Shown here: positions 1-64,000 of the stretch, one piece after another
Position numbering within the stretch: position 1 is the first letter of the stretch
How the letters are laid out: each line of letters opens with the position of its first letter
Source: Carnobacterium jeotgali MS3
GTDB lineage: Bacteria > Bacillota > Bacilli > Lactobacillales > Carnobacteriaceae
Assembly: GCF_000745125.1 (NCBI RefSeq)
Contig: NZ_JQNF01000010.1
Span: 186,001-250,000 of the forward strand
Length of the DNA stretch: 64,000 nt
Direction of reading: 5' to 3'
Notes under the pieces: model-generated
What the model saw: the letters and a program-made list of their open reading frames with translations, nothing else
What the model was told of the DNA's origin: nothing
Database searches by the model: none
Translations under genes and position numbers: made by a program

Positions 1-248
1 TTATAAAAGCCACTTCCTAAAATACGAGAACCTTCGGGAATATATTTGGCATATTTCTTAACATTAAAATGGTTTTGCCAAAATTGTCCTTCAGCTTCCC
101 ATTTCCTAGTTCGATACAGTAAGGAATTTTTTTGAAAAAAGTGGTCAGGTAAACTCAACGTAAACATAGAAATAGCTAAATGAAAAAAAAGCCAAGCGAC
201 ACTATCAACAACGATGGTCCAGAAAACAGATAATTCTATTAGCTGCAT
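1..248 (-). CDS. crtO: Glycosyl-4,4'-diaponeurosporenoate acyltransferase, partial (N-terminal part)
   Basis: The window holds only the first 82 or so codons; the gene runs off the left edge. The start is the second of two close ATGs: GGAGGG lies 8 bases upstream, and the first ATG is out of frame and stops after four codons. The protein opens with a hydrophobic membrane segment (about residues 6-25). This is followed by LPDHFFQ and a segment around WEAEGQFWQNHF-N-VKK, the pattern of staphylococcal CrtO. CrtO esterifies the glycosylated C30 carotenoid acid with a fatty acid, the last staphyloxanthin step. It is the last visible gene of the crt operon, 15 bases after crtQ. Confidence 0.85.
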   Translation of the reverse strand, partial: MQLIELSVFWTIVVDSVAWLFFHLAISMFTLSLPDHFFQKNSLLYRTRKWEAEGQFWQNHFNVKKYAKYIPEGSRILGSGFY

Positions 249-263
249 TGCATTTTCCCTCCA

Positions 264-1406
264 CTATACTTCTATATTACGCCCTCGCCACTTCACCCGG
301 TGAAAAACTTTTGTTAAAATAAGTGACCAGACAAACAATCCAACAAAAAATAAAAATTGGAACGGATAGAAGACAAGCGCATAAAACTTAAAGTTCCCTA
401 CTCGTCTGGCCAACCAATAAAACTGCGTTAGGTACAAGATACACAAAAGGCTAGTTGCTACTAACAGGCTATAGTGGGTTGTACTCAACGCGCCAATTAA
501 TGCAATCATAGAGAAAAAGCTTCCGCTAATCCAGCTTGATATCATTAACGTGACTATTGGATGAGTAGATTGTGCCGCAGTCCCGAAGCTCTTTGTCCAT
601 CCTTCTACCAATGTTTTCATTCCTTCTGGATACATTTGGAAAGAAATGGTTTCTTTTCCGCTGTAACAACGAACTGGGAAGTCCTTCTTGGCGAATAACT
701 CTCCTAAAGCTAAATCATCCATGATTGCCCCTTGTATTTCTTTGTGACCGCCCACACTAAAATACTCTTCACTTGTACACAAAATACAGGGACCAAAAGA
801 TCCAGCTGTTTTAAGTTTATCACCTATAGGTGTAAAAGTATTCATTCCAGCCATTAAAATAATATTAAAAACGGCTGACATATTTTCGTATAAATGGGTT
901 ATTTTATGATAAGGCTGAAAAGATAGAATGCCATCTCCACCAACCGTTTGATACGTATTTAGTAAATGTTGTAAGCTAAATTGATTTTCAAAGCACGTAT
1001 CTGCATCTAAAAAGAGTAACCAATCTCCATTGGCCTTTTGGGCTCCACGCCAACAAGCAGCGGATTTCCCAATATCTTCCTCAGAACTCGCTCTCTGGAT
1101 TACTTTAGCGCCATAACCTTTAGCAATCGCAACCGTTTGATCTTTTGAATCATCATCGACTACTATTATTTCTATGTTATAGACGGATTGTTCTTTTAAT
1201 GACTTTAGCAATTTGGGCAAACGATTTTCTTCATTTCTAGCAGGAATAATAATGGATACCGTTTTTCCAAAACTTAGCTGTTGCTCTTTCTTGAGTGCTA
1301 AAGGAACTTTCCAAAGCATAAGGAAACCACTAACGAGAGCTAGGGCTGTCAAAACACAAAAAACGATTACGATACTTTCCACTTCTAAAATAACCAACGC
1401 CTCCAT
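264..1406 (-). CDS. crtQ: 4,4'-diaponeurosporenoate glycosyltransferase
   Basis: A family 2 glycosyltransferase of 380 residues, close to the roughly 375 of staphylococcal CrtQ. It has an N-terminal membrane segment (about 10-30), SIIIPARNEE at 51-60, VVDDDSKD at 82-89, the DAD metal-binding motif in LFLDADTCF near 131-139, EGWTKSFG near 270, and several C-terminal membrane segments. It transfers a sugar to the carotenoid carboxylate at the membrane. The ATG used overlaps the end of aldH by 22 bases. A GGAGG lies just inside the ORF, so the true start could be a few codons downstream at a non-ATG codon; no good ATG alternative exists. Confidence 0.88.
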   Translation of the reverse strand: MEALVILEVESIVIVFCVLTALALVSGFLMLWKVPLALKKEQQLSFGKTVSIIIPARNEENRLPKLLKSLKEQSVYNIEIIVVDDDSKDQTVAIAKGYGAKVIQRASSEEDIGKSAACWRGAQKANGDWLLFLDADTCFENQFSLQHLLNTYQTVGGDGILSFQPYHKITHLYENMSAVFNIILMAGMNTFTPIGDKLKTAGSFGPCILCTSEEYFSVGGHKEIQGAIMDDLALGELFAKKDFPVRCYSGKETISFQMYPEGMKTLVEGWTKSFGTAAQSTHPIVTLMISSWISGSFFSMIALIGALSTTHYSLLVATSLLCILYLTQFYWLARRVGNFKFYALVFYPFQFLFFVGLFVWSLILTKVFHRVKWRGRNIEV

Positions 1407-2797
1407 TTACGAAGCAAATTCAAATCATTTGTTTGATATGGTGGGTATTGTTTTTGGCTATTGAAAGGCAAAATATTTTCATAATCCATCTTCAAATAAC
1501 TAAAAGTAGCTAGACTAGCCATTCCATGATAGCGCCCAAAACCACTTGCTCCGACTCCACCAAAAGGACTATGTGAGCTGACAGCATGTAAAATTACTTG
1601 ATTTAAACTGAACGCTCCTGAACGCAATTCTCTTTTCAAAAATTGACTAGTTTCTTTATCTTTACTGAACACATATACAGCTAACGGATCAGGATAATCT
1701 TTCAATTGATGAACTAAGGTTGTTAAATCGGTATAAGGAATAATTGGCAAAATTGGACCGAATATTTCTTCTTGTAAAATCGAACTATCCATTGGAATAT
1801 CGGTTAATAGTGTTGGTTCAATAAATCGATTAGCAGTATCTACATGCCCACCATAATAGATTTTTCCTTGTTCCAAATAATTCTTTAATTTTTCAACTTG
1901 TTTATCATGAACAATCCGGCCGAAATTCGAATGGTGAATCGGTTGAGTTCCATAGAATGTTTTGATTTGATCAGTCGCTAGTTGGAGAAATTTAGTGTAA
2001 ACAGACTCATGGATATAAACCGTGTCAGGAGCGATACAAGTTTGTCCTGCATTTAAAAATTTACCCCAAATGATACGTTGAACAACTGTCGGAGTTAGAT
2101 TTGTTTCGTCAACGATACAAGGATTTTTTCCACCTAATTCCAGCACAATTGGAATCTGTCTTGCAGCTGCAGCTTTATGAACAATTGACCCCACCTTTTT
2201 ACTTCCAGTAAAAAAAATGAAATCCCATGGCAACTCTAATAACTCACTAGCCACTGAAGCATCTCCAGTAACAACCACTAAATTATCCGGTGAAAAATAC
2301 TGTTCAACTAATCGTGCAATTAAATTGGCTGTTGCAGGTGCATATTCTGAAGGTTTAATGAAGCAACTATTTCCAGCTGCCATTGCCCCAATTGCAGGAA
2401 GAAGTGCTAAATGTAAAGGATAATTCCAAGGACTAATAATCAGTACCGATCCATAAGGATGATGTTGGATACTTGTTTTGCTAATTGAACTCAATCTAAT
2501 GTGATGCTTCTTTTTAGTTCTTTGCCATTGATTGAGTTTACGTTTCAAAAAGTCGATTTCTTGAAGCAATACTGCAATTTCAGAAGCATAAGCTTCCTCA
2601 GGTGATTTGCCCAAATCTTCATAAAGCGCATTCAACAATTCCGTTTGATTCTCTTCTAACATTAACTGAAAAGTAAACAATTGTTGTTTGCGGTAGTTGA
2701 TATCTGAAAGACTTGTTTCAACCACTCTTCTTTTCTGCTGCTGTTGAATAATCGTCCACTTTAACTTTTGTTTGTAAATTCTTATTGATTCAGTCAT
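1385..2797 (-). CDS. aldH: Carotenoid aldehyde dehydrogenase (4,4'-diaponeurosporenal dehydrogenase)
   Basis: A class 3-like NAD(P)-dependent aldehyde dehydrogenase of 470 residues. Visible motifs: PWNYP near 123, the general-base Glu in LELGGKNP near 220, the nucleophile Cys in GQTCIAPD near 254, and the C-terminal SPFGGVGASG(F)GRYHG. Within a crt operon it should oxidise the terminal C30 aldehyde made by CrtP to the acid used by CrtQ (also named crtNc). The start is the ATG in an ATGACTGA overlap with the crtP stop; a longer frame would run 53 bases into crtP and is unlikely. Function in the pathway is inferred from context; enzyme family is certain. Confidence 0.87.
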   Translation of the reverse strand: MTESIRIYKQKLKWTIIQQQQKRRVVETSLSDINYRKQQLFTFQLMLEENQTELLNALYEDLGKSPEEAYASEIAVLLQEIDFLKRKLNQWQRTKKKHHIRLSSISKTSIQHHPYGSVLIISPWNYPLHLALLPAIGAMAAGNSCFIKPSEYAPATANLIARLVEQYFSPDNLVVVTGDASVASELLELPWDFIFFTGSKKVGSIVHKAAAARQIPIVLELGGKNPCIVDETNLTPTVVQRIIWGKFLNAGQTCIAPDTVYIHESVYTKFLQLATDQIKTFYGTQPIHHSNFGRIVHDKQVEKLKNYLEQGKIYYGGHVDTANRFIEPTLLTDIPMDSSILQEEIFGPILPIIPYTDLTTLVHQLKDYPDPLAVYVFSKDKETSQFLKRELRSGAFSLNQVILHAVSSHSPFGGVGASGFGRYHGMASLATFSYLKMDYENILPFNSQKQYPPYQTNDLNLLRKWRRWLF

Positions 2798-4292
2798 TTT
2801 CTTGGTCTCTTTGCACGATTTTATCTCTAACTTGTTGACCACTCATAGTAACCATAGGCATACCTCCACCTGGATTTACAGTGCCTCCAACAAAATAAAG
2901 ATTGTCATACTTTTCACTGTGTTTACTATGTTTAAATCCATGATTTTTTTTGCGGTTAGATACGGTGCCATAAATTGATCCTTTGTGCGATCCATAGGTT
3001 TTTTCAATGTCATCCGGTGTCCACATATCCTCCGTCACAATGTGTTGTCGCAAATCTGTTAAACCCATCTTCTCTAATTTGATCAAGACTCGTTCACGCA
3101 ATTGCAAGTAGTCTTCTTGAGTGAAGGGTTTGTCTTGAATATAAGGAATATGAGGCAATATTTTGATATTTTCATGTCCTGGTTTAGATTGAGTTGGGTC
3201 AGTTTTATTCACATTTACTAAATAAATAGTAGGATCTTCCGGTAGTTCGTGCTTATTGAATACTGTATCAAAATGGTGAGCTGGATCAGCTGAGAAAAAG
3301 AAATTATGGTGCGCAAGCTGAGGATATTCTTTACTTACACCTAAATGCAACACTAAGCCAGAGCTTGAAGGCTCAAATTTCTTTTCTAATTTATCAATAA
3401 AATCCGTATCTTCATTCAATAATTTTTTATAAACTGGAATAACTTCCATATTTGAAACATAATAATCAGCCTTTTTTAACGAACCATCTGCAAATTGGAC
3501 GCCTTGAATTTGATTTTGGTTATCTTTAAGTAATGAAGTAACGGCTTTACCGGTGTGAAATTCCACGCCCAATTCGCCAGCTAATTTAACCAGCCCGTCT
3601 GCAATTTTATGCATCCCACCTGGTACATACCAAACACCTTGAGCATGTTGCATATAAATCATCATATTTAAGACTGCTGGAGCATCATAGGGGGACGAAC
3701 CGACGTATTTTATAAAATAAGCCAGCATGTCTCTGACTTTTTGATTACTGATTCTTTTTTCAATAGCATCATACATGGATGAAAAATAATCAAAATCTTT
3801 CATCGCCCCTATTAACCCATGCACACGAAAAATTTCTCCTGTTTTGTCTAATCCCTTTTCAAAATAGCCTTTTTCAGTCGCATCGTATAATTTTTTAGCG
3901 TAAGACAAGAACTCTTTGTACTCATTCAGATCCTTTTCACTTAACTCTTTATTTTCACGAGACATTTTCTCTAAATCACCATACAAATCAATAACTGAAC
4001 CATCTGGAAAGAATGATCTCCATTGTTGATCTAATTGAATGATAGAAAGATAATCATCCATCTTACGTCCACTGTCTGTAAATAATTTTTCAAATACGTG
4101 AGGCATTGTTAGGATTGATGGACCTAGATCAAAACCAAAACCGTCTTGTTCTAAACGATTTAACTTGCCTCCAAGATGATCATTTTGTTCAAAAAGCGAT
4201 ACATTATACCCACTCTGGGCCAGTGAAATAGCTGCCGAAATTCCGCCTAATCCTCCGCCAATAACAATGACTGATTTTTTTTGAGATGACAT
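2790..4292 (-). CDS. crtP: 4,4'-diaponeurosporene oxygenase (CrtP/CrtNb)
   Basis: An FAD-dependent carotenoid oxygenase of 500 residues. The Rossmann motif VIVIGGGLGGISAA lies near residues 8-21, with LGGKLNRLEQ-GF-FDLGPSI after it and the C-terminal VGGTVNPGGGMPMV flavin motif of the CrtI/CrtN superfamily. It is a diverged paralogue of crtN in the same operon. In the staphyloxanthin pathway this enzyme oxidises a terminal methyl group of diaponeurosporene to the aldehyde. The start is set by GAGGAG seven to eight bases before ATG; an upstream in-frame ATG lacks a ribosome binding site. Confidence 0.87.
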   Translation of the reverse strand: MSSQKKSVIVIGGGLGGISAAISLAQSGYNVSLFEQNDHLGGKLNRLEQDGFGFDLGPSILTMPHVFEKLFTDSGRKMDDYLSIIQLDQQWRSFFPDGSVIDLYGDLEKMSRENKELSEKDLNEYKEFLSYAKKLYDATEKGYFEKGLDKTGEIFRVHGLIGAMKDFDYFSSMYDAIEKRISNQKVRDMLAYFIKYVGSSPYDAPAVLNMMIYMQHAQGVWYVPGGMHKIADGLVKLAGELGVEFHTGKAVTSLLKDNQNQIQGVQFADGSLKKADYYVSNMEVIPVYKKLLNEDTDFIDKLEKKFEPSSSGLVLHLGVSKEYPQLAHHNFFFSADPAHHFDTVFNKHELPEDPTIYLVNVNKTDPTQSKPGHENIKILPHIPYIQDKPFTQEDYLQLRERVLIKLEKMGLTDLRQHIVTEDMWTPDDIEKTYGSHKGSIYGTVSNRKKNHGFKHSKHSEKYDNLYFVGGTVNPGGGMPMVTMSGQQVRDKIVQRDQEND

Positions 4293-4373
4293 ATTCAAAC
4301 ACTCCTCATGTACTTTATTGTATAAGAAAAGCCCCAGACTCAAACATCGTGCTCATTCGTCAAGGACAATTTC

Positions 4374-5234
4374 TTATTTTATTGCTTGGTAAATACGCTG
4401 CATCTCCATTTTAGAAACATAATTACGTTTTGTAAAACAATCGTACTTATTTTTTCGCACCGCATTTAGCAGACCTCTATAAATATTAGCTGATAATTCA
4501 ACCGGAAAACGACTATCTTCATCAAAGTAGCGATAATCCGATTGAATATTATCATAAAGTTCTTCAGCGCGTTGAGCCAATCTTTCCCAAATACGAATAA
4601 ATTTATCATTCACTTTTTTTTCCTTCAACTCTTGAATAGAATAGTTTTCCTTTTCTAATTCTGAAATAGGAATATACACACGTCCAATATTTTGAAAATC
4701 TTCCCCTATATCTCTCAATATATTAGTCAATTGCATGGCTAACCCTAGATTTACAGCTGTTTGCGTAAGATCTTTATCCGTTTCAGAAGCTAGTACAGGC
4801 AACAACATAAGCCCCACTGAGCCAGCGACATAAAAACAATACTTTTCTAAGTCTGACATCGTTTCAGGCATACTAAATTGAATATCCATTTTTTGACCCG
4901 TTAATTGATAATAAAACGGTTGAATATCCATATCATATCGTTCAAACACATCAGTTAACGCTCTCCAAGCTGGATGATCAATTGGCTGTCCCTTTTCAAA
5001 TAGAGCCAATTCTTTTTCAAGCGTCTCCACTGCTGCTAACTGTTCTTGTGCTGTTTCTGCTAAATCTACCTCATCATCGGCTCGCCTACAAAAGGCGTAA
5101 ATCGCAAATATGGCTTGTGCCTTAGCTTTAGGCAAACGTGAGAAAGCATAATAAAAACTCTTGGAGTGCTGTTTAATAATATTTTCACAGTACTGGTAAT
5201 CTTGTTTTATGGTTTCTTGTTTGTTTAATTCCAT
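4374..5234 (-). CDS. crtM: Dehydrosqualene (4,4'-diapophytoene) synthase
   Basis: A squalene/phytoene synthase family enzyme of 286 residues, the usual length. Both aspartate-rich substrate and Mg2+ motifs are intact: RRADDEVD (Asp53, 54, 57) and NILRDIGED (Asp175, 179), followed by GRVYIP. It condenses two farnesyl diphosphates head to head to dehydrosqualene, the C30 precursor. GGAGG stands 8 bases before the ATG. It is the second crt gene, 44 bases after crtN. C30 rather than C40 specificity is inferred from the crtN/crtP/crtQ/crtO context. Confidence 0.93.
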   Translation of the reverse strand: MELNKQETIKQDYQYCENIIKQHSKSFYYAFSRLPKAKAQAIFAIYAFCRRADDEVDLAETAQEQLAAVETLEKELALFEKGQPIDHPAWRALTDVFERYDMDIQPFYYQLTGQKMDIQFSMPETMSDLEKYCFYVAGSVGLMLLPVLASETDKDLTQTAVNLGLAMQLTNILRDIGEDFQNIGRVYIPISELEKENYSIQELKEKKVNDKFIRIWERLAQRAEELYDNIQSDYRYFDEDSRFPVELSANIYRGLLNAVRKNKYDCFTKRNYVSKMEMQRIYQAIK

Positions 5235-5278
5235 ATTCCGCCCCTCCTAGCTTTTATTCATCTACTTTCTTCAACCCA

Positions 5279-6790
5279 TTAGTATTTAACGCCACGGTCA
5301 TCTAGCAACAATTCTCCTACAGCTATCTTAGCAGACAACAAGACAATTGGGACACCTGCACCTGGATGGGTACTGCTTCCGGCAAAATAAAGATTTTCAC
5401 AATTTTTTGCTTTTGCTTGTGGTCTAAAATGATTGCTTTGTAACAAATTAGGTCTCAATCCAAAACATGCTCCATTATAGGCATTGAATTTTTCTTCAAA
5501 ATCTAATGGTGTCATATACGTTTCCGATACAATCTCATTTTCAACATTTTCAAAACCTTTTAGGGTTTTAAGCGAGTCCAATACTTGTGAACGGTAATAC
5601 TGAATCGTTTCTTCATTCCATTCGTAATCTGCTGTCGAAAGATCTGAAACGGGAACTAACAGATACAATCCATCTTTGCCTTCTGGTGCCATAGATTGAT
5701 CCATTTTTGAAGCCATATATAAATAGTAAGAGGGTTTATCTAATAATTTTCCATCAAAAATATCCTCAAGATTTTTATCTAGATCTTCTGTAAATACAAA
5801 GTTATGCAATTGATCAACCTGATCATATTTACGATCCATCCCTAGGTACAAGATAAAACAAGAACAAGAATACTTCATACTATCAATTTTTTTGTCCGTA
5901 TATTTGCCTTTTGCAGCTTTGTCTTGCACTAAATTCTTGATAGCATAAGGAAAATCAGCGTTACATAAAACAAAATCCGTTAGTACTTCTTTGTCTTTCA
6001 GTTTGATCCCATAAGCTTTTTTATCTTGAATCAAAATACTTTCTACTGGACTATTATAGTTTACTTTTCCACCTAATTCTAAAAATAAACGTTCCATTGA
6101 CTTAGCCATTGTATACATGCCGCCTTTAATGAACCAAACACCGTAAAGGAATTCAATCATTGGAATGATCGAATAAAGAGAAGGTCCATTATTAGGTGAA
6201 ACACCTATATAAAGGGTTTGAAAGCTTAACATTTGCTGCATTCGTTTGTCTTTTACGAATTTACCGATAGAATGACTAGCCGTATCAAATGTTTTCAACT
6301 TCAGCGCTTGCTTAATCATAAAGGGGTTATAAAAATCTAACGCACTTCTGAAAGGTCGTTGTAAAAAGTGATTTTTCGCCACGATAAAACGCCCATAAAT
6401 ATCTTGCAAATAACTTAAAAATCCTTCTGCATCTTCATCGCTAAGATTTTCTAGTGAAGCTATCAATTTAACAAGATCTGAAGATACATCATATCGATCT
6501 TTTTCCTCTGGCCCAAAGAACGCTGAATACATAGGATCGAGTCTGGTCATAGGAATATAATCATCTGGATTTCTTCCTGCCAATTCGAAAACTTCTTTAT
6601 AAATCTCAGGCATCATTACTAAGCTTGGGCCTAAATCAAATGTATATCCGTCTTTTTCAATCCGATTCATTTTTCCGCCTGGAATGGCTTCTTTTTCAAA
6701 TATCTCTACTTCATATCCTTCATGTTGCAACCGGATAGCACTGGCTAAACCGGCTACACCAGCCCCAATAACCGCTATTTTTTTACTCAA
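5279..6790 (-). CDS. crtN: Dehydrosqualene desaturase (4,4'-diapophytoene desaturase)
   Basis: An FAD-dependent desaturase of 503 residues. IAVIGAGVAGLASA at the N terminus is the dinucleotide-binding fold; GGKMNRIEKDGYTFDLGPS follows, and the C-terminal FAGSSTHPGAGVPIVLLS motif is typical of CrtI/CrtN. It introduces the double bonds that turn dehydrosqualene into yellow diaponeurosporene. The start codon is TTG, supported by AGGGGG 8-9 bases upstream; no nearby ATG fits. It is the first biosynthetic gene of the cluster, 56 bases after the MarR gene with no clear promoter between, so co-transcription is likely. Confidence 0.92.
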   Translation of the reverse strand: MSKKIAVIGAGVAGLASAIRLQHEGYEVEIFEKEAIPGGKMNRIEKDGYTFDLGPSLVMMPEIYKEVFELAGRNPDDYIPMTRLDPMYSAFFGPEEKDRYDVSSDLVKLIASLENLSDEDAEGFLSYLQDIYGRFIVAKNHFLQRPFRSALDFYNPFMIKQALKLKTFDTASHSIGKFVKDKRMQQMLSFQTLYIGVSPNNGPSLYSIIPMIEFLYGVWFIKGGMYTMAKSMERLFLELGGKVNYNSPVESILIQDKKAYGIKLKDKEVLTDFVLCNADFPYAIKNLVQDKAAKGKYTDKKIDSMKYSCSCFILYLGMDRKYDQVDQLHNFVFTEDLDKNLEDIFDGKLLDKPSYYLYMASKMDQSMAPEGKDGLYLLVPVSDLSTADYEWNEETIQYYRSQVLDSLKTLKGFENVENEIVSETYMTPLDFEEKFNAYNGACFGLRPNLLQSNHFRPQAKAKNCENLYFAGSSTHPGAGVPIVLLSAKIAVGELLLDDRGVKY

Positions 6791-6846
6791 AAAGTCTTCC
6801 CCCTAATTTATATTTGTATGGTTCCTATTTTTAGCCTGAGTTCAAC

Positions 6847-7302
6847 TTAATTATTTTTCTCTTCTAACCATTCAAATTCATGGTTTAAAGACTTCAAACC
6901 TTTTACAAAAGCATCATTGCTTATATCTTCCATGTTACACTGAATAATTTCATTCAAAATAGCTTTTGATATAGCTTTTTTAGATTGCTGACTTTTCTCA
7001 GTTAACGTCACTACTACTGCTCGCTTGTCCGTATCTGATATTACTTTTTCAATCCATCCTTGAGTTTTCAACCGATTTAAGATTGGATTCATTGTTCCTA
7101 TACTCATACCTATACGATCGCTTATGTTTTTTATAAAGACATGATCTTCATCCCATAGCGCTAACAAAACAAGATACTGAGGAAAAGTTAAACCGAATGG
7201 CTTCAAGGCTCTTCCATACATTCTTGAAAATCCGTTGGAAGCTTTGTATACTTCAAAGCACAGTTGGTCTTCTAAAGATCGAACGAATATTGATTCATCC
7301 AT
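6847..7302 (-). CDS. MarR family regulator, OhrR-like with conserved N-terminal cysteine
   Basis: A winged-helix MarR protein of 151 residues. The N terminus reads LEDQLCFEVY; in OhrR-type sensors the cysteine of this block reacts with organic hydroperoxides and releases DNA. The DNA-binding segment includes SIGTMNPILNRLKTQGWIEK and the wing DTDKRAVVVTLTE. The ATG chosen has AAGGGG 8 bases upstream; an in-frame ATG six codons earlier overlaps that site. Its place between an HrtAB-like exporter and crtN suggests it controls the whole operon. The protein is only moderately like the window's true OhrR (near 51.6-52.1 kb), so the inducing signal could differ. Confidence 0.85.
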   Translation of the reverse strand: MDESIFVRSLEDQLCFEVYKASNGFSRMYGRALKPFGLTFPQYLVLLALWDEDHVFIKNISDRIGMSIGTMNPILNRLKTQGWIEKVISDTDKRAVVVTLTEKSQQSKKAISKAILNEIIQCNMEDISNDAFVKGLKSLNHEFEWLEEKNN

Positions 7303-7352
7303 TATTTTTTCCCCTTCCATCTAGTCCATTCATTTCAATTGTAATACTCACG

Positions 7353-8030
7353 TTAATTAGTTTCTCTCAACGTTAAAACGCCGTCTTTCATCACGTAAAC
7401 TTTGTCACAATGGCTAATCAAACGCTCATCATGAGTAACCATTATGGTTGCTTTCTTTTTAATTTTCGTTTCACGTGCTAATATCTCAACTACTTCAAAG
7501 GCTTTTTCAGAATCTAAACTAGCAGTCGGTTCATCTGCTAAAATAACAGAAGGCTCATGATACAAAGCACGCGCAATCGCAACACGTTGACGTTCTCCGC
7601 CAGACAAATCACTTGGGTATTTATCTCTCAAATCATAAATTCCTAATTCTTCTAACAGTTCTTTTTGTTTTTCTTTCTTCACTTTTGATTTTTCAACTTT
7701 ATTGACTAAGTTTAGTTGATCTTTCACAGTCAAAAATGGAACTAAGTTTGACGCTTGCAAAATAAAACCGATTTCTTTGAATCTTAAAGCTGCACGTTCT
7801 TTTTCACTCACATCACTAAATGGTTTTTCGTTAATTTCTACTGTTCCATTTGAAGGCTTTTGTAATCCTCCAATAATTGTCAATAAGGTACTTTTACCAG
7901 ATCCACTGGGACCTATAATAGCAACGAACTCGCCTTCTTCTACAGAAAAAGTGGTGTTTTTTAATGCTTCTATTCGTTTGTGTCCTTCACCAAAAGAACG
8001 GCTTACGTTATCCAATTCTATTAATTTCAT
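7353..8030 (-). CDS. ABC transporter ATP-binding protein (HrtA/LolD-MacB type)
   Basis: An ATPase of 225 residues with Walker A GPSGSGKST, Q-loop region ILQASNLVPFL, signature LSGGERQR, Walker B VILADEPTASLD and switch His in VTHDE. The type pairs with FtsX/MacB-fold permeases. It lies 15 bases after the permease gene and 32 bases before the marR gene, so the three are probably one transcript. HrtA of the haem-exporting HrtBA system belongs to this family; other relatives export peptides or lipids, so the substrate is not certain. Confidence 0.85.
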   Translation of the reverse strand: MKLIELDNVSRSFGEGHKRIEALKNTTFSVEEGEFVAIIGPSGSGKSTLLTIIGGLQKPSNGTVEINEKPFSDVSEKERAALRFKEIGFILQASNLVPFLTVKDQLNLVNKVEKSKVKKEKQKELLEELGIYDLRDKYPSDLSGGERQRVAIARALYHEPSVILADEPTASLDSEKAFEVVEILARETKIKKKATIMVTHDERLISHCDKVYVMKDGVLTLRETN

Positions 8031-8045
8031 TTTTGTTTTCCTCCT

Positions 8046-9137
8046 TTATCCAATTGCTGTTAATGGGTCGATTTTAACGACTGTCCGTACTGAGAATAAT
8101 GCTCCTAAAACAGCTATAACAATAAGCAATGCTGTTATTCCTGCAATAAATAGCCAATTTGTGCTATATGGAACTGCTGCTGGCAGAACAAATGACGTGA
8201 TAACCGTTAAAGTCAAGCCTATTCCCACACCAATAGTAGATAATAAGAATGTTTGTGCAACTACAGATTTAGCGATATAGCCTGAAGAGATTCCTTGTGC
8301 TTTCATTACTCCAAACATACTTGTTTTTTGTAAAGTCAATACATAGATAAATATTCCAATAACGACTGCGGCGATTACGATTAAGAAACCAATCATTAAA
8401 CCGAATGTTAAGACTTGAGCGCTGTATCCAGGTATTTTAAAGATGTAATCCCCAATAGAATACGCAACTAAATCGTCAGCATCTGCAACAACTTTTTTAA
8501 AAGAATCTGAAGAGTCACGAACAACTACTGCACTGATTCGACCATTTTCTGAATCATCACTTGCTTCAAAGCGTACTTCTTGGTATGAGTCAATCGTAGT
8601 GTACAATACCGGTGCCACATTAAACTTAGCATTTTCAGTAAATCCAACTACTTTTACTTCTTTATCGCTTCCAGCAAGTTGAACCTCATCTCCCAATTCA
8701 ATGCCATCTTCTTTATTTAAACTGATGTCAGCAACCACTTCATCATCAGTTTCAAATGCTCGTCCATCTATGACTTCGGGCATAATAAATTCATCTGGAT
8801 CAATACCAAAAAATGTTGCATTTATTTTTGAAGATTCGCCTGTCTCGCCAACTTTTCTAATAACACTAGGCGCTAAACCAAGTAACGCAGTTTCATCTGC
8901 TTTTACTTCTTTTGCTTGTTCAAATGTCAACATAGACATATTGATATTGGTATTTGATTCGTCCGTCAAAACAATCGCATCTGCTTCCCATTTATCCACA
9001 CTTGTTCGATTATCTTGCGCTAAACCATATGCTAACCCTGTTAAAAAATAAACCAAATAGGATACTAATACCATAACCCCAATAATCAATGCAAATCTGG
9101 TTTTTGAATACTTAATTTCTTTCCATGCTAAAAACAT
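8046..9137 (-). CDS. ABC transporter permease, FtsX/HrtB family
   Basis: A permease of 363 residues with the FtsX/MacB layout: membrane segment 1 at about 13-38, a large extracytoplasmic domain (about 40-235), then three C-terminal membrane segments, ending KIDPLTAIG. The N terminus (AWKEI-YSKTRF...GLAYGLAQDN) and the overall single-subunit layout match HrtB-type haem exporters. It is the first gene of the probable exporter-regulator-carotenoid operon, and a promoter with direct repeats lies upstream. The haem assignment is an inference from family resemblance. Confidence 0.8.
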   Translation of the reverse strand: MFLAWKEIKYSKTRFALIIGVMVLVSYLVYFLTGLAYGLAQDNRTSVDKWEADAIVLTDESNTNINMSMLTFEQAKEVKADETALLGLAPSVIRKVGETGESSKINATFFGIDPDEFIMPEVIDGRAFETDDEVVADISLNKEDGIELGDEVQLAGSDKEVKVVGFTENAKFNVAPVLYTTIDSYQEVRFEASDDSENGRISAVVVRDSSDSFKKVVADADDLVAYSIGDYIFKIPGYSAQVLTFGLMIGFLIVIAAVVIGIFIYVLTLQKTSMFGVMKAQGISSGYIAKSVVAQTFLLSTIGVGIGLTLTVITSFVLPAAVPYSTNWLFIAGITALLIVIAVLGALFSVRTVVKIDPLTAIG

Positions 9138-9230
9138 ATTATATCCCCCTCTTAACTACCTGCTTCTTTTTAGACCAATGAATTCTGTTGTATTTTGACT
9201 GTATGTAACCCATTGCATCATACACGATAT

Positions 9231-9260
9231 ATCATACCGTAAACGAAAAAAAATGTACAA
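9231..9260 (-). promoter_or_regulatory. Probable promoter of the exporter-marR-crt operon
   Basis: On the minus strand TTGTAC (-35) and TATGAT (-10) are separated by 18 bases. The -35 box overlaps one of two TACAATT half-sites spaced 22 bases apart, which resemble half of an OhrR operator. No other promoter of this quality is seen before crtN. Confidence 0.55.
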
Positions 9261-9284
9261 TTTTCTTACTTGTTTTTTACAATT
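9256..9284. promoter_or_regulatory. Two TACAATT direct repeats, candidate MarR/OhrR operator
   Basis: TACAATT occurs at 9256-9262 and 9278-9284 in the same orientation, two helical turns apart. The same heptamer forms the arms of the ohrR operator near 52,081. Binding by the operon's own MarR protein is inferred. Confidence 0.4.
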
Positions 9285-9296
9285 CCTACATGATTG

Positions 9297-9920
9297 CTAT
9301 AAATCACCCTCCCTTTTGTACTCTTTCAACAATCGTGCGAAGCGATCCGTCAGATTAGCCGTGAATCCCCAGATTGTATGATTGCTCAAGTTATAGAATG
9401 GGACAGCATGCTTTCCTTGCTTCCAATTGTATTTTTCACCTCCAGGAATCAGCTCATAAGGAAACCCTTTTTCGTGTTCCAATTTAACATTTGCAGTATA
9501 ATATACCGGCTCGTGAGTTAAAAAATAATTTAACGGCACAGTATAGACTTCATCTACCTCTTCATTAAATTGAATATCCTTCACGCTTATCTTTTTCACT
9601 TCTCCCACAAAAGCTCGAATAACGAGGTGCTCATTCACAATATAATCCATTTCGCCTAAAATTTGAATGGCGTCTCTAGAAAGAGATAATTCTTCCATTG
9701 TTTCACGGATAGCTGCTTCTTTATACGTTTCCCCTTTTTCGACTCTTCCACCAGGAAAAGACGTTTCACCCGGTTGAGAGATACTTTTACTGCGTACTTC
9801 GTATAAAAGATGCATCTCCTCATCTACTTCAATTAAAGGAATCAGTACTGCAAAATGGCGTTGATTATTAAGCGGTTTCACTCTATGGCTTTCCAACAAG
9901 ATTTTTATTTCTTCTAACAT
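9297..9920 (-). CDS. Nudix hydrolase, CoA pyrophosphatase-like
   Basis: A Nudix protein of 207 residues. The Nudix box reads GGRVEKGETYKEAAIRETMEE. Just before it, RSKSISQPGETSFPGGR is the extended signature of the NudL/YeaB CoA diphosphatase subgroup. The predicted reaction is hydrolysis of CoA or a related nucleotide diphosphate to 4'-phosphopantetheine and 3',5'-ADP. AAGGAGG precedes the ATG. It stands alone, transcribed away from the neighbouring aminotransferase gene. Substrate is inferred from the subgroup motif. Confidence 0.8.
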   Translation of the reverse strand: MLEEIKILLESHRVKPLNNQRHFAVLIPLIEVDEEMHLLYEVRSKSISQPGETSFPGGRVEKGETYKEAAIRETMEELSLSRDAIQILGEMDYIVNEHLVIRAFVGEVKKISVKDIQFNEEVDEVYTVPLNYFLTHEPVYYTANVKLEHEKGFPYELIPGGEKYNWKQGKHAVPFYNLSNHTIWGFTANLTDRFARLLKEYKREGDL

Positions 9921-10002
9921 ATTTAATCCTCCTTCAGATATTCATATAATAAACGATATACCTCATTATAATTAATCCAGCTGTACTATACTAATATAAT
10001 TC

Positions 10003-10032
10003 TTGCTAATCCTGTAATAAGTTGATTACAAT
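10003..10032 (+). promoter_or_regulatory. Probable promoter of the class IV aminotransferase gene
   Basis: TTGCTA and TACAAT are separated by 18 bases, 47 bases upstream of the start codon. This is a fair sigma-A match. Confidence 0.45.
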
Positions 10033-10078
10033 AGAAGAAATATGACAGTTCATGCGTTCATACAAAAGGGAGATTATT

Positions 10079-10900
10079 ATGGAACAAGTAGAAGAGACCT
10101 TTTATTTTATAAATGACCAAAAAAAAGCAACCGAAAATAGCACTATTTTTAACCAACTGGATGGAAAAATGATTTATGAGGTTATCCGTGTTCAACAAGG
10201 GGTCGCTCTTTTTTTAGAAGATCACTTAGAAAGGTTTAAAGCATCCGCTGCCGCTACAAATTTAACCTTAACTGATTCTGATGAGTCTATAACGCAACGG
10301 ATTTATCAATTGATTTCTGTAAATCAAGTTTCTAATAAGAATATCAAACTTATTTTAACTGCTTCAAAAGGACTGTTAATTTTCTTTACGAAAACGACTT
10401 ACCCGCCACAAGAGTATTACCTAAATGGTATGCATACAACTTTATTGAAAATGGAAAGAATAGATCCAAATATCAAAACCGTACGAAATGATTATCAAAA
10501 AAGAGTTTTAGCTGAACGAGAAAAACAGCAAGCTTATGAAGTGTTACTCGTCGATCAAGACAATCATGTTACTGAAGGCAGCCGTTCAAATTTATTTATT
10601 GTTAAGCAGAATAAACTGTACACCTCGCCTGCTAAGAATGTATTACTTGGTATTGTTCGAAAAAAAACGTTAGCTTTATGTGAAACGTTGGGCTTTGAGG
10701 TTTTAGAAGAAACCATCCCTGTTTCAAAATTAGCTGAAATTGATGGAGCTTTTATTACAGGTACTGGGAATAATATATTACCCATCCAATCGATTGAAAC
10801 ACTAACTTTACCCTCTACATCCAATCCAATCATTAAAGCCCTGATGAATGAATACACGAAACTTGTTGAGTCTTATATTCACTCTGCTACTAGTCGTTAA
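10079..10900 (+). CDS. PLP-dependent class IV aminotransferase / aminodeoxychorismate lyase-like
   Basis: A fold-type IV PLP enzyme of 273 residues. YEVIRVQQGV near the N terminus, the Lys in IKTVRNDYQKR (likely PLP lysine), TEGSRSNLFIVK and GIVRKKTLALCETLG follow the family pattern. Members include 4-amino-4-deoxychorismate lyase (PabC), branched-chain and D-amino acid aminotransferases. No folate or chorismate gene is nearby, so the choice is open; PabC-like is my first guess from length and motif spacing. AAGGGAG lies 6 bases before this ATG; an ATG nine codons earlier has no such site. Confidence 0.75.
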   Translation: MEQVEETFYFINDQKKATENSTIFNQLDGKMIYEVIRVQQGVALFLEDHLERFKASAAATNLTLTDSDESITQRIYQLISVNQVSNKNIKLILTASKGLLIFFTKTTYPPQEYYLNGMHTTLLKMERIDPNIKTVRNDYQKRVLAEREKQQAYEVLLVDQDNHVTEGSRSNLFIVKQNKLYTSPAKNVLLGIVRKKTLALCETLGFEVLEETIPVSKLAEIDGAFITGTGNNILPIQSIETLTLPSTSNPIIKALMNEYTKLVESYIHSATSR

Positions 10901-10929
10901 CGCGTTCACTTGACTGATAAATAACTGTT

Positions 10930-10966
10930 AAGAAGCCAAGAACGCAATTTAGGTTCTTGGCTTCTT
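10930..10966. terminator. Bidirectional terminator between convergent genes
   Basis: AAGAAGCCAAGAAC and its inverted copy flank a short loop, between the aminotransferase gene (+) and the ThrE-type gene (-). Confidence 0.8.
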
Positions 10967-10974
10967 CAATGAGT

Positions 10975-11412
10975 TTAATGTGTGTTTTTTAGTTGCTGTG
11001 TCCTTTTGATTACTTTGAAAATGGTATCAACAGTGAAAATTGCCAAGGCAATCATCCCTGCTATTTGGATGGTATTCTGCAGGTGCGCTTGTGCTAAATT
11101 AGTATTGCCTTGAATAAATTCATAGACCGTTAAATACATACCCGAACCTGGTACCAACGGGAAAAATCCAGGAAGAAAGAAAATAGTTACTGGAACTTTA
11201 AACATGCGCGAGAAAATATGCGATTGCGTTGAAATCACTAATCCTGAAATATAGGTAGCTCCAACAGATCCTAGTGCATCAATACAAAGCAAATAAACTG
11301 CCCAACCTACAGCTCCTACAATAGCTGCTGTAACAATATGTTTTTTAGGCGATTCTAAGATGACAGCCGCTGCGGTGACTGCCAGAAAAGCTCCTATGAT
11401 TTGACTAATCAA
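10975..11412 (-). CDS. Threonine/serine exporter, small subunit (ThrE_2/YjjB family)
   Basis: An integral membrane protein of about 145 residues with four to five hydrophobic segments and the conserved block FFLPGFFPLVPGSGMYLTVYEFIQG. It corresponds to the C-terminal half of ThrE and acts with the YjjP-type partner encoded just upstream. The best start is a TTG with GGAGG 8 bases before it; its TTGATTAG overlaps the partner's stop by 8 bases, which indicates translational coupling. A longer frame from another TTG is possible but badly placed. Confidence 0.82.
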   Translation of the reverse strand: MISQIIGAFLAVTAAAVILESPKKHIVTAAIVGAVGWAVYLLCIDALGSVGATYISGLVISTQSHIFSRMFKVPVTIFFLPGFFPLVPGSGMYLTVYEFIQGNTNLAQAHLQNTIQIAGMIALAIFTVDTIFKVIKRTQQLKNTH

Positions 11413-12172
11413 AGAGAGCACCTCCAATAACAACTAATCCAATGGCTACCCCTATGGCGATTGAGAGAGCAATCACGAAAGCTTCTAAGGCTTTCGCACC
11501 ACCAGACATGTAGTCTCCTTGTAAAGTATCTCGAATCGCATTTGTAATCGCTGTTCCTGGAACTAAAGGCATGATTGTTCCCGTTATGACCAGATTTATA
11601 TTAAGCGTTGGGAAAATAAACGCCTGCATCAACCCAGCTCCTACTGATATAACCGCAGACGATAAAACATTTCGTACAAATGATCCCATATCCAACTTTT
11701 TCTCGCCTTTTAATACTAGCGCCAGCAAGCCACCGTTAATTCCAGCAGCCAGTATTTCAACTAGACCGCCTCCTAGTAATAGAGCAAACGAAGCTGCTAA
11801 TGCTGCTATAGCAAAATCTTTATATAGTCGCTTGTACTGTACTTTCCCAATATCCTGTAAAGCATCATACGCTTCTGGAATCGTTATTTCTCCAGTCGTC
11901 AATTGACGGGATATGGTGTTTACAGTAGCAATATTATTTAAATTTGTATCGCGCAAGCTGATTCGTTTAACAACTGTGATCGGGTCTTCGATACTAGGAT
12001 CATCTAGCGTAGCCACTAATCCAGTTGCAATTGCAAAAGCTTCAGTGGTTTCGAATTTTGATGTTTTCAAAATATGATTCATTGTGTCTTCAACACGATA
12101 CGTTTCAGCGTTGCTTTCTAACATGATTTTCCCTGCTAATATAGCGATATCCATCAGAGTTCTATAATCCAT
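11405..12172 (-). CDS. Threonine/serine exporter, large subunit (ThrE/YjjP family)
   Basis: A protein of 255 residues. The N-terminal cytoplasmic domain (about 1-115) carries ESNAETYRVEDTMNHI; five or so membrane segments follow, with VITGTIMPLVPGTAITNAIRD near 190-210. This is the DUF1212/ThrE layout for export of threonine and serine. GGGAGGA stands 8 bases before the ATG; an earlier in-frame start lacks a site. It is the first gene of a two-gene operon with the YjjB-type subunit. Confidence 0.85.
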   Translation of the reverse strand: MDYRTLMDIAILAGKIMLESNAETYRVEDTMNHILKTSKFETTEAFAIATGLVATLDDPSIEDPITVVKRISLRDTNLNNIATVNTISRQLTTGEITIPEAYDALQDIGKVQYKRLYKDFAIAALAASFALLLGGGLVEILAAGINGGLLALVLKGEKKLDMGSFVRNVLSSAVISVGAGLMQAFIFPTLNINLVITGTIMPLVPGTAITNAIRDTLQGDYMSGGAKALEAFVIALSIAIGVAIGLVVIGGALFD

Positions 12173-12304
12173 TTTGTGTGTCCTCCCTTTCCCATAATGG
12201 CTACCAGCCGCTGTTTCAACTGCATTACTCGTATGTAAATCCAAATTTAGTATAGCATAGTTTCTTTATCCTAAAGAATCTTTCTATTTTTAAAGACAAT
12301 AGGT

Positions 12305-12350
12305 GTAAGCAAAAAACAGAGCAGAAAAATCTGCTCTGTTTTTTGCTTAC
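12305..12350. terminator. Strong terminator after gntK
   Basis: A perfect 21-base inverted repeat (GTAAGCAAAAAACAGAGCAG and its complement) with a four-base loop, just past the gntK stop. T-runs on both strands make it bidirectional. Confidence 0.9.
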
Positions 12351-12357
12351 TTGTAAT

Positions 12358-13908
12358 TTAATTTACTTCACCCAGAATTTTACGTACTTTAGTCATCTCT
12401 TTGGCTAGTTTTTGATAAGTAGGAATGATTTTTTTGTAGTTTTCAGTCGTTTGTTCATTTGGCTGCATCCAAATCTCAGGCTCCGTTTTTTGATCTAATA
12501 AAACAGGTTTATGTTGGATGATCGAACTTTCCAAGATCTCATTATCCACTTTCCCAAGCAGCACTGCTCCTAAACAAGAACTTTCAAAGCTAGTCGGCTG
12601 CTGCATCGGTCTACCAAATATATCTGCAAGCATTTGCTTCCATAAAGGAGAATTTAAAAAACCACCCGTTACTTTAATTGTTTTAGAAGGACCACCAACT
12701 TCTTGAATGAGCTGCCAAACTTCATAGAGATTAAACATTACGCCTTCCATAGCTGCTCTTACCATATGTCCAGTAGTATGACGAGAAGCTAAACCGATGT
12801 AACTACCAGTAGCTTCTGACTCCCATAGTGGCGCACGTTCTCCATTTAAGTACGGCAAGAAAAACAACCCATCTGCACCTGGGGTTACTATTTCAGCTAA
12901 ACGATTAAGCTGCTCCAATTCTGTTTCAACCTTATTGTCCATTAATTGGCTTCCTTCAGGATAAAGTACAGACGTCAACCAGGCCATCACATTGCCACCA
13001 TTATTTACAGCGCCACCGATGACCCAACGATTTTTTGATAAGTAGTAGCAAAATGTTCTACCTTCTGCATCCAATACAATTTGATTGGTTACCATGCGTA
13101 TTGCTCCGCTCGTCCCGATTGTGATTGCTGTTTCTCCAGGATCCATTGCTCCAACCCCAAGATTAGATAGGCAACCATCACTGGCTCCAATAACTAAATC
13201 TGTTTTTGAATCAATTGCCATCTGTTCCGCATAAAACTCACGGATAGTCTGCCAGCGATGCGTTACATCAACAGGTTGGGATAACATAGACTCTTCGATT
13301 TCGACAAGTTCAAGAATTTCTTTATCCCATGCCAATTCACGAATATTGAACAAGCCTGTCGCTGAAGCAATCGAATAATCAATTTTGTATTCGCCAGTCA
13401 ACTGGTACAGAACATATTCTTTAATGCCAATAATCTTCTTTGCTTTTTGTAAAATAGTAGGGAAATATTCTTTTAGCCACATTATTTTACTCAGTGGTGT
13501 CATAGAATGAACAGGAGTCCCCGTTTTCTGGTATAAAGCTCTCCAATCTGTGGTCTCTTTTAACTGAGCAACTAAATCGGCTGGACGATTATCCGCCCAA
13601 ATAATGCAATTTGTTAATAATTCATCTTTTTCATCTACAACAATCACGCTATGCATGGCACTTGAGAAAGAAATAAAGTCCACTTGGTTTTTGATTTCTT
13701 TGTCTTTTTCCATCAATGTTCGAATAACCGAAAGGACTGCTTGGAAAATTGCCTTTGGATCCTGCTCTGCCATTCCTGCTTCAGTTTGACTAATAGCGTA
13801 ACCTACATATGTACTATCGACCACTTGAAGGTCTTCTTGGTACAAAACGGCTTTTGTACTGGTTGTCCCAATGTCCACTCCAATGGTATATTTTGGTTGT
13901 TTTATCAT
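12358..13908 (-). CDS. gntK: Gluconokinase (FGGY family)
   Basis: A sugar kinase of 516 residues, close to the 513 of Bacillus GntK. GVDIGTTSTKAVLY is the phosphate-1 loop; SFSSAMHSV, WADNR, GIKEYVLYQL, the ATP-binding IGASDGCLSNLG...AITIGTSGAIR and VTGGFLNSPLWKQMLAD follow the GntK pattern more closely than xylulokinase or glycerol kinase. It phosphorylates gluconate to 6-phosphogluconate. AAGGAGG stands 8-9 bases upstream of this ATG; the frame extends upstream without a site. No gluconate permease is in the window. Confidence 0.87.
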   Translation of the reverse strand: MIKQPKYTIGVDIGTTSTKAVLYQEDLQVVDSTYVGYAISQTEAGMAEQDPKAIFQAVLSVIRTLMEKDKEIKNQVDFISFSSAMHSVIVVDEKDELLTNCIIWADNRPADLVAQLKETTDWRALYQKTGTPVHSMTPLSKIMWLKEYFPTILQKAKKIIGIKEYVLYQLTGEYKIDYSIASATGLFNIRELAWDKEILELVEIEESMLSQPVDVTHRWQTIREFYAEQMAIDSKTDLVIGASDGCLSNLGVGAMDPGETAITIGTSGAIRMVTNQIVLDAEGRTFCYYLSKNRWVIGGAVNNGGNVMAWLTSVLYPEGSQLMDNKVETELEQLNRLAEIVTPGADGLFFLPYLNGERAPLWESEATGSYIGLASRHTTGHMVRAAMEGVMFNLYEVWQLIQEVGGPSKTIKVTGGFLNSPLWKQMLADIFGRPMQQPTSFESSCLGAVLLGKVDNEILESSIIQHKPVLLDQKTEPEIWMQPNEQTTENYKKIIPTYQKLAKEMTKVRKILGEVN

Positions 13909-13983
13909 AAATTTAGTCCTCCTTGCTTTGATACAACTATCTTTCAAATTCATTACGCGATGATTCAAACCATTAAATCTCTC

Positions 13984-13997
13984 TGCAACCGATTGCA
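13984..13997. promoter_or_regulatory. cre-like palindrome upstream of gntK
   Basis: On the minus strand TGCAATCGGTTGCA, a 14-base palindrome with the central CG of a catabolite-responsive element. It differs from the cre consensus at the two W positions. It lies between the gntK promoter and start codon. Confidence 0.4.
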
Positions 13998-14014
13998 TCA
14001 CGCATACTCTTACT

Positions 14015-14042
14015 ATTATGAACCATTTTCAAATAATGTCTA
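14015..14042 (-). promoter_or_regulatory. Probable gntK promoter
   Basis: TAGACA and CATAAT separated by 16 bases on the minus strand, downstream of the GH4 terminator. It implies that gntK is transcribed separately from the alpha-glucoside genes. Confidence 0.45.
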
Positions 14043-14078
14043 CTGTCACTTTTGGTTTCATTATTTTTTTGAGTAAAA

Positions 14079-14116
14079 AAGCAAGAAAAGATGAACGTAT
14101 TCTCCTTTTCTTGCTT
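14079..14116 (-). terminator. Terminator after the GH4 gene
   Basis: AAGCAAGAAAAG pairs with CTTTTCTTGCTT across a 14-base loop, followed on the minus strand by a T-run. Confidence 0.85.
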
Positions 14117-14131
14117 AGTCTATGCTGTTTT

Positions 14132-15463
<1,332 letters not shown>

Positions 15464-15493
15464 TCATAACTTCCTTTCATCTTATCTTTTTAT

Positions 15494-17098
15494 TTATTCT
15501 TCTGATTCTCTTCCTAAATAGTGATCGACTGATTTTCTCACACTGCTCACTTGCAACCCATAAACAACGTGGACATTGTGGTCTTTAATGATTACTCCAC
15601 TTGCTCCTGTATCATTTTTTAAAGACTGCTCATCTACTATACCGGGGTTATGCAAGGTTAACCTCAAACGTGTGTAACAATTAGTTACCGTATCAATATT
15701 GTCTGGTCCTCCCAATGCTGCAACAATCGTGCTTGCTAAACCCGTATCCCCTTGATTCTCTGCACCACCGGAGGCAGGTTTAGCAGCCTTGCTTTCATTG
15801 TATTCTTTCTTAGAGTAAAGCTTTGTTTCCTGACCAGTATCTTCACGACCAATCGTTTTAAACTTGAATTTAGTAATCAAGAAACGGAAAGTAACGTAAT
15901 AGATTGCGAAGAATACGAGACCAACCAAGATGTACATTGGCCAACCCGTTTTCTCAATACCTAATGGCACATTGTACAACAGGAAATCGATGAAGCCATT
16001 TGGTCCAATAGCTCGAACACTCAATAAATTCAACACCACCATACTTAATCCACTTAACGCTGCATGGACAATAAATAACAATGGAGCTACGAACATGAAT
16101 GAAAATTCAATCGGTTCTGTTACTCCTGCTACAAATGAAGTAACCACTGCTGGAATTAAAATAGCTTTTGCTTTATTTTTATTCTCAGGGCTAGCTGTGT
16201 GATACATGGCTAAACAGGCTCCAATTAAACCAAACATTTTTGAAATCCCACGTGCATCCCAAATCACGCTTGGAGATAAAACTCTGACACTTGGATCGGC
16301 GATTTCAGCAAAGTAAATATTTCTTGCTCCTTCAAAAATTTGCCCTCCAACTTCTTGAATGCCTCCTAGTGACGTGTACAAGAACGGTGTATAAACCAAG
16401 TGATGCAGTCCTGTCGGAATTAATAAGCGTTCTAACGTTCCATATAAGAAAATCCCAAAATTTCCGCTTTGATTAATTAATGTTCCTAAGCTATTGATGC
16501 CGCTTTGGAAAAACGGCCAGATATATGTGAAAGCAATAGCCAATAAAACGACTACTGGAATCAATAAGATGAATACGAAACGCGTTCCACCATAAATTTG
16601 AAATGCGTTATTAAATTCTTTCTCACAAAACTTGTTATGTACAAGTGCTGTTACGATACCTAATATAATGCCAAGAAAAACACCCATATCGAGTACTTGA
16701 ACACCTAATACCATGGTCTGTCCAGTACCTTGTAATGATTCACCTTCGAATAATACCCCACTAAGTTCCATAAATTTGTTCATCGCATTGATAAACACTA
16801 AGTATCCTAGTACAGCAGTAAATCCTGCTTCTGACTTTTTCTTTTTAGCTAATCCAACGGCTAGTCCAATACAAAATATTAGTCCAAGGTTGCTTAATAT
16901 AGAAACTAACGAGCTAGATAAAATAGCACCAAAACCCATTGTGATGGGATTATTTAAAAAGGGAACGGTTTCAATCAACTTCGCATTTGTAAATAAATTA
17001 CCGATTGCAATCAAGATTCCTGCGATAGGTAAAATCAATACAGGGATAAACATCGCTTTTGAGAATCGTTGCATACCATCCATCACTTTTTCTTTCAT
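15494..17098 (-). CDS. PTS alpha-glucoside-specific EIICB (maltose/trehalulose type)
   Basis: A permease of 534 residues. The N-terminal EIIC domain (about 1-425) has some ten membrane segments and the substrate-site motif GVTEPIEF near 310. After a linker rich in K, E and A comes an EIIB domain, with the phosphorylation Cys in DTVTNCYTRLRLTL near 470. There is no EIIA domain, so it relies on an EIIA-Glc from elsewhere. It imports and phosphorylates an alpha-glucoside; pairing with the GH4 enzyme supports this. GGAGG stands 8 bases before the ATG used. Confidence 0.9.
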   Translation of the reverse strand: MKEKVMDGMQRFSKAMFIPVLILPIAGILIAIGNLFTNAKLIETVPFLNNPITMGFGAILSSSLVSILSNLGLIFCIGLAVGLAKKKKSEAGFTAVLGYLVFINAMNKFMELSGVLFEGESLQGTGQTMVLGVQVLDMGVFLGIILGIVTALVHNKFCEKEFNNAFQIYGGTRFVFILLIPVVVLLAIAFTYIWPFFQSGINSLGTLINQSGNFGIFLYGTLERLLIPTGLHHLVYTPFLYTSLGGIQEVGGQIFEGARNIYFAEIADPSVRVLSPSVIWDARGISKMFGLIGACLAMYHTASPENKNKAKAILIPAVVTSFVAGVTEPIEFSFMFVAPLLFIVHAALSGLSMVVLNLLSVRAIGPNGFIDFLLYNVPLGIEKTGWPMYILVGLVFFAIYYVTFRFLITKFKFKTIGREDTGQETKLYSKKEYNESKAAKPASGGAENQGDTGLASTIVAALGGPDNIDTVTNCYTRLRLTLHNPGIVDEQSLKNDTGASGVIIKDHNVHVVYGLQVSSVRKSVDHYLGRESEE

Positions 17099-17154
17099 AC
17101 TTCTTACCTCCAATTTTTTATTGTTTCATTTCTTTTCATAAACCTAGTTTATCT

Positions 17155-17168
17155 TGAAAGCGATTTAT
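17155..17168. promoter_or_regulatory. cre-like site upstream of the alpha-glucoside PTS genes
   Basis: TGAAAGCGATTTAT matches 12 of 14 positions of the catabolite-responsive consensus TGWNANCGNTNWCA. It lies between the RpiR-gene terminator and the EIICB start, next to a TGCTATACAAT extended -10-like element on the minus strand. Confidence 0.45.
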
Positions 17169-17192
17169 TGTATAGCATTATGGGCACACAAA

Positions 17193-17222
17193 AAACGTGT
17201 TCCGCAACTTAGAAACACGTTT
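17193..17222 (-). terminator. Terminator at the end of the RpiR gene
   Basis: AACGTGTT pairs with AACACGTT, followed on the minus strand by TTTTTTG. It overlaps the stop codon of the regulator gene and separates it from the EIICB-GH4 operon. Confidence 0.75.
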
Positions 17223-17992
17223 CATTCATCTGTAATTTCCTTTTGTAATCCATCAAGATACATTTTGAAAATATACTCCACCAACATCAGTAATCTAGGA
17301 AAAAAACTATTCGGCAACATATTTCGATCATCCAGTTTATTATTGTCGGTTAGTTTAAAGTTTAAATCCGCTAATTCAGCAGCCCGATTGTCTGTTTCTT
17401 TTGTAAAAGTAATCGTAAATATTCCCTGATCCTTTGCGACAAGCAACTTATCAATTACTTGTTGTGTTTCGCCAGATTTTGAAATCACAATAAAGGCGCC
17501 AATGTCTTCTAAATTATTTTCAAAGACACCAATCGAGTCGGTACCTGTAGCGATAACAGTTTTTTTACCTAATACCAATAGTTTTTTATAGAGATACTCT
17601 GCCATGATTGCCGAAAATCCAGTTGCATAAATAAAGATGTATTTTTGCTTTAAACATAGAACCTGTCGGATGAACTGATCAATGTCTTCTTTACTATTTT
17701 CCTTAAAAAAATCTTGTTGACTGATGCGCAAAAAATCTTCATCGTTGTCTGTTTGTTGACCTACTGTTCGATTAACCATTGGAAGTAGCTGATAATATAA
17801 GTCAATAAAACCCGTATAACCTAACTTCTTTGATAAACGAATAATAGTTGACGGAGAAGTATAGTTGTCTTTTGCTACGCCTCTTACACCTTTATCTAAT
17901 ACATCATCGATATTTTCAATAATGTAATGCAAAACTTTTATATCCAGTTCGGATAGTTTTTTTCCCTGAATCAGTTTGCTGATATCTTTCAT
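17222..17992 (-). CDS. RpiR family transcriptional regulator (HTH plus SIS domain)
   Basis: A regulator of 256 residues. The N-terminal HTH_6 domain (about 1-75) includes GVRGVAKDNYTSPSTIIRLSKKLGYTGF. The C-terminal SIS sugar-phosphate-binding domain (about 110-245) includes FIYATGFSAIMAEYLYKKLL and FIVISKSGETQQVIDKL. Relatives GlvR/MalR activate alpha-glucoside operons in response to the phosphorylated sugar, matching the EIICB and GH4 genes downstream. Two ATGs six bases apart are possible; I chose the second for better spacing from AAGGGG, but the first (two codons longer) is not excluded. Confidence 0.87.
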   Translation of the reverse strand: MKDISKLIQGKKLSELDIKVLHYIIENIDDVLDKGVRGVAKDNYTSPSTIIRLSKKLGYTGFIDLYYQLLPMVNRTVGQQTDNDEDFLRISQQDFFKENSKEDIDQFIRQVLCLKQKYIFIYATGFSAIMAEYLYKKLLVLGKKTVIATGTDSIGVFENNLEDIGAFIVISKSGETQQVIDKLLVAKDQGIFTITFTKETDNRAAELADLNFKLTDNNKLDDRNMLPNSFFPRLLMLVEYIFKMYLDGLQKEITDE

Positions 17993-18021
17993 TCGCATTC
18001 ACCCCTTTCGTTGATTGCCCT

Positions 18022-18660
18022 TTAATCCTTTTCTACTGCTTTAAGCCATGCATTTGCAATAGTTCTATGTCCAGCTGGTGTAGGATGGACCCCATCTTCT
18101 CCTGTCAAGTAAGCGTAGGTTTTTTTGATTCCGATAGTATTCAGTATACCATCAAGTGGGATCAGATCCGCTTGAAATTCGTTAGCTAGTTTTCGCACCA
18201 CTTCAATTCGTGGATTTAAGTCATGGCGCCATGCTTCACGATCCTTTGGATAAGGGAGCACAAAAGGCTCCATTAAAATAATTTGACACTTAAGTTCCCT
18301 TTGCAAGGATTCTAGCAATAAACGGTATTGTTGCTCAAAGCGTTGCAATTCCTCTATGCGTCCAAATTGTTCTTGGCCAACAGTATGCCAGGTATCATTG
18401 ATTCCGATTAAAATAGAAACGATTGTTGGTTTTAAAACCAGGCAGTCTTCTCTCCAGCGTGCAGCCATATCGCTTAATTTATCTCCTCCGATTCCACGAT
18501 TAAAAAACGTTAGCTCTAACTCAGGATAATGCTTTGTTAAATTTTTAGCGATTATTAAAGGATAGCTCTGACCTAAATCTGCTCCAGTTGTTCGGTCACG
18601 GTCGCCATCTGTCACACTATCTCCAATAAAAAGAATGCGGTCTTTTTTATTTAGTTTCAT
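18022..18660 (-). CDS. SGNH/GDSL-family esterase or lipase
   Basis: A hydrolase of 212 residues. The nucleophile Ser lies in LFIGDSVTDGDRDR near residue 14; block II Gly in NRGIGGDKLSDMAARW; block III Asn in SILIGINDTWH; block V Asp and His in DGVHPTPAGH. No signal peptide is visible, so it acts in the cytoplasm. Relatives deacetylate sugars (rhamnogalacturonan or xylan acetylesterase type). It lies 23-29 bases before the rpiR gene in the same direction, suggesting it deacetylates or hydrolyses an imported glycoside; this is inference. Confidence 0.82.
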   Translation of the reverse strand: MKLNKKDRILFIGDSVTDGDRDRTTGADLGQSYPLIIAKNLTKHYPELELTFFNRGIGGDKLSDMAARWREDCLVLKPTIVSILIGINDTWHTVGQEQFGRIEELQRFEQQYRLLLESLQRELKCQIILMEPFVLPYPKDREAWRHDLNPRIEVVRKLANEFQADLIPLDGILNTIGIKKTYAYLTGEDGVHPTPAGHRTIANAWLKAVEKD

Positions 18661-18737
18661 ATTCCATTTCCCTCTCTACTACCTGTTAGGTTTGCTTTTA
18701 TTCTAGTGAATAATTCCTTTTAGTTTCTCGCATATTT

Positions 18738-18761
18738 CAGTTTGTTGAAAGCAGCAAACTG
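18738..18761. promoter_or_regulatory. Inverted repeat upstream of the esterase-rpiR genes
   Basis: CAGTTTGTTG and CAGCAAACTG are inverted arms with one mismatch around AAAG, 78 bases before the esterase start. It could be the RpiR operator or a small hairpin. Confidence 0.4.
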
Positions 18762-18813
18762 CTTGTTTGATCATTTTTCAAAAGTCGTTAAAATAGCTTC
18801 TTTTGTGTTTGTT

Positions 18814-18822
18814 TGCTATACT
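18814..18822 (+). promoter_or_regulatory. Extended -10 promoter element of the L25 gene
   Basis: TGCTATACT is a TGn-extended -10 about 95 bases before the L25 start. No strong -35 is seen, as expected for extended -10 promoters. The leader is some 88 bases long. Confidence 0.45.
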
Positions 18823-18916
18823 CACATTGTAAGGTTTTTAATTCTGCTTGGCTAGTTTAAGTAGTAAAAGCAGCTTTAACCACTCATCACCATAGTTTGA
18901 AAGGGGAAATATATAT

Positions 18917-19528
18917 ATGAAAGTCAATGCTATTTTAAGAACAGAGGTCGGATCTGCAGCGGCTACTCGCGACAGAAAAGAAAAGAAAGTTACTGCCGTT
19001 ATTAACGGTAAAGGTATCACAAGTACTCCAGTATCATTAGATAGTAAAGATTTAGATAATGTTTTAAAAACATTAGGTAAAAATGCTATCTTTGACGTTG
19101 TCGTTAAAGGTGGAGAAACTCACCAAGTAATTATCAAAGAGATTCAAAGTGCAACTCTTGTAAATCAAATTTTAGATGTTGAATTGCAAGTTGTCCAAAA
19201 AGGTGAAAAATTAACGGTTACGGTTCAAATTAATGTAGAAAACGCTGAGAATGTTAAACGTGGGATTGTTTCTCAAACATTAAATGAATTAGAAATCGAA
19301 ACTCTTCCAGCTAACATTCCAACTGAATTCACATTGGATGCTGGTGCATTAGAAATTGGAGATGCATTAACCGTTTCAGATATCAAAGTTGATAAGTCTA
19401 TCACAGTATTAAGTGATCCTGAACAAACAGTAGTAAGTGTCTTACCTCCATCTGCTGAAGAACCTGAAACAGCTGCTGAAGCTGTTGAACCTGAATTAAT
19501 TGGAGAAAAAGAAGAAGAAGCAAAATAA
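18917..19528 (+). CDS. rplY: 50S ribosomal protein L25/general stress protein Ctc
   Basis: A long-form L25 (Ctc/TL5) of 203 residues. The N-terminal domain (about 1-90) binds 5S rRNA. The C-terminal beta-domain (about 95-180) follows, ending in an acidic tail rich in E and A. Unlike the short form of enterobacteria it carries the Ctc extension. AAGGGGA lies upstream of the ATG. It is monocistronic, with its own promoter and a strong terminator downstream. Confidence 0.92.
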   Translation: MKVNAILRTEVGSAAATRDRKEKKVTAVINGKGITSTPVSLDSKDLDNVLKTLGKNAIFDVVVKGGETHQVIIKEIQSATLVNQILDVELQVVQKGEKLTVTVQINVENAENVKRGIVSQTLNELEIETLPANIPTEFTLDAGALEIGDALTVSDIKVDKSITVLSDPEQTVVSVLPPSAEEPETAAEAVEPELIGEKEEEAK

Positions 19529-19564
19529 TTATTCTTGACCAATTAATAAATGAATAAAACGAAT

Positions 19565-19610
19565 AAAAACCTCCCATCCCTGGCTCTAAAAGCTCTGGAT
19601 GGGAGGTTTT
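19565..19610 (+). terminator. Terminator after rplY
   Basis: AAAACCTCCCATCC pairs with GGATGGGAGGTTTT, followed by TATTTTTC. Confidence 0.9.
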
Positions 19611-19631
19611 TATTTTTCTTGATTAAAAATT

Positions 19632-19669
19632 GGCTCTATCCTTCTTAGTGTGGATAGATGAATTTAGTT
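19632..19669 (+). repeat. 38-bp dispersed repeat, copy A (IS-end-like)
   Basis: Begins GGCTCTAT and continues through TTAGTGTGGATAGATGAATT. It matches copy B at 44,519-44,556 in 35 of 38 positions, in the same orientation. The GGCTCT start recalls terminal inverted repeats of ISL3-family insertion sequences. No transposase is beside it, so a solo remnant end is likely. Confidence 0.6.
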
Positions 19670-19770
19670 TATGCTTAACTGTTTGAGGAAAAGCCAAAAA
19701 AATATATTCAAGAATAAGAATAGAATATGGTAAACTTTGACTAAGAGCGAATCACGAGGAGAATAGTGAG

Positions 19771-21072
19771 ATGGATAAAACTTATTTAGATAAATTTTAC
19801 AAAAAGAGTCCTACTGAAAGAAAAAAGGCTCTTGTAGCCGCAGATGTGCTAACTGCTGACGATTTCCTGTTAACCCATAACCTACATTTGGCAGATGAAC
19901 TAGCGGATAATATGATTGAAAATTATTTAGCCAATTACGAACTGCCACTGGGAGTAGCCTTAAACTTTTTAGTTGATGATAAAGACTACATCGTACCGAT
20001 GGCCATTGAAGAACCTTCTGTTATCGCTGCGGCCAGCGCTGGAGCTAAAATCATTGCTCAAGCTAGCGGATTTAAAACAACAATTTCAGATCGCATAATG
20101 ATTGGACAAGTCGCTTTAAAAGAGGTTCCTGATTTAACTCTTGCAAAAAGTAACTTGGCCAAATATAAACAAGATATTCTCAAAAAAGCTAATGAAGCAC
20201 ACCCTTCCATCGTCAAGCGCGGAGGCGGAGCCACTGAATTGTTTGTTCGCGTTATTGAAGCAAATCCTGAAGCTGCAACACCAGCATTTTTGATGGTGCA
20301 TTTGCATGTATCTACTCTTGAAGCCATGGGTGCTAATATTATCAACACGATGATGGAAGGCATTACGGCTTATCTTGAAGAATTAACGGGTGGTACGGCT
20401 TTGATGAGTATCCTTTCTAACTACGCAACGGAATGTTTAGCTACTGCTGTTTGTCAAATTCCGGTGCACCTGTTAAAAAGACCTAACTCTAACTATTCTG
20501 GAGAAGAGGTACGAGATCGTTTAATTGAAGCTGGGCAACTGGCATATGTCGATCCTTACCGAGCTGTCACTCATAATAAAGGCATTATGAATGGCATTGA
20601 TGCTGTTGTTTTAGCTTCAGGAAATGATTGGCGAGCAATTTCTGCTGGCGCTCATGCTTATGCTTCCCGCAGTGGACAGTATCGTGCTCTTTCTACTTGG
20701 AAAAAAGCTGAAAACGGTGATTTGATTGGCCAATTGACATTGCCTTTGCCTGTAGGGTCAGTTGGGGGCTCCATTTCAATTCATCCTGCTGCTCAGTTCA
20801 GCAAACGCTTGTTAGGATACGAATCTGCTAAAGAATTAGAAGCTGTGATTGTTTCCGTTGGACTGGCTCAAAATTTCTCAGCTCTTAAAGCATTAGTGAC
20901 TGAAGGTATCCAAAAGGGACATATGGGCTTGCAAGCACGTTCTCTAGCCATCAGTGCTGGAGCTACTGGAACAGCCATTGAGCAAGTTGCAGAACAATTA
21001 AAACACGCTAAAAACATGAACTTAGCAACCGCAAAAGAATTACTTTCACACATTAATGTTTTAGATAATTAA
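19771..21072 (+). CDS. mvaA: Hydroxymethylglutaryl-CoA reductase, class II
   Basis: A class II HMG-CoA reductase of 433 residues. Visible blocks: LADELADNMIENYLANYELPLG, the substrate-binding MAIEEPSVIAAAS containing the catalytic Glu, DAMGAN-like EAMGANIINTM, and NKGIMNGIDAVVLASGNDWR containing the catalytic Lys. It makes mevalonate, the precursor of all isoprenoids including the carotenoids encoded here. It is a stand-alone reductase, not fused to a thiolase as in enterococcal MvaE. GAGGAG stands 9 bases before the ATG. Convergent with mvaS. Confidence 0.93.
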   Translation: MDKTYLDKFYKKSPTERKKALVAADVLTADDFLLTHNLHLADELADNMIENYLANYELPLGVALNFLVDDKDYIVPMAIEEPSVIAAASAGAKIIAQASGFKTTISDRIMIGQVALKEVPDLTLAKSNLAKYKQDILKKANEAHPSIVKRGGGATELFVRVIEANPEAATPAFLMVHLHVSTLEAMGANIINTMMEGITAYLEELTGGTALMSILSNYATECLATAVCQIPVHLLKRPNSNYSGEEVRDRLIEAGQLAYVDPYRAVTHNKGIMNGIDAVVLASGNDWRAISAGAHAYASRSGQYRALSTWKKAENGDLIGQLTLPLPVGSVGGSISIHPAAQFSKRLLGYESAKELEAVIVSVGLAQNFSALKALVTEGIQKGHMGLQARSLAISAGATGTAIEQVAEQLKHAKNMNLATAKELLSHINVLDN

Positions 21073-21110
21073 AAAATGAGGTGCGATTTTAAAATCGCAC
21101 CTCATTTTTT
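21071..21110. terminator. Perfect palindromic terminator shared by mvaA and mvaS
   Basis: A 40-base perfect palindrome (arm AAAAAATGAGGTGCGATTTT) fills the gap between the two convergent genes and should end transcription from both sides. Confidence 0.93.
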
Positions 21111-22282
21111 TAATTTTTTTTAGTAACGTATTGACGCATGTTGTCTTTTATACCCGCTAAATAAATAGCTGCTGTGTCTTTTGTAGCATCAAATTCTGCG
21201 GTCGATCCATCAACTGGAACGGTTTCTTGGAAAACAGCTTCATACTCTTCAATAGAGATCTCTGTTCGAGCCGCAAACAAATTAGCATGTTTTTCTACTT
21301 GCAAATATTCGCGGTAGTTTGGTTGTAAAATACCCGTAAAGAATTCTCCCACTGCACCAGATCCGTAACTGTACAGTCCGATACGAGAACCATCTTTTAA
21401 CTGGTCACCTTGTTCAAGCAATGAAACTAAGCTCAAGTACAGTGAACCAGTATAGATATTTCCAACGTTGCGATTATATAGTGTGCTTGATTTGTAATTA
21501 GCTAATAAGCGTTCTTGATCTACTTCATTTGCTTCTTCTAATACTGTTCTCAAGGCTTTAAGTCCCATTTTTGTGTAAGGCAAATGGAAACAGATGGCTT
21601 CAAAATCATTTAAAGCTAAATCAGATTTAGCTTTGTATTGTTCCCAAACAGTATTGAAAAAGTGAATGTATTGTTCATTTGAAAACTTGCCGTCTACAAA
21701 AGCTTTGTCTGAATAAACAGGACGCCAGAAATCCATAATATCGACCGTTAGATACGCGCTTTTATCTTCTAAAGCCAATATCTTAGGATTTGCGCTGATT
21801 ACCATAGCAACTGCTCCAGCTCCTTGAGTAGACTCTCCTGAAGTATTCAATCCATAACGTGCAATGTCAGAACCTAATACCAAAACTCTGCTTTCTGGAT
21901 TTAAGGCAATATGCCCTTTTGCCATTTGAATTCCCGCAGTTGCTCCATAACAAGCTTGTTTCACTTCAATAGAACGCGCGTTGGGATTTAAGTCCAACAA
22001 GTGATGAACATAAACGGCTCCTGATTTTGAATTATCGATGCCTGACTCTGTACCAAAAATGACAAAATCAATTTTCGCTCGATCTTCATCATTTAATATA
22101 TTTAATGCTGCATTTGCTGCTAATGTTACTGGATCTTGTGTAATTGGAGCAATTGCCATCTTTTCTTGACCAATACCAATGGTGAATTTTTCTGGTTCTA
22201 CATTTCTCGCTACCGCCAACTTATTCATGTCCACATATAAATGTGGCGCATAAAAACCAATCTTGTCTATTCCAATTTTCAA
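21110..22282 (-). CDS. mvaS: Hydroxymethylglutaryl-CoA synthase
   Basis: HMG-CoA synthase of 390 residues. Catalytic Glu in FGTESGIDNSKSG near 76-80, the acyl-accepting Cys in VKQACYGATAG near 110, and the catalytic His in AICFHLPYTKMG near 232. It condenses acetyl-CoA with acetoacetyl-CoA. The start is TTG, with AAGGGG 8 bases upstream; no ATG fits. Expression is from its own promoter about 100 bases upstream. Confidence 0.93.
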   Translation of the reverse strand: MKIGIDKIGFYAPHLYVDMNKLAVARNVEPEKFTIGIGQEKMAIAPITQDPVTLAANAALNILNDEDRAKIDFVIFGTESGIDNSKSGAVYVHHLLDLNPNARSIEVKQACYGATAGIQMAKGHIALNPESRVLVLGSDIARYGLNTSGESTQGAGAVAMVISANPKILALEDKSAYLTVDIMDFWRPVYSDKAFVDGKFSNEQYIHFFNTVWEQYKAKSDLALNDFEAICFHLPYTKMGLKALRTVLEEANEVDQERLLANYKSSTLYNRNVGNIYTGSLYLSLVSLLEQGDQLKDGSRIGLYSYGSGAVGEFFTGILQPNYREYLQVEKHANLFAARTEISIEEYEAVFQETVPVDGSTAEFDATKDTAAIYLAGIKDNMRQYVTKKN

Positions 22283-22378
22283 AGAAAGGACCCCTTTTTT
22301 ATTTAATGACTTCTTTTATACAGCTATACGTTCAACGTATACCTATCTAATGGCCTCTTCTACTAAGCTTTCTAACAA

Positions 22379-22407
22379 ATCATAAATTATTCCTAATAAA
22401 AAAACAA
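22379..22407 (-). promoter_or_regulatory. Probable mvaS promoter
   Basis: TTGTTT and TATGAT separated by 17 bases on the minus strand, in an otherwise gene-free stretch between mvaS and the epimerase-like gene. Confidence 0.5.
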
Positions 22408-22470
22408 CTGTTTACAACAAAACTAAAGAGAAGTTTAATAAACTGATACACCACAAAGTGATGAAAGCTT

Positions 22471-23232
22471 TCACCTTATTAATTCTTCTTTAATCGCTAC
22501 TAGTTTGGCTATTTCCTTTTTTAAACCATCTAATGGGTCGTGCCCACATGGGTATTCAATCGCCGTATTTATGTCGCTTGGAAATACTTTAAGTACTTCA
22601 GCGACAGCAATGTCGCCTTCGTTTAATAAAGTCATTTCTCCTGTAGCTGCTTTAATGTCTTTCAAATGGACATACGTTACATTTTTTTTCAATATTAGTG
22701 CATTTTTAACTGGATCTTCATGAACGAATATAAAGTTCCCAGTATCAAAGGTTACTGAAACAGTCGCCCCTTTTTCGGTTAACCGGGTACACAATTGGTT
22801 TAATTGTTCAGCTGTCGAATAACTTTCTTGACCATTTTCAATCGTAAAGTGATCAATTCCATACTCTTGCATTACTTTATTTAGAATACGCGCATCTTCT
22901 GTTGATACTTCTTCAAAGTATCCAGCACCAAATTTCAAATGCTTCGCTCCTAGTTCATTGGCTTCTTTTGCGTAAGAGATTAAAGTTGTTTCTTCCATCA
23001 TCTGTCCTGTGTAAAGCAGTTCTGGCACAGAATACAATAATTCAAACCCGTATAATTGTGCGGCTTCATTAAGAGCTTTAAATTCAGATTCCTCTTTAAT
23101 ATAGTCTCTTCTAATTTCTACTTTTTTTATGCCCAATTGAGAAAGTCCTTCAAAGAAATCTAACTGTTTCTTTCCTTCTTTAACCAATTCATCAAAAACC
23201 AACATATTTACGACAATTGTTTCAGCTATCAT
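22471..23232 (-). CDS. Sugar phosphate isomerase/epimerase (AP-endonuclease 2-like TIM barrel)
   Basis: A protein of 253 residues of the xylose isomerase-like TIM-barrel family. Metal-ligand-like positions are seen in FTIENGQ, VTFDTGNFIF, YVHLKDIK and AIEYPCGHDPLDGL. Family members isomerise or epimerise keto sugars; the substrate cannot be read from sequence. It lies downstream of the GH1 and PTS genes in the same direction but behind a terminator, so it may belong to the beta-glucoside operon by read-through. Rate of certainty: fold high, function low. Confidence 0.7.
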   Translation of the reverse strand: MIAETIVVNMLVFDELVKEGKKQLDFFEGLSQLGIKKVEIRRDYIKEESEFKALNEAAQLYGFELLYSVPELLYTGQMMEETTLISYAKEANELGAKHLKFGAGYFEEVSTEDARILNKVMQEYGIDHFTIENGQESYSTAEQLNQLCTRLTEKGATVSVTFDTGNFIFVHEDPVKNALILKKNVTYVHLKDIKAATGEMTLLNEGDIAVAEVLKVFPSDINTAIEYPCGHDPLDGLKKEIAKLVAIKEELIR

Positions 23233-23283
23233 TTTTATCCTCCTTAGTAACTACAGCTACATTTTTTTAGTTGAATTCAAAAT

Positions 23284-23320
23284 AAAAATGGCAATCCATT
23301 AATAATAGATTACCATTTTT
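23284..23320 (-). terminator. Terminator after the first GH1 gene
   Basis: AAAAATGG-AATC pairs with GATT-CCATTTTT, followed on the minus strand by ATTTTG. Confidence 0.8.
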
Positions 23321-23360
23321 ATCCTATTTATTCTTGTTAACTGTTCTAAACGTGCTGCCT

Positions 23361-24788
23361 TTACTTGATTTCTGTTTTATCCGGAATCTCAAATTCACTC
23401 TGTTCAATTAAATCTTTGTACCAAAAAGCCGATTTCTTTAATGAACGGTCTCTATTATTGTCTAAATCAATTCGAACTAATCCATAGCGGTTTTTAAATG
23501 CGTTCATAGGAGAAACACAATCGGTAAAGGCCCATAACATATACCCTTTACAGTTTGAACCTGCTTCAGTAACTTCAATCAAACTATTTAAATGCTCTGT
23601 AATAAATTCAATTCGGTAATCATCTTGTACAACGCCATTATCGTCCATAAAGCGCTCTTCCTCTTCAATACCCATTCCATTTTCTGTAATTATCCAAGGA
23701 ATATTGCCATACTCATTCTTGATACGCATCCCAAAATCAACCATCATTTGCGGGTAAATTTCCCAACCTCTTGATTTATTCATTTTGCGTCCTGGTAATT
23801 CGAAATGATCATAGTAATACGCTGGATGGAATGGCGCTTGTTCATTCCATTGATGATTAGGTGCCTTCACACGATTTGGGTAATACAAATTGATTCCTAA
23901 GTAATCTACCGTGTTCTGTTTAATAATATCCAACTCGTCTTTTGTATAATCAAATAAGATATCATGTTTTTCTAAAAGCGGAAATAATTCTTCAGGGTAT
24001 GTTCCTTTAACCAACGGATCTAAATAAATACGATTGAAAAACAAATCATACATCTCGGCTGCTTTTTTATCTGCTTCTGAAGAAGATCTTGGATAGGTCA
24101 CTTCTGGATTAAGCACCACACCAATTTGTCCATCATAGTTGTTTCTATGGTACACTTCAACAACTTTTGCAGTCGCCAGAACTTTATGGTAATTCCACTG
24201 CATCCATTTTTTAGTGTTTTGTTCATGTGGATAACGGATAGCATCTAAGTAAGTTCGTGTTTGGATAACCACGGGTTCATTAAATGTAAACCAATGCTTT
24301 ACACGGTCTGCGTAACGCTCAAAAACAATCTCTGCATATTGCGCAAATAATTCCACAACCTTTTTAGAACTCCAGCCATCGTACTTGTCTAACAAATAAG
24401 TAGGGAGCTCATAATGTTCTAAACAAAGCATTGGTACAACACCTGCTTCAATCAAGCTATCTACAAAACGATCGATATATGAAGCATAGTCTTCATCAAC
24501 TTCTAACGTTTCATAATTCGTAAAGAAACGTGACCAATTGATAGAAGTTCTAAAATGAGTTAAACCGACTTCTTTCATTAAATCAATATCATCTTGGTAG
24601 CGTTCATAAAAATTAGTTGCCACTCCTGGTCCATATCCTTCATGCCAAACATGACGTTCATTTTTATACCAGGTATCAAGATACGAATCTTGACCTTCTT
24701 TTTTACCTTTCCATCCTTCTGTTTGCCATGCAGAAGACCCCGCACCGATAATAAAATTTTCTGGAATAGTTCTTTTCAATTTATACAC
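23361..24788 (-). CDS. 6-phospho-beta-glucosidase (GH1), first copy
   Basis: A family 1 glycoside hydrolase of 475 residues. The acid/base Glu lies in TFNEPVV near 168 and the nucleophile Glu in ITENGMGIEEE near 367. The N-terminal FIIGAGSSAWQTEG is the usual GH1 opening. It should cleave imported phospho-beta-glucosides. It is preceded by genes for PTS EIIB and EIIA of the lactose/cellobiose type, and probably shares their sigma-54 promoter. A second GH1 gene at 30.9 kb is clearly paralogous but regulated differently. Confidence 0.88.
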   Translation of the reverse strand: MYKLKRTIPENFIIGAGSSAWQTEGWKGKKEGQDSYLDTWYKNERHVWHEGYGPGVATNFYERYQDDIDLMKEVGLTHFRTSINWSRFFTNYETLEVDEDYASYIDRFVDSLIEAGVVPMLCLEHYELPTYLLDKYDGWSSKKVVELFAQYAEIVFERYADRVKHWFTFNEPVVIQTRTYLDAIRYPHEQNTKKWMQWNYHKVLATAKVVEVYHRNNYDGQIGVVLNPEVTYPRSSSEADKKAAEMYDLFFNRIYLDPLVKGTYPEELFPLLEKHDILFDYTKDELDIIKQNTVDYLGINLYYPNRVKAPNHQWNEQAPFHPAYYYDHFELPGRKMNKSRGWEIYPQMMVDFGMRIKNEYGNIPWIITENGMGIEEEERFMDDNGVVQDDYRIEFITEHLNSLIEVTEAGSNCKGYMLWAFTDCVSPMNAFKNRYGLVRIDLDNNRDRSLKKSAFWYKDLIEQSEFEIPDKTEIK

Positions 24789-24872
24789 TCCTTCATTAAT
24801 ATTTCCAACTAAAAAATCGCTAGTTATCTAATTTAAATTAATTCGTGTTAATCTTCATGATGGCTATACAAT

Positions 24873-24906
24873 AAAAAGTCATAAAATAAATCTTTTATGA
24901 CTTTTT
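24873..24906 (-). terminator. Hairpin terminator/attenuator between EIIA and GH1 genes
   Basis: AAAAAGTCATAAAA and its exact complement around a six-base loop. Because EIIA, EIIB and GH1 run in one direction, it probably reduces transcription into the GH1 gene. Confidence 0.75.
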
Positions 24907-24928
24907 ATGAATCACTATAAACTTACAT

Positions 24929-25258
24929 TTAGTCGATTGCTAATCCTGCAAGCTTTTTATATACATCTACAACTTCAGATGCTAAATCTTTAAATGTAAT
25001 AGCGTTCATCAAATGATCTTGGCTGTGCACAGCTAATAAAGAAACAGTTAGCTCTTCACCAGATGCTTCTTGCGTTAACAAACTCGTTTGAGCATGATGA
25101 GCTTCAACTAATGATTTATCTGATGATTCTAACTTTTCAGCTGCCAATTCAAAATCATCTTTTTTTGCAGCTTGAATAGCTTCCATTGCATCACTTTTAG
25201 CATTTCCTCCATGAATGATCAAACCCATGATTGTTTCGATATCGATTGATTGTCCCAC
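24929..25258 (-). CDS. PTS lactose/cellobiose-type EIIA
   Basis: An all-alpha EIIA of 109 residues. The phosphorylated His lies in LVEAHHAQTSLLTQEA near 54-55, and DHLMNAITFKDLA near the C terminus is the second conserved block. It passes phosphate from HPr to the EIIB encoded 30 bases upstream. The N-terminal MGLIIHGGNAKSDAMEAIQAA is typical. Its EIIC partner is probably the separate gene at 29.4-30.7 kb. Confidence 0.92.
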   Translation of the reverse strand: MGQSIDIETIMGLIIHGGNAKSDAMEAIQAAKKDDFELAAEKLESSDKSLVEAHHAQTSLLTQEASGEELTVSLLAVHSQDHLMNAITFKDLASEVVDVYKKLAGLAID

Positions 25259-25288
25259 TTTAAAACTTCCTTTCCATGTTACGTCTGA

Positions 25289-25606
25289 TTAGTTCATTAA
25301 TTCGATAGCTCTGTTTAATACGTTTTCACCATTCATTTTACCGTAATCTTGCATATTGATAATATCTAAAGGTATATTTTTGTCAGCCAATTTTTTCTCG
25401 AATTGACCTTTCATGAAGCGAACTTGAGGTCCTAATAACAAAACATCAACTTCTTTGCTTGCAAGATATTTATCCGCTTCTGCTGCAGATACTGCGAAAA
25501 TATCAGTATCCATACCGCGTGCTTTTGAAGCTGCTTGCATTTTAGTTACCAATAAACTTGTACTCATACCTGCTGAACATACTAACATAATTGTTTTTTC
25601 TGCCAT
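25289..25606 (-). CDS. PTS lactose/cellobiose-type EIIB
   Basis: A stand-alone EIIB of 105 residues. The phosphocysteine lies in IMLVCSAGMSTSLLVTKM (Cys10). It transfers phosphate from EIIA to the incoming beta-glucoside. It is the first gene of the operon EIIB-EIIA-GH1 and is preceded by a sigma-54 promoter about 45 bases from the start codon, next to the activator gene. Confidence 0.92.
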   Translation of the reverse strand: MAEKTIMLVCSAGMSTSLLVTKMQAASKARGMDTDIFAVSAAEADKYLASKEVDVLLLGPQVRFMKGQFEKKLADKNIPLDIINMQDYGKMNGENVLNRAIELMN

Positions 25607-25648
25607 TATTTATCACTCCATTGTTTTATTTGCTTTACACTTATTATA

Positions 25649-25666
25649 TTGCAATAAACGTGCCAA
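25649..25666 (-). promoter_or_regulatory. Sigma-54 (RpoN) promoter of the EIIB-EIIA-GH1 operon
   Basis: Minus strand TTGGCACGTTTATTGCAA matches the -24/-12 consensus TTGGCACG-N4-TTGCW at every defined position, with the GG and GC dinucleotides correctly spaced. Transcription would start near 25,639, some 33 bases before the EIIB start. The LevR-type activator next door is the expected partner. Confidence 0.92.
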
Positions 25667-25736
25667 CTTTTACAAATGAAAACCTATTCAGTAAGCCTTT
25701 TCTTCACTCCTTCCACCTTACACACTCAAACAAAAA

Positions 25737-25763
25737 GAATACACACTATAGTAGTGTGTATTC
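25737..25763. terminator. Dyad at the end of the activator gene: terminator, possibly also enhancer
   Basis: GAATACACAC and GTGTGTATTC flank a seven-base loop, followed on the minus strand by TTTTTG. It ends the activator transcript. It also lies about 100-125 bases upstream of the sigma-54 start site, where an activator binding dyad would be expected. Confidence 0.7.
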
Positions 25764-28442
25764 TCAAAGATGAAATTTAACTTTATTTTCAATAATCATC
25801 TGAGCAATATAGGCTATTTCATCCTCAGGAATAGCAATCTGATATTGTTTTTCTAATGGAATTAAGGTTACTTTGATAACATCCATAGTCATTCGATTCT
25901 TTTTAGCGTATTCATCTAAACCAGAGAACTTACGTAAAATCGTTCCCGTTTTTAGTCCTTCTATTAAGAATGCGATATGCAACATCATTCCCGTTTCGAC
26001 ACCTGCAGGAATCATAACGTTCAGTTCATTTTTCAATTGTTGCATTAACTTTTGTAAGAAATGCATCAACTGTTGCACCGAACCAACTTTATTTAAAGTT
26101 CCTGTTAATGATTGAATCATTTCGTTAATTGGCAGCTCTTCTTCAACTTGATTTTTTAATAAACGTAATTTTTCATCATTAAAAATATCATAAGCAGTAT
26201 AGAAAGGAATATTTTGGTAATCAAATTCAACTGTTCCTACAATTGCTTTAATTTCATAAGTTTCCATCAACTGATCAATACGTTGATTAAAGGCCTCGCG
26301 ATGCAAAAATTGCAACGGAATAATACTGACATTATCAGAATCTAAAATTGGTCGAATGCGTTGTTCTAATTTTTTAGCCACTCCTTCACCGGTAAAACAA
26401 GTCACTAAAATGGCTTTCTTTTTCTTAACATCCATCGAAGTCAGTTGTTTTGTACTACTTTTCAATACCGTTTGGCAACTTTGGTAGATGTCTTCTAATG
26501 TGCGACCAATACTAGCCATTCTTACCGCCTCTAAAACAACTGGCGTGCTGACCATTGGTAAGGTTTTGATGCGTAAGCCTAAATCTTCTGCCAGCATATT
26601 TCCAAAGGTATTTAGAGACCCCATATCGGTTAGGATCAATAAACCTTGTTCATAAGCCTCTTTGTCTTCCATAATCGTTTGACGCACACGATTGTACATC
26701 ACTTGTACTTTCATCGACAATGGCATATTAATTGCAATTCCTACCATTGTTTCTAAAAGTTCCTTTACTGTCTCTAACATACTACTGGCTGTTGTTTTCC
26801 CGTGCATTAAAACCATAATAGCCGTTGTTTTTTCCTGTTTCTTAATGCTATCTGCTTCTTCTTGTTTTGTCAGGAATAAGGTAATAAAGCCAATTTCTTC
26901 AAATGGGATTTCAATAGAATACGTCTCTTCAATCATTGCAGATAAGTCAATGGCTACTTGAAATTCTTTGGGAAAATTTTTGCGGATGTCATTCAAATTA
27001 GGAAACTCAATCAGTCGATTCTGAGCTATCCGCTCCAATGCACTCTGCAAATGCAAAGCAAAAGCAAATTCAATTTTAGGAGTGTAGGAACGGTTAAGTC
27101 TTTTTTCTGCGATTCTATACATTTGCTTAATCAATTCTTTTAAAATAGGATCAATCATCTGATGCCGTATATCTGATGTTTCTGATAAATTTTTAACATA
27201 TTCATTAAAATAATTTTTATGACCTAGCCCTTCCAGTTGATAATTTCCCAATAGATTCTCATTCGTTTTTCTCACCAGATTATTTGCAGTTGTATCATTC
27301 ATCACATTTTTAATTTGCGATTCCATTCCTTCAGTTAAAGGCTGATACGTAAATTCCGCTTTATCCTGTTGAATCAAACGCTCCATTGACTTAGGCATCT
27401 CTTTAATAAATAGCAATCCTTTTTGAACTTGAAGAGGCAAATCTTTTTGATCAATTTTCAAAACGTTACTTTTTTTAGTTCTAAAATTTAAAAAGGCTTT
27501 TGCACAAACAAGTTTTAAATCTCTTTGGAATTGGCCAATGTTGCCCTCTGGCTGATACAACATAAAGGCTAGTAAAACTTCTCTTTCAATCGTTATCTTT
27601 TGGTTGAGTCTTTGCGATTCTCTTTTCAAAAAGCTATCAATTAACTCATAACGCTCTTCAATAGTCCGTTCAGCTAACTCAGGCAAGGTGATTGACATTG
27701 GTATGCGTCGAGTAAAGGTTGACAACAAGACATCAGCTTTTTCCGTCGTAGCGCCAATAATCAAAACGTTCGCATGATACGTTTCATTACTTTCTCCTAA
27801 TGGACGATAAATCCCCTTATCAATAAAGGTAAATAACATCTCCTGGCCTTCAGGGGGTAAACGATGAATTTCATCTAAAAATAAAATTCCATTATCTGCT
27901 TGGTGCAGTAATCCAGTTCTATCTTGATTAGCACCAGTATAAGATCCCTTTTTCACACCAAAAATGTGCCCAAATAACAATTGCGGATTTTGCGCATAAT
28001 CAGCACAATTATAGGTAATAAAAGGGGCATCGGCAGATAGGGCTTTTGATTCCACTGCATACTGATACATACACTCTGCAAAGAGTGATTTACCCGTACC
28101 AGTTTGTCCGAAAATAATCGTATGCAATCCATTAGGCGGATACAAAATTGCCGATTCTGCTTGTTGAACCATCTCTTTTAGAGAAGCATCGTATCCAATT
28201 AAACGAGAAAAAGCTTTTTTATTGTGGTCTTCCTCTTCTGTATCTTCATCACTAAGAGTGGCTTGATACAACACTGGCCGACCTGGTAATTTCTTTATTT
28301 GATTTTCTTTATACAATTCATTCAAATACCGGCTAATATTCGTTCGGTCCAAAGATAATGCCGCTGCAATATCTTTGGCTGTGACGGCTTTATTTAGTTC
28401 ATTTAAATGATCCAATACTAACTTTTTGCGATTCGTTGCCAA
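25764..28442 (-). CDS. Sigma-54-dependent PTS regulator, LevR/CelR family
   Basis: An 892-residue activator. Order: N-terminal HTH (about 1-55); AAA+ sigma-54 interaction domain (about 80-330) with Walker A GQTGTGKS at 112-119, a GSYTGA form of the GAFTGA loop at 166-171, and Walker B ILFLDE at 186-191; PRD1 (about 430-540); an EIIA-Man-like domain starting TAIMVLMHGKTTAS; an EIIB-like segment with LVTCFTGEGVA; and a C-terminal PRD2. It is controlled by PTS phosphorylation and drives sigma-54 promoters of sugar PTS operons. The start is TTG with GGGGGAGG just 4 bases upstream; no ATG alternative is nearby. Confidence 0.92.
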   Translation of the reverse strand: MATNRKKLVLDHLNELNKAVTAKDIAAALSLDRTNISRYLNELYKENQIKKLPGRPVLYQATLSDEDTEEEDHNKKAFSRLIGYDASLKEMVQQAESAILYPPNGLHTIIFGQTGTGKSLFAECMYQYAVESKALSADAPFITYNCADYAQNPQLLFGHIFGVKKGSYTGANQDRTGLLHQADNGILFLDEIHRLPPEGQEMLFTFIDKGIYRPLGESNETYHANVLIIGATTEKADVLLSTFTRRIPMSITLPELAERTIEERYELIDSFLKRESQRLNQKITIEREVLLAFMLYQPEGNIGQFQRDLKLVCAKAFLNFRTKKSNVLKIDQKDLPLQVQKGLLFIKEMPKSMERLIQQDKAEFTYQPLTEGMESQIKNVMNDTTANNLVRKTNENLLGNYQLEGLGHKNYFNEYVKNLSETSDIRHQMIDPILKELIKQMYRIAEKRLNRSYTPKIEFAFALHLQSALERIAQNRLIEFPNLNDIRKNFPKEFQVAIDLSAMIEETYSIEIPFEEIGFITLFLTKQEEADSIKKQEKTTAIMVLMHGKTTASSMLETVKELLETMVGIAINMPLSMKVQVMYNRVRQTIMEDKEAYEQGLLILTDMGSLNTFGNMLAEDLGLRIKTLPMVSTPVVLEAVRMASIGRTLEDIYQSCQTVLKSSTKQLTSMDVKKKKAILVTCFTGEGVAKKLEQRIRPILDSDNVSIIPLQFLHREAFNQRIDQLMETYEIKAIVGTVEFDYQNIPFYTAYDIFNDEKLRLLKNQVEEELPINEMIQSLTGTLNKVGSVQQLMHFLQKLMQQLKNELNVMIPAGVETGMMLHIAFLIEGLKTGTILRKFSGLDEYAKKNRMTMDVIKVTLIPLEKQYQIAIPEDEIAYIAQMIIENKVKFHL

Positions 28443-28476
28443 TTTTCCTCCCCCTTAGTTTGAGAGCGTCATTGCT

Positions 28477-29193
28477 TTAAAATTTTTGATTCATATCTAT
28501 AAATGTAAAACTTCTTGTATCATAACGGTGACGGCTTCGTGAATGCTCAAAAGGGCGACCATCTTTTAAATATACGATTTGTTCGACTTCTAATATAGGA
28601 TCATGAACGTCACAAATCAAATATTCTTGATCATATTTTGACGCTTTATCTGCCCGGATTTTACGGTAGGCTCCGCTAAATTTTATATTTAATTCATCAT
28701 GAAGATATTTATAAATGGATCCTTCAATAATCTCTTCTGTTAATCCCGTTGCTAAATCGGTTGGCATATAAGTATGCTCTAACACATAAGGCTTGCCATC
28801 CAGAATTCTTAATCGAATAAGATTATAGACGGGCATACTTTTTTCAATCATCAGATGTTCCATCATTTCTTCACTTGGAAATTCTACTGTGAATTTGATG
28901 ATTTTGCTTTCTAATTTGTGGCCTTGCATCTGTTTAGTTAATCCATCGTACTCATTAACGGCAGCATTTTTTTCATTTAATGGAGAATTTTTCATCACAA
29001 ATGTTCCAGAACCACGCTGACGATAAATTAATCCTTCCATGGCTAAAATATCTAACGCTTTTTTGATAGTCATTCTACTAACTTTAAATTCTTCTGATAA
29101 GGTCACTTGATCTGGAATAAGAGATTCCACTTTGTAAATGCCATCTGTAATGCGACTTCTTATTTCTTTTGCTATCGCTTCATATTTTACCAT
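28477..29193 (-). CDS. GntR family regulator with UTRA domain (HutC subfamily)
   Basis: A repressor of 238 residues. The winged HTH (about 1-70) contains LSEEFKVSRMTIKKALDILAMEGLIYRQRGSGTFV; the UTRA ligand domain (about 90-230) contains SMPVYNLIRLRILDGKPYVLEHTYMP. It is likely to sense a phosphorylated beta-glucoside. GAGGAGG stands 8 bases before the ATG. A shared 14-15 base motif lies upstream of this gene, the EIIC gene and the second GH1 gene, so it is probably the repressor of that regulon and of itself. Confidence 0.87.
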   Translation of the reverse strand: MVKYEAIAKEIRSRITDGIYKVESLIPDQVTLSEEFKVSRMTIKKALDILAMEGLIYRQRGSGTFVMKNSPLNEKNAAVNEYDGLTKQMQGHKLESKIIKFTVEFPSEEMMEHLMIEKSMPVYNLIRLRILDGKPYVLEHTYMPTDLATGLTEEIIEGSIYKYLHDELNIKFSGAYRKIRADKASKYDQEYLICDVHDPILEVEQIVYLKDGRPFEHSRSRHRYDTRSFTFIDMNQKF

Positions 29194-29246
29194 TGAGGTT
29201 CCTCCTCGTTCTTCTATACACATTTATCATAGCTTAATAAAAATAA

Positions 29247-29261
29247 TAAGACTAGCCATTT
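29247..29261. promoter_or_regulatory. Candidate GntR operator upstream of its own gene
   Basis: TAAGACTAGCCATTT on the plus strand resembles the inverse of the two motif copies at 30,795 and 32,328 (core AAGACTAG). Confidence 0.45.
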
Positions 29262-29301
29262 CAGATAAAAATAGCTTTTTTTCGAAATTATTAAAAATAA
29301 A

Positions 29302-29334
29302 AAAGAACTTGCCTCCAAAAAAGGCAAGTTCTTT
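29302..29334 (-). terminator. Terminator after the EIIC gene
   Basis: AAAGAACTTGCC pairs with GGCAAGTTCTTT around a nine-base loop, followed on the minus strand by TTTATTTTT. Confidence 0.88.
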
Positions 29335-29369
29335 CTATATTTGTTGTTTTTATGCCTTCGTATTTATAA

Positions 29370-30650
29370 TTAGTCAGTCATAGAAACAGTATTTAGATTT
29401 ACTTTATCCACTAATTTAAGGAATGGGAACCAGATTAATCCGATAAGAGCCATATCGATAATTTGAAGTACTCCACCCATTACTGAACTTGTAGCCATTA
29501 TCCCATTCATAACCACTGGAATTGTCCACGGTATGATAACCCCTGTTGGAGTTGGGAATATATTTGCAGCCATCATAGCATAGTTGAAAGAAGTTGTTAC
29601 TAATGGAGCAAGAATCCAAGGAATAAAGATAGAAGCATTTAATACTAAAGGCATACCGAAAAGTAACGGTTCGTTAACATTGAAGATTGCAGGTGCTAAA
29701 GCTAAGCGACCAATTTCTTTGTTTTGTTTGCTCTTCATGAAGAAGGCTAACAATAATACAACGATTAAAGTACTACCTGATCCACCCATACCAACAGTGT
29801 ATGTTTCCATAAATGGTTTAGTTACAATATGTGGTAAAGCTTCTCCAGCTTTGTAAGCATCAAGGTTTTCTAATGCTAATGTGTTCCAGATAGGATCCAT
29901 TACTGAGTTAACAATAATTTGACCGTGTAATCCAAAGAACCATAAGAATTGTACGAAGAATACAGCAATCAAAGTAGCTGGTAATCCACTACCAAGAGCA
30001 GTTAACGGTTTTTGAATAACTGAGTATACTACATCATGTAAGTTAGTATCAAAGAAACCAGAAACAGCTGCATTAACCATTAAGAAGATAAATAATGTAA
30101 TAAGAGCTGGTAATAAGGCTGCGAATGAATTTGCAACTGCTGGCGGAACACCATCAGGCATTTTAATTACGATACCTTTTTTAACGATACGTGTGTAAAT
30201 TTCAGCTGCAATAAAGGCTGCAATCATTCCGATAAACATTCCTTTTGCACCTAAACGATCTAATGATAATACACCACTGACTGCTTCTCCGCCTTCAGTC
30301 ACCATTGTGAATGGTGTTAAGATTAAGTATGCAGCTAATGAAACAGCACCACCAAAGGCACCTTCAACATCATATGATTTACTTAAGTAGTAACCAATAC
30401 CGAACGTAACGAAAATGGTTAGGATTGACATTGTCGCATTTTGTCCGTTTCCGAACAAGCTTCCTAAAGAACCTTTTGTATCATCACTGAAAAATGGCAA
30501 GTTATTAAATACAACTACGAATGAACCAAACATGGTAATAGGAAAAGCAAGCATAAATGCGTCACGTAAAACTTTAAGATAACGATTTTCGCCCAATTTC
30601 GCGGCAACTGGAAGTAATTTTTCACTTAGCTTATCAATAAAATTATTCAC
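29370..30650 (-). CDS. celB: PTS cellobiose-type EIIC permease
   Basis: An EIIC of the lactose/cellobiose family with 426 residues and about ten membrane segments. FGLHGQIIVNSVMDPIWN, GGSGSTLIVVLLL and FNVNEPLLFGMPLVLN are hallmark blocks; the NEPLLFG motif is at the sugar-binding site. No EIIA or EIIB domain is fused, so it most likely works with the EIIB and EIIA encoded 4 kb downstream. It is monocistronic with its own promoter, a GntR operator and a cre site. Confidence 0.9.
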   Translation of the reverse strand: MNNFIDKLSEKLLPVAAKLGENRYLKVLRDAFMLAFPITMFGSFVVVFNNLPFFSDDTKGSLGSLFGNGQNATMSILTIFVTFGIGYYLSKSYDVEGAFGGAVSLAAYLILTPFTMVTEGGEAVSGVLSLDRLGAKGMFIGMIAAFIAAEIYTRIVKKGIVIKMPDGVPPAVANSFAALLPALITLFIFLMVNAAVSGFFDTNLHDVVYSVIQKPLTALGSGLPATLIAVFFVQFLWFFGLHGQIIVNSVMDPIWNTLALENLDAYKAGEALPHIVTKPFMETYTVGMGGSGSTLIVVLLLAFFMKSKQNKEIGRLALAPAIFNVNEPLLFGMPLVLNASIFIPWILAPLVTTSFNYAMMAANIFPTPTGVIIPWTIPVVMNGIMATSSVMGGVLQIIDMALIGLIWFPFLKLVDKVNLNTVSMTD

Positions 30651-30752
30651 TAATATTCCTCTTTTCTTTTTTAAGTCTCTATTAAGTAATCTTACGTTAA
30701 TTATTTACTCAAACTAAAAATAGGCCTCTTTTTAGTTCTTTTATCAATTTAT

Positions 30753-30766
30753 TGAAATCGATTACA
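30753..30766. promoter_or_regulatory. cre site upstream of the EIIC gene
   Basis: TGAAATCGATTACA matches the catabolite-responsive consensus TGWNANCGNTNWCA at all 14 positions and covers the predicted start of transcription, the expected place for CcpA repression. Confidence 0.8.
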
Positions 30767-30771
30767 TATAA

Positions 30772-30800
30772 ATAATATCATTTTATTTTATATATGTCTA
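30772..30800 (-). promoter_or_regulatory. Promoter of the EIIC gene
   Basis: TAGACA and TATTAT separated by 17 bases on the minus strand. The -35 box lies within the GntR motif. Confidence 0.65.
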
Positions 30801-30808
30801 GTCTTTTA
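30795..30808. promoter_or_regulatory. Candidate GntR operator at the EIIC promoter
   Basis: TGTCTAGTCTTTTA, identical to the copy at 32,328-32,341 and overlapping the -35 box. Confidence 0.6.
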
Positions 30809-30853
30809 TTTAAAAAAACTAAACTTAGGTTAAAAAAGACAGTTAATAAAAAA

Positions 30854-30881
30854 ATTGAGTTCTCCAAGTGGAAAACCCAAT
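30854..30881 (-). terminator. Terminator after the second GH1 gene
   Basis: ATTGGGTTTTCC and GGAGAACTCAAT pair with two or three mismatches around ACTT, followed on the minus strand by a seven-base T-run. Confidence 0.75.
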
Positions 30882-30894
30882 CATTTCGTACTTT

Positions 30895-32286
30895 TTAATT
30901 AAAACCGTTAGCGTCAGATACTTCTTTAAACCAACGCCCACTTTTCTTAACGGTTCTTTTGCCTTCATTTTCTATGTCAACAGCAATAAACCCATAGCGG
31001 TTTTTATAAGCATTCGTCCATGACCAGTTATCCATACATGTCCACATATGGTAACCTTGTACATTACTACCTTCTTGAATAGCTTTATGCATAAATGTTA
31101 AATGATCTTTGACAAATTCAATACGGTAATCATCTTCAATGATTCCATCAGGATTAACGTATGCTTCTTCGCCTTCTACCCCCATCCCATTTTCAGAAAT
31201 GTAGCAGCGGATATTGCCATAGTTTTCTCTTAGGTTTGTTAAAATATCGTATACTCCTTTTTCGTAGATTTCCCATCCACGGTAAGGATTCATTTTACGA
31301 TCAGGTTTGATGTAGTTGTCAAAATAATCATCCGGCATAGGACCATCAGCAAGTTTTTCTGTTGATTCTTTCGCCTTGATTCGACGAGGTTGGTAATAGT
31401 TAACACCTAACAAATTGACTGTATTATTTTTGATTGTTTCTAAATCGCCTTCTTCGATAACTGGTAAATGATCGATTTCTTTCAACAATTCAACTAAATC
31501 TGTTGGGAATTCCCCTTTAACTGAAGGATCTAAGAATGAACGATTAAAGAATGCATCAGCAAGTTGTGCTGCTTTTACATCTTCAGGATTGGATTCATCT
31601 CTTGGATAACTTGGTGTTAAGTTTAGAATGATTCCAATTTCGCCGTCTAAGTTCATTTCATGATAAACTTTAATCGCTTTAGCACTTGAAAGCACTTCAT
31701 GATAAGCCACTTGGACCGCTTTTTTCATATTCACTTCATTTGGATAATGGAATTGGTATAAGTATCCACCTTCAACCGGTACGATAGGTTCATTATGTGT
31801 AAACCATTTTTTAACTCGATCACCAAATAATTCGAAACAGGTTTTAGCAAATACTACATATGCGTCTACCGTTTTGCGATCTAACCAGCCGCCCTTTTCT
31901 TGTAATTTCATTGGCATATCAAAATGGTACAAGTTGATAAACGGTTCGATGTCATTTGCAAGCAATTCATTGATTACGTCATTATAAAACTCAACAGCTT
32001 TTTGATTAACTTCTCCTGTGCCATTCGGAATTAAACGGCTCCATTGAATAGACGTTCTAAATGTCGTATGACCTGTTTCTTTCATTAATTGAATATCTTC
32101 TTTATATTTTTCGTAAAAATAAGAAGTTTTTTCTGGTCCTACTTGATTGAAGAATTTTTCTGGTTCTTCGCGGTACCAATGATCCCAAATATTGTCCCCT
32201 TTGTTATCGCCTTCAAAAACGCCTTCTGTTTGTGGGCCACTAGCTGCAGATCCCCACCAGAATCCTTTTGGAAATTCATAATTCAT
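30895..32286 (-). CDS. 6-phospho-beta-glucosidase (GH1), second copy
   Basis: A GH1 enzyme of 463 residues. Acid/base Glu in THNEPIV near 164; nucleophile Glu in ISENGMGVEGE near 360. The opening FPKGFWWGSAASGPQTEG is typical. It is a diverged paralogue of the GH1 enzyme at 23.4 kb. AAGGAG lies about 10 bases before the ATG; an in-frame GTG four codons earlier overlaps that site. The gene has its own promoter, and the GntR motif just after the -10 box suggests repression by that regulator. Confidence 0.88.
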   Translation of the reverse strand: MNYEFPKGFWWGSAASGPQTEGVFEGDNKGDNIWDHWYREEPEKFFNQVGPEKTSYFYEKYKEDIQLMKETGHTTFRTSIQWSRLIPNGTGEVNQKAVEFYNDVINELLANDIEPFINLYHFDMPMKLQEKGGWLDRKTVDAYVVFAKTCFELFGDRVKKWFTHNEPIVPVEGGYLYQFHYPNEVNMKKAVQVAYHEVLSSAKAIKVYHEMNLDGEIGIILNLTPSYPRDESNPEDVKAAQLADAFFNRSFLDPSVKGEFPTDLVELLKEIDHLPVIEEGDLETIKNNTVNLLGVNYYQPRRIKAKESTEKLADGPMPDDYFDNYIKPDRKMNPYRGWEIYEKGVYDILTNLRENYGNIRCYISENGMGVEGEEAYVNPDGIIEDDYRIEFVKDHLTFMHKAIQEGSNVQGYHMWTCMDNWSWTNAYKNRYGFIAVDIENEGKRTVKKSGRWFKEVSDANGFN

Positions 32287-32327
32287 TTTATTAAACACTC
32301 CTTTTTTTATCTTAAACCAAGACGATT

Positions 32328-32341
32328 TGTCTAGTCTTTTA
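32328..32341. promoter_or_regulatory. Candidate GntR operator at the second GH1 promoter
   Basis: TGTCTAGTCTTTTA, identical to the copy before the EIIC gene, starting about 10 bases downstream of the -10 box. Confidence 0.6.
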
Positions 32342-32350
32342 CATAAAACA

Positions 32351-32379
32351 ATTATACATTTATAAAAATGAAATTACAA
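32351..32379 (-). promoter_or_regulatory. Promoter of the second GH1 gene
   Basis: TTGTAA and TATAAT separated by exactly 17 bases on the minus strand; a consensus -10. Confidence 0.8.
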
Positions 32380-32381
32380 GT

Positions 32382-32395
32382 TGTTAGCGCTATAT
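32382..32395. promoter_or_regulatory. Imperfect cre upstream of the second GH1 promoter
   Basis: TGTTAGCGCTATAT matches 12 of 14 positions of the catabolite-responsive consensus and lies just upstream of the -35 box. Confidence 0.45.
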
Positions 32396-32409
32396 TTTTC
32401 AATTAAATA

Positions 32410-32435
32410 AGAAACACTCATAATTGAGTGTTTCT
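32410..32435 (-). terminator. Terminator after the PHP-domain gene
   Basis: AGAAACACTCA pairs perfectly with TGAGTGTTTCT around TAAT, a dozen bases past the PHP gene stop. Confidence 0.85.
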
Positions 32436-32446
32436 GTATTTCTAGC

Positions 32447-33244
32447 CTAGTTAAGAGAGATTGTACTGGGTAGTCTCTTTTTAAATACATACACTTTATC
32501 AAAGCCAGCTTCTTTTGCCATTTTTATGGCTATCTCTTGATTAAATCCAACGGTTTCAGCCTGGTGCGAATCTGAGCCAATTGTTAAAATTTCTCCACCT
32601 AATGCGCGATACAACCGCAAAACAGCCATTGATGGAAAAGTTTCTTTTAATCCGCTTTTTGATAATCCTGAGGTATTGATTTCAATACCAATACCTCGCT
32701 CTATCGCTTTAAGTAAGATTTTTTCAATAATGGCTTTATACTTATCAAAAGTATAATTGCTAACTGATTCTGTTGCGTAGCGTTTGATTAAGTCTAAGTG
32801 TGCAATCACATCAATATCTGCCTGACTAACCAGCTCATAAACTTCTTCAAAATAGTTTTGGTAAATTTCTTCCTTCGTTTTATCTACCATAAAAGTTCGC
32901 AATTTTTCTTCGTTGATATTATGAACAGATCCTAAAATGAAATCTATCTCCAAATCCGCTAAAGCTTCTTGATAGTCTTCTTTCATCAAATGCGGCTCGC
33001 ATAACTCAATCCCAGCTTTAATGATTAACTGACTTCCAAATAACTCACGGCATTGCTCAATTTGCGAAAAGTAGCGTTTGAAATCCATGTGTCCATAAGT
33101 CGGTGCTTTAGGGTTTACTGAAAAATGTTCCGTAAAACAGATTTCAGCGATACCTTTATTTATCGCTTGTTGGCAAACATCTTTCATCTGAGCTTTGGAG
33201 TCAAACGAATTATCTGTGTGGTGATGGTATTCCATAAAATCCAT
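32447..33244 (-). CDS. PHP-domain phosphoesterase, histidinol-phosphatase (HisJ) family
   Basis: A protein of 265 residues with the PHP metal-site motifs: EYHHHTDNSFDS at the N terminus, FTEHF, GIELCEPH, GSVHNI, DVIAHLDL and GSDSHQ near the C terminus. HisJ removes phosphate from histidinol phosphate, but no other his gene is here. It sits between transketolase and the beta-glucosidase genes, so another small phosphate ester could be the substrate. AGGAG lies 9 bases before the ATG. Confidence 0.75.
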   Translation of the reverse strand: MDFMEYHHHTDNSFDSKAQMKDVCQQAINKGIAEICFTEHFSVNPKAPTYGHMDFKRYFSQIEQCRELFGSQLIIKAGIELCEPHLMKEDYQEALADLEIDFILGSVHNINEEKLRTFMVDKTKEEIYQNYFEEVYELVSQADIDVIAHLDLIKRYATESVSNYTFDKYKAIIEKILLKAIERGIGIEINTSGLSKSGLKETFPSMAVLRLYRALGGEILTIGSDSHQAETVGFNQEIAIKMAKEAGFDKVYVFKKRLPSTISLN

Positions 33245-33276
33245 TTACACTCACTCCTTTACCTTTGTTCTTCCTA

Positions 33277-33320
33277 AAAAAATAAGATAACCCATCTTTT
33301 AAATGGATTATCTTATTTTA
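33277..33320 (-). terminator. Terminator after the transketolase gene
   Basis: AAATAAGATAA-CCAT pairs with ATGG-TTATCTTATTT between transketolase and the PHP-domain gene. Confidence 0.82.
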
Positions 33321-33356
33321 GTTTACCGTAAATGGCCTGGCATAGAAACAGATCAA

Positions 33357-35351
33357 TTAGTTTATTTCTTTATAGTGTTTAATGACATTTTCAACTGTGA
33401 AACCATACTTTTCAATAACTTCTTCTCCAGGACCTGCTGCTCCAAATGTATCAATACTCATCACACTACCTTTTGTTCCAGCATACTCCCTCCAACCGAG
33501 TTTAGAACCCATTTCTATCGTCAATCGTTTTTGAATGTTATCTGGTAAAATAGTCTTTTTATACTCTTCTGTTTGTTTTTCAAATAAATCCCATGATGGC
33601 ATACTGACAACTGTTACGTGAATTTTTTCGTCAGCCAATTTACTTTGTGCTTTAATGGCTAACGAAACTTCAGATCCGGCAGCAATGAGGATTCCACTTG
33701 GCTCTTCTTTTGCTTCAGAAATAACATATGCCCCTTTTTTAACGCCTTCTGCTATCTTATTATTTGTGTTCTCAAGTGTGGGTAAACCTTGTCTTCCCAA
33801 AACAATCATGGTAGGTCTATCCTTTTGTGTTAAAGCTATTTTCCAAGCTTCTTTTGTTTCATTTGCATCACCTGGTCTAATTACAGAAAGATTGGGCATT
33901 GCTCTAAAAGCTGCCAATTGTTCTACCGGTTGATGTGTCGGTCCATCCTGCCCGACTGCAATGCTATCATGCGTAAATACATAAATCACTGGCACATTCA
34001 TTAAAGCCGATAATCGAATAGCTGGTCGCAAATAATCAGAGAACACAAAAAATGTACTTACAAAAGGTCTGAGATAATGTAAGGCCATCCCATTAGCAAT
34101 ACCACCCATGGCAAATTCTCTAACCCCAAACATTACATTACGACCTGCATAATTTGATTTTGTGAAGTTATCATATTTAGTTAATCTAGTCTTTGTTGAA
34201 GCATCTAAATCCGCAGATCCTCCCACTAATTCTGGGCTATTCGTTGCTAACGCATTTAAAATCTCGCTGCCGCTTGCTCTCGTTGCTATAACTTCCCCTT
34301 CAGTGTATAAAGGTAAGTTTTCATTCCAATTTTCTGAAAAATCCCCTACTATAATTCTTTTTAGTTCTCTAGCTAAATCAGGATATTTTTCTTTGTATTG
34401 TTCAAATAATTGATCCCATTCTTTTTCTTTTTCTTCTCCATTTTTTTGAATTGTTTCAAAATCAGTATAAACTTCTTTCGGTACATGGAAATCTTCATAT
34501 TCCCATCCATAAAATTCTTTAGCTTTTTTTATTTCTTCTGCACCTATTGGATCACTATGAATGTCACTAGTCCCTTGAAGAGTAGGAGCACCATAACCAA
34601 TTATTGTTTTAATTTCGATGATTGTTGGCTTATTTTGTTCTGCTTTGCCTTCAATAATAGCTTTTTCGACTGTATCAACATCGTTACCATTCTCAACTAA
34701 TAGATAATGCCAGTTCATTGATTCAAAACGTTTTTGAATATCTTCCGAAAAGGAACGGTTCAAATCTCCATCTAGGCTAATGTCATTAGAATCATACAGT
34801 ACAATTAGACGTCCTAAACCAACATGACCTGCAAATGAAGCTGCTTCATAAGACACACCTTCCATTAAATCGCCATCCCCACAAATGGTATAGGTAAAGT
34901 GATCTACGATTGGAAAGTCATCTTTATTATAGGTTTCAGCTAGATGTCTTTCAGCTAGTGCCATACCAACACTTTGAGGTATTCCTTGTCCTAATGGTCC
35001 GGTTGTAGCTTCAACTCCTGGAGTAATTCCATATTCAGGATGTCCCGGTGTTTTACTATTCCATTGCCTAAATCGTTTTATTTCGTCTAAGGATAGATCA
35101 AATCCGGATAGATGCAATAGGATATATTGAAGTAATGAGCCATGTCCTGCTGATAGGATAAAACGATCTCTATTAAACCATTTCGGGTTGCTAGGATTTA
35201 TATTCAAAACTTTTTTCCACAGACTGTACGCCATCGGAGCCGCACCCATTGGCATACCTGGATGTCCATGTTGGGCCTTTTCAACACTATCCATCGCAAT
35301 TGTACGAATAGTATTGATAGATAATTCTGAAATTAAATTGTCATTTTTCAT
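33357..35351 (-). CDS. tkt: Transketolase
   Basis: A thiamine-diphosphate enzyme of 664 residues, full length. GHPGMPMGAAPMAYSLW and SAGHGSLLQY in the N-terminal domain, the ThDP motif GDGDLMEGVSYEAASFAGH near 155, and FVFSDYLRPAIRLSALM plus THDSIAVGQDGPTHQPVEQ in the pyrimidine domain. It moves two-carbon units between pentose and hexose phosphates. It has its own promoter after the EIIC terminator. Its position directly behind the ascorbate-type PTS suggests a role in using the pentose phosphate from that sugar. Confidence 0.93.
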   Translation of the reverse strand: MKNDNLISELSINTIRTIAMDSVEKAQHGHPGMPMGAAPMAYSLWKKVLNINPSNPKWFNRDRFILSAGHGSLLQYILLHLSGFDLSLDEIKRFRQWNSKTPGHPEYGITPGVEATTGPLGQGIPQSVGMALAERHLAETYNKDDFPIVDHFTYTICGDGDLMEGVSYEAASFAGHVGLGRLIVLYDSNDISLDGDLNRSFSEDIQKRFESMNWHYLLVENGNDVDTVEKAIIEGKAEQNKPTIIEIKTIIGYGAPTLQGTSDIHSDPIGAEEIKKAKEFYGWEYEDFHVPKEVYTDFETIQKNGEEKEKEWDQLFEQYKEKYPDLARELKRIIVGDFSENWNENLPLYTEGEVIATRASGSEILNALATNSPELVGGSADLDASTKTRLTKYDNFTKSNYAGRNVMFGVREFAMGGIANGMALHYLRPFVSTFFVFSDYLRPAIRLSALMNVPVIYVFTHDSIAVGQDGPTHQPVEQLAAFRAMPNLSVIRPGDANETKEAWKIALTQKDRPTMIVLGRQGLPTLENTNNKIAEGVKKGAYVISEAKEEPSGILIAAGSEVSLAIKAQSKLADEKIHVTVVSMPSWDLFEKQTEEYKKTILPDNIQKRLTIEMGSKLGWREYAGTKGSVMSIDTFGAAGPGEEVIEKYGFTVENVIKHYKEIN

Positions 35352-35390
35352 TGTACTTTCTCCCTCCGTAACCGACTATTTTAATAGTTA

Positions 35391-35419
35391 ATTATCCTGC
35401 TTACTCTAAAATGCTACAA
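35391..35419 (-). promoter_or_regulatory. Probable tkt promoter
   Basis: TTGTAG and GATAAT separated by 17 bases on the minus strand. It directly follows the terminator of the EIIC gene. Confidence 0.6.
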
Positions 35420-35456
35420 AAAAAGTGAATACATCACTAATGAGTATCCACTTTTT
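35419..35456 (-). terminator. Terminator between the ascorbate-type EIIC gene and tkt
   Basis: AAAAAGTG-ATAC pairs with GTAT-CACTTTTT, followed on the minus strand by TTTGTAG. Confidence 0.8.
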
Positions 35457-35483
35457 ATTCATTGTCTTATTTAATAGACTTAT

Positions 35484-36824
35484 TTATTTTGCTTCTGCCG
35501 TTTTCTTTTTAAACGGTATTGCCATTAATACAAGAATTACAACTAAACTTACTACAATTGCAATTGGCCCTGCATAATTTGCTAATGATCCAAAGAATAG
35601 ACCACTAACACCAAAGTCGGCATCAGAGAAAGTTGTACTTGCAAAACCTAAATCTCCTAATACAGGCATTAAGAATAACGGTAAGAATGAAACAATTACC
35701 CCATTAACAAATGAACCTGCTACAGATCCTTTAATTCCACCAGTTGTATTGCCGAATACTCCAGCTGCAGCCCCTGTAAAGAAATGAGGTACAACTCCTG
35801 GTAAAATCACTGTACTTCCTACAGCCAACATGATAGCTAGACTAACAATTCCTCCTAAAAAGCTAGAGAAGAAACCAATCAATACAGCATTGGGAGCAAA
35901 AGTAAAAATGATTGGAACATCTAGTGCTGGTTTAGCATTTGGAACTAATTTTGTAGAAATCCCTTTAAATGCTGGGACAATTTCTGCTAGAACTAAACGA
36001 ACACCTGCTAAGATTACAAATACTCCAGCAGCAAAGTTACCTGCTTGAATTAGTGAGAAGACTAAGAAGTTTGTTCCACCACTAAGTTCTGCTTCAATAA
36101 ACTGAGGACCTGCAAATAGAGCAACGATGAAATACATTACAATCATAGTAATTGCAATACTTACTGTACTGTCACGTAAGAAACCAAGTCCTTTTGGAAA
36201 GTTGATATTTTCAGTGGAATGTTCTTTATCCTTTTTAAAAATTCTTCCAATATAACCACTGACCGCATAACCTACTGCGCTAAAGTGACCTAATGCAACA
36301 TTATCATTTCCAAGTAATTCACGCATAAACGGTTGAACAATAGCGGGTGATAAAGTCATAATAATACCTAACGCTACAGAACCAGCAATGATTAAAGGTA
36401 TTGTATCGAATCCGGCTACAGCCATTATTACAGCTAACATACAAGCCATATATAACGTATGGTGTCCTGTCAAAAAGATGTATTTAAATCTGGTGAATCG
36501 TGCAATTAGAATATTAGCAACCATTCCAAAGAACATGATCAAAGCAGTGTTTGTGCCATATTCAGTTAAAGCTAATGCAACGATAGCTTCATTATTTGGA
36601 ACAACTCCTGCAATATTGAAAGCTTCTTGGAACATTAAACCGAATGGTGCTAAAGAGGTTTCTAATATTCCTGCACCTGCTTGTATCACTAAGAAACCAA
36701 CAAATGTTTTAACTGTACCTTTTATGACATCCGACGTTTTTTTCTTTTGTACCAAAAGACCAACTAAAGCAATAAAGGCTACTAGAATGGAGGGTGCGCT
36801 TAAAACATCAATTAAAGTATTCAT
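35484..36824 (-). CDS. ulaA: PTS ascorbate-family EIIC permease (UlaA/SgaT-like)
   Basis: An EIIC of 446 residues with about ten or more membrane segments. VGFLVIQAGAGILETSLAPF, TGHHTLYMACMLAV and PHFFTGAAAGVFGNTTGGIKG are typical of the UlaA family, which is structurally distinct from glucose-type EIICs. It imports L-ascorbate or a related pentose-like compound as the phosphate. The usual ula catabolic genes (ulaD, ulaE, ulaF) are absent, so ascorbate itself is not proven. It lies 48 bases after the EIIB gene. Confidence 0.85.
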   Translation of the reverse strand: MNTLIDVLSAPSILVAFIALVGLLVQKKKTSDVIKGTVKTFVGFLVIQAGAGILETSLAPFGLMFQEAFNIAGVVPNNEAIVALALTEYGTNTALIMFFGMVANILIARFTRFKYIFLTGHHTLYMACMLAVIMAVAGFDTIPLIIAGSVALGIIMTLSPAIVQPFMRELLGNDNVALGHFSAVGYAVSGYIGRIFKKDKEHSTENINFPKGLGFLRDSTVSIAITMIVMYFIVALFAGPQFIEAELSGGTNFLVFSLIQAGNFAAGVFVILAGVRLVLAEIVPAFKGISTKLVPNAKPALDVPIIFTFAPNAVLIGFFSSFLGGIVSLAIMLAVGSTVILPGVVPHFFTGAAAGVFGNTTGGIKGSVAGSFVNGVIVSFLPLFLMPVLGDLGFASTTFSDADFGVSGLFFGSLANYAGPIAIVVSLVVILVLMAIPFKKKTAEAK

Positions 36825-36872
36825 ATTCGTTCTATCTCCTTTTCATCTATCAATTTTTTATTGTAACTAATT

Positions 36873-37154
36873 CTATAGCATCCCTTTTTCTTCAAGTACT
36901 TTTTTTACTTTCACTCTCAACTCATCAATATCAATGATACTGTCTAGAATCACTACATTACCTAACTGTTCCCCACCTTCTGCAATATCTTTAGCTAAGA
37001 AAAAGACATCTGCATCTCCTGGTTGTGCAGAACTTAAGTCAGAATGCGAAACCTCTACATCCGTTACTCCTAATTCACCCAATACTTGATTGATATTCAT
37101 TTCCACCATAAAACTTGTCCCTAAACCTTGTCCACAAACTGCTAAAATTTTCAT
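36873..37154 (-). CDS. ulaB: PTS ascorbate-type EIIB
   Basis: A small EIIB of 93 residues. The phosphocysteine lies in ILAVCGQGLGTSFMVEMN (Cys6). The VCGxGLGTS motif is characteristic of the ascorbate/galactitol EIIB class. It starts in the overlap with the stop of the regulator gene. It takes phosphate from an EIIA, probably the domain fused to the regulator upstream, since no free EIIA gene exists here. Confidence 0.9.
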   Translation of the reverse strand: MKILAVCGQGLGTSFMVEMNINQVLGELGVTDVEVSHSDLSSAQPGDADVFFLAKDIAEGGEQLGNVVILDSIIDIDELRVKVKKVLEEKGML

Positions 37155-39196
37155 TATTCATCTTCTCCTTTTTTTATAATACTAATTATTTCTTCTGCTG
37201 TTTTTGACTCTTTAATCGCATTTAATGTTGTATCATTGCTTAAAAGCTTTGTTATTTGTGCTAACGCTTTCAAATGCGCCTGGTTATCAATCGCTGCTAA
37301 ACAAATAAAAATATCAATTTTATGTTCTTCTTTATCTAACAATAATACTGGAGTAGTTGTTCTTAGAAATGAAATACCTAAACTATTTACTCCCGCTTCA
37401 GGTCTTGCATGTGGAATAGCTATTCCTTTACCTATATGGATATAAGTTCCAATTTCTTCTACATTTTTTATCATAGCATCCACATACCCTGATTGAACTT
37501 TATTAGATTCAACTAAAGGTTGAGCCGCTTTAGCTATTGCTTTTTTCCAATCCATTTCTTCATTTGTAAATTGAATCATATCTTTAGTTAATAATTCTGA
37601 AAGCATTGGCTTATAACTCCCCTTTTCTATTTCTTTTGAATGGATAAGATTCACCAGTTCTGATAACATCTTATCCTCATCTTTTACTTCTGTATATTTA
37701 TGGATAATTTTCATTAATTGATCAATAGAAATATTTCTCAAATTTAATCTTGGAAACTGAGTAGCTACAGATTGAATCAAATAATTTTTTTCAATATCCG
37801 TTAATAATGGCTTAACTCGATATACTGGTTTAATTGAAATAACCTCTACTGTTGAAAAAATCAAATCATATTCCGTAATTGGAATGTGATAAATTTGCTC
37901 AATCGCATGAACACGAGAAAACCGAATACTTGGAAACATATCTTGTAACTGTGAACGGAGCATAATTGAAGTGCTGACACCATTCGAGCAAACAACTAAG
38001 GCGTTTATTTTTTCTGGTTCTTTTTCTTCATTTCTTTCTAGGTAACCGCCAAAATGTAAGGTGAAAAAACTTATTTCAGTTTCACTAATCGTTTTCCCTG
38101 TCAAAGCAGATAAAGGTTCCAATGCTCTTTTTACAAATCCAAACAAATCAGCATATTCAGTCTTTATTCTTTTTATCATTGGATTAACTAGTGGAATTTC
38201 AAATGTAATTCTAAAAAAAGCTGGAACCAAATGATTATACAAACTGTTTTTTAATTGCGGTTTATTTTTTAAAGGCAATAATGTACTCTTTTCAAATTCT
38301 TCAATAATTTGTTCAGCTAATTCTTCAAGAAAAGGGTTCTCTTTATCCTCAATCTCTTGTTGAGTTATCAATAATTGAACAGTAAGAAAATACGAACCAT
38401 TTATAGCTTTTTCATTAAACAAACTATCAGCTAATTGTTTCCCTTTTTTAAACAGTAGTTGTCTTTCTAACAATTGCTTTTCAAATTCCGTATAATTAAG
38501 CTTATCAGTTTTATTCCTTAACTTAACAAAAAGAATGTGCATGAGCATTTCTATTTTTCTACTTTTTACTAGCTTTAAATTAGTTCTTATTAATGCTTCT
38601 TCAACCAACTGTTGAACATGTGTAAGTTGATTTTCTTTTCGCCATGCTTTTAAAATTAAGTTTATTAGTTCTTTTCCAAGAGGCTGTGTTAATAGGTAAT
38701 CAATACAATAAGAAGCAAATTTCCATTTATCATTCTCACTTCCTGTTAAGTAGTACCCCTCCTTTCTTGAATATACTAGGCTGATATTCCACTTCTCACA
38801 ATTTAATTTTGTTTTTTTCACATCAGTCAAAGCTGTATTTTTACTTACGCCTAGCAATAATTGATAATGATAATTTGATACTGGTTCCGTTCTTATATAG
38901 GTGTATAGATAAATTAACAGACTCCGTGTATCTTCAGCTATAACGAACTGTTTTGTATTAAAGTCTAATGGTAACCCTATTTGGATGCGTTTTTTTAAAC
39001 TTGGATCTATAAAAAAGTTATCCTTATTAATCTTAATCATTGGTAAATCCATCATTTGCAATGTATCGTTAACTTTATCTAAATCATATTGAAGTTGTCT
39101 TTCAGATAGGTTCAATTCTCTCATAACTTCAAATTTACTCATCTTATTATGGGTCGTTATTTCTTCGAATAATTTGTAAGCCCTCTCATCAAACAA
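37154..39196 (-). CDS. PRD-containing PTS regulator with fused EIIB-like and EIIA domains (MtlR/LicR-type)
   Basis: A 680-residue BglG-superfamily regulator. Order: N-terminal HTH domains (about 1-160, including MSKFEVMRELNLSERQLQYDL); two PRDs (about 190-400, the second with SFFTLHFGGYLER); an EIIB-Gat-like domain with VVCSNGVSTSIMLRS near 412; and a C-terminal EIIA-type domain (about 535-680) with the phospho-His in GKGIAIPHARPEAG. It is likely a DNA-binding activator of its own operon, and the EIIA domain may also serve the permease. The start is TTG with AAGGAGG 7-8 bases upstream. Confidence 0.88.
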   Translation of the reverse strand: MFDERAYKLFEEITTHNKMSKFEVMRELNLSERQLQYDLDKVNDTLQMMDLPMIKINKDNFFIDPSLKKRIQIGLPLDFNTKQFVIAEDTRSLLIYLYTYIRTEPVSNYHYQLLLGVSKNTALTDVKKTKLNCEKWNISLVYSRKEGYYLTGSENDKWKFASYCIDYLLTQPLGKELINLILKAWRKENQLTHVQQLVEEALIRTNLKLVKSRKIEMLMHILFVKLRNKTDKLNYTEFEKQLLERQLLFKKGKQLADSLFNEKAINGSYFLTVQLLITQQEIEDKENPFLEELAEQIIEEFEKSTLLPLKNKPQLKNSLYNHLVPAFFRITFEIPLVNPMIKRIKTEYADLFGFVKRALEPLSALTGKTISETEISFFTLHFGGYLERNEEKEPEKINALVVCSNGVSTSIMLRSQLQDMFPSIRFSRVHAIEQIYHIPITEYDLIFSTVEVISIKPVYRVKPLLTDIEKNYLIQSVATQFPRLNLRNISIDQLMKIIHKYTEVKDEDKMLSELVNLIHSKEIEKGSYKPMLSELLTKDMIQFTNEEMDWKKAIAKAAQPLVESNKVQSGYVDAMIKNVEEIGTYIHIGKGIAIPHARPEAGVNSLGISFLRTTTPVLLLDKEEHKIDIFICLAAIDNQAHLKALAQITKLLSNDTTLNAIKESKTAEEIISIIKKGEDE

Positions 39197-39242
39197 AAGA
39201 GTTCCTCCTTTTCTTAATTTAACTATAGTTGTTTCATCAATC
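39197..39242. other. Leader of the PRD regulator gene
   Basis: Holds the AAGGAGG site, a TATAGT -10 box and, at its left end, the TTG start. No coding sequence is seen. Confidence 0.4.
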
Positions 39243-39250
39243 TACATCAA
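39222..39250 (-). promoter_or_regulatory. Promoter of the regulator-EIIB-EIIC operon
   Basis: TTGATG and TATAGT separated by 17 bases on the minus strand. The -35 lies inside the right arm (as transcribed) of the inverted repeat. Confidence 0.65.
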
Positions 39251-39274
39251 TTGGATTTAAACCCAATTGATGTA
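39243..39274. promoter_or_regulatory. 12-bp perfect inverted repeat, candidate operator of the PRD regulator
   Basis: TACATCAATTGG and CCAATTGATGTA around an eight-base spacer, overlapping the -35 box. Its position fits an activator or repressor site; regulator identity is inferred from proximity. Confidence 0.55.
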
Positions 39275-39284
39275 ATCGTTTTCC
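39271..39284. promoter_or_regulatory. cre-like site upstream of the PRD regulator operon
   Basis: TGTAATCGTTTTCC matches 13 of 14 positions of the catabolite-responsive consensus, immediately beside the inverted repeat. Confidence 0.5.
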
Positions 39285-39343
39285 ATAACCGTTGTGCCTA
39301 CTATCGAATCTGGACTATTAAATCACTTGCTTTTAAACTAAAA

Positions 39344-39384
39344 AAGTAAGTTGAACCCTCATAAATAGGGGATTCAACTTACTT
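39344..39384. terminator. Terminator downstream of the small cis-prenyltransferase-like ORF
   Basis: AAGTAAGTTGAA-CCC pairs with GGG-TTCAACTTACTT. It touches the stop codon of the 28-codon ORF and isolates the regulator promoter from upstream transcription. Confidence 0.8.
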
Positions 39385-39469
39385 AATCAATTACCCACCT
39401 AATGTAACATCTTGATCTTGGTACCATTGCAATACCTATATGTTTAGGCAGACGCTTGTATATTACCAT
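39383..39469 (-). pseudogene. 28-codon ORF resembling the N terminus of a cis-prenyltransferase (UppS-like), probable remnant
   Basis: GGGGG stands 8 bases before the ATG. The peptide begins MVIYKRLPKHIGIAM, much like the start of undecaprenyl diphosphate synthases, where an LPKHIGIIMDGNGRWA block is usual. It then diverges (VPRSRCY) and stops exactly at a terminator. In another frame the last 40 bases read QWYQDQDVTLGG then stop. So this may be a composite of two gene ends left by a deletion. It may still be translated. The resemblance is from memory and needs a search; a chance match over 15 residues is possible. Confidence 0.4.
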
Positions 39470-39548
39470 TCTGTCTTCCCCCTTTATCCATCACTATGTT
39501 ATTGTAACTGAATTCTTGTTAAATAAATAATAAAGCACTTTAACCTAA
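39470..39548. other. Rest of the gene-free stretch between scrB and the small ORF
   Basis: AT-rich. Contains the GGGGG ribosome binding site and a TACAAT -10-like box on the minus strand without a convincing -35. Nothing else is recognised. Confidence 0.3.
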
Positions 39549-39588
39549 AAGAAATCTACCAGAGCCAATTTACTCTGGTAGATTTCTT
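39549..39588 (-). terminator. Terminator after scrB
   Basis: AAGAAATCTACCAGAG and its exact complement around an eight-base loop. Confidence 0.9.
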
Positions 39589-39605
39589 CTTTAGCTGTAT
39601 TTATT

Positions 39606-41006
39606 TTATTCTTCAATTTCAAATGAACGTAGAGTATAAAGCATCATTCTTTTTTCCATAGGTTCACCTAAGTTTTTGAAACTAAACAGATAGTCTGTTT
39701 CGTCTACAAAATATCTTAAAGTGAAAACTTCTTCCCCATGGTTCAAAAATAATTCTAACAATGAACTTTCGACTAACAATCGTAATTCTGTCAATTCACG
39801 TGTTAAAAACGTCGCTCTTTCCTCTCTCATATTTGTCTTCCAGTTCGTCCGTATTATAGAAAGTTTTCTAGTTTTGGATTGGTACAAGATTTCAATTTCG
39901 TTTCTTAAATTTATCACAAAGTCTGTAGCTACTGAACCCCATTCAATCAGAATATCTTGTTGTAACGACGACAATTTAATAACTTCACTTTGACTACTTT
40001 TAATGATTATAGGACTTGTTTCTCTTAAATTCGCTATATCAGAAAGTGGGTACTGAGTAAGTTTTTCACTTTCGTAATGCACCTCTCTAGGAATTGTTAA
40101 CGCATGTAGCCAACCTTGCTTTCTAGTAGGTACCGCTGCTTCAACTTTAGGATCCATCACACCTACCCACCCGTATAGAATTGTACGTCCAACATCATCC
40201 ACAAAAGTCTGAGGAGCATAAAACTCAAAACCATGATCCAGTTCTTTAAAGTCTTGAGCATTTTTTTTAAAGACACCATTTTCTGTAAAATGACCTGTAA
40301 AATAGCCACTTTGATAAATATTACGGTATTTTTCTCCTTCAACTTCTAAGCCTTGCGGTGAAAAGGAAAAGATATCTGTATCCGCAAACCTTAAGATATC
40401 AGGGCATTCCCACATATACCCTAATGATAAGGGCTCATCAAGCAATGGACCAACCAATGTCCAGTTTACTAAGTTGTTTGATTGATAGATTAAGGCATCA
40501 CCTACTAAATTTTCTTTTTGTGCTCCTAATACCATCCACCATTTGCCAGCTTTACCTTGCCAAACTTTTGGATCTCTTACATGTGCTGTATATCCTTTTA
40601 TAGGGTGTTCTAAAACAGGGCCTTTTTTCTCAAAATAGTTGCCATCTTTTGATACAGCCAAACATTGGTAGCTAAAACGTTCGCCATTTTCTCCTCGGAC
40701 GTTTCCTGTGTAGAATAAATAAATTTCTTCGTTAAAAACAACAGCACTTCCAGAATAACATCCGTCTTTATCGTACCAATCAGTAGGCTCTAATGCTGGT
40801 TTATAAGATTTCCATTGGATGAAATCTTTAGTCGTTACATGACCCCAGCTTTTTGATTGATGTGTAGTATCCGTCTGGTTCCATTGAAAGAATACATGAT
40901 AAACACCTTTAAAGTGAACTAGTCCATTTGGATCGTTTAACAGTCCTTTAGGCGGTGTAACATGATATCCTAACTTGTAATCATTTATTTCATCCGTTTG
41001 TCCCAT
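39606..41006 (-). CDS. scrB: Sucrose-6-phosphate hydrolase (GH32)
   Basis: A GH32 invertase of 466 residues. Nucleophile Asp in LLNDPNGLVHF near 21-25, transition-state Asp in VRDPKVW near 148, acid/base Glu in WECPDILRF near 203. The C-terminal beta-sandwich (about 330-466) is present. It splits imported sucrose-6-phosphate into glucose-6-phosphate and fructose. It lies 16 bases after scrA, in one operon. Fructose is then handled by the fructokinase ScrK encoded nearby. Confidence 0.93.
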   Translation of the reverse strand: MGQTDEINDYKLGYHVTPPKGLLNDPNGLVHFKGVYHVFFQWNQTDTTHQSKSWGHVTTKDFIQWKSYKPALEPTDWYDKDGCYSGSAVVFNEEIYLFYTGNVRGENGERFSYQCLAVSKDGNYFEKKGPVLEHPIKGYTAHVRDPKVWQGKAGKWWMVLGAQKENLVGDALIYQSNNLVNWTLVGPLLDEPLSLGYMWECPDILRFADTDIFSFSPQGLEVEGEKYRNIYQSGYFTGHFTENGVFKKNAQDFKELDHGFEFYAPQTFVDDVGRTILYGWVGVMDPKVEAAVPTRKQGWLHALTIPREVHYESEKLTQYPLSDIANLRETSPIIIKSSQSEVIKLSSLQQDILIEWGSVATDFVINLRNEIEILYQSKTRKLSIIRTNWKTNMREERATFLTRELTELRLLVESSLLELFLNHGEEVFTLRYFVDETDYLFSFKNLGEPMEKRMMLYTLRSFEIEE

Positions 41007-41022
41007 CTATCTAAACGTCCTT

Positions 41023-42426
41023 TCATCCTTCTAATTCTTGTCTCATTTTATCGCTGTATCCAAATAGATAAGTTAATACAAATGCTACACCGATAGCAAT
41101 GATATTTGTTAAAATATACAACAAAATTTGACCATTTAAATAAAGTAATATTCCTGGTATAACCGTAAGTGACATTCCAGTTGCTTCTAATCCAACTAAG
41201 CTAGCAAAAAAACCACCAACTCCACCACCAACTAAACCAAAAATAAAAGGTTTAATATAACGCAAGTTTACACCAAATACAGCTGGTTCAGTAATGCCTA
41301 AAAAGGCTGCAAGTGTAGAGGGATAAGCCAGCGCTTTTAATTTCTTAGATTTCGTTTTCATTCCAACTGCTAATGCTGCTCCACCTTGTGCAGCTACACT
41401 CGCTGTAATGATCCCATTGTAGGGATTAACACCTGTATTAGCTAATAATTGTATCTCCATAAAGTTGAAGAGATGATGAATTCCAGTTACCACAATCAAT
41501 TGGTTCACGGCACCTAGAATTAAACCGGCTAAACCAAACGGTAAAGCTAATACCCAAATCGTTGCATTTAAAATTACTTCTTCTAAAGAGTGAAAAATTG
41601 GTCCGATGATAAATAATGACAAGATACTCATGATTAATAGTGTCATGAATGGTGTAACCAATAAATCAAGTGTCTCAGGTACGTATTTACGAATCCATCT
41701 TTCCAATTTCGCTCCGACAAAACCTGCAATAAAAGCAGGCAATACCGTTCCTTGATAGCCGACTACGGGAATAAAACCAAACATAGTGATTGGATCTACT
41801 GTTCCGCCTGCTACTTCATAAGCATTTGGCAATGCAGGATTAACGAGCATCAACCCTAAAACAATCCCAATGACTGGCGAGCCACCAAATACTTTAAAGG
41901 ATGACCAAGCTACAAGTGCAGGTAAAAAGGCAAATGCTGTATCTGTTAATACTTCAGTATATAATAAGAAATTAGAGCTGATATCCGTTGGAACCATTCC
42001 AAAAACTGCTAAAACTTGTTCTTGTGTCAATAGACCACGTAATCCCATAAACAACCCTGTAGCAACTAACACAGGAATAATTGGGACAAATATATCCCCA
42101 AACGTACGAATCATTCGTTGGAACACATTTCCTTGTTGATTAGACTCTTCTTTCATCTCACCAGTTGATCCTTCAGCTGCACCTAAACTTACAACTTCTT
42201 CAAAAATCTTATTTACGGTACCGGTTCCAAAAATGATTTGGAATTGTCCAGAATTATAAAATGCACCTTTGACTTTATCAATATTTTCTACTTCTTCCTT
42301 ATTTACCTTACTTTGATCCTTAACCATGATACGTAATCTTGTTGCACAATGAGCCACCGAATTGATATTCTCTTTTCCACCAACAGCAGCAATGACTTGT
42401 TTGGCTATTTCTTTATTATCTGACAT
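41023..42426 (-). CDS. scrA: PTS sucrose-specific EIIBC
   Basis: A permease of 467 residues. The N-terminal EIIB domain (about 1-85) has its phosphocysteine in SVAHCATRLRIM near 27; the EIIC domain (about 105-460) has about ten membrane segments, GLAGLILGAVNQLIVVTGIHH and GITEPAVFGVNLRY. No EIIA domain is fused, as in Bacillus SacP. It imports sucrose as sucrose-6-phosphate. AGGAGG precedes the ATG. The promoter just upstream carries a palindromic operator for ScrR. Confidence 0.92.
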   Translation of the reverse strand: MSDNKEIAKQVIAAVGGKENINSVAHCATRLRIMVKDQSKVNKEEVENIDKVKGAFYNSGQFQIIFGTGTVNKIFEEVVSLGAAEGSTGEMKEESNQQGNVFQRMIRTFGDIFVPIIPVLVATGLFMGLRGLLTQEQVLAVFGMVPTDISSNFLLYTEVLTDTAFAFLPALVAWSSFKVFGGSPVIGIVLGLMLVNPALPNAYEVAGGTVDPITMFGFIPVVGYQGTVLPAFIAGFVGAKLERWIRKYVPETLDLLVTPFMTLLIMSILSLFIIGPIFHSLEEVILNATIWVLALPFGLAGLILGAVNQLIVVTGIHHLFNFMEIQLLANTGVNPYNGIITASVAAQGGAALAVGMKTKSKKLKALAYPSTLAAFLGITEPAVFGVNLRYIKPFIFGLVGGGVGGFFASLVGLEATGMSLTVIPGILLYLNGQILLYILTNIIAIGVAFVLTYLFGYSDKMRQELEG

Positions 42427-42449
42427 GCTTTTTCCTCCTTTTCATTTTT

Positions 42450-42461
42450 GGAACCGGTTTC
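42450..42461. promoter_or_regulatory. ScrR (LacI-type) operator
   Basis: GGAACCGGTTTC, a palindrome with central CG around AACCGGTT, the classic LacI/GalR operator form. It lies just downstream of the scrA promoter, a repressing position. Confidence 0.75.
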
Positions 42462-42469
42462 TTTTTTTT

Positions 42470-42498
42470 AGTTTACCTTATTTTTTTTACTGTGTCTA
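42470..42498 (-). promoter_or_regulatory. scrA-scrB promoter
   Basis: TAGACA and TAAACT separated by 17 bases on the minus strand. Confidence 0.65.
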
Positions 42499-42507
42499 CT
42501 AATACAT

Positions 42508-42543
42508 AAAAAAAACACTTCTATTATTTAGAAGTGTTTTTTT
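42508..42543 (-). terminator. Terminator overlapping the end of scrR
   Basis: AAAAACACTTCT pairs with AGAAGTGTTTTT. The scrR stop codon falls in the loop, so the scrK-scrR transcript ends before the scrA promoter. Confidence 0.85.
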
Positions 42544-43522
42544 CAACTGGCATAGTTGATTCTCTTTTGATTAGCTTGTTGGGTAATTCCAAATTATCTA
42601 TGGTCTTTCTTCCTTCGATTAATCCAATCATGTTAGCTACCGAGAGAGTACCCAATTTTTTATAAGGATATTCGACTGTCGTTATAGATGGTGTAACGAT
42701 CGACGTGACTTCATATCCCCCAAATCCTGATAAAGAGAAATCATTTGGGATACTTAGTCCTAATGTATGTGCTGCCTTCATAACAGCTAAAGCAATATTA
42801 TCAGTAGCACAAAGAATATATGTCGCAGAAGTTTTAGGTAATACATTCATCGCTTTTTCATACGCCTTTGAAAAAGAAAAATTGGTTTCAATAATTTCAA
42901 TAGACGTGCTAGTGCTTTTTTGTAAAGCATCCATGACACCTTTTGATCTCAGTTTTCCGACTGCATGATCTTCTTTAGAAACCATAAAAACCAAGAAATT
43001 ATTATGACCTAAATCTGTTGCATAACTTCCCATCTTAAGCCCAGCTTCATACTCTTGATGAACTATCGTATGTAAGCCTTCTGCCGATTGACCCAAAAGT
43101 AAAACAGGGATTTCAACTTCTGCTATTGCTTTACGATGAGCCGGGGTTACAATTGTGGCTAAAAGAATAATCCCGTCAACTTTCTGTTTTGCCAATGTGT
43201 AAATGTTCTCAACTTCTCGTTCAACACTTTGATTCGTATTTGTAATAATTAATTGATACTGCTTATTTCTTAATTCTTCGTCAATGCTTGCTAAAATAGC
43301 ATTCGTTGCGAATGAATCTAAGCGAGGAATGATGGTACCAATCATATTTGTTTTTTTCGCTTTTAAGCTCTGGGCAAAAGTATTAGGTGCATAACCTGTT
43401 TCTTTTACAATAACATCTAATTTGGCTTTCGTTTTTTTACTCACAGATCCGCCATTCAGATACCTAGAAACGGTACTTTTAGCTACTCCAGCTTGTTGAG
43501 CGATATCCTTTATGGTCACCAT
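42524..43522 (-). CDS. scrR: LacI family sucrose operon repressor
   Basis: A LacI/GalR protein of 332 residues. The HTH and hinge VTIKDIAQQAGVAKSTVSRYLNGG lie at the N terminus; the periplasmic-binding-like domain (about 60-325) includes the conserved GTIIPRLDSFATN start and LSGFGGYEVTSIVTPSITTVEYPY. It should repress scrA-scrB through the AACCGGTT operator and respond to fructose or a sucrose derivative. It lies 28 bases after scrK in the same operon. Confidence 0.9.
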   Translation of the reverse strand: MVTIKDIAQQAGVAKSTVSRYLNGGSVSKKTKAKLDVIVKETGYAPNTFAQSLKAKKTNMIGTIIPRLDSFATNAILASIDEELRNKQYQLIITNTNQSVEREVENIYTLAKQKVDGIILLATIVTPAHRKAIAEVEIPVLLLGQSAEGLHTIVHQEYEAGLKMGSYATDLGHNNFLVFMVSKEDHAVGKLRSKGVMDALQKSTSTSIEIIETNFSFSKAYEKAMNVLPKTSATYILCATDNIALAVMKAAHTLGLSIPNDFSLSGFGGYEVTSIVTPSITTVEYPYKKLGTLSVANMIGLIEGRKTIDNLELPNKLIKRESTMPVEKNTSK

Positions 43523-43550
43523 CTTATCACCTTACATTTCTTTGAACAAT

Positions 43551-44411
43551 CTATTTATTTTCTTCAATAGCCATTAATAGACAACCCGTAATACCTGCAT
43601 TATCTTCCAGTTCAGGTGTTACGATGTACTCATCTAAAGCAGGAGTACTGACATAGTCAGCCATTAGTTGGGTAAATTCTTTTTTAATTAAAGGAAGTAA
43701 TTGTGCTTGTTTCATAACGCCTCCACCCAAGATAATTTTTTCTGGGCTAAGAATCAATGTATAATTTACTAAAGCTTGTGCTAAATAGAAAGCTTCTATT
43801 TCCCAAACCTTTTTATCGTCTGCCAAATCGTGCCCTTTTTTCCCATAACGTTTTTCAATGGCAGGACCTGCAGCGACACCTTCTAAACAATTCCCGTGAT
43901 ATGGACAGACGCCTTCAAAATCATCATCAGGATGCATACTAACCAAAAGATGTCCCATCTCCGGGTGACCAAAACCACTCAATACTTTTCCGTCAACGAC
44001 AGCGCCGCCGCCAATACCAGTTCCAACCGTTAAATAGAGACAACTTTCAGTCCCACGCGCACTACCTTTTTTAAGTTCCCCATATGCAGCTGCATTTACA
44101 TCTGTCGTCCAAGACACCGGAACGTTATATCTTTGTTTAACTGTTCCTAAAAAATCAAAATTCTTCCAAGCTGTTTTAGGAGTTGATGTCACGTACCCAT
44201 ATGTAGCTGATTTTTCATTTACATCAATTGGGCCAAACGAACCTATTCCAATAGAGTTTAACGAATACTGATCAAAGAAATCAAAGACTTGTTTGAGCGT
44301 TTCTTCAGGTGTTGTTGTTGGGATACTTACACGTTCTTTTATCTCTAATTGCATATCGCTGACTGCACAAACAAATTTTGTTCCGCCTGCTTCAATTGCG
44401 CCATACATCAT
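43551..44411 (-). CDS. scrK: Fructokinase (ROK family)
   Basis: A ROK kinase of 286 residues. GAIEAGGTKFVCAV is the phosphate loop; catalytic Asp in WTTDVNAAAYGE; YLTVGTGIGGGAVVDG follows; the zinc site is GHPEMGH...CPYHGNCLEG. It phosphorylates fructose from sucrose-6-phosphate cleavage. GGAGG lies 8 bases before the first of two adjacent ATGs. First gene of scrK-scrR; a TAGTAC/TATTAT pair (17-base spacer) at 44,470-44,498 may be its promoter. Confidence 0.93.
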   Translation of the reverse strand: MMYGAIEAGGTKFVCAVSDMQLEIKERVSIPTTTPEETLKQVFDFFDQYSLNSIGIGSFGPIDVNEKSATYGYVTSTPKTAWKNFDFLGTVKQRYNVPVSWTTDVNAAAYGELKKGSARGTESCLYLTVGTGIGGGAVVDGKVLSGFGHPEMGHLLVSMHPDDDFEGVCPYHGNCLEGVAAGPAIEKRYGKKGHDLADDKKVWEIEAFYLAQALVNYTLILSPEKIILGGGVMKQAQLLPLIKKEFTQLMADYVSTPALDEYIVTPELEDNAGITGCLLMAIEENK

Positions 44412-44518
44412 TCATTTTTCCTCCTACTAATCCTTTGTTTTAAGCAAAGAAAAGGTTTTCTTAATCCTAATAATACCACAGAATTTTTTGGAGTACTAGA
44501 CGAGTATCTATTTTTAAC

Positions 44519-44556
44519 GGCTCTATACGTTTTAGTGTGGATAGATGAATTTAGTT
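44519..44556 (+). repeat. 38-bp dispersed repeat, copy B (IS-end-like)
   Basis: Starts GGCTCTAT and matches copy A at 19,632-19,669 in 35 of 38 positions, same orientation. It lies in the 276-base gap upstream of scrK, where no convincing gene is present. Confidence 0.6.
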
Positions 44557-44638
44557 GATCACACCATTTCTGGAAGAATAAGATTGTTTGTAGCAGCAAC
44601 ACTATTGAATGAAGAGCTTTTTTGATATTTCCAAAACA

Positions 44639-44681
44639 AAAAGTTTTTATAGAAGAAAATCCTTCCATAAAAACTTTTTGA
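44639..44681 (-). terminator. Terminator after arcR
   Basis: CAAAAAGTTTTTAT-GAAG pairs with CTTC-ATAAAAACTTTTTG, just past the Crp/Fnr gene stop. Confidence 0.85.
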
Positions 44682-44687
44682 CTGTAC

Positions 44688-45392
44688 TCATTCGGTATAA
44701 GCGTTGAAATAAATCAAATCTTTAAAGACAAATAATTTACGTTCGTACTCTAACTTATCCATTTCCTTTAATTTCTTGATAGTATTTCCTACTGTTTCTC
44801 TTGAACAGCCACTCATGTCTGCTACTTCATTAATGGTAATAGGATAAGGTATTTTAACCATTGTTGGATTTGTATAGTCGCCTAACTCTTTCATTAAATA
44901 ATTCAGCGTTTTAATAATCCGATTCGTCGCATTTGAAACGACTATATATTGCACTCTTTTTTCATGACTTTCAAGAATTTTAGATAATTTATGATAGAAG
45001 TAAATCATTTGTTTAGGATTATCGGTTATCAGTTTTTCAAAAAGAATCGTTGGAATATAGTACAACTCAATATCTGTAACAGCGTATGCAGAATAATGAT
45101 AAGTTTCATCGGAGAACATCCCACCATATGGGAATAAGGTTTCTTTTTTTACATAATCTGTATAGGTGTAAAAAGCACTTTCATCATATTTTTCAAGTTT
45201 AACCAATCCACTGACTAAATAAAATATTTTTTCACGGATATCCCCTTCATCAAATAAAACTTGCCCTTTTTTATACTTGCGCAAATACATATTTTTTCGG
45301 AGGTGATTAAACTCTGGATCAGTAAATTCTGAAAAGACAGGCTTGTAACGAAGCTCGTATAGATTGGTCATCTTTTTTTGAATAGTTGTCAT
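44688..45392 (-). CDS. arcR: Crp/Fnr family regulator of the arginine deiminase operon (ArcR-like)
   Basis: A Crp/Fnr protein of 234 residues. The cyclic-nucleotide-fold domain (about 25-135) includes YKKGQVLFDEGDIREKIFYLVSG; the C-terminal HTH (about 160-225) includes ITINEVADMSGCSRETVGNTIKKL. It lacks an Fnr-type N-terminal cysteine cluster, so it is not an iron-sulphur oxygen sensor. Last gene of the arc set, 168 bases after arcC behind a terminator. GAGGAG stands 7-8 bases before the ATG used; a 22-codon upstream extension is open but lacks a site. ArcR proteins activate arc genes in related bacteria. Confidence 0.85.
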   Translation of the reverse strand: MTTIQKKMTNLYELRYKPVFSEFTDPEFNHLRKNMYLRKYKKGQVLFDEGDIREKIFYLVSGLVKLEKYDESAFYTYTDYVKKETLFPYGGMFSDETYHYSAYAVTDIELYYIPTILFEKLITDNPKQMIYFYHKLSKILESHEKRVQYIVVSNATNRIIKTLNYLMKELGDYTNPTMVKIPYPITINEVADMSGCSRETVGNTIKKLKEMDKLEYERKLFVFKDLIYFNAYTE

Positions 45393-45489
45393 CAAAACAC
45401 TCCTCAATTTAAGATTCCTATTCATTCTAATCATCTCATCCATTGAAAAATCATCCAAGATAATTTATTCACAATTCAATTATAACATA

Positions 45490-45530
45490 AAAGCAAAAAA
45501 ACCCATCATAATAACGGGCTTTCTTGCTTT
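45490..45530 (-). terminator. Terminator after arcC
   Basis: AAAGCAA-AAA-CCC pairs with GGG-TTT-TTGCTTT between arcC and arcR. Confidence 0.8.
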
Positions 45531-45559
45531 ATTATGTGGCATTCCTAATAACGCTTACA

Positions 45560-46501
45560 TCACTTTGTAATAATTGTACCGGCTCCTTGAGTTAAAACGA
45601 ATTCGATATTTTCTAAAGAAGTAATGATTGCTTTTCCATCTTTTGAATTTTCAACAAAAGCAATTGCTGCCTCTACTTTTGGCAACATACTTCCTGCGGC
45701 AAATTGATTTTCAGCGATATAACCTTTCATTTCTTCAATAGATACTTCGCTTAACTGTTGCTGATTCGGTTTATTGAAATTGACGTATACGTTATCTACG
45801 CCAGTTAAAATAACCAATAAATCGGCTTGGATTAATTCTGCTAATTTTTGTGAAGCAAAATCTTTATCGATGACAGCTTCTACTCCTCTTAGCTCATTGT
45901 CTTTTTTGATGACTGGAATACCTCCACCGCCAACCGTAATGGGAATGACCCCATTTTCAACTAATTGATTGATCACAACATGTTCTTTTATGCTGATTGG
46001 TTTTGGAGAAGGAACGACTTTACGCCAGCCTCTTCCAGCGTCTTCTTTAAAGATAACGTCAGCTTTTTCCATTTCTGCTTTAGCTTCGACTTCAGTTAGA
46101 AATGGTCCAATGGGTTTACTTGGGCTTTTAAAAGCTGAATCTGCTTCATCAACGACGACTTGAGTGATCAACGAAACGACTTGTTTCGTTAGATTTCTTT
46201 TTTCTAATGCGTGTGAAAGTGCATTTTGCATCCAATAACCAATGCTTCCTTGAGTCATGGCTACACAAGTATCTAATGGCATGGCTGGATTTTTCGAACT
46301 ATTTGCCGCATTTTGTTGTAATAGTAAGTTTCCCACTTGCGGTCCGTTACCATGAGAAATGACTAAATCATCCCCATTTTCAATAAATTTGACCAAATAT
46401 TCTGCTGTTTCTGCAAGTGCCTGCTGCTGAGCTTTAGCGCTAGCATCATTTGATAATATAGCATTTCCACCTAAAGCTACCACAATTTTTCTTTTTTTCA
46501 T
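45560..46501 (-). CDS. arcC: Carbamate kinase
   Basis: An amino acid kinase-fold enzyme of 313 residues, the family's usual size. [11 protein letters not shown] at the N terminus, [38 protein letters not shown] and AVIDKDFAS are all typical. It makes ATP from carbamoyl phosphate and ADP, the energy-yielding step of the arginine deiminase pathway. The start is ATG; an in-frame GTG three codons upstream sits too close to the AAAGGGA site. It follows arcD by 15 bases. Confidence 0.94.
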
Positions 46502-46516
46502 ATCTGTCACGTCCCT

Positions 46517-47944
46517 TTACATATTACTGATATCAATTGAACCATTTGCTATTTGAAAGATAGCTATCAAAAAGAGAACCACTACGACCGCAGCCGCAAT
46601 CCATTCGCTTTTAGTAAATAGTTTTTCTTTATTTTCTTTTTGTACCCAAGCATAAATAATGATTCCTGGTGCGTACAACAACATTGTTAGCAGTAAATAA
46701 TCCACTCCACCTGCATAAATCAACCAAACAGCATAAATACTAGCTATTATTCCAATAAAAATATTTTGATTACGGCGTTTTGTGTCACTTGTTTCCATTA
46801 GCGACAGTTTCAATTGATAAAATGCTGTAAATGCATAAGGAATTAAAATGGCTGATGAAGCCAATGAAAAAGCGAAATTGTAAGCTCTGGAACTGATTAA
46901 AAAAGTAAATAAGAATAATTGAATCAATATATTCGTAAATAACAATGAATTGACTGGCGCTCCATTTTTATTTTCTTTAGAAAAGAACTTAGGAAAAGCC
47001 CCTTGTTTAGCCGCTTGATAAGGCAATTCTGCCGCAAACATAGTCCAAGCAAGCCAAGCACCTGAAACAGAAATGATTACACCAATATTGATTAATACTG
47101 CACCCCACTTACCTACCACGCTTTCTAATAAATAAGCCATTGCAGGTTGAGGCAAATCAGCTAATTCTGGTCTCGTTAAAACGGCCATTGATAGGATAGT
47201 CGTCAATAAATAAATCGCAATGACAGTTACCAATCCGATAATCGTTGCTTTTCCAACGTCAGATTTTCTATTGGCACGTCCAGAGAATACAACTGCTCCT
47301 TCAATACCAATAAACACCCAGACCGTTACAAGCATCGTTCCTTGAACTTGATCCATCACTTCTTTAAAAGAGAACTCGCCTGAAATGGTTCCCCAGAAGT
47401 CAGCGGTAAATATATCTAGTTTAAAAGCAACGAACATCGCAACGAAAAAAATTGCCAAAGGAATCAATTTAGCTGCTGTAACAATCGTATTGATAAATGA
47501 AGCTGTTTGGACTCCTTTTAATATAAGGGCATGAACCAACCAAAGCATGACCGATGCTCCAATAACTGAAGCTAAGTTTTGACCATCTCCAAAAATAGGG
47601 AAAAAGTACCCAATGGAACTAAACAGCAATGTTCCATAAGCCACATTTCCTAAGAAAGCTGACAACCAATAACCCCAAGCAGAATTGAACCCCATATATT
47701 TTCCAAAGCCTTCTTTAGCATAACTATATATTCCGGCATCCAAGTCAGGGCGCTTAGCAGACAAATTTTGAAAACAGAAAGCTAAAAATCCCATACCTAC
47801 ACCGGCAATGACCCAACCGATAATAACTGGACCTACAGAAGCTTCGACGGCCATGTCGGACATGAGGTTGAAAATTCCACCACCAATAATTGACCCTACA
47901 ACAAGGGCAACTAAAGGCGTTATGCCTAATTTTTTCTCTTCCAT
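46517..47944 (-). CDS. arcD: Arginine/ornithine antiporter
   Basis: An APC-superfamily exchanger of 475 residues with about 12-13 membrane segments. The first segment VALVVGSIIGGGIFNL carries the GSIIGGGIF substrate-binding motif, and WVFIGIEGAVVFSGRA is conserved in ArcD. It exchanges external arginine for ornithine at no energy cost. It lies between arcB and arcC. A hairpin upstream may lower its expression relative to arcA and arcB. Confidence 0.92.
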   Translation of the reverse strand: MEEKKLGITPLVALVVGSIIGGGIFNLMSDMAVEASVGPVIIGWVIAGVGMGFLAFCFQNLSAKRPDLDAGIYSYAKEGFGKYMGFNSAWGYWLSAFLGNVAYGTLLFSSIGYFFPIFGDGQNLASVIGASVMLWLVHALILKGVQTASFINTIVTAAKLIPLAIFFVAMFVAFKLDIFTADFWGTISGEFSFKEVMDQVQGTMLVTVWVFIGIEGAVVFSGRANRKSDVGKATIIGLVTVIAIYLLTTILSMAVLTRPELADLPQPAMAYLLESVVGKWGAVLINIGVIISVSGAWLAWTMFAAELPYQAAKQGAFPKFFSKENKNGAPVNSLLFTNILIQLFLFTFLISSRAYNFAFSLASSAILIPYAFTAFYQLKLSLMETSDTKRRNQNIFIGIIASIYAVWLIYAGGVDYLLLTMLLYAPGIIIYAWVQKENKEKLFTKSEWIAAAVVVVLFLIAIFQIANGSIDISNM

Positions 47945-47997
47945 TATTTTTCCTCCTCCTTTTTATTAACGTTACGGGTTCAGTTAATTTTATGAAA

Positions 47998-48030
47998 TAA
48001 AGTATGAGAAGCTTGTCTCCTCATACTTTA
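47998..48030 (-). terminator. Hairpin between arcB and arcD (attenuator or processing site)
   Basis: TAAAGTATGAG pairs with CTCATACTTTA around an 11-base loop. The following T-run is weak, so partial termination is likely. Confidence 0.6.
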
Positions 48031-48051
48031 TATTCAATTAATTTTTCATTC

Positions 48052-49068
48052 TTAAACTTTGGGAATAAATAAATTACCTAACGTTGCAGCCATAATCGCT
48101 TTTATAGAGTGCATGCGGTTTTCAGCTTGTTCAAATTGTCGTGCATGTTTACTTCTAAATGCTTCATCCGTAATTTCCATCGCATCAATATGGTGTTTTG
48201 CTTTTACGTCTCTTCCATAGTCGGTATTGGTATCATGAAAGGCTGGTAGACAGTGTAAAATAATCATGTCCTCTTTTCCAGTAGCACGAACCATCTCCAT
48301 ATTTAACTGATAAGGCGTCAATAACTCGATCCGTTCTGCAAACTTATCTTCTTCTCCCATAGATACCCAGACATCGGTATATAACACGTCTGCGCCTTTA
48401 ACACCTTCTGCAACATCTTTTGTGATTATCAATTTGCTACCAGATTGTTTCGCAAAAGATTGAGCCATATCCACTAATTCTTTTTCTGGGAATAATGATT
48501 CAGGAGACACGATTCGAATGTTTACTCCTAAAATTGCGCCTGTGACTAGCAAGCTGTTTGCTACATTGTTACGGCCATCTCCAACATAGGCTAACGTAAG
48601 CCCTTCAAGGTGTCCAAAGTTTTCTTTAACCGTCAAAAAGTCTGCGATCATTTGCGTTGGATGCCATTCATCCGTTAACCCATTCCATACAGGGACTCCT
48701 GAAAACTCAGCTAATTGTTCTACAGTACTTTGTTTGAATCCACGAAATTCAATTCCATCGAACATACTTCCGAGTACTCGAGCTGTATCTTCAACAGATT
48801 CTTTTTTACCTAATTGAATATCATTTTTCCCAAGGTACTCAGGATGTGCACCTAAATCAATAGCTGCTGTAGTAAACGCAGCCCGCGTACGAGTAGAAGC
48901 TTTTTCAAATAATAAAGCGATATTTTTCCCTTCTAAATAGTGGTGTGGAATACCTCTTTTTTTCAAATCTTTTAAATGTGCAGATAGGTCGATTAAATAC
49001 ATCAATTCTTCTTTTGTAAAATCTTTTTCAGCTAATAAACTGCGTCCTTGAAATACTTGTTTTGTCAT
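48052..49068 (-). CDS. arcB: Ornithine carbamoyltransferase, catabolic
   Basis: A transcarbamoylase of 338 residues. Carbamoyl phosphate motif [11 protein letters not shown] near 53-63, [32 protein letters not shown] and the ornithine-site HCLPAFHD near 271. In this operon it works in the catabolic direction, splitting citrulline into ornithine and carbamoyl phosphate. It lies 44 bases after arcA. Confidence 0.95.
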
Positions 49069-49112
49069 TACTTATTCCTCCATATACTTATTAATTGGTT
49101 GTGAAATTAGGT

Positions 49113-50354
49113 TTATCTGATAGGTAGATCCTCACGAACTAAAGGCATACTCATACAACGAGGACCGCCACGACCTCTAGATAATTCACTTGAAGCAATT
49201 TCAATAACCTCAATGCCGTGACTTCTTAATAACGCGTTAGAAACATAATTGCGGTCATAAGTGACAACTACTCCAGGTGCAATAGCTAGTGTATTGGATC
49301 CGTCATTCCATTGCTCACGAGGTGCCGCAATCGCATCTCCACCACCGCAAGGAATCAATGTCAACTTCGGTACATTCAGTGCTTCACGTAAAATTTCTTG
49401 CAAATCAGAACGGTGAGTCATTTTGATAGTTCCAGCTTCTTCGCCCTTTTCCAAAATGTACGTATCTACTTCACCACCATTTTTTTGAATCCCTGGATGA
49501 ATAGTAAATTTATCGTAATCAACCATTGTAAACACCGTATCTAAATGCATCATAGCGCGGACATTTGGTATTTTGATTGCCAAAACTTTCTCAAAATTAG
49601 AGTTTCGATCAAACAATTCAGTTGCAAGTTGTTCAATCGCTTTAGCTGATGTTCGTTGTGAGATACCAATAGCCAATACTTTATCGTTTAAAACTAACTC
49701 ATCTCCTCCTTCAATGCGAGATGTATGATTCCGGTCACGCCATACTTCTACACCTTGACCAGCGAATCTGGGATGGTGTTTTATAATCACTTCAATAAAG
49801 AGCGACTCTCTGTTACGAGCTTCAAAAGCCATATGATTGATAGTTAGTCCTTTTCCAATTGCTGCAGCTGGGTCTCTTGTAAAGTAAAGGTTAGGCATAG
49901 GATCCATGAAAAATGGATAGACTTCTTCACTAGAAATATCTGCTAAATGATGGCTTTCAATACTGACATCTTTTTTACGGACACCAGCCATAATGACATC
50001 TACCATTTCTTGTGTATCGAAACCTAGCAAATATTTTTTTAGTCCCTCTCTAACCCCTTCCGTTTCAAGTTTCGACTCATCTAAAATACGTTCAACAAAT
50101 TTCTCTCTCCCGTTTGCTGCATCTATCGCTTCTGCAGTTAACTTTTCTAAATACAATACTTCTACCCCGTGATCTATTAAAGCTTGAGCAAATGCATCGT
50201 GTTCTTTTTGAATAACTGGCAAATGCGGAATATCATCAAATAATAAACGCTCCATAATCTCTGGCGTTAAATTTTCGACTTCTTTACCTGGTCTTTTCAA
50301 TAATACTGTTTTCAATTTTCCAATTTCGGACATTACGTGAATGGGTGTCGTCAT
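49113..50354 (-). CDS. arcA: Arginine deiminase
   Basis: A guanidino-group hydrolase of 413 residues. [34 protein letters not shown] and the catalytic Cys in [15 protein letters not shown] near 400 are all intact. It converts arginine to citrulline and ammonia, the first step of the pathway and a source of acid tolerance. First gene of arcA-arcB-arcD-arcC; its upstream region has a -10 box, a perfect cre and a Crp/Fnr-like box, shared with divergent argR. Confidence 0.96.
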
Positions 50355-50387
50355 TTCTTTTTCCTTCCTTTCTTAAAGCTTCTATTT

Positions 50388-50393
50388 ATTATA
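50388..50393 (-). promoter_or_regulatory. -10 box of the arc operon
   Basis: TATAAT on the minus strand, 35 bases before the arcA start. The hexamer 17 bases upstream (TAATGT) is a poor -35, which suggests that an activator is needed. Confidence 0.6.
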
Positions 50394-50399
50394 TAATCA

Positions 50400-50413
50400 T
50401 GATAACGTTTACA
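50400..50413. promoter_or_regulatory. cre site in the arcA promoter
   Basis: TGATAACGTTTACA matches the catabolite-responsive consensus at all 14 positions and lies between the -10 and -35 positions, ideal for CcpA repression by glucose. Confidence 0.85.
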
Positions 50414-50446
50414 TTATTTTTATGAAAGTTTGAAATCCGCACTAGA

Positions 50447-50466
50447 AATGTCGATTTCATCACATT
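50447..50466. promoter_or_regulatory. Crp/Fnr-type box, candidate ArcR site
   Basis: AATGTCGATTTCATCACATT is a two-sided site (AATGT...ACATT, TCACA right half intact) centred about 75 bases upstream of the predicted arcA start of transcription. Binding by ArcR is inferred. Confidence 0.5.
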
Positions 50467-50498
50467 ATTTCACGACTTTTTCATATATATTCTAATTA

Positions 50499-50514
50499 TG
50501 GAATATTCATTCCA
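50499..50514. promoter_or_regulatory. ARG-box-like palindrome upstream of argR
   Basis: TGGAATATTCATTCCA resembles the ArgR/AhrC operator (TGAAT-N4-ATTCA type) and lies between arcA and argR. Confidence 0.5.
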
Positions 50515-50592
50515 CAACGAATCTTTATACTGTATATGACTTTCGTTTATACACTTTTTATGAATGAATTTTTTTTAGAAAAGAGGCTGATT

Positions 50593-51102
50593 ATGAAGAA
50601 AAATGATCGATTATTTGCAATAAAAAAACTAATCCTCAACCACGATATTGCTACACAACAAGAATTGATGGAGCATTTGAAAAACGAAGGCTTTCAAACC
50701 ACGCAAGCCACATTATCCAGAGACATAAAAGAATTAAATTTAATCAAAGTAACTCAAACAGACAGGACAACAAAGTATACATTCTATCATGATGCTTATC
50801 AGGAAAAAAATCTTTATTACAGACTAGAAAAAGCGCTACATCATTATGCAAGAAGTGTTACCGCTGTCCAATTTTTAGTTATCATTCTGGTTACACCCAA
50901 TTACCCTAATGTTATTGCATCTTTAATTGATGAATTAAAAATGCCATCTATCGTTGGTACGATTGCCAGTTTTGATACTTGTTTAATTATTTTGCACAAT
51001 GAAAAAGATGCGCGTTTATTGAGCGACTGTTTTTCAAACATTATTCATAAACAAACTGTTACGAATTTAGAAAAAGAAGTGTCTTTTTTAGTCCCAAAGT
51101 AA
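50593..51102 (+). CDS. argR: Arginine repressor ArgR/AhrC
   Basis: A regulator of 169 residues, slightly longer than the usual 150. The N-terminal winged helix (about 1-70) contains QATLSRDIKELNLIKV, the standard ArgR recognition motif. The C-terminal domain (about 95-165) is diverged: the GTIASFDTCLIIL stretch replaces the usual GTIAGDDTILVI, with the two arginine-contacting aspartates reduced to one. AGAGG stands 6-7 bases before the ATG; 19 upstream codons are open but lack a site. It is divergent from arcA and probably controls it in response to arginine. Confidence 0.87.
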   Translation: MKKNDRLFAIKKLILNHDIATQQELMEHLKNEGFQTTQATLSRDIKELNLIKVTQTDRTTKYTFYHDAYQEKNLYYRLEKALHHYARSVTAVQFLVIILVTPNYPNVIASLIDELKMPSIVGTIASFDTCLIILHNEKDARLLSDCFSNIIHKQTVTNLEKEVSFLVPK

Positions 51103-51117
51103 CTTATATAGCACGAA

Positions 51118-51173
51118 AAAAAACTAACTTGAAAAAATTCGGTATCTAAACCAGAATTTTCAAGTTAGTTTTT
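51118..51173. terminator. Bidirectional terminator between argR and ohr
   Basis: AAAAACTAACTTGAA-AATTC pairs with GAATT-TTCAAGTTAGTTTTT. Confidence 0.85.
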
Positions 51174-51186
51174 AAATTAAACCGTT

Positions 51187-51618
51187 TTAGTTAAATTCAA
51201 TTGCTTTTATTTCAACATCAATATTGTTGCTAGTAGCTTTAGAATATGGACAGAAAGCATGAGCTTTTTCAGCTAATTCTTGTGTTGCTTCAAGCGTTTG
51301 TCCTTCAATAGCAACTGATAACACAACAGAAAGTTTGAATCCATTGTCTGTTGGATCTGACTTTAATGAAACTTCTGCTGTAACTTCAGATTTAGCTTCG
51401 ATTTTAGCTTGTTGAATCATAATTTCAAGTGCTGAATTGAAACAAGCACTGTATCCTAAAGCAAATAATTGTTCAGGGTTAGTTCCTTGACCAGGTCCCC
51501 CCATTTGTTTTGGTGTAGAAACTTTTACAGAAAAAGAACCATCTGGTAAACGACTTTCTCCATTACGTCCACCTGTATTGATTGCTGTTGTTTGATACAT
51601 TACTTTTGATTCAGTCAT
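51187..51618 (-). CDS. ohr: Organic hydroperoxide resistance protein
   Basis: An OsmC/Ohr-fold peroxidase of 143 residues. The peroxidatic Cys lies in GYSACFNSAL near 59 and the resolving Cys in AHAFCPYSKAT near 124. GGRNGESRLPDGSFSVKVSTPKQMGGPG is the Ohr-type N terminus. It reduces organic hydroperoxides with a lipoylated thiol. It starts in an ATGACTGA overlap with the ohrR stop, so the two are coupled. Confidence 0.95.
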   Translation of the reverse strand: MTESKVMYQTTAINTGGRNGESRLPDGSFSVKVSTPKQMGGPGQGTNPEQLFALGYSACFNSALEIMIQQAKIEAKSEVTAEVSLKSDPTDNGFKLSVVLSVAIEGQTLEATQELAEKAHAFCPYSKATSNNIDVEIKAIEFN

Positions 51619-52054
51619 TTAAAATTCCTCCTAATGTTTTTGATAAATCATCTATTTTTGTCAATAAATCAAAATAATCTTTTTCATTCATATTTAACAG
51701 GGCTAGGCAGGCAGAAACCTTTTCAAGTAACTCATCCCTTAAACTATCAGCTTTTTGGGTAGTCGCAATGATTACTTTTCTTTCGTCTTCCGGATGACGC
51801 TTTCGAGTAATGAATCCATTTGACTCCATTCGCTTTAACATCGGTGTTAAAGTTCCACTATCTAATCCAAGTCTTGTTCCTAATGATTGAACGCTTAGAT
51901 CAGATTCCTCCCAAAGCACAAGTAAAGCTACGTATTGCGTGTATGTAAGAGAATAAGGTTCTAAAACCGGACGATAAAGTTTTGTAAACTGTTTGGATAA
52001 AGTATAAGTAGAAAAACATAACTGTTCTTCTAGTAGAAAGTTGTTTCCATCCAT
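51611..52054 (-). CDS. ohrR: Organic hydroperoxide sensor/repressor
   Basis: A MarR protein of 147 residues. The reactive Cys lies in LLEEQLCFSTY near 13, and LDSGTLTPMLKRMESNGFITRKR-PEDERKVII is the OhrR DNA-binding and wing region. When the cysteine is oxidised it leaves its operator and the ohrR-ohr operon is induced. GGAGG stands 8 bases before the ATG; a ten-codon upstream extension overlaps this site. A palindromic operator covers the -10 box. Confidence 0.93.
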   Translation of the reverse strand: MDGNNFLLEEQLCFSTYTLSKQFTKLYRPVLEPYSLTYTQYVALLVLWEESDLSVQSLGTRLGLDSGTLTPMLKRMESNGFITRKRHPEDERKVIIATTQKADSLRDELLEKVSACLALLNMNEKDYFDLLTKIDDLSKTLGGILND

Positions 52055-52080
52055 TCTTGTTCCTCCTAAATAGGTTGTGC

Positions 52081-52093
52081 ACAATTAAATTGT
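52081..52093. promoter_or_regulatory. OhrR operator
   Basis: ACAATTAAATTGT, a perfect palindrome of the TACAATT-N-AATTGTA type known for OhrR, overlapping the -10 box of ohrR. Confidence 0.85.
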
Positions 52094-52117
52094 ACACTAT
52101 TAAAATTTTTAATACAA
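52089..52117 (-). promoter_or_regulatory. ohrR-ohr promoter
   Basis: TTGTAT and TACAAT separated by 17 bases on the minus strand. Confidence 0.75.
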
Positions 52118-52155
52118 TCTTTTTTAGCTATTTATTAAAAAAATTCTATTCTTTC

Positions 52156-52563
52156 TCAACCTTCAATAATTTTTACGAAGAATTGTCGTTCTCGTGGGCC
52201 GTCAAATTCACAAAAATAAAGGCTTTGCCACGTTCCCAATATAAGCCGTCCTTTTGAAATAATCAGTGTTTCACTGGCTCCTACTAAAGATGATTTCATG
52301 TGTCCATCTGAATTTCCTTCCATGTGAACATATTCTTCTTTATTAGGAAATGTTTGATCTAAACCTAAACTGAGATCTTTTTTGACATCTGGGTCTGCAT
52401 TTTCATTGATGGTAATTCCAGCCGTTGTATGAGGACAAAATACCAGCATGATCCCATTTTTCACACCGCTTCTATATAAAGCCTGTTGCAGATAGTCGTC
52501 GATAGTGAGAAAGGTTTGCTTCTTTTCTGTTGTGATATCAAATAAATAAAGATTACTGGTCAT
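52156..52563 (-). CDS. YjbQ/UPF0047 family protein (secondary thiamine-phosphate synthase type)
   Basis: A protein of 135 residues with the UPF0047 signature: VFCPHTTAGITINENADPDV near 45-65, the His-rich GNSDGHMKSSLVG near 85, and LGTWQSLYFCEFDGPRERQFFVK near 110-130. Some members show weak thiamine phosphate synthase activity; the true role is unsettled. AAGGAG stands 8-9 bases before the ATG; an in-frame TTG three codons upstream is less likely. Confidence 0.85.
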   Translation of the reverse strand: MTSNLYLFDITTEKKQTFLTIDDYLQQALYRSGVKNGIMLVFCPHTTAGITINENADPDVKKDLSLGLDQTFPNKEEYVHMEGNSDGHMKSSLVGASETLIISKGRLILGTWQSLYFCEFDGPRERQFFVKIIEG

Positions 52564-52682
52564 GTTGCTCAACTCCTTTTCCTCTTTGCCTCCATCATAC
52601 AGTATTCCAAAGTATTCCTAAACATATAAGCCGACAACTGGTATACTAATAGTATAAAAATGATTAGAAAGTCGGTGAAATC

Positions 52683-53150
52683 TTGCAGATTTATATCGAT
52701 GCAGATGCCTGCCCAGTTAAAACGATTATTATTGAAGAATCCTTAGCGAAAGATATTCCTGTTACACTTGTGACTAGCATTTCGCATTTTTCAACAAAAG
52801 AACAACCTCCAGGGGTAAAGACCGTGTACGTTGATACAGGAGCAGAAGCAGCAGATTACCGTATCATAAAATTAATAAAAAAAGGCGATATTCTGATTAC
52901 GCAAGATTACGGCTTAGCTTCATTAGGTTTAGGGAAAGGCTGTATTGTGCTTCATCATACAGGTTACATGTATACAGCTGAAAATATTGACCAATTGTTG
53001 CAATCTCGCTATTTGAGCGCTATGGTACGAAAAAGTGGTAAACGAACAAAAGGTCCTAAGCCTTTTACCGATGAAAACCGCAAAGAATTCAGACAACGAT
53101 TTAAAGAAGTCCTTTCTCAATCAAAAGAGTCACTTCAAAAAAAAGGATAG
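52683..53150 (+). CDS. YaiI/YqxD family (DUF188) protein
   Basis: A protein of 155 residues with the DUF188 pattern: [11 protein letters not shown] at the N terminus, [26 protein letters not shown] and [13 protein letters not shown]. The acidic cluster resembles a PIN/NYN-like nuclease site, but activity is unproven. Start codon is TTG with only a weak GGTGA upstream; no ATG fits the conserved N terminus. Convergent with the chemoreceptor gene. Confidence 0.85.
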
Positions 53151-53257
53151 ACTAGCACAACTCTTTATCAAAAAATTCATTACTATTTTTGATGATTCCT
53201 TACAATAGAAGTGAGAATGTATTTTCTTATATTCACTCTGTTTGAAGATGAAACGGC

Positions 53258-53297
53258 AAAAAAACCTCCCTCTTCTGCTGAAGAGGGAGGTTTTTTT
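53258..53297. terminator. Bidirectional terminator between the YaiI-type gene and the chemoreceptor
   Basis: AAAAACCTCCCTCTTC pairs exactly with GAAGAGGGAGGTTTTT around TGCT. Confidence 0.93.
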
Positions 53298-53327
53298 GAT
53301 AGTCGTTAAAGTCTTTTTGTTTATTTT

Positions 53328-55022
53328 TTACAATTTGAAACGTCCAACCATATCAGCTAGATTTTCTGCTAAGTTTGAAAGTTGTTCAGAGCTTCCGGCA
53401 ACTTCCTCCATTGAACTAGTAATTTGTTGTGAAGCAGCAGATGTTTGTTCGACACCCGCAGCAGATTCTTCTGAAACAGATGCAATTTCTTCAATTGAAC
53501 CGTTCATGATTTCACTGTTAACTTTAATACTCTCTAAGTTGTCAGAAATCCCTTTGATATCTTCTACCATTGCCGTAACTGACGTATTGATTTGATTAAA
53601 GGTTTGACCAGTTTTAGCAATTTGACTTGTTCCTTCTTCTACCTCAGCATAACCTGATTGCAGTGAATCACTTACTCTATTAGACTCAACTTGGATTTTT
53701 TCTACAAAACCAGTAATATCTGCAATCGATACAGCAACTTGTTCAGCCAATTTACGGACTTCATCTGCTACCACCGCAAATCCTCTACCATGTTCTCCAG
53801 CACGTGCAGCTTCTATTGCTGCATTCAAGGCCAATAAATTGGTTTGATCAGCAATTTTTTGAATAATAACTACTAAATGATTGATTTCTTGCGTTTGGTT
53901 GTCTAAAATCGCCATTTTTTTCACAGCGTCTTGTACAATTCCGTCTATTTTTGCCATTTGTTGGCTTGTGTCTTCCATGTATTGCTTTCCTTCATTGGTC
54001 ATAGATAACACACCTAGTGAAGAATTTTTGATTTTTTCTCCGTTTTTATTCGTATTTTGGACTTTTTTAGTGAAATTTTCCATAACGACTGCCAAATTGC
54101 TTGCAGTTGTCGCTTGAGTTTCGGAACCAGTTGCCAATTCTTGCATCGTTATTGCTACTTGCTCAGAACCTGATTTCACTTCACTAGCAGATTGAGTTAG
54201 CTCTTCACTATGACTGCTCAACTCTTCAGATGCATGCGAAATTCCCTTCATAACACTTTTAACTGTTTTTTGCATTTTATTCATAGACACACTTAATTTA
54301 CCAGTTTCATCTTTTTCAGTGATTTCTAATGGCTCCAAGCTAAGGTCGCCTTCAGAAATGCTTTGCAAGCGTTTCATTACTACATTTAAAGGCTTTGTAA
54401 TATTATTAGATGTTAAATATGCAACAAGTATAGACAATAAAGATACTAAAACCATAATAACTACACTGATTGTACTAACCTGTTCGCCATTTTCAATCAC
54501 TTTTTGACCAATTTCATTAATTATTTGTTCGCGCTCTTTAGCTAATGTTGAAAATCCTGTAATCAATTCTTTTTCAATTGGTTGTGCTTGTTCTATCATA
54601 ATTTCGTAGGCTTTTTCATTATCGCCTTCGTCATATGCTGCTAACGCTTCATCAGTTAACGTACCCCACTCGAATTTTTTAGCCATTAAATCCTTTACTT
54701 CGGCTGAAGCACTTAATTCCAAGGCTTGATTTTCAAGTGCAATCGTTTCATCTAGTTCATCATTAAATGTCTCTCTATAGGTATCATCCTCATATAGCAT
54801 ATATCCTCTTATAAGGCTTGTACGTCTGTTCATATTTGTTGAAAGTTTTTCATCAACGATTAGCAGATCCAACTCTTTTTCTAATATACCTCTTATTGAA
54901 GTATTTGTTTTATTGATTGAATGGATTGTGTAAAAACTTAACATAAGCATTAGTACAATGGTAACCCCGAATCCCCCTAAAATTTTTGCACGAATACTTT
55001 TAAACTGAAATCTCTTTTTCAT
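53328..55022 (-). CDS. Methyl-accepting chemotaxis protein, first
   Basis: A transmembrane chemoreceptor of 564 residues. TM1 at about 14-34, a four-helix-bundle type sensor (about 35-183), TM2 at about 184-204, HAMP (about 205-258), then the methylation and signalling coiled coil. The hairpin tip [20 protein letters not shown]...[17 protein letters not shown] is near-universal. It passes ligand signals to CheA/CheW at the flagellar motor. It follows its paralogue by 182 bases and no sigma-D promoter is seen in that gap, so it may depend on read-through. Confidence 0.93.
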
Positions 55023-55051
55023 TACTTTTATCTCCTCTAATTTATTAGCTA

Positions 55052-55081
55052 GTTTGTAAGCTAGTTAACTAACTTACAAAC
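55052..55081. repeat. 13-bp inverted repeat in the leader of the first chemoreceptor gene
   Basis: GTTTGTAAGCTAG and CTAACTTACAAAC (one mismatch) around TTAA. No T-run follows on the minus strand. It could be a leader hairpin or a processing/stability element between the two receptor genes. Confidence 0.6.
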
Positions 55082-55204
55082 CGCTAACGCCCTTTGTTAT
55101 TTTTAATGACTTACTCTTAACCCTTGTTATTTTTTACCTTTCCCTAGAAGGTAAACCTGTTTTGCTTATTTCAACGTTCTATTTCACGTTTTTTCCACTT
55201 GCTT

Positions 55205-56974
55205 TTATACCTTAAATTCTTCAACCATATCAGCTAAACCTTTTGCTAAATCGGCAAGTTGCTCAGAATTTTCAGCAACTTCATCCATTGAACTTGTAAT
55301 TTCTTGTGATGCGGCAGATGTTTCTTCTACCCCAGCAGCTGACTCTTGTGAAACAGACGCAATTTCTTCAATTGAACTGTTCATGATTTCACTATTTACT
55401 TGAATGCTTTCTAAGTTATCAGATATGTCTTTAATGCCTTTCACCATTGTTGTAACGGAAGCATTGATTTTATTAAAGGTATCACCAGTTTTTTTAATTT
55501 GGCTTGTTCCTTCTTGTACTTCTGTATAACCGCTTTGTAAAGACTCGCTTACTTTCATAGATTCGGCTTGAATTTTCCCAACAAATCCAGTAATATCAGC
55601 AATCGATACGGCTACTTGTTCAGCTAATTTGCGGACTTCATCTGCTACTACAGCGAATCCTCTACCATGCTCGCCAGCACGTGCGGCTTCAATCGCTGCA
55701 TTTAATGCTAACAAATTGGTTTGATCGGCGATTTTTTGAATAATGACCACTAAATGATTAATCTCTTTTGTTTGGTTATCCAATGTAGCCATTTTAAATA
55801 CCGCCTCTAAGACGATTTCATCGATTTTAGCCATTTGCTGACTAGAGTCTTCCATGTATTGTTTACCTTCTGCGGTCATAGACAAAACACCCATTGAAGA
55901 GTCTTTAATTTTTTCGCCACTTTTATTGGTACTTTGGACCTTTTTAGTAAAGTTATCCATCACGACAGCTAAATTACTGGCGGTTGTCGCTTGTGCTTCT
56001 GATCCAGTTGCTAATTCTTGCATGGTTGTCGCTACTTGTTCTGAACCTGATTTCACTTCATTTGCAGCTTGTGTCAATTGATTGCTGTGATTCGTTAGCA
56101 TCTCAGAAGCCATTTGAATGCCTTCCATAACTTCTTTTTCCATAACTTGCATTTGGTTGATTGCCATAGCTAATTGGCCTGTTTCATCTTTTTCTGTTAT
56201 TTCTAATGGTTCAGAAGTAAGATCTCCATAGGCAATAATATTCATCCGTTCCATCACTCTTTTAATCGGTTTAATGATTGAATTTGATGTCAATAAAGCT
56301 ATAGCGATACCTACTAGGATAATGATAATGCTGATAATAATGATAGATATCAACGAACGGTTTCCAGAATTCGTAACTATTTGTGCGTCAGCTTTTATAG
56401 ATTCCTTTTGTTCAGTGGACAATTTTTCAAGTTCATTAATCAAATCGTTGGAGTAAGGTTCTACAGATGATCTTAAATAGCTGGCAGCGCCAGCTGTATC
56501 GCCATTGTCGTATCGTTCAAATACTTCTGTCAGTACCATCTGTTCCCAGTCATTACTTCGTGCGACAATTTCTTTTGAAGCTTTCACATCAGACAGAGCG
56601 AGAATTTTCTTTTCATGTTCATGACTTTTTTCAGAATACTGATTAAATAAATTTTTATACATTTGATCTCCAAATAATATATATCCTCGCGCTGCTGCGA
56701 TTCTTTGTGACAGACTGAATGTCAAATCATCATTAACAATTAGAAGTTCTAACTCTTCATCGACCATTTTTTCTGTACTGTCATTTGCTCTCGAAATCGT
56801 CACAATAGTGATTGAAGATAAGATAATGACTAATACAATGACCGTCATAAATGCTAGAAGGATTTTTGTTTTTAAACTCTTAAAATTCATTACTTTCTTA
56901 AATCTTGCTAAATCTAATTCTTTGATCTTCCATTTACCTTTGGTGATGGTTTTATCTTCAATATTATTTTCCAA
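55205..56974 (-). CDS. Methyl-accepting chemotaxis protein, second
   Basis: A chemoreceptor of 589 residues. A 35-residue cytoplasmic lead ([14 protein letters not shown]) precedes TM1 (about 37-58); sensor about 60-205, TM2 about 210-230, HAMP, then the conserved signalling domain, nearly identical to that of the neighbouring receptor from the HAMP end onwards. The sensor halves differ much more, indicating duplication followed by change in ligand specificity. It is preceded by a sigma-D promoter. Confidence 0.93.
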
Positions 56975-57057
56975 CTACTCTACACCCTTTCGATCTATTT
57001 CTGTTCCTATTACGGATAAAACAGATTCATTCTTTTACTTTCTATATATCTTTTACT

Positions 57058-57084
57058 ATATCGGTCCTTTTTTAGAAAACTTTA
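57058..57084 (-). promoter_or_regulatory. Sigma-D (sigma-28/FliA) promoter of the chemoreceptor genes
   Basis: Minus strand TAAA, 16 bases, CCGATAT. This fits the Gram-positive flagellar consensus TAAA-N15-GCCGATAT, with A in place of the first G. Transcription would start near 57,050, leaving a 75-base leader. Confidence 0.85.
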
Positions 57085-57143
57085 GTTATACAATCGGAAT
57101 CTTTTCAACTAAATTTATCCGTAGCGTTTATTGGACCACAAAA

Positions 57144-57191
57144 AAATAGATAGGTTTAAGCATCTCTCTTTATGCTTAAACCTATCTATTT
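57144..57191. terminator. Terminator at the end of the flagellar operon
   Basis: AAATAGATAGGTTTAAGCAT and its exact complement, a 20-base-pair stem with an eight-base loop, just past the ftsE-like gene. Confidence 0.93.
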
Positions 57192-57212
57192 CACAAATTC
57201 ATTTTTTATGTA

Positions 57213-57929
57213 TTAAACAACCACATATTCTCCCAATGACAGATCGTATTGAATTGCATTGTCATCTTTATTTTCATCCCAGACAATTTTGCCATTTTCA
57301 ATTTCTATGACACGATTGCGAAACTTATCTACTATCTTGCGATTATGAGTAACCATTAAAATAGTCGTTCCTTGTTGATTGATACGGTAAAATAACCGCA
57401 TGATTTCTAAAGCTGTTTTCGGATCTAAATTACCTGTTGGTTCATCTGCAATAATCAGTTTAGGTGAATTAACGATTGCACGTGCAATCGAAACCCGTTG
57501 TTGTTCTCCACCGGATAATTCAGTAGGTTTATCATTGGCCTTATGTTCTAATTCAACGTAACGCAAAGCTTGCATCACCAATGGTTTGATTTCATCCGGT
57601 TCTATACCAATTACTTCTAATGCATAGGCAATATTATCAAATACGGTACGGTCTAGCAATAATTTGAAATCTTGAAAAACGATTCCAATCTGTCTTCTAA
57701 GTTTAGGAATATCTTTTTCTTTCATTTTAGAGATCAATTGACCACAAACCTCAATTTGACCTTTGTTCGCTTTTTCTTCCCGATACAGTAATTTTGCTAA
57801 AGTCGACTTTCCAGAGCCGCTTGCTCCAACTAAATATACAAATTCCCCATCTGCAATCGTCAGATTGACTCCTCGAAGAGCTTTCACTCCCTTAGAGTAG
57901 TTTTTAATCACATTTTTCATTTTAATCAT
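57213..57929 (-). CDS. FtsE-like ABC ATPase, orphan in the flagellar operon
   Basis: An ATPase of 238 residues. Walker [10 protein letters not shown] at 35-43, [23 protein letters not shown] as in FtsE, signature LSGGEQQR, Walker [13 protein letters not shown], switch His in VTHN. FtsE normally partners FtsX to control peptidoglycan hydrolases during division. Here no ftsX follows. Instead it is the last gene of the flagellar set, 116 bases after flhP and before a strong terminator. It may be a second FtsE paralogue serving flagellar assembly through the cell wall, or the only FtsE, separated from FtsX. Confidence 0.85.
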
Positions 57930-58045
57930 GTTTCATCACCTATTTTACCTCAAATTCTTCCCCAACGCCTATTTCGCGTCAACCCAAATCCGATAGTGTA
58001 TGTGCCTAAAGATATTCCTATCTTTTCCTGTTTTGCGACTAAATG

Positions 58046-58801
58046 CTATTGTTTAAATTGATTAATGACTGAAGCCATTTCGTCTGTGCCTTGTGCTACT
58101 TTAAGATTCATTGAATAAGATCTTTGTGCCAAAATCATTTCAGTCATAGAAGAAGCTAAATCAACATTTGAGGCTTCTAAATAATGCTGTTGAATCGAAC
58201 CCTCTCCCGTTCCAAATGCACCGTCATAGCTGAATTTATTTTCTCCAACAGGCTGCATAGCATTTGGTTGAGCTGGGTAAAATAACGGTATTGTTCCGAC
58301 TAACATACTATTATTTTCTGATTGGATGGTTACTTCGCCATTTTCAGCAATGGATACGTCTCCTTCAGGCCATTGGTTGATTGGAATAGTGGCTTGGATT
58401 TCCAAAGTGTCTCCATTATCATTCGTGATCGATTTATCTCCATTGACGTGGAAAGCACCATCACGTGTCAAGTAACGTTCGCCGTTTTCTCCCGTAACAC
58501 CAAAAAATCCTTCTCCAGCAATAGCCAAGTGGTAATCATTTGGATCAGAAACAAGCGCTCCTTGGGTAAAATTCGTAGAAGTTACGGCACTTTTTGAACC
58601 TATTGAAATTCCTGAACCTTGAGCATCAGCCGATAAGTATGCTGCCTCTCCGTTCATGTCATTCAATAGCAATTCATTAAAACTGATATTTTTAGACTTA
58701 TAACCTGTTGTATTGATATTTGCAATATCATTCGATACAACGTCCATTTGATTTTGAATGGCATTCATACCGCTTTTGCTAATGCTTAAAGGTATACTCA
58801 T
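58046..58801 (-). CDS. flhP: Flagellar hook-basal body rod protein, FlhP/FlgG-like
   Basis: A rod/hook-family protein of 251 residues. N-terminal MDVVSNDIANINTTGYKSK is the shared rod motif; IAGEGFFGVTGENGERYLTRDGAFHVN marks the FlgF/FlgG subfamily; C-terminal EASNVDLASSMTEMILAQRSYSMNLKVA is the coiled-coil motif. It forms part of the flagellar rod outside the membrane, exported by the type III apparatus. AGGAGG precedes the ATG. It follows flhO by 12 bases, the order seen for flhO-flhP in Bacillus. Confidence 0.87.
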   Translation of the reverse strand: MSIPLSISKSGMNAIQNQMDVVSNDIANINTTGYKSKNISFNELLLNDMNGEAAYLSADAQGSGISIGSKSAVTSTNFTQGALVSDPNDYHLAIAGEGFFGVTGENGERYLTRDGAFHVNGDKSITNDNGDTLEIQATIPINQWPEGDVSIAENGEVTIQSENNSMLVGTIPLFYPAQPNAMQPVGENKFSYDGAFGTGEGSIQQHYLEASNVDLASSMTEMILAQRSYSMNLKVAQGTDEMASVINQFKQ

Positions 58802-58813
58802 TTTTTCATCCTC

Positions 58814-59572
58814 CTAGACTTTCCCTACTTCATTCACAGCTTTTCTTAACGTTTCGTCTGCTGCACTGAGAGCTTTTTGATTTGCTTCAAAAGCTCTTGA
58901 AACTTGCATCAAATTCGTGATTTCGTCAACCGTTTCTACGTTAGACGTTTCCAAGTAACTTTGTTGCACAACCGTTCCGCCAGTTTGTACGGTACCGCCT
59001 TGACCCGTAAAAAGTGTATCTCCAACTCTTGTTAATCCAGCAGTATCGTCAAAATTGGTAATCATCAAACTCATTCCAGTTCCCGCAATCGTCCCTCTAG
59101 CATCAATCGTAAAATCTGCTCCATCAACTTGAATTGGAGCCGCCTGACCGTTAGCTGTTACCCCAAGAACTCGGTAACCTTCTTGGGTAACCAATTCCCC
59201 AGCATCGTTAACGTTAAAATTCCCATTGCGGGTGTAAGATGTTTCACCATTTGCGGCTTCAACTGTAAAAAAACCGTCTCCTTGAATCGCTACATCTGTC
59301 GTAGAGGTCGTTGCTTTTAAACCGCCTTGATTAAAGTTTTGCACAATCTCATCAATTTGACTGCCAAACGTAAAGCCGCCAATGTCTTGTTGTTGATTTA
59401 ACAATGGTCCGTCTAAATGATTGGACATTATTTCTGATGCTCGCGTACTTTGGATAATTTCTTGCGATTTATAACCAGAAGTATTGATATTCGCTACGTT
59501 TGCACTAATGTTTTCTTGTTTTTTTTGTAGGATATTAATACTATTGCTGAGTGTTGTTAAACTTCTAATCAT
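58814..59572 (-). CDS. flhO: Flagellar hook-basal body rod protein, FlhO/FlgF-like
   Basis: A rod protein of 252 residues. ENISANVANINTSGYKSQE near the N terminus, IQGDGFFTVEAANGETSYTRNGNFNVN in the middle, and YLETSNVETVDEITNLMQVSRAFEANQKAL...AVNEVGKV at the C terminus; the last block is the FlgF/FlhO ending. Starts in an ATGATTAG overlap with the sigD stop, so translation is coupled to sigD. Confidence 0.87.
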   Translation of the reverse strand: MIRSLTTLSNSINILQKKQENISANVANINTSGYKSQEIIQSTRASEIMSNHLDGPLLNQQQDIGGFTFGSQIDEIVQNFNQGGLKATTSTTDVAIQGDGFFTVEAANGETSYTRNGNFNVNDAGELVTQEGYRVLGVTANGQAAPIQVDGADFTIDARGTIAGTGMSLMITNFDDTAGLTRVGDTLFTGQGGTVQTGGTVVQQSYLETSNVETVDEITNLMQVSRAFEANQKALSAADETLRKAVNEVGKV

Positions 59573-60281
59573 CGTATTCTCTCCCCATCGATCCTTTTAA
59601 TTTCAAAATCATTTTGCCATGTATTTGTGAGACCCTAGGAACCGAGATGTCGAAAATATATGCGATTTCTTTCAACGACAACTCTTCAACATAAATCAAA
59701 CTCAAAATGGTTTGCTCGCGCTTATCCAATTGACCCACATGTTTGGTCAACAGATGCTGCCGTTCTTTATCCAACAATGTGTCTTCAGAACCAGTTTCAT
59801 GCGTGTCTTCTAAGAAATCCAATAACTCGATTGAATTGCCATCATCGCTAAACATCACTTTTTCTAGTGAGACAGATGCTAAATTATGGACTGTTTCATG
59901 AATCTTTGCTAAAGATTTTTCGTCTATTTTCAATTCTGCACAAATTTCTTTTTCAGTAGGCGTGCGCATCAGTTCTGCTTCCAGCTTTTCTTTGCCTCGG
60001 TAATACTCATTTAATTTCCCCATCCGTGTACGCGAGACGGGAGCTGTTTTTCTGATTTCATCAATGATTGTACCTTTGATTCTAATGTACGCATACCCTT
60101 CAAAAGGAACTTTTTTCGATTTGTCGAATTTTTCCAGCGCATCCATCAGACCTATGACGCCTATATTGTATAAGTCATCCCGGTCATATTCACTCCGCTT
60201 AATATCGATTCGGTTAACAATTTTTTCTACTAAGGGAAGGTATTTAATGATTTCCTTTTCCCTATCATTTTCGTAATACAT
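59565..60281 (-). CDS. sigD: Flagellar sigma factor sigma-D (sigma-28/FliA)
   Basis: A 238-residue sigma-70 family factor of the FliA group. Region 2 includes RDDLYNIGVIGLMDALEKFD and FEGYAYIRIKGTIIDEIRK; region 3 includes RTPTEKEICAELKIDEKSL; region 4 includes LSLIYVEELSLKEIAYIFDISVPRVSQIHGKMILKLK. It directs late flagellar and chemotaxis promoters; a well-matched site stands before the chemoreceptor gene at 57 kb. No anti-sigma flgM gene is in the window. Confidence 0.93.
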   Translation of the reverse strand: MYYENDREKEIIKYLPLVEKIVNRIDIKRSEYDRDDLYNIGVIGLMDALEKFDKSKKVPFEGYAYIRIKGTIIDEIRKTAPVSRTRMGKLNEYYRGKEKLEAELMRTPTEKEICAELKIDEKSLAKIHETVHNLASVSLEKVMFSDDGNSIELLDFLEDTHETGSEDTLLDKERQHLLTKHVGQLDKREQTILSLIYVEELSLKEIAYIFDISVPRVSQIHGKMILKLKGSMGREYDD

Positions 60282-60306
60282 TTATACCCCTCCACCTTAG
60301 AAAACG

Positions 60307-60353
60307 GAATGAACTGGAACGAATAGAATCCATTAGATTCCAGTCCTTCATTC
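60307..60353 (-). other. Hairpin between flhA and sigD
   Basis: GAATGAACTGGAA and TTCCAGT-TTCATTC are imperfect inverted arms in the 90-base gap. The T-run after it on the minus strand is short (CGTTTTC), so it may attenuate rather than terminate. Confidence 0.5.
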
Positions 60354-60371
60354 AGCTTATCGTTTATTTTT

Positions 60372-62453
60372 TTATCCATTGATCATGCCGACTGTTTCAA
60401 TAGGAATATCATTTGGCACTTCGTTTAAAGATACCACCGTTAAATCAGGGAAATTATATGAAATGAGATTTTTCATTGCTGGTCTCACTTTTGGTGAAGC
60501 TAATAAAACATGTGGAATTCCTCTTGCCGAAAGTTGGTTGTGAATAGCTGTAATACTGTCAAAAATCTTCGTGACCGTTTCAGGCTGCAGGATCGGAATT
60601 GATCCAGCTGAAGACTTTTGAATGCTGCGTGTAATCAATTCTTCCGTATCTGGCAATATAGTAACCACTTGAAGCACATTTTGTTCATCTAAATACGGTT
60701 TAACGATTGTTCGTTTAAGCGACTGACGTACGTATTCAGTCAACATTTCAATATCTTTGGTCGTATTGCCATAATCGGCTAACGTTTCTAAAATAGTAAC
60801 CAAGTCATTAATCGGAATACTTTCTTTCAATAAGTTTTGCAAGACTTTTTGCACTTCACCTAAACGAAGAATATCTGGAATCAATTCATCTATCACGACA
60901 CCATATTTATCTTTAATGCCTTCTAGCAATTGTTTCACTTCTTGTCGGCCTAACAATTCATAACTCGATTTGTAAATCGTCTCTTTTAAATGAGTCACTA
61001 AAACGGTTATCGGATCGACTACTGTATAGCCTCTTAAGTCAGCAGCTTCGCGGTCACTTTCGTTTACCCACATAGCATCTAAGCCAAAAGCTGGTTCTTT
61101 TGTTGGGATACCGTCAAAATCAAATTCGGTTTCGCCTGGGTCTACGATCATATATTTATCTAAATACAATTCCCCACGAGCCACAGCGTTTCCTCTAATT
61201 TTAATCACGTAATCATTGGCTTTCAACTGCAAATTATCTCTAATACGTATTGGACTCAATAAAATACCTAACTCATGAGCGCTTTGTTTACGGATTGTTG
61301 TGATATGACTCATCAGATTGTTGTCTTGGTTTTCATCCGCTATTGGAATCAAACCGTAGCCAATCTCAATGGAAATCGGATCCACTTGAAAGGAAGCCAC
61401 TGATTCATCTGTACTTTTTTCTTGATTTGTTCGCTGTACAGCTTTTGAGCGCATTTCTTTCGCTTTCTGATTCAATTTTTTAGATTTTTCATTCTCCATC
61501 AATAAGTAACTAGCCGCTCCGGCTGCTGCTCCCAATAATAGAAATGGAACAGTCGGAAAACCAGGCATAATGGCAAATAATAGTAAAATTACTGACAACA
61601 TCATCATTACTTTGAACGAACCGAACAATTCTTCACCGATTGAGCTCCCAAAGCCTTTAATACTTCCAGAACGTGTCACTAAGATACCAGAAGCTACCGA
61701 GATCAATAAGGAAGGAATTTGACTAACCAGTCCATCCCCGATGGTTAACTTCCCAAAAGCCATCAATGCTTCCATAACGGGCATGCCGTTTTGCAGCGAA
61801 TGAATTGCCACTCCACCAATCAAGTTGATCACGGTAATAATGATACCAGCCATGGCATCCCCTTTTACGAACTTACTCGCTCCATCCATAGCTCCAAAAA
61901 ACTGAGTTTCTCGTTCAAGATCTGATCTTCTTTTTTTAGCTTGTTCTTCATTAATTAGCCCTGAGTTCAAATCTGCATCGATTGCCATTTGTTTACCGGG
62001 CATAGCGTCTAACGTAAAACGGGCTGAAACTTCAGAAACCCTACTGGAACCATTCGTTACAACCATCATCTGGATGATGACGATAATGATAAAAATAACC
62101 GCTCCAACAACGAAATTACTTCCTGCTACGAAATTAGCAAACGTATCAATCACTGCTCCCGCTTCTCCTTCAGTTAAAATCAATCGTGTAGAAGAGATGT
62201 TCAACGCTAAACGAAACATCGTTGTGATTAATAGAATCGTAGGAAAAGTTGAGAACTCTAACACATTTTTAGTGAACAGAGTCAGTAATAATATGGTGAT
62301 GGATAACGCTATGTTAATCACTAACATAAAATCGAGTAATCCAGATGGTAAAGGTATAATGATCATCGCTAGAATAGCCATTACAAAAAAAGCTACGATA
62401 ACATCTAGAGAACCGGTTAGTTTTTCTAATTTCCCCCAAAAAGCAGTAGACAT
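60372..62453 (-). CDS. flhA: Flagellar type III export gate protein FlhA
   Basis: A protein of 693 residues. The N-terminal half (about 1-310) has eight membrane segments and the conserved FHIPEP-region block SEVSARFTLDAMPGKQMAIDADLNSGLI near 140-165. The C-terminal cytoplasmic domain (about 350-690) includes GRQEVKQLLEGI and the DLLKE-type VLQNLLKESIPINDLVTILE. It forms the proton-driven export gate with FlhB and FliPQR. Directly followed by sigD; the flhF and flhG genes that lie between them in Bacillus are absent here. Confidence 0.96.
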   Translation of the reverse strand: MSTAFWGKLEKLTGSLDVIVAFFVMAILAMIIIPLPSGLLDFMLVINIALSITILLLTLFTKNVLEFSTFPTILLITTMFRLALNISSTRLILTEGEAGAVIDTFANFVAGSNFVVGAVIFIIIVIIQMMVVTNGSSRVSEVSARFTLDAMPGKQMAIDADLNSGLINEEQAKKRRSDLERETQFFGAMDGASKFVKGDAMAGIIITVINLIGGVAIHSLQNGMPVMEALMAFGKLTIGDGLVSQIPSLLISVASGILVTRSGSIKGFGSSIGEELFGSFKVMMMLSVILLLFAIMPGFPTVPFLLLGAAAGAASYLLMENEKSKKLNQKAKEMRSKAVQRTNQEKSTDESVASFQVDPISIEIGYGLIPIADENQDNNLMSHITTIRKQSAHELGILLSPIRIRDNLQLKANDYVIKIRGNAVARGELYLDKYMIVDPGETEFDFDGIPTKEPAFGLDAMWVNESDREAADLRGYTVVDPITVLVTHLKETIYKSSYELLGRQEVKQLLEGIKDKYGVVIDELIPDILRLGEVQKVLQNLLKESIPINDLVTILETLADYGNTTKDIEMLTEYVRQSLKRTIVKPYLDEQNVLQVVTILPDTEELITRSIQKSSAGSIPILQPETVTKIFDSITAIHNQLSARGIPHVLLASPKVRPAMKNLISYNFPDLTVVSLNEVPNDIPIETVGMING

Positions 62454-62482
62454 GTTTTTGAACTCCTTATCTTAAATCAGCA

Positions 62483-63550
62483 TTAAATTTTATTTTTATT
62501 TAATTCTTCCATTTGGTAGACCAATGCTAATATTTCAGCAATGGCTTGGTAAAGATCGATTGGCACGGGTTGCCCGATTTCGACCGATTTATACATGGCT
62601 CGAGCGACTGGTTTATTTTCAATAATTGGAACATCGAATGCTTTAGCTCTCTCTCTAATTTTTGCAGCTTGATGATCTGCTCCTTTAGCCACAATGATGG
62701 GAACCTCATCTTTGCCTTTTTCATAACGAATTGCGATAGCTAGATGAGTTGGGTTCGTAATAATGGCTGTGGCTGTTTCCACCTCTCGCAAGGCCCCTTT
62801 TGTTAATTGACGGTAACGTTGTCTCCGTTGCGACTTGATTTGTGGGTCTCCCTCAGATTCTTTGTATTCATCTTTTATTTCTTGTTTAGACATCCGCAAA
62901 TTTTTCCGGTAGTCATAAACTTGATAAATGTAATCCACTAGCCCTAATATAAGCAGTAAGACTCCTAATTGAGTACCTAATTCCATCACAAGATCAGACA
63001 TTAAGAAAAATATTTTTTCCGTTCCAATACTGCTAGAGTTAATAATCAAGTAAATAGAGGTTTCAAGTGTTTTATACGCCATCCAAAAGACAAGTGTTAA
63101 TTTGGCCACATTTTTGACCAGTGTAAATAAAGTTTTTTTACTGAACATATTCTTAAAGCCGCTAATAGGATTGATTTTACTTAGCTTGAATTTAATCGGC
63201 TCCGCAGAGAATAAAAAACCGGTCTGTACAATACTAGAAATAAATGCAGCTACAAAGGCAATAGCTAGAAAAGGTCCAGCTAACACTAAAGTGAATAGAA
63301 TGGCTTTCATTCCAATATCTGCTAAATCATTTTCCAAGCCATCTACTGAGAATCCGGCCGTTAAATAATTTTGTAAATAAAGTAAACTATTTTTCAATAT
63401 GTAATTTCCTAAAAATGTTGCTGAGAGAATAAAAACAATAAACGTAACAGCGGAAGTTAAATCTGGACTTTTAGGAATTTCCCCTTTTTTTCTAGCATCC
63501 CTTAGTTTCTTGGGACTAGCTTCTTCGGTTTTACCATCTTTTTCCGCCAT
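62483..63550 (-). CDS. flhB: Flagellar export switch protein FlhB
   Basis: A protein of 355 residues. N-terminal EEASPKKLRDARKKGEIPKSPDL, four membrane segments (about 32-210), and the cytoplasmic autocleavage site NPTH at 266-269 in TAIITNPTHLAIAIRYE. Self-cleavage at this site switches export from rod/hook to filament proteins. It lies 20 bases after fliR and 29 before flhA. Confidence 0.96.
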   Translation of the reverse strand: MAEKDGKTEEASPKKLRDARKKGEIPKSPDLTSAVTFIVFILSATFLGNYILKNSLLYLQNYLTAGFSVDGLENDLADIGMKAILFTLVLAGPFLAIAFVAAFISSIVQTGFLFSAEPIKFKLSKINPISGFKNMFSKKTLFTLVKNVAKLTLVFWMAYKTLETSIYLIINSSSIGTEKIFFLMSDLVMELGTQLGVLLLILGLVDYIYQVYDYRKNLRMSKQEIKDEYKESEGDPQIKSQRRQRYRQLTKGALREVETATAIITNPTHLAIAIRYEKGKDEVPIIVAKGADHQAAKIRERAKAFDVPIIENKPVARAMYKSVEIGQPVPIDLYQAIAEILALVYQMEELNKNKI

Positions 63551-63570
63551 CTACGTTCACCTCTCTTTCG

Positions 63571-64000
63571 TTACAACGACTGCATAAATTCATTCATATA
63601 TTTCACCATCAACGGTAAGGTTGTCTGAATATTTTTTACTAGAGTTGGCAATAAAACCAATATCATAACGAAACTAGCCACGATTTTTAATGGCATCCCC
63701 AAGATCAATACGTTAATCTGAGGTACAGAACGTGAAATCAGTCCTAATATCACTTCCGTCAATAATGCCACAATCATCATCGGCACAGCTATGTTAAACG
63801 CGATTTCAAAAATGATGCCAAGTAATTTCATCATTCCTTCGACACCAAAATCACCTAAATTGGTATTGGATATCGGAACGGTCGTAAATGATTTAACCAA
63901 ACTTTTGATTACGACATGATGCAGATTGGTTAAGTAAAAGACACACATAGACAACCAATAATAGATTTTCCCGTAATAAGAAACATTGATCCCCATACTC
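63571..64000 (-). CDS. fliR: Flagellar export protein FliR, partial (C-terminal part)
   Basis: The frame is open to the right edge of the window, so only the last 142 or so codons are seen; the whole protein is usually about 260 residues. Internal blocks SYYGKIYYWLSMCVFYLTNLHHVVI, NIAVPMMIVALLTEVILGLISRSVPQINVL and GMPLKIVASF are typical of FliR. It is part of the FliPQR export channel. The in-frame ATG near the edge is internal, not a start, since conserved sequence continues upstream. Confidence 0.9.
   Translation of the reverse strand, partial: SMGINVSYYGKIYYWLSMCVFYLTNLHHVVIKSLVKSFTTVPISNTNLGDFGVEGMMKLLGIIFEIAFNIAVPMMIVALLTEVILGLISRSVPQINVLILGMPLKIVASFVMILVLLPTLVKNIQTTLPLMVKYMNEFMQSL

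Follow-up and report, generated by a model that had tools for sequence, protein, structure and literature searches.

What do genes for a haem-type exporter and a peroxide-sensor-like regulator do directly in front of a set of carotenoid genes, and does one signal switch all of them? The question is raised by the window, that is, the whole 64,000-nucleotide stretch of the Carnobacterium jeotgali MS3 genome analysed here. All genes concerned lie on the minus strand. The gene hrtB (8046..9137), encoding an HrtB-like FtsX/MacB-type ABC permease (FtsX domain and match to 7W78), is followed by hrtA (7353..8030), encoding an HrtA-like ABC ATPase (ABC_tran), by marR (6847..7320), encoding a predicted OhrR-like MarR repressor with a conserved start at 7302, and by crtN (5279..6790; TTG start) of the 4,4'-diapophytoene desaturase family (TIGR02734). 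Further downstream are crtM (4374..5234; diapophytoene synthase family), a crtP-like gene for a second CrtN-like oxidase (2790..4298), aldH for the aldehyde dehydrogenase of the crt cluster (1385..2800; Aldedh), a crtQ-like gene for its family-2 glycosyltransferase (GT2; 264..1406) and the start of crtO (1..248; glycosyl-4,4'-diaponeurosporenoate acyltransferase, PF18927 above cut-off), the remainder of which is outside the window. CrtM, CrtN, the second oxidase, the aldehyde dehydrogenase, the GT2 and CrtO make up the full staphyloxanthin-type C30 set.

Organization and conservation of the locus

The preliminary description of this DNA had placed hrtB, hrtA, marR and crtN in one direction with gaps of 15, 32 and 56 bp, and this matches the ORF coordinates exactly; the 32 bp between hrtA and marR count from the first ATG of marR and become 50 bp when counted from the conserved MDES start at 7302. 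It had also seen no evident terminator, and indeed no terminator-like site occurs between the four genes on the minus strand. The LEDQLCF block that it reported in MarR is present as well, Cys15 (numbering from MDES) being the OhrR cysteine; Tyr19 and Tyr29 are kept, and the protein has Phe40 and Cys122. Its nearest solved relatives are 5HLG/5HLH/5HLI, 4HBL, MgrA and OhrR, of which 5HLG/5HLH/5HLI and 4HBL are AbfR of S. epidermidis.

In the family of the window (f1), crtN is carried by 7 of 18 genomes. A survey of crtNM neighbourhoods, as had been suggested for this locus, recovers the hrtBA-marR-crtN trio in all seven, with hrtB-hrtA-marR directly in front of crtN. The seven genomes represent three genera (Desemzia, Pisciglobus and the genus of the window) and their outer neighbours differ; since the block is intact in all of them in spite of the differing flanks, its grouping goes beyond chance. 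Spacing between marR and crtN is 56, 45, 53, 56, 40 and 13 bp in six of the genomes; the seventh, Desemzia incerta, has a 14-bp overlap of the two genes. Two congeners, G001 and G005, retain hrtBA-marR together with the operator described below and lack crtN. Their MarR proteins nest within the crt-bearing genus in the MarR tree, which makes loss of the crt genes, with retention of regulator and exporter, the most likely history. The arrangement is wider than this trio, with hrtBA-crtN recurring across Lactobacillales under other regulators.

Predicted operator and promoter of the hrtB-crt unit

Alignment of the hrtB upstream regions of the family revealed an 18-bp palindrome, TAYATCGTnnACGATrTA, on the hrtB promoter. 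In the window this putative MarR operator, TATATCGTGTATGATGCA (9214..9231), comes directly after a -10 box TATGAT (9231..9236), which is preceded by a -35 box TGTACA (9254..9259), all on the minus strand; relatives have TTTACA, TGTACA or TATACA in the same place, with a 17-bp spacer. The Desemzia form of the palindrome is TACATCGTACACGATTTA. Without mismatches the operator occurs only once in the 2.5-Mb genome of the window, at the hrtB promoter, and with two mismatches 15 times, a modest excess over the 9 matches of a reversed-pattern control. When the strict pattern was run against complete genomes from Jeotgalibaca, Fundicoccus, Planococcus and other taxa, it hit little besides the marR-linked loci described below, in nearly all cases a single locus per genome. 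Also, a weight matrix trained solely on the nine family hrtB-promoter sites gave 47 sites scoring at least 16 in 710 kb around the marR genes of relatives, compared with 2 in two shuffles, and nearly all of the 47 lie in promoters of marR-linked genes (ohr, marR, gpx, hrtB or crtN). A tandem repeat loosely resembling the operator, consisting of four copies of TATATCGTATCTGATTTT 201 bp apart, was seen at G003:C2:564487-565107.

The operator holds one of two positions. At ohr, crtN and most hrtB promoters its first four bases are overlapped by the -35 box TTTACA and the operator itself forms the 17-bp spacer, and in the genus of the window it stands just after the -10 box (congener G004 has no clear -35 or -10 there). 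Either placement would be expected to obstruct RNA polymerase, and this repeated operator-promoter geometry is the strongest evidence that MarR is a repressor with the crt genes among its targets. From the computed gene order and its conservation, the operator and the promoter geometry we infer MarR binding, repression and a polycistronic mRNA. A separate operator between marR and crtN was considered and rejected, as the gap sequences of the family contain neither a conserved promoter nor a second operator; a weak extra crtN promoter inside marR is possible.

Predicted targets of the MarR clade in other bacteria

The crt-linked MarR and its relatives form one clade (support 100/99; 50 rows, four row pairs being the same genome entered twice), apart from the window's own OhrR. 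Among the partners of the clade, ohr, gpx and (next to hrtBA) sodA belong to oxidative defence; the identities of their products as Ohr, GPx and SOD were checked. Planococcus and Planomicrobium carry ohr-marR-gpx with the operator on ohr, Psychrobacillus and Caryophanon have it ahead of the first gene of marR-gpx, and in Aquibacillus the operator stands in front of the glutathione peroxidase gene gpx. In Trichococcus, marR-hrtB-hrtA lies directly 3' of sodA, and its first gene again carries the operator. Desemzia, Pisciglobus and the genus of the window have hrtBA-marR-crt with the operator on hrtB, and Jeotgalibaca-like genomes and Fundicoccus have crtN-crtM-marR without hrtBA, the operator being 39-64 bp upstream of crtN. 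Because in the latter two the operator directly precedes crtN, MarR control of carotenoid genes is well supported by genome comparison. The hrtBA genes of Jeotgalibaca-like genomes were considered as a distant target and discarded, as they are located elsewhere and have no operator. At one locus, L228 (G265), crtN is seemingly broken in its 5' part with operator and marR retained, suggesting a decaying crt cluster.

Given that relatives of this MarR guard peroxide-detoxifying genes by means of the same operator, the pigment looks like a part of oxidant defence.

Residues of the putative sensor and the separate OhrR

Cys15, Tyr19, Tyr29 and Tyr43 are invariant in the 47 clade rows of the alignment, 46 of which have Phe at position 40, so that the second pocket tyrosine of OhrR is absent (in B. 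subtilis OhrR the pocket tyrosines are Tyr29 and Tyr40). Cys122 is found in all rows from f1 and Trichococcus, in 15 of 16 from Planococcus/Psychrobacillus and in 3 of 7 crt-only rows. Owing to Phe40 and to the missing Cys122 of 4 of the 7 crt-only relatives, the sensing chemistry may differ from that of OhrR. In 2-Cys OhrRs the sensing cysteine is joined to a C-terminal cysteine (PMC3469484, PMC11211675), and by analogy a Cys15-Cys122' bond is plausible in the crt-linked MarR.

For comparison, the window also holds, outside the operon and on the minus strand, a canonical OhrR gene (51611..52054) overlapped by the gene of the Ohr peroxiredoxin (51187..51618; TIGR03561 above cut-off), with a classical AATT-type OhrR operator, TACAATTTAATTGT, upstream of ohrR (52081..52094). 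The crt-linked MarR was therefore rejected as the OhrR of this genome, since the canonical pair (51187-52094) has its own operator and is separate in the tree. Its operator is of the ATCGT-N2-ACGAT type, not AATT-N-AATT, and ohr is not linked to it in the window as it is to clade members in Planococcus/Planomicrobium; by sequence it is OhrR-like, not an OhrR by strict membership. This window would thus contain two circuits of the peroxide type, each with its own DNA sign.

Proposed mechanism and alternative signals

The reading that we regard as probable is that a thiol-based OhrR-like MarR represses hrtBA and the carotenoid genes as one peroxide-responsive unit from a single promoter. MarR would bind the TACATCGTnnACGATGTA-type palindrome on the sole promoter, upstream of hrtB, and repress one long unit, hrtB-hrtA-marR-crtN-crtM-crtP-aldH-GT2-crtO. 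MarR would leave the DNA once Cys15 is oxidised, the probable oxidants being organic or lipid hydroperoxides, and Cys122 or a small thiol would then hold the residue in this state. Upon release HrtBA would be made, ridding the membrane of haem or of a comparable lipophilic pro-oxidant, as would the staphyloxanthin-type carotenoid, quenching radicals in the same membrane; the location of marR within its own operon would provide feedback. Peroxide is strongly suggested as the inducer. Why a second peroxide sensor would be needed beside the canonical OhrR/Ohr is unexplained and counts against this reading.

It is unlikely that the signal is instead haem, bound by MarR as in PefR or HsmR, with the pigment guarding against haem-driven radicals. 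In several Gram-positive bacteria HrtBA exports haem (PMC7858072, PMC11442138), PefR and HsmR are known haem-sensing MarR proteins (PMC11442138), and in other Lactobacillales the crt promoter bears an operator resembling that of the haem sensor FhtR. However, PefR ligates haem through Met1 and His114 (PMC11442138), and no invariant histidine able to do so is seen in alignment A1, which covers the family of the crt-linked MarR; this leaves haem as a direct MarR ligand without support. Moreover, relatives of the crt-linked MarR control ohr and gpx rather than haem genes, and the genome already has a second HrtBA with an adjoining TetR gene. The preliminary description had proposed that oxidative stress or haem switches on detoxification and pigment together: MarR control of the crt genes is supported by the clade, the shared operator and the ohr/gpx/sodA partners, but haem as a direct ligand is not. 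Peroxide is the likeliest signal, with haem a weaker candidate.

In place of peroxide, the signal might be sulfane sulfur or a different compound that reacts with thiols, such as hypochlorite or a quinone. The retained Cys15 and, often, Cys122 would suit this, and OhrR and MgrA react with sulfane sulfur too (PMC11211675). The ohr and gpx partners nevertheless point to peroxide substrates, and we judge such a signal unlikely.

CrtR, a MarR protein on a crt operon, responds to isoprenoid diphosphates (PMC5401885), and hrtBA and crtN are repeatedly paired; what MarR senses might accordingly be farnesyl diphosphate or a related precursor of carotenoids, much as CrtR senses GGPP, with HrtBA moving the carotenoid or its precursor. 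This is improbable, as the same clade and operator occur at ohr-marR-gpx and marR-gpx, with no isoprenoid link, and as hrtBA-marR survives the loss of crt and crtN-crtM-marR exists without hrtBA nearby. Just as improbable is mere co-direction of an independent hrtBA-marR unit and crt genes with a downstream promoter of their own: the crt-less congeners, marR-hrtBA of Trichococcus and the 56-bp gap of the window would agree with it, but marR-crtN is kept in 7/7 crt-bearing family genomes (the two genes overlapping by 14 bp in one of them and standing 13 bp apart in a second), the gap has no conserved promoter or operator, and the operator of the same clade is on crtN itself in Jeotgalibaca and Fundicoccus.

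Relation to known systems

The arrangement had been put forward as one with no established description, and a peroxide-type MarR on crtNM was likewise not found in the open-licence papers searched, where crtN appears together with hrtA only in two S. aureus studies and where no description was found of a switch for the C30 carotenoids of lactic acid bacteria. The OhrR-Ohr systems (1-Cys in B. subtilis, 2-Cys in X. campestris and P. aeruginosa) share with the crt-linked MarR the MarR fold, the LxxQLCF motif with its reactive cysteine, the pocket Tyr29 and clade relatives beside ohr; the crt-linked MarR differs in having ATCGT..ACGAT instead of AATT-N-AATT, Phe40 for Tyr, and hrtBA and crt as targets. 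The nearest functional parallel is OspR of P. aeruginosa (gpx-ospR; PMC4999210), a second OhrR paralogue acting on glutathione peroxidase and possibly on pigment genes, although its operator and pigment differ and it lacks an exporter-carotenoid operon. CrtR of C. glutamicum (PMC5401885) is also a MarR-type repressor of a carotenoid operon, but its reported effectors are isoprenoid diphosphates and its gene context is different. HrtBA systems under HrtR, FhtR or HssRS (PMC7858072, PMC11442138) similarly combine an HrtB-like permease and an ATPase with a dedicated regulator, whereas in the window an OhrR-like MarR takes that role and carotenoid genes follow in the same operon. The staphyloxanthin operon crtOPQMN of S. 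aureus encodes the same enzyme set, including the CrtO acyltransferase, but differs in gene order and regulator and is without hrtBA. It is under sigma B control.

A predicted operator, repressor and testable inducer class can be named here for C30 carotenoid genes in a lactic acid bacterium, and one repressor clade appears to move between genes for peroxide enzymes, for an exporter of the haem type and for pigment synthesis. This would place bacterial carotenoids in a peroxide-type regulon and make their long-assumed antioxidant role testable via gene control.

HrtBA and its pairing with crtN across Lactobacillales

The HrtB-like permease of the window aligns from end to end (1-363) with the solved haem exporter HrtB of C. 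diphtheriae (7W78; E 1.2e-23). An axial haem ligand of the latter is Glu219 (PMC11442138); this position is Gln in the window HrtB and in all close Lactobacillales HrtB tested, the nearby Tyr216 being retained. The substitution was rejected as a mark of crt-linked HrtB, as it is general in this HrtB group. Since Glu219 is replaced by Gln here and the second HrtB of the genome keeps Glu, haem as the transported substrate of the window HrtBA is something that we infer from homology. The second HrtBA (L045:124-2580 in G000, outside the window) is found some 6 kb past the crt cluster, beside a TetR gene. Its promoter contains GTGACAC-type repeats, and the haem-ligand position of its HrtB is Glu; it was considered as an FhtR system and rejected because no FhtR operator stands in front.

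In the order as a whole, crtN occurs in 75 of 395 genomes. Direct joining of hrtBA to crtN or crtM was found in 32 of the 67 loci examined, in five families: f1 (seven, all), f6 (16, all first-copy loci), f2 (five), f4 (three) and f7 (one). To account for the pairing, the HrtB tree needs seven gain or loss events, of which at least four are forced, on which grounds a single origin was rejected.

A TetR gene lies within the crt cluster in f2, f7 and part of f4, and away from the family of the window the crt operon is preceded by a TetR-type operator, TTATCAnnTGATAA, that is like FhtR operators. In approximately 20 of 37 loci (L202-L238), the palindrome TTATCANNTGATAA stands about 27-140 bp ahead of whichever crt or hrt gene comes first, compared with an overall density of 0.07 per kb. 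It fronts crtNM or hrtBA-crtNM and agrees with the consensus of TTATCAATCGATAA and TTATCGATTGATAA, the operators used by FhtR, a haem sensor of E. faecalis (PMC7858072). As TTATCAnnTGATAA replaces the MarR operator at other crt operons, the regulator, judged by these operators, has been swapped while the hrtBA-crtN pairing persisted. The identity of the TetR ligand is not given by TTATCANNTGATAA, because related Enterococcus-like TetRs use the motif before an MMPL-like transporter. In these Enterococcus-like genomes (L271-L283), a relative of the crt-linked TetR adjoins the transporter gene with a TTATCAATTGATAA motif between them. Naming an E. faecalis-type FhtR by the operators P1/P2 was also rejected, as in the 36 f7 genomes these mostly mark a TetR beside an MMPL-like transporter and are no proof of haem sensing.

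With hrtBA and crtN recurrently paired while their regulators differ, one may also ask which substance HrtBA takes out of pigmented membranes. A tentative possibility is that carotenoid synthesis and HrtBA form one conserved 'membrane-oxidant' module of Lactobacillales under at least two unrelated repressors (an OhrR-like MarR on ATCGT-N2-ACGAT and an FhtR-like TetR on TTATCANNTGATAA), with HrtBA perhaps acting on oxidised lipids or carotenoids rather than on haem alone.

In the crt clusters of f6 (L179-L194), hrtB, hrtA and crtN abut or overlap in all 16 loci, with no adjacent MarR or TetR gene and no obvious conserved palindrome in the hrtB-hrtA-crtN promoters. Here hrtBA and crtN are paired under neither the MarR clade nor its operator, which counts against the explanation preferred above. 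In these same loci crtM is located apart from crtN.

Follow-up and report, generated by a model that had tools for sequence, protein, structure and literature searches.

A second FtsE encoded behind the flagellar rod genes of Carnobacterium jeotgali and other FliA-positive members of its order

The last gene of a flagellar operon in Carnobacterium jeotgali MS3, located in the 64,000-nucleotide stretch of DNA analysed here (the window), encodes a second FtsE-type ABC ATPase, which is referred to as fFtsE (flagellar FtsE). This protein has the fold and motifs of FtsE, belongs to a conserved flagellar operon, descends from a single origin, is maintained by selection and is present only together with FtsX. 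It may represent a flagellum-dedicated FtsE paralog that acts via the shared FtsX of the cell, a reading that is given roughly even credence and in which the dependence on FtsX is a prediction.

To our knowledge, the passage of the Gram-positive rod through the thick wall, and the hydrolase that makes room for it, are not settled. The CwlQ protein of B. subtilis is reportedly, by the title of a 2021 study by Sanchez, not required for flagellar assembly. Having the known chemistry of FtsE, probably being made together with rod proteins and being kept across families, fFtsE would provide a concrete gene for the wall-passage question, and, if the reading given above is true, one permease would be served by two ATPases. 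Text searches of the open-licence literature returned no published description of an FtsE copy encoded within a flagellar operon; the term FtsE was likewise not found in the main-text passages available from two L. ruminis papers, one on motility (PMC3393694) and one on the genome (PMC3231920), or from a 2025 paper on the same species (PMC12688256).

Operon organization and genomic context

The fFtsE gene (57213..57929, minus strand) starts at 57929, stops at 57213 and specifies 238 aa; the first-pass annotation had given its coordinates exactly. It closes a series of minus-strand genes in the order flhB-flhA-fliA-flhO-flhP-ftsE. Two of these, flhB (62483..63550) and flhA (60372..62453), were named by their place, known sequence type and blastp-consistent synteny, and the gene for the FliA-type sigma factor (sigma-28; 59565..60281) was recognized by a score of 205 bits against TIGR02479 (cut-off 189.6). 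The following two encode FlgF/FlgG-type proteins that we take to be FlhO (FlgF-type rod protein; 58814..59572) and FlhP (FlgG-type rod/hook protein; 58046..58801), and flhP lies directly upstream of fFtsE in 69/69 loci. Downstream of fFtsE, a terminator-like hairpin (57191-57144, minus strand) with a 20-pair stem followed by a T-run closes the operon, in agreement with the earlier placement of the gene between flhP and the operon terminator. The hairpin scan yielded one hairpin against a mean of 0.6 in shuffled sequence, a count that is close to the shuffles and in itself no proof, and the long stem serves as a supporting point.

Receptor genes follow the hairpin. Two MCP-type receptors of approximately 61% identity are encoded directly downstream of the operon (53328-55022 and 55205-56974, both on the minus strand), and the same placing of both was observed in four relatives of the genus that possess the operon. 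With regard to the rod genes, the ORF lists of the five genomes examined from genus g58 (L189, L227, L232, L240 and L241) contain an FlhO of only 122-146 aa and an FlhP of 220-222 aa, which are shortened rod proteins compared with the length of about 250 aa found elsewhere.

In the window, flhP and fFtsE are separated by a spacer of 116 nt (57930..58045, minus strand). The gap between flhP and the copy across the 69 loci has a median of 18 nt (range -1 to 299), and it reaches 111-299 nt in the 10 genomes of family f1 with fFtsE, the median elsewhere being much shorter. A conserved element around 57935-58011, which is shared by the window and loci L149-L157 and has a single occurrence within the window, contains a short inverted repeat (GACGC..GCGTC) in which one pair is changed on both sides. 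This element may act as a promoter or operator of its own or form a hairpin; an Rfam search of the spacer gave chance-level matches only.

FtsE family membership and the canonical FtsE-FtsX pair

Against the NCBI model for FtsE (TIGR02673), fFtsE scored 293.1 bits, above the curated cut-off of 264.85, which places it in the FtsE family. Its scores against the models for LolD (195.9 bits, cut-off 307.75) and MacB (168.6 bits, cut-off 966) exclude assignment to either, and it falls far under the cut-offs of PhnC and other transporter models. Walker A, the Q-loop, the signature LSGGEQQR, Walker B and the H-loop are all intact in the window copy, so that the clear FtsE features originally attributed to the protein are borne out. 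The best 12 PDB sequence matches are FtsE, with 57-59% identity to the pneumococcal protein. A structure model derived from 48 flagellar copies (mean pLDDT 89.9) is nearest to pneumococcal FtsE (TM 0.90), and its best nine structure matches are FtsE as well.

The genome searched (2.5 Mb in 12 contigs, 99.7% complete) possesses a separate canonical ftsE-ftsX pair on contig C7, and its two FtsE proteins are 54% identical. The possibility that fFtsE is the only FtsE of the cell was accordingly rejected. The first-pass annotation had also described the gene as an orphan with no ftsX partner. This description is valid for the operon and cluster: ftsX does not lie directly 3' of fFtsE, and a Pfam scan of 40 further ORFs of the flagellar-chemotaxis cluster, 38 of which received a family, detected neither an FtsX-type permease nor a wall hydrolase. 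It does not extend to the cell, as the single protein of the genome with the FtsX extracellular domain is encoded on contig C7 directly after the canonical ftsE. Seven further proteins of the genome carry the general FtsX domain, none of them in the flagellar cluster; such permeases might also partner fFtsE, but their usual ATPases lie elsewhere. One pair of an ABC ATPase and an FtsX-domain permease is found at 7353-9137 of the window (minus strand), and another just outside it (C10:178825).

Distribution among FliA-positive genomes

Within the family of the window, FliA was above the cut-off in 13/18 genomes and a second FtsE was present in 10/18. The latter was distributed over 10 of the 13 FliA-positive and none of the five FliA-negative genomes, one of which belongs to the window's own genus; within this family, fFtsE is absent where flagella are absent. 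A sample of 395 genomes from the order comprised 57 with FliA, 50 of which have an FtsE copy downstream of flhO-flhP, and a sample of 397 genomes from family f9 comprised 24 with FliA, including 22 new ones, 19 of which have the copy. When these were pooled, 69 of the 79 FliA-positive genomes carried the flagellar FtsE copy and 10 did not. Two of the latter, at first taken as losses, were withdrawn from that count, since the locus hits a contig end in G195 and reads N in G022, which leaves 77 judgeable genomes. The copy thus lies directly after flhP in 69 of the 77 judgeable FliA-positive genomes of the order, a conserved place within the gene set of the motile Lactobacillales type, and the linkage is by no means unique to this strain. 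A scan of named genomes other than near relatives of the window gave 80 relatives and no flagellar copy among them, with FtsX adjacent in 77/80; the three without adjacent FtsX are L072 and L086, in which contigs end, and L036, in which no flagellar genes were seen by eye.

Four judgeable genomes (G014, G015, G017 and G153) retain FtsX and lack the copy, which implies that their flagella do without fFtsE or have a substitute. In G153 (L233), both flhP and the FtsE copy are missing and flhO is kept; the two genes may have been lost as a unit. In the single-contig genome G099 (L223:10739-11317), the fFtsE frame is broken, leaving 192 aa, which represents either a natural knock-out or a sequencing error.

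Ancestry and selection

In a tree obtained by a short search with no bootstrap, from which the frame-broken G099 copy was left out, a single branch (SH-aLRT 97) splits 68 flagellar copies from 47 canonical FtsE proteins. The window protein clades with the 67 other flagellar copies, separately from the ftsX-linked FtsE of its relatives, and the identity of fFtsE to canonical FtsE is 53-57% at most. Families f2 and f9 are neighbours in the fFtsE tree and again in the FlhA tree, unlike in canonical FtsE, where f2 groups with f8, which indicates that the copy moves as part of the flagellar gene block. The canonical FtsE of f9 groups with that of Ligilactobacillus agilis (SH-aLRT 96), which identifies the order as Lactobacillales. 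Synteny and trees show that fFtsE, after arising once, has been both inherited and transferred along with the flhB-flhA-fliA-flhO-flhP block.

Estimates from four pairs within the genus of the window gave a dN/dS of 0.056-0.070 for fFtsE, compared with 0.050-0.066 for flhP, 0.052-0.083 for flhO and 0.006-0.025 for canonical FtsE. fFtsE is therefore under purifying selection comparable to that on flhO and flhP.

Co-occurrence with FtsX

One protein above the FtsX_ECD cut-off was detected in 75 of the 79 FliA-positive genomes, including 69/69 with fFtsE. A second FtsX was considered and rejected, as each FtsX-bearing FliA-positive genome has one above the cut-off; the second matches in G500 and G553 scored 17.6-17.9 bits, far under the cut-off of 23.5. 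The four genomes without FtsX (G278, G402, G422 and G456), all from genus g70, are also without fFtsE. Their operons still contain flhB, flhA, fliA, flhO and flhP, the last of which is immediately followed by a receptor gene. A search of G278 at E 1e-70 detected no FtsE of any type, and G402, G422 and G456 were searched for FtsX. Because g70 nests among fFtsE-bearing operons in the FlhA tree, the absence of fFtsE there counts as one loss. The resulting table (69 genomes with and four without the copy in the presence of FtsX, none and four in its absence) gives a Fisher p of 5e-5, a value that treats kin genomes as independent when the four FtsX-less genomes constitute one event. Judging from the operon and the species pattern, g70 is probably Periweissella, for which the available part of a published account describes one species as motile and three as not (PMC10745875); if this assignment is correct, fFtsE would be dispensable for flagella in that genus.

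It had originally been suggested that a flagellar FtsE could open the cell wall for the rod or, alternatively, that it partners a distant FtsX. The second proposal is the better-supported half of that interpretation, as FtsX is single in every genome with fFtsE and one genus lacks both fFtsE and FtsX; docking of the two proteins is a prediction.

The FtsX docking surface

In E. coli FtsE, the available passages of one study describe Arg78 and Arg79 as contacting the coupling helix of FtsX and as needed (PMC11491553). The corresponding Arg-Arg pair of the window protein (codons 78-79; 57693..57698, minus strand) is kept, as it is in 65/65 catalytically intact flagellar copies and 47/47 canonical ones, and three degenerate copies all keep Arg79, with Arg78 replaced by Lys in two. 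The ATPases of the two ABC ATPase-permease pairs mentioned above, a control of n=2, do not have Arg-Arg at this position. Some further ABC ATPases, such as MetN, do have Arg78/Arg79. A further candidate marker of docking, Arg94 (an elbow-helix contact in E. coli), was dropped, as Leu occupies this position in 34/47 canonical copies.

The groove of pneumococcal FtsE is lined by regions R2-R4, according to the available part of its description, where the numbering is two higher (PMC7468199). Among residues invariant in canonical FtsE (six positions in R3 and four in R4), the family of the window keeps 97% in R3 and 93% in R4, and the whole f1/f4/f6 lineage keeps 86% and 83%, respectively; the f2/f8/f9 lineage keeps only 32% and 38% at the same six and four positions, versus 80% in the rest of the protein. 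On these residues, the lineage of the window looks like an FtsX-docking ATPase, and the f2/f8/f9 lineage, with its rebuilt permease face, could contact FtsX in another manner or have another partner. The lineage with the rebuilt groove is also the lineage in which FtsX is co-absent, and the two observations are in tension.

Proposed mechanism

If fFtsE acts via the shared FtsX, its production would coincide with that of the rod proteins during expression of the flagellar genes, and it would dock on the only FtsX of the cell, either as a homodimer or together with FtsE. Through FtsX, it would retune an FtsX-controlled peptidoglycan hydrolase, and the outcome could go in either direction: wall opening might be timed with the passage of rod and hook, or division-type hydrolysis might be held back during flagellar construction. 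Speculatively, the C-terminal tail of fFtsE, which is absent from canonical FtsE, may tie it to a flagellar protein. A broader and more tentative proposal, which we consider somewhat less probable than not, regards FtsX as a shared hub with two swappable ATPases, FtsE for division and growth and fFtsE for the flagellum, the latter existing in two forms, with the FtsX groove either retained or rebuilt, and including one small non-catalytic lineage. If true, an ABC mechanotransmitter would have had its motor exchanged for work on a second organelle, and this would provide a long-missing link between the Gram-positive flagellum and wall control.

Catalytic motifs

Residues Gly35, Gly40, Lys41, Gln86, Ser139, Gly141, Asp162, Glu163 and His195 are kept in 65/65 copies outside a degenerate group in genus g20, and complete ATPase motifs are absent in 3/68 aligned flagellar copies. 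In 35 copies of the f2/f8/f9 lineage, the first glycine of the signature is altered (LS-[I,V,Q,A,L]-G). The three degenerate copies, from G084 (L235), G104 (L229) and G111 (L231), have lost Gln86, Gly141 and His195 and kept a 239-aa frame. For the only g20 pair with usable dS, the other two being saturated or near-saturated, dN/dS was 0.115 for fFtsE versus 0.075 for flhP and 0.073 for flhO, so the degenerate fFtsE still appears constrained. These copies are candidate non-catalytic subunits, and the three genomes constitute natural tests of the need for hydrolysis.

Alternative functions

A role independent of FtsX, which is considered unlikely, would make fFtsE a soluble ABC-type ATPase or scaffold whose target is the basal body, the export gate, FlhP or FliA; a variant of the same proposal is that it sets flagellar number or place in bacteria without FlhF. 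The lack of a permease among the scanned cluster ORFs, the rebuilt FtsX groove of the f2/f8/f9 lineage and the persistence of the copy in three genomes after loss of its signature, Q-loop and H-loop residues are consistent with such a role, as is the finding that FlhF reached its cut-off in 0/57 FliA-positive genomes, which covers the FlhF half of the FlhF/FlhG argument. The conserved new C-terminal tail points in the same direction. Flagellar copies extend about 10 residues past the usual FtsE end, canonical proteins mostly stopping at about 228 aa; in the window, the tail occupies codons 227-238 (QYD...GEYVVV; 57216..57251, minus strand). By hand count, [DE]-x-x-x-[VILW] ends 60/69 flagellar copies, with Tyr/Phe at motif place 2 or 3, and the low model confidence over the last 18 residues (pLDDT about 51) is what a short binding motif would be expected to give. 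However, fFtsE has stayed in the FtsE family rather than turning into a free ATPase, both lineages keep its FtsX-contact pair without exception, and no genome lacking FtsX carries it, all of which argue against independence from FtsX.

It is also conceivable, though improbable, that fFtsE functions as a brake with no dedicated wall-opening role, either competing with FtsE for FtsX or forming mixed dimers with impaired ATP sites, such that FtsX-driven wall cleavage is slowed in motile cells. Such a protein would look like a docking but poorly hydrolysing subunit. The replacement of LSGGE by LS[IVQAL]G[QE] in the f2/f8/f9 lineage fits this description, as do the three degenerate copies of family f6, whose signature, Q-loop and H-loop residues are wholly lost and whose groove, comprising six and four positions, is kept better (0.67-0.75) than their ATP motifs (0.51). 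Nevertheless, the ATPase motifs are intact in the window copy and in most of its lineage, where a brake is thus not readable from the sequence.

That fFtsE is a hitchhiker, a spare FtsE held by operon context with no flagellar role, is very improbable: its loss in several lineages and the broken frame in G099 would suit it, but its low dN/dS over five families, limited identity to canonical FtsE, own conserved tail, position kept in nearly all judgeable genomes and co-absence with FtsX, which is not expected of a spare copy, all speak against it.

Comparison with known systems

The closest known relative of fFtsE is the FtsE of FtsEX, for which solved structures exist from S. pneumoniae (6z4w/6z63/6z67), E. 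coli, V. cholerae, P. aeruginosa and M. tuberculosis. Both share the same fold, the ATPase motifs and the Arg pair for the FtsX coupling helix. Unlike FtsE of FtsEX, fFtsE is encoded in a flagellar operon rather than beside ftsX, forms a separate clade, carries an extra C-terminal tail and is under weaker constraint; moreover, the FtsX groove is rebuilt in one of its lineages and catalysis is apparently lost in three genomes. MacB/LolD-type ATPases (type VII ABC systems) belong to the same superfamily and employ the same mechanotransmission principle; however, no permease is encoded alongside fFtsE.

FlhF and FlhG, regulators of flagellar number and place, resemble fFtsE in being of a cytoplasmic nucleotide-hydrolysing type and in being encoded beside flhA/fliA, but fFtsE comes from a different protein family. 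If the preferred reading, in which fFtsE acts via the shared FtsX, is right, it would serve the same step as the FlgJ-type flagellar muramidase of Gram-negative bacteria, namely the passage of the rod through peptidoglycan, as described in the available part of the FlgJ source (PMC6403190). Unlike FlgJ, which is an exported enzyme, fFtsE is a cytoplasmic ATPase, for which a partner would be the only route of action.
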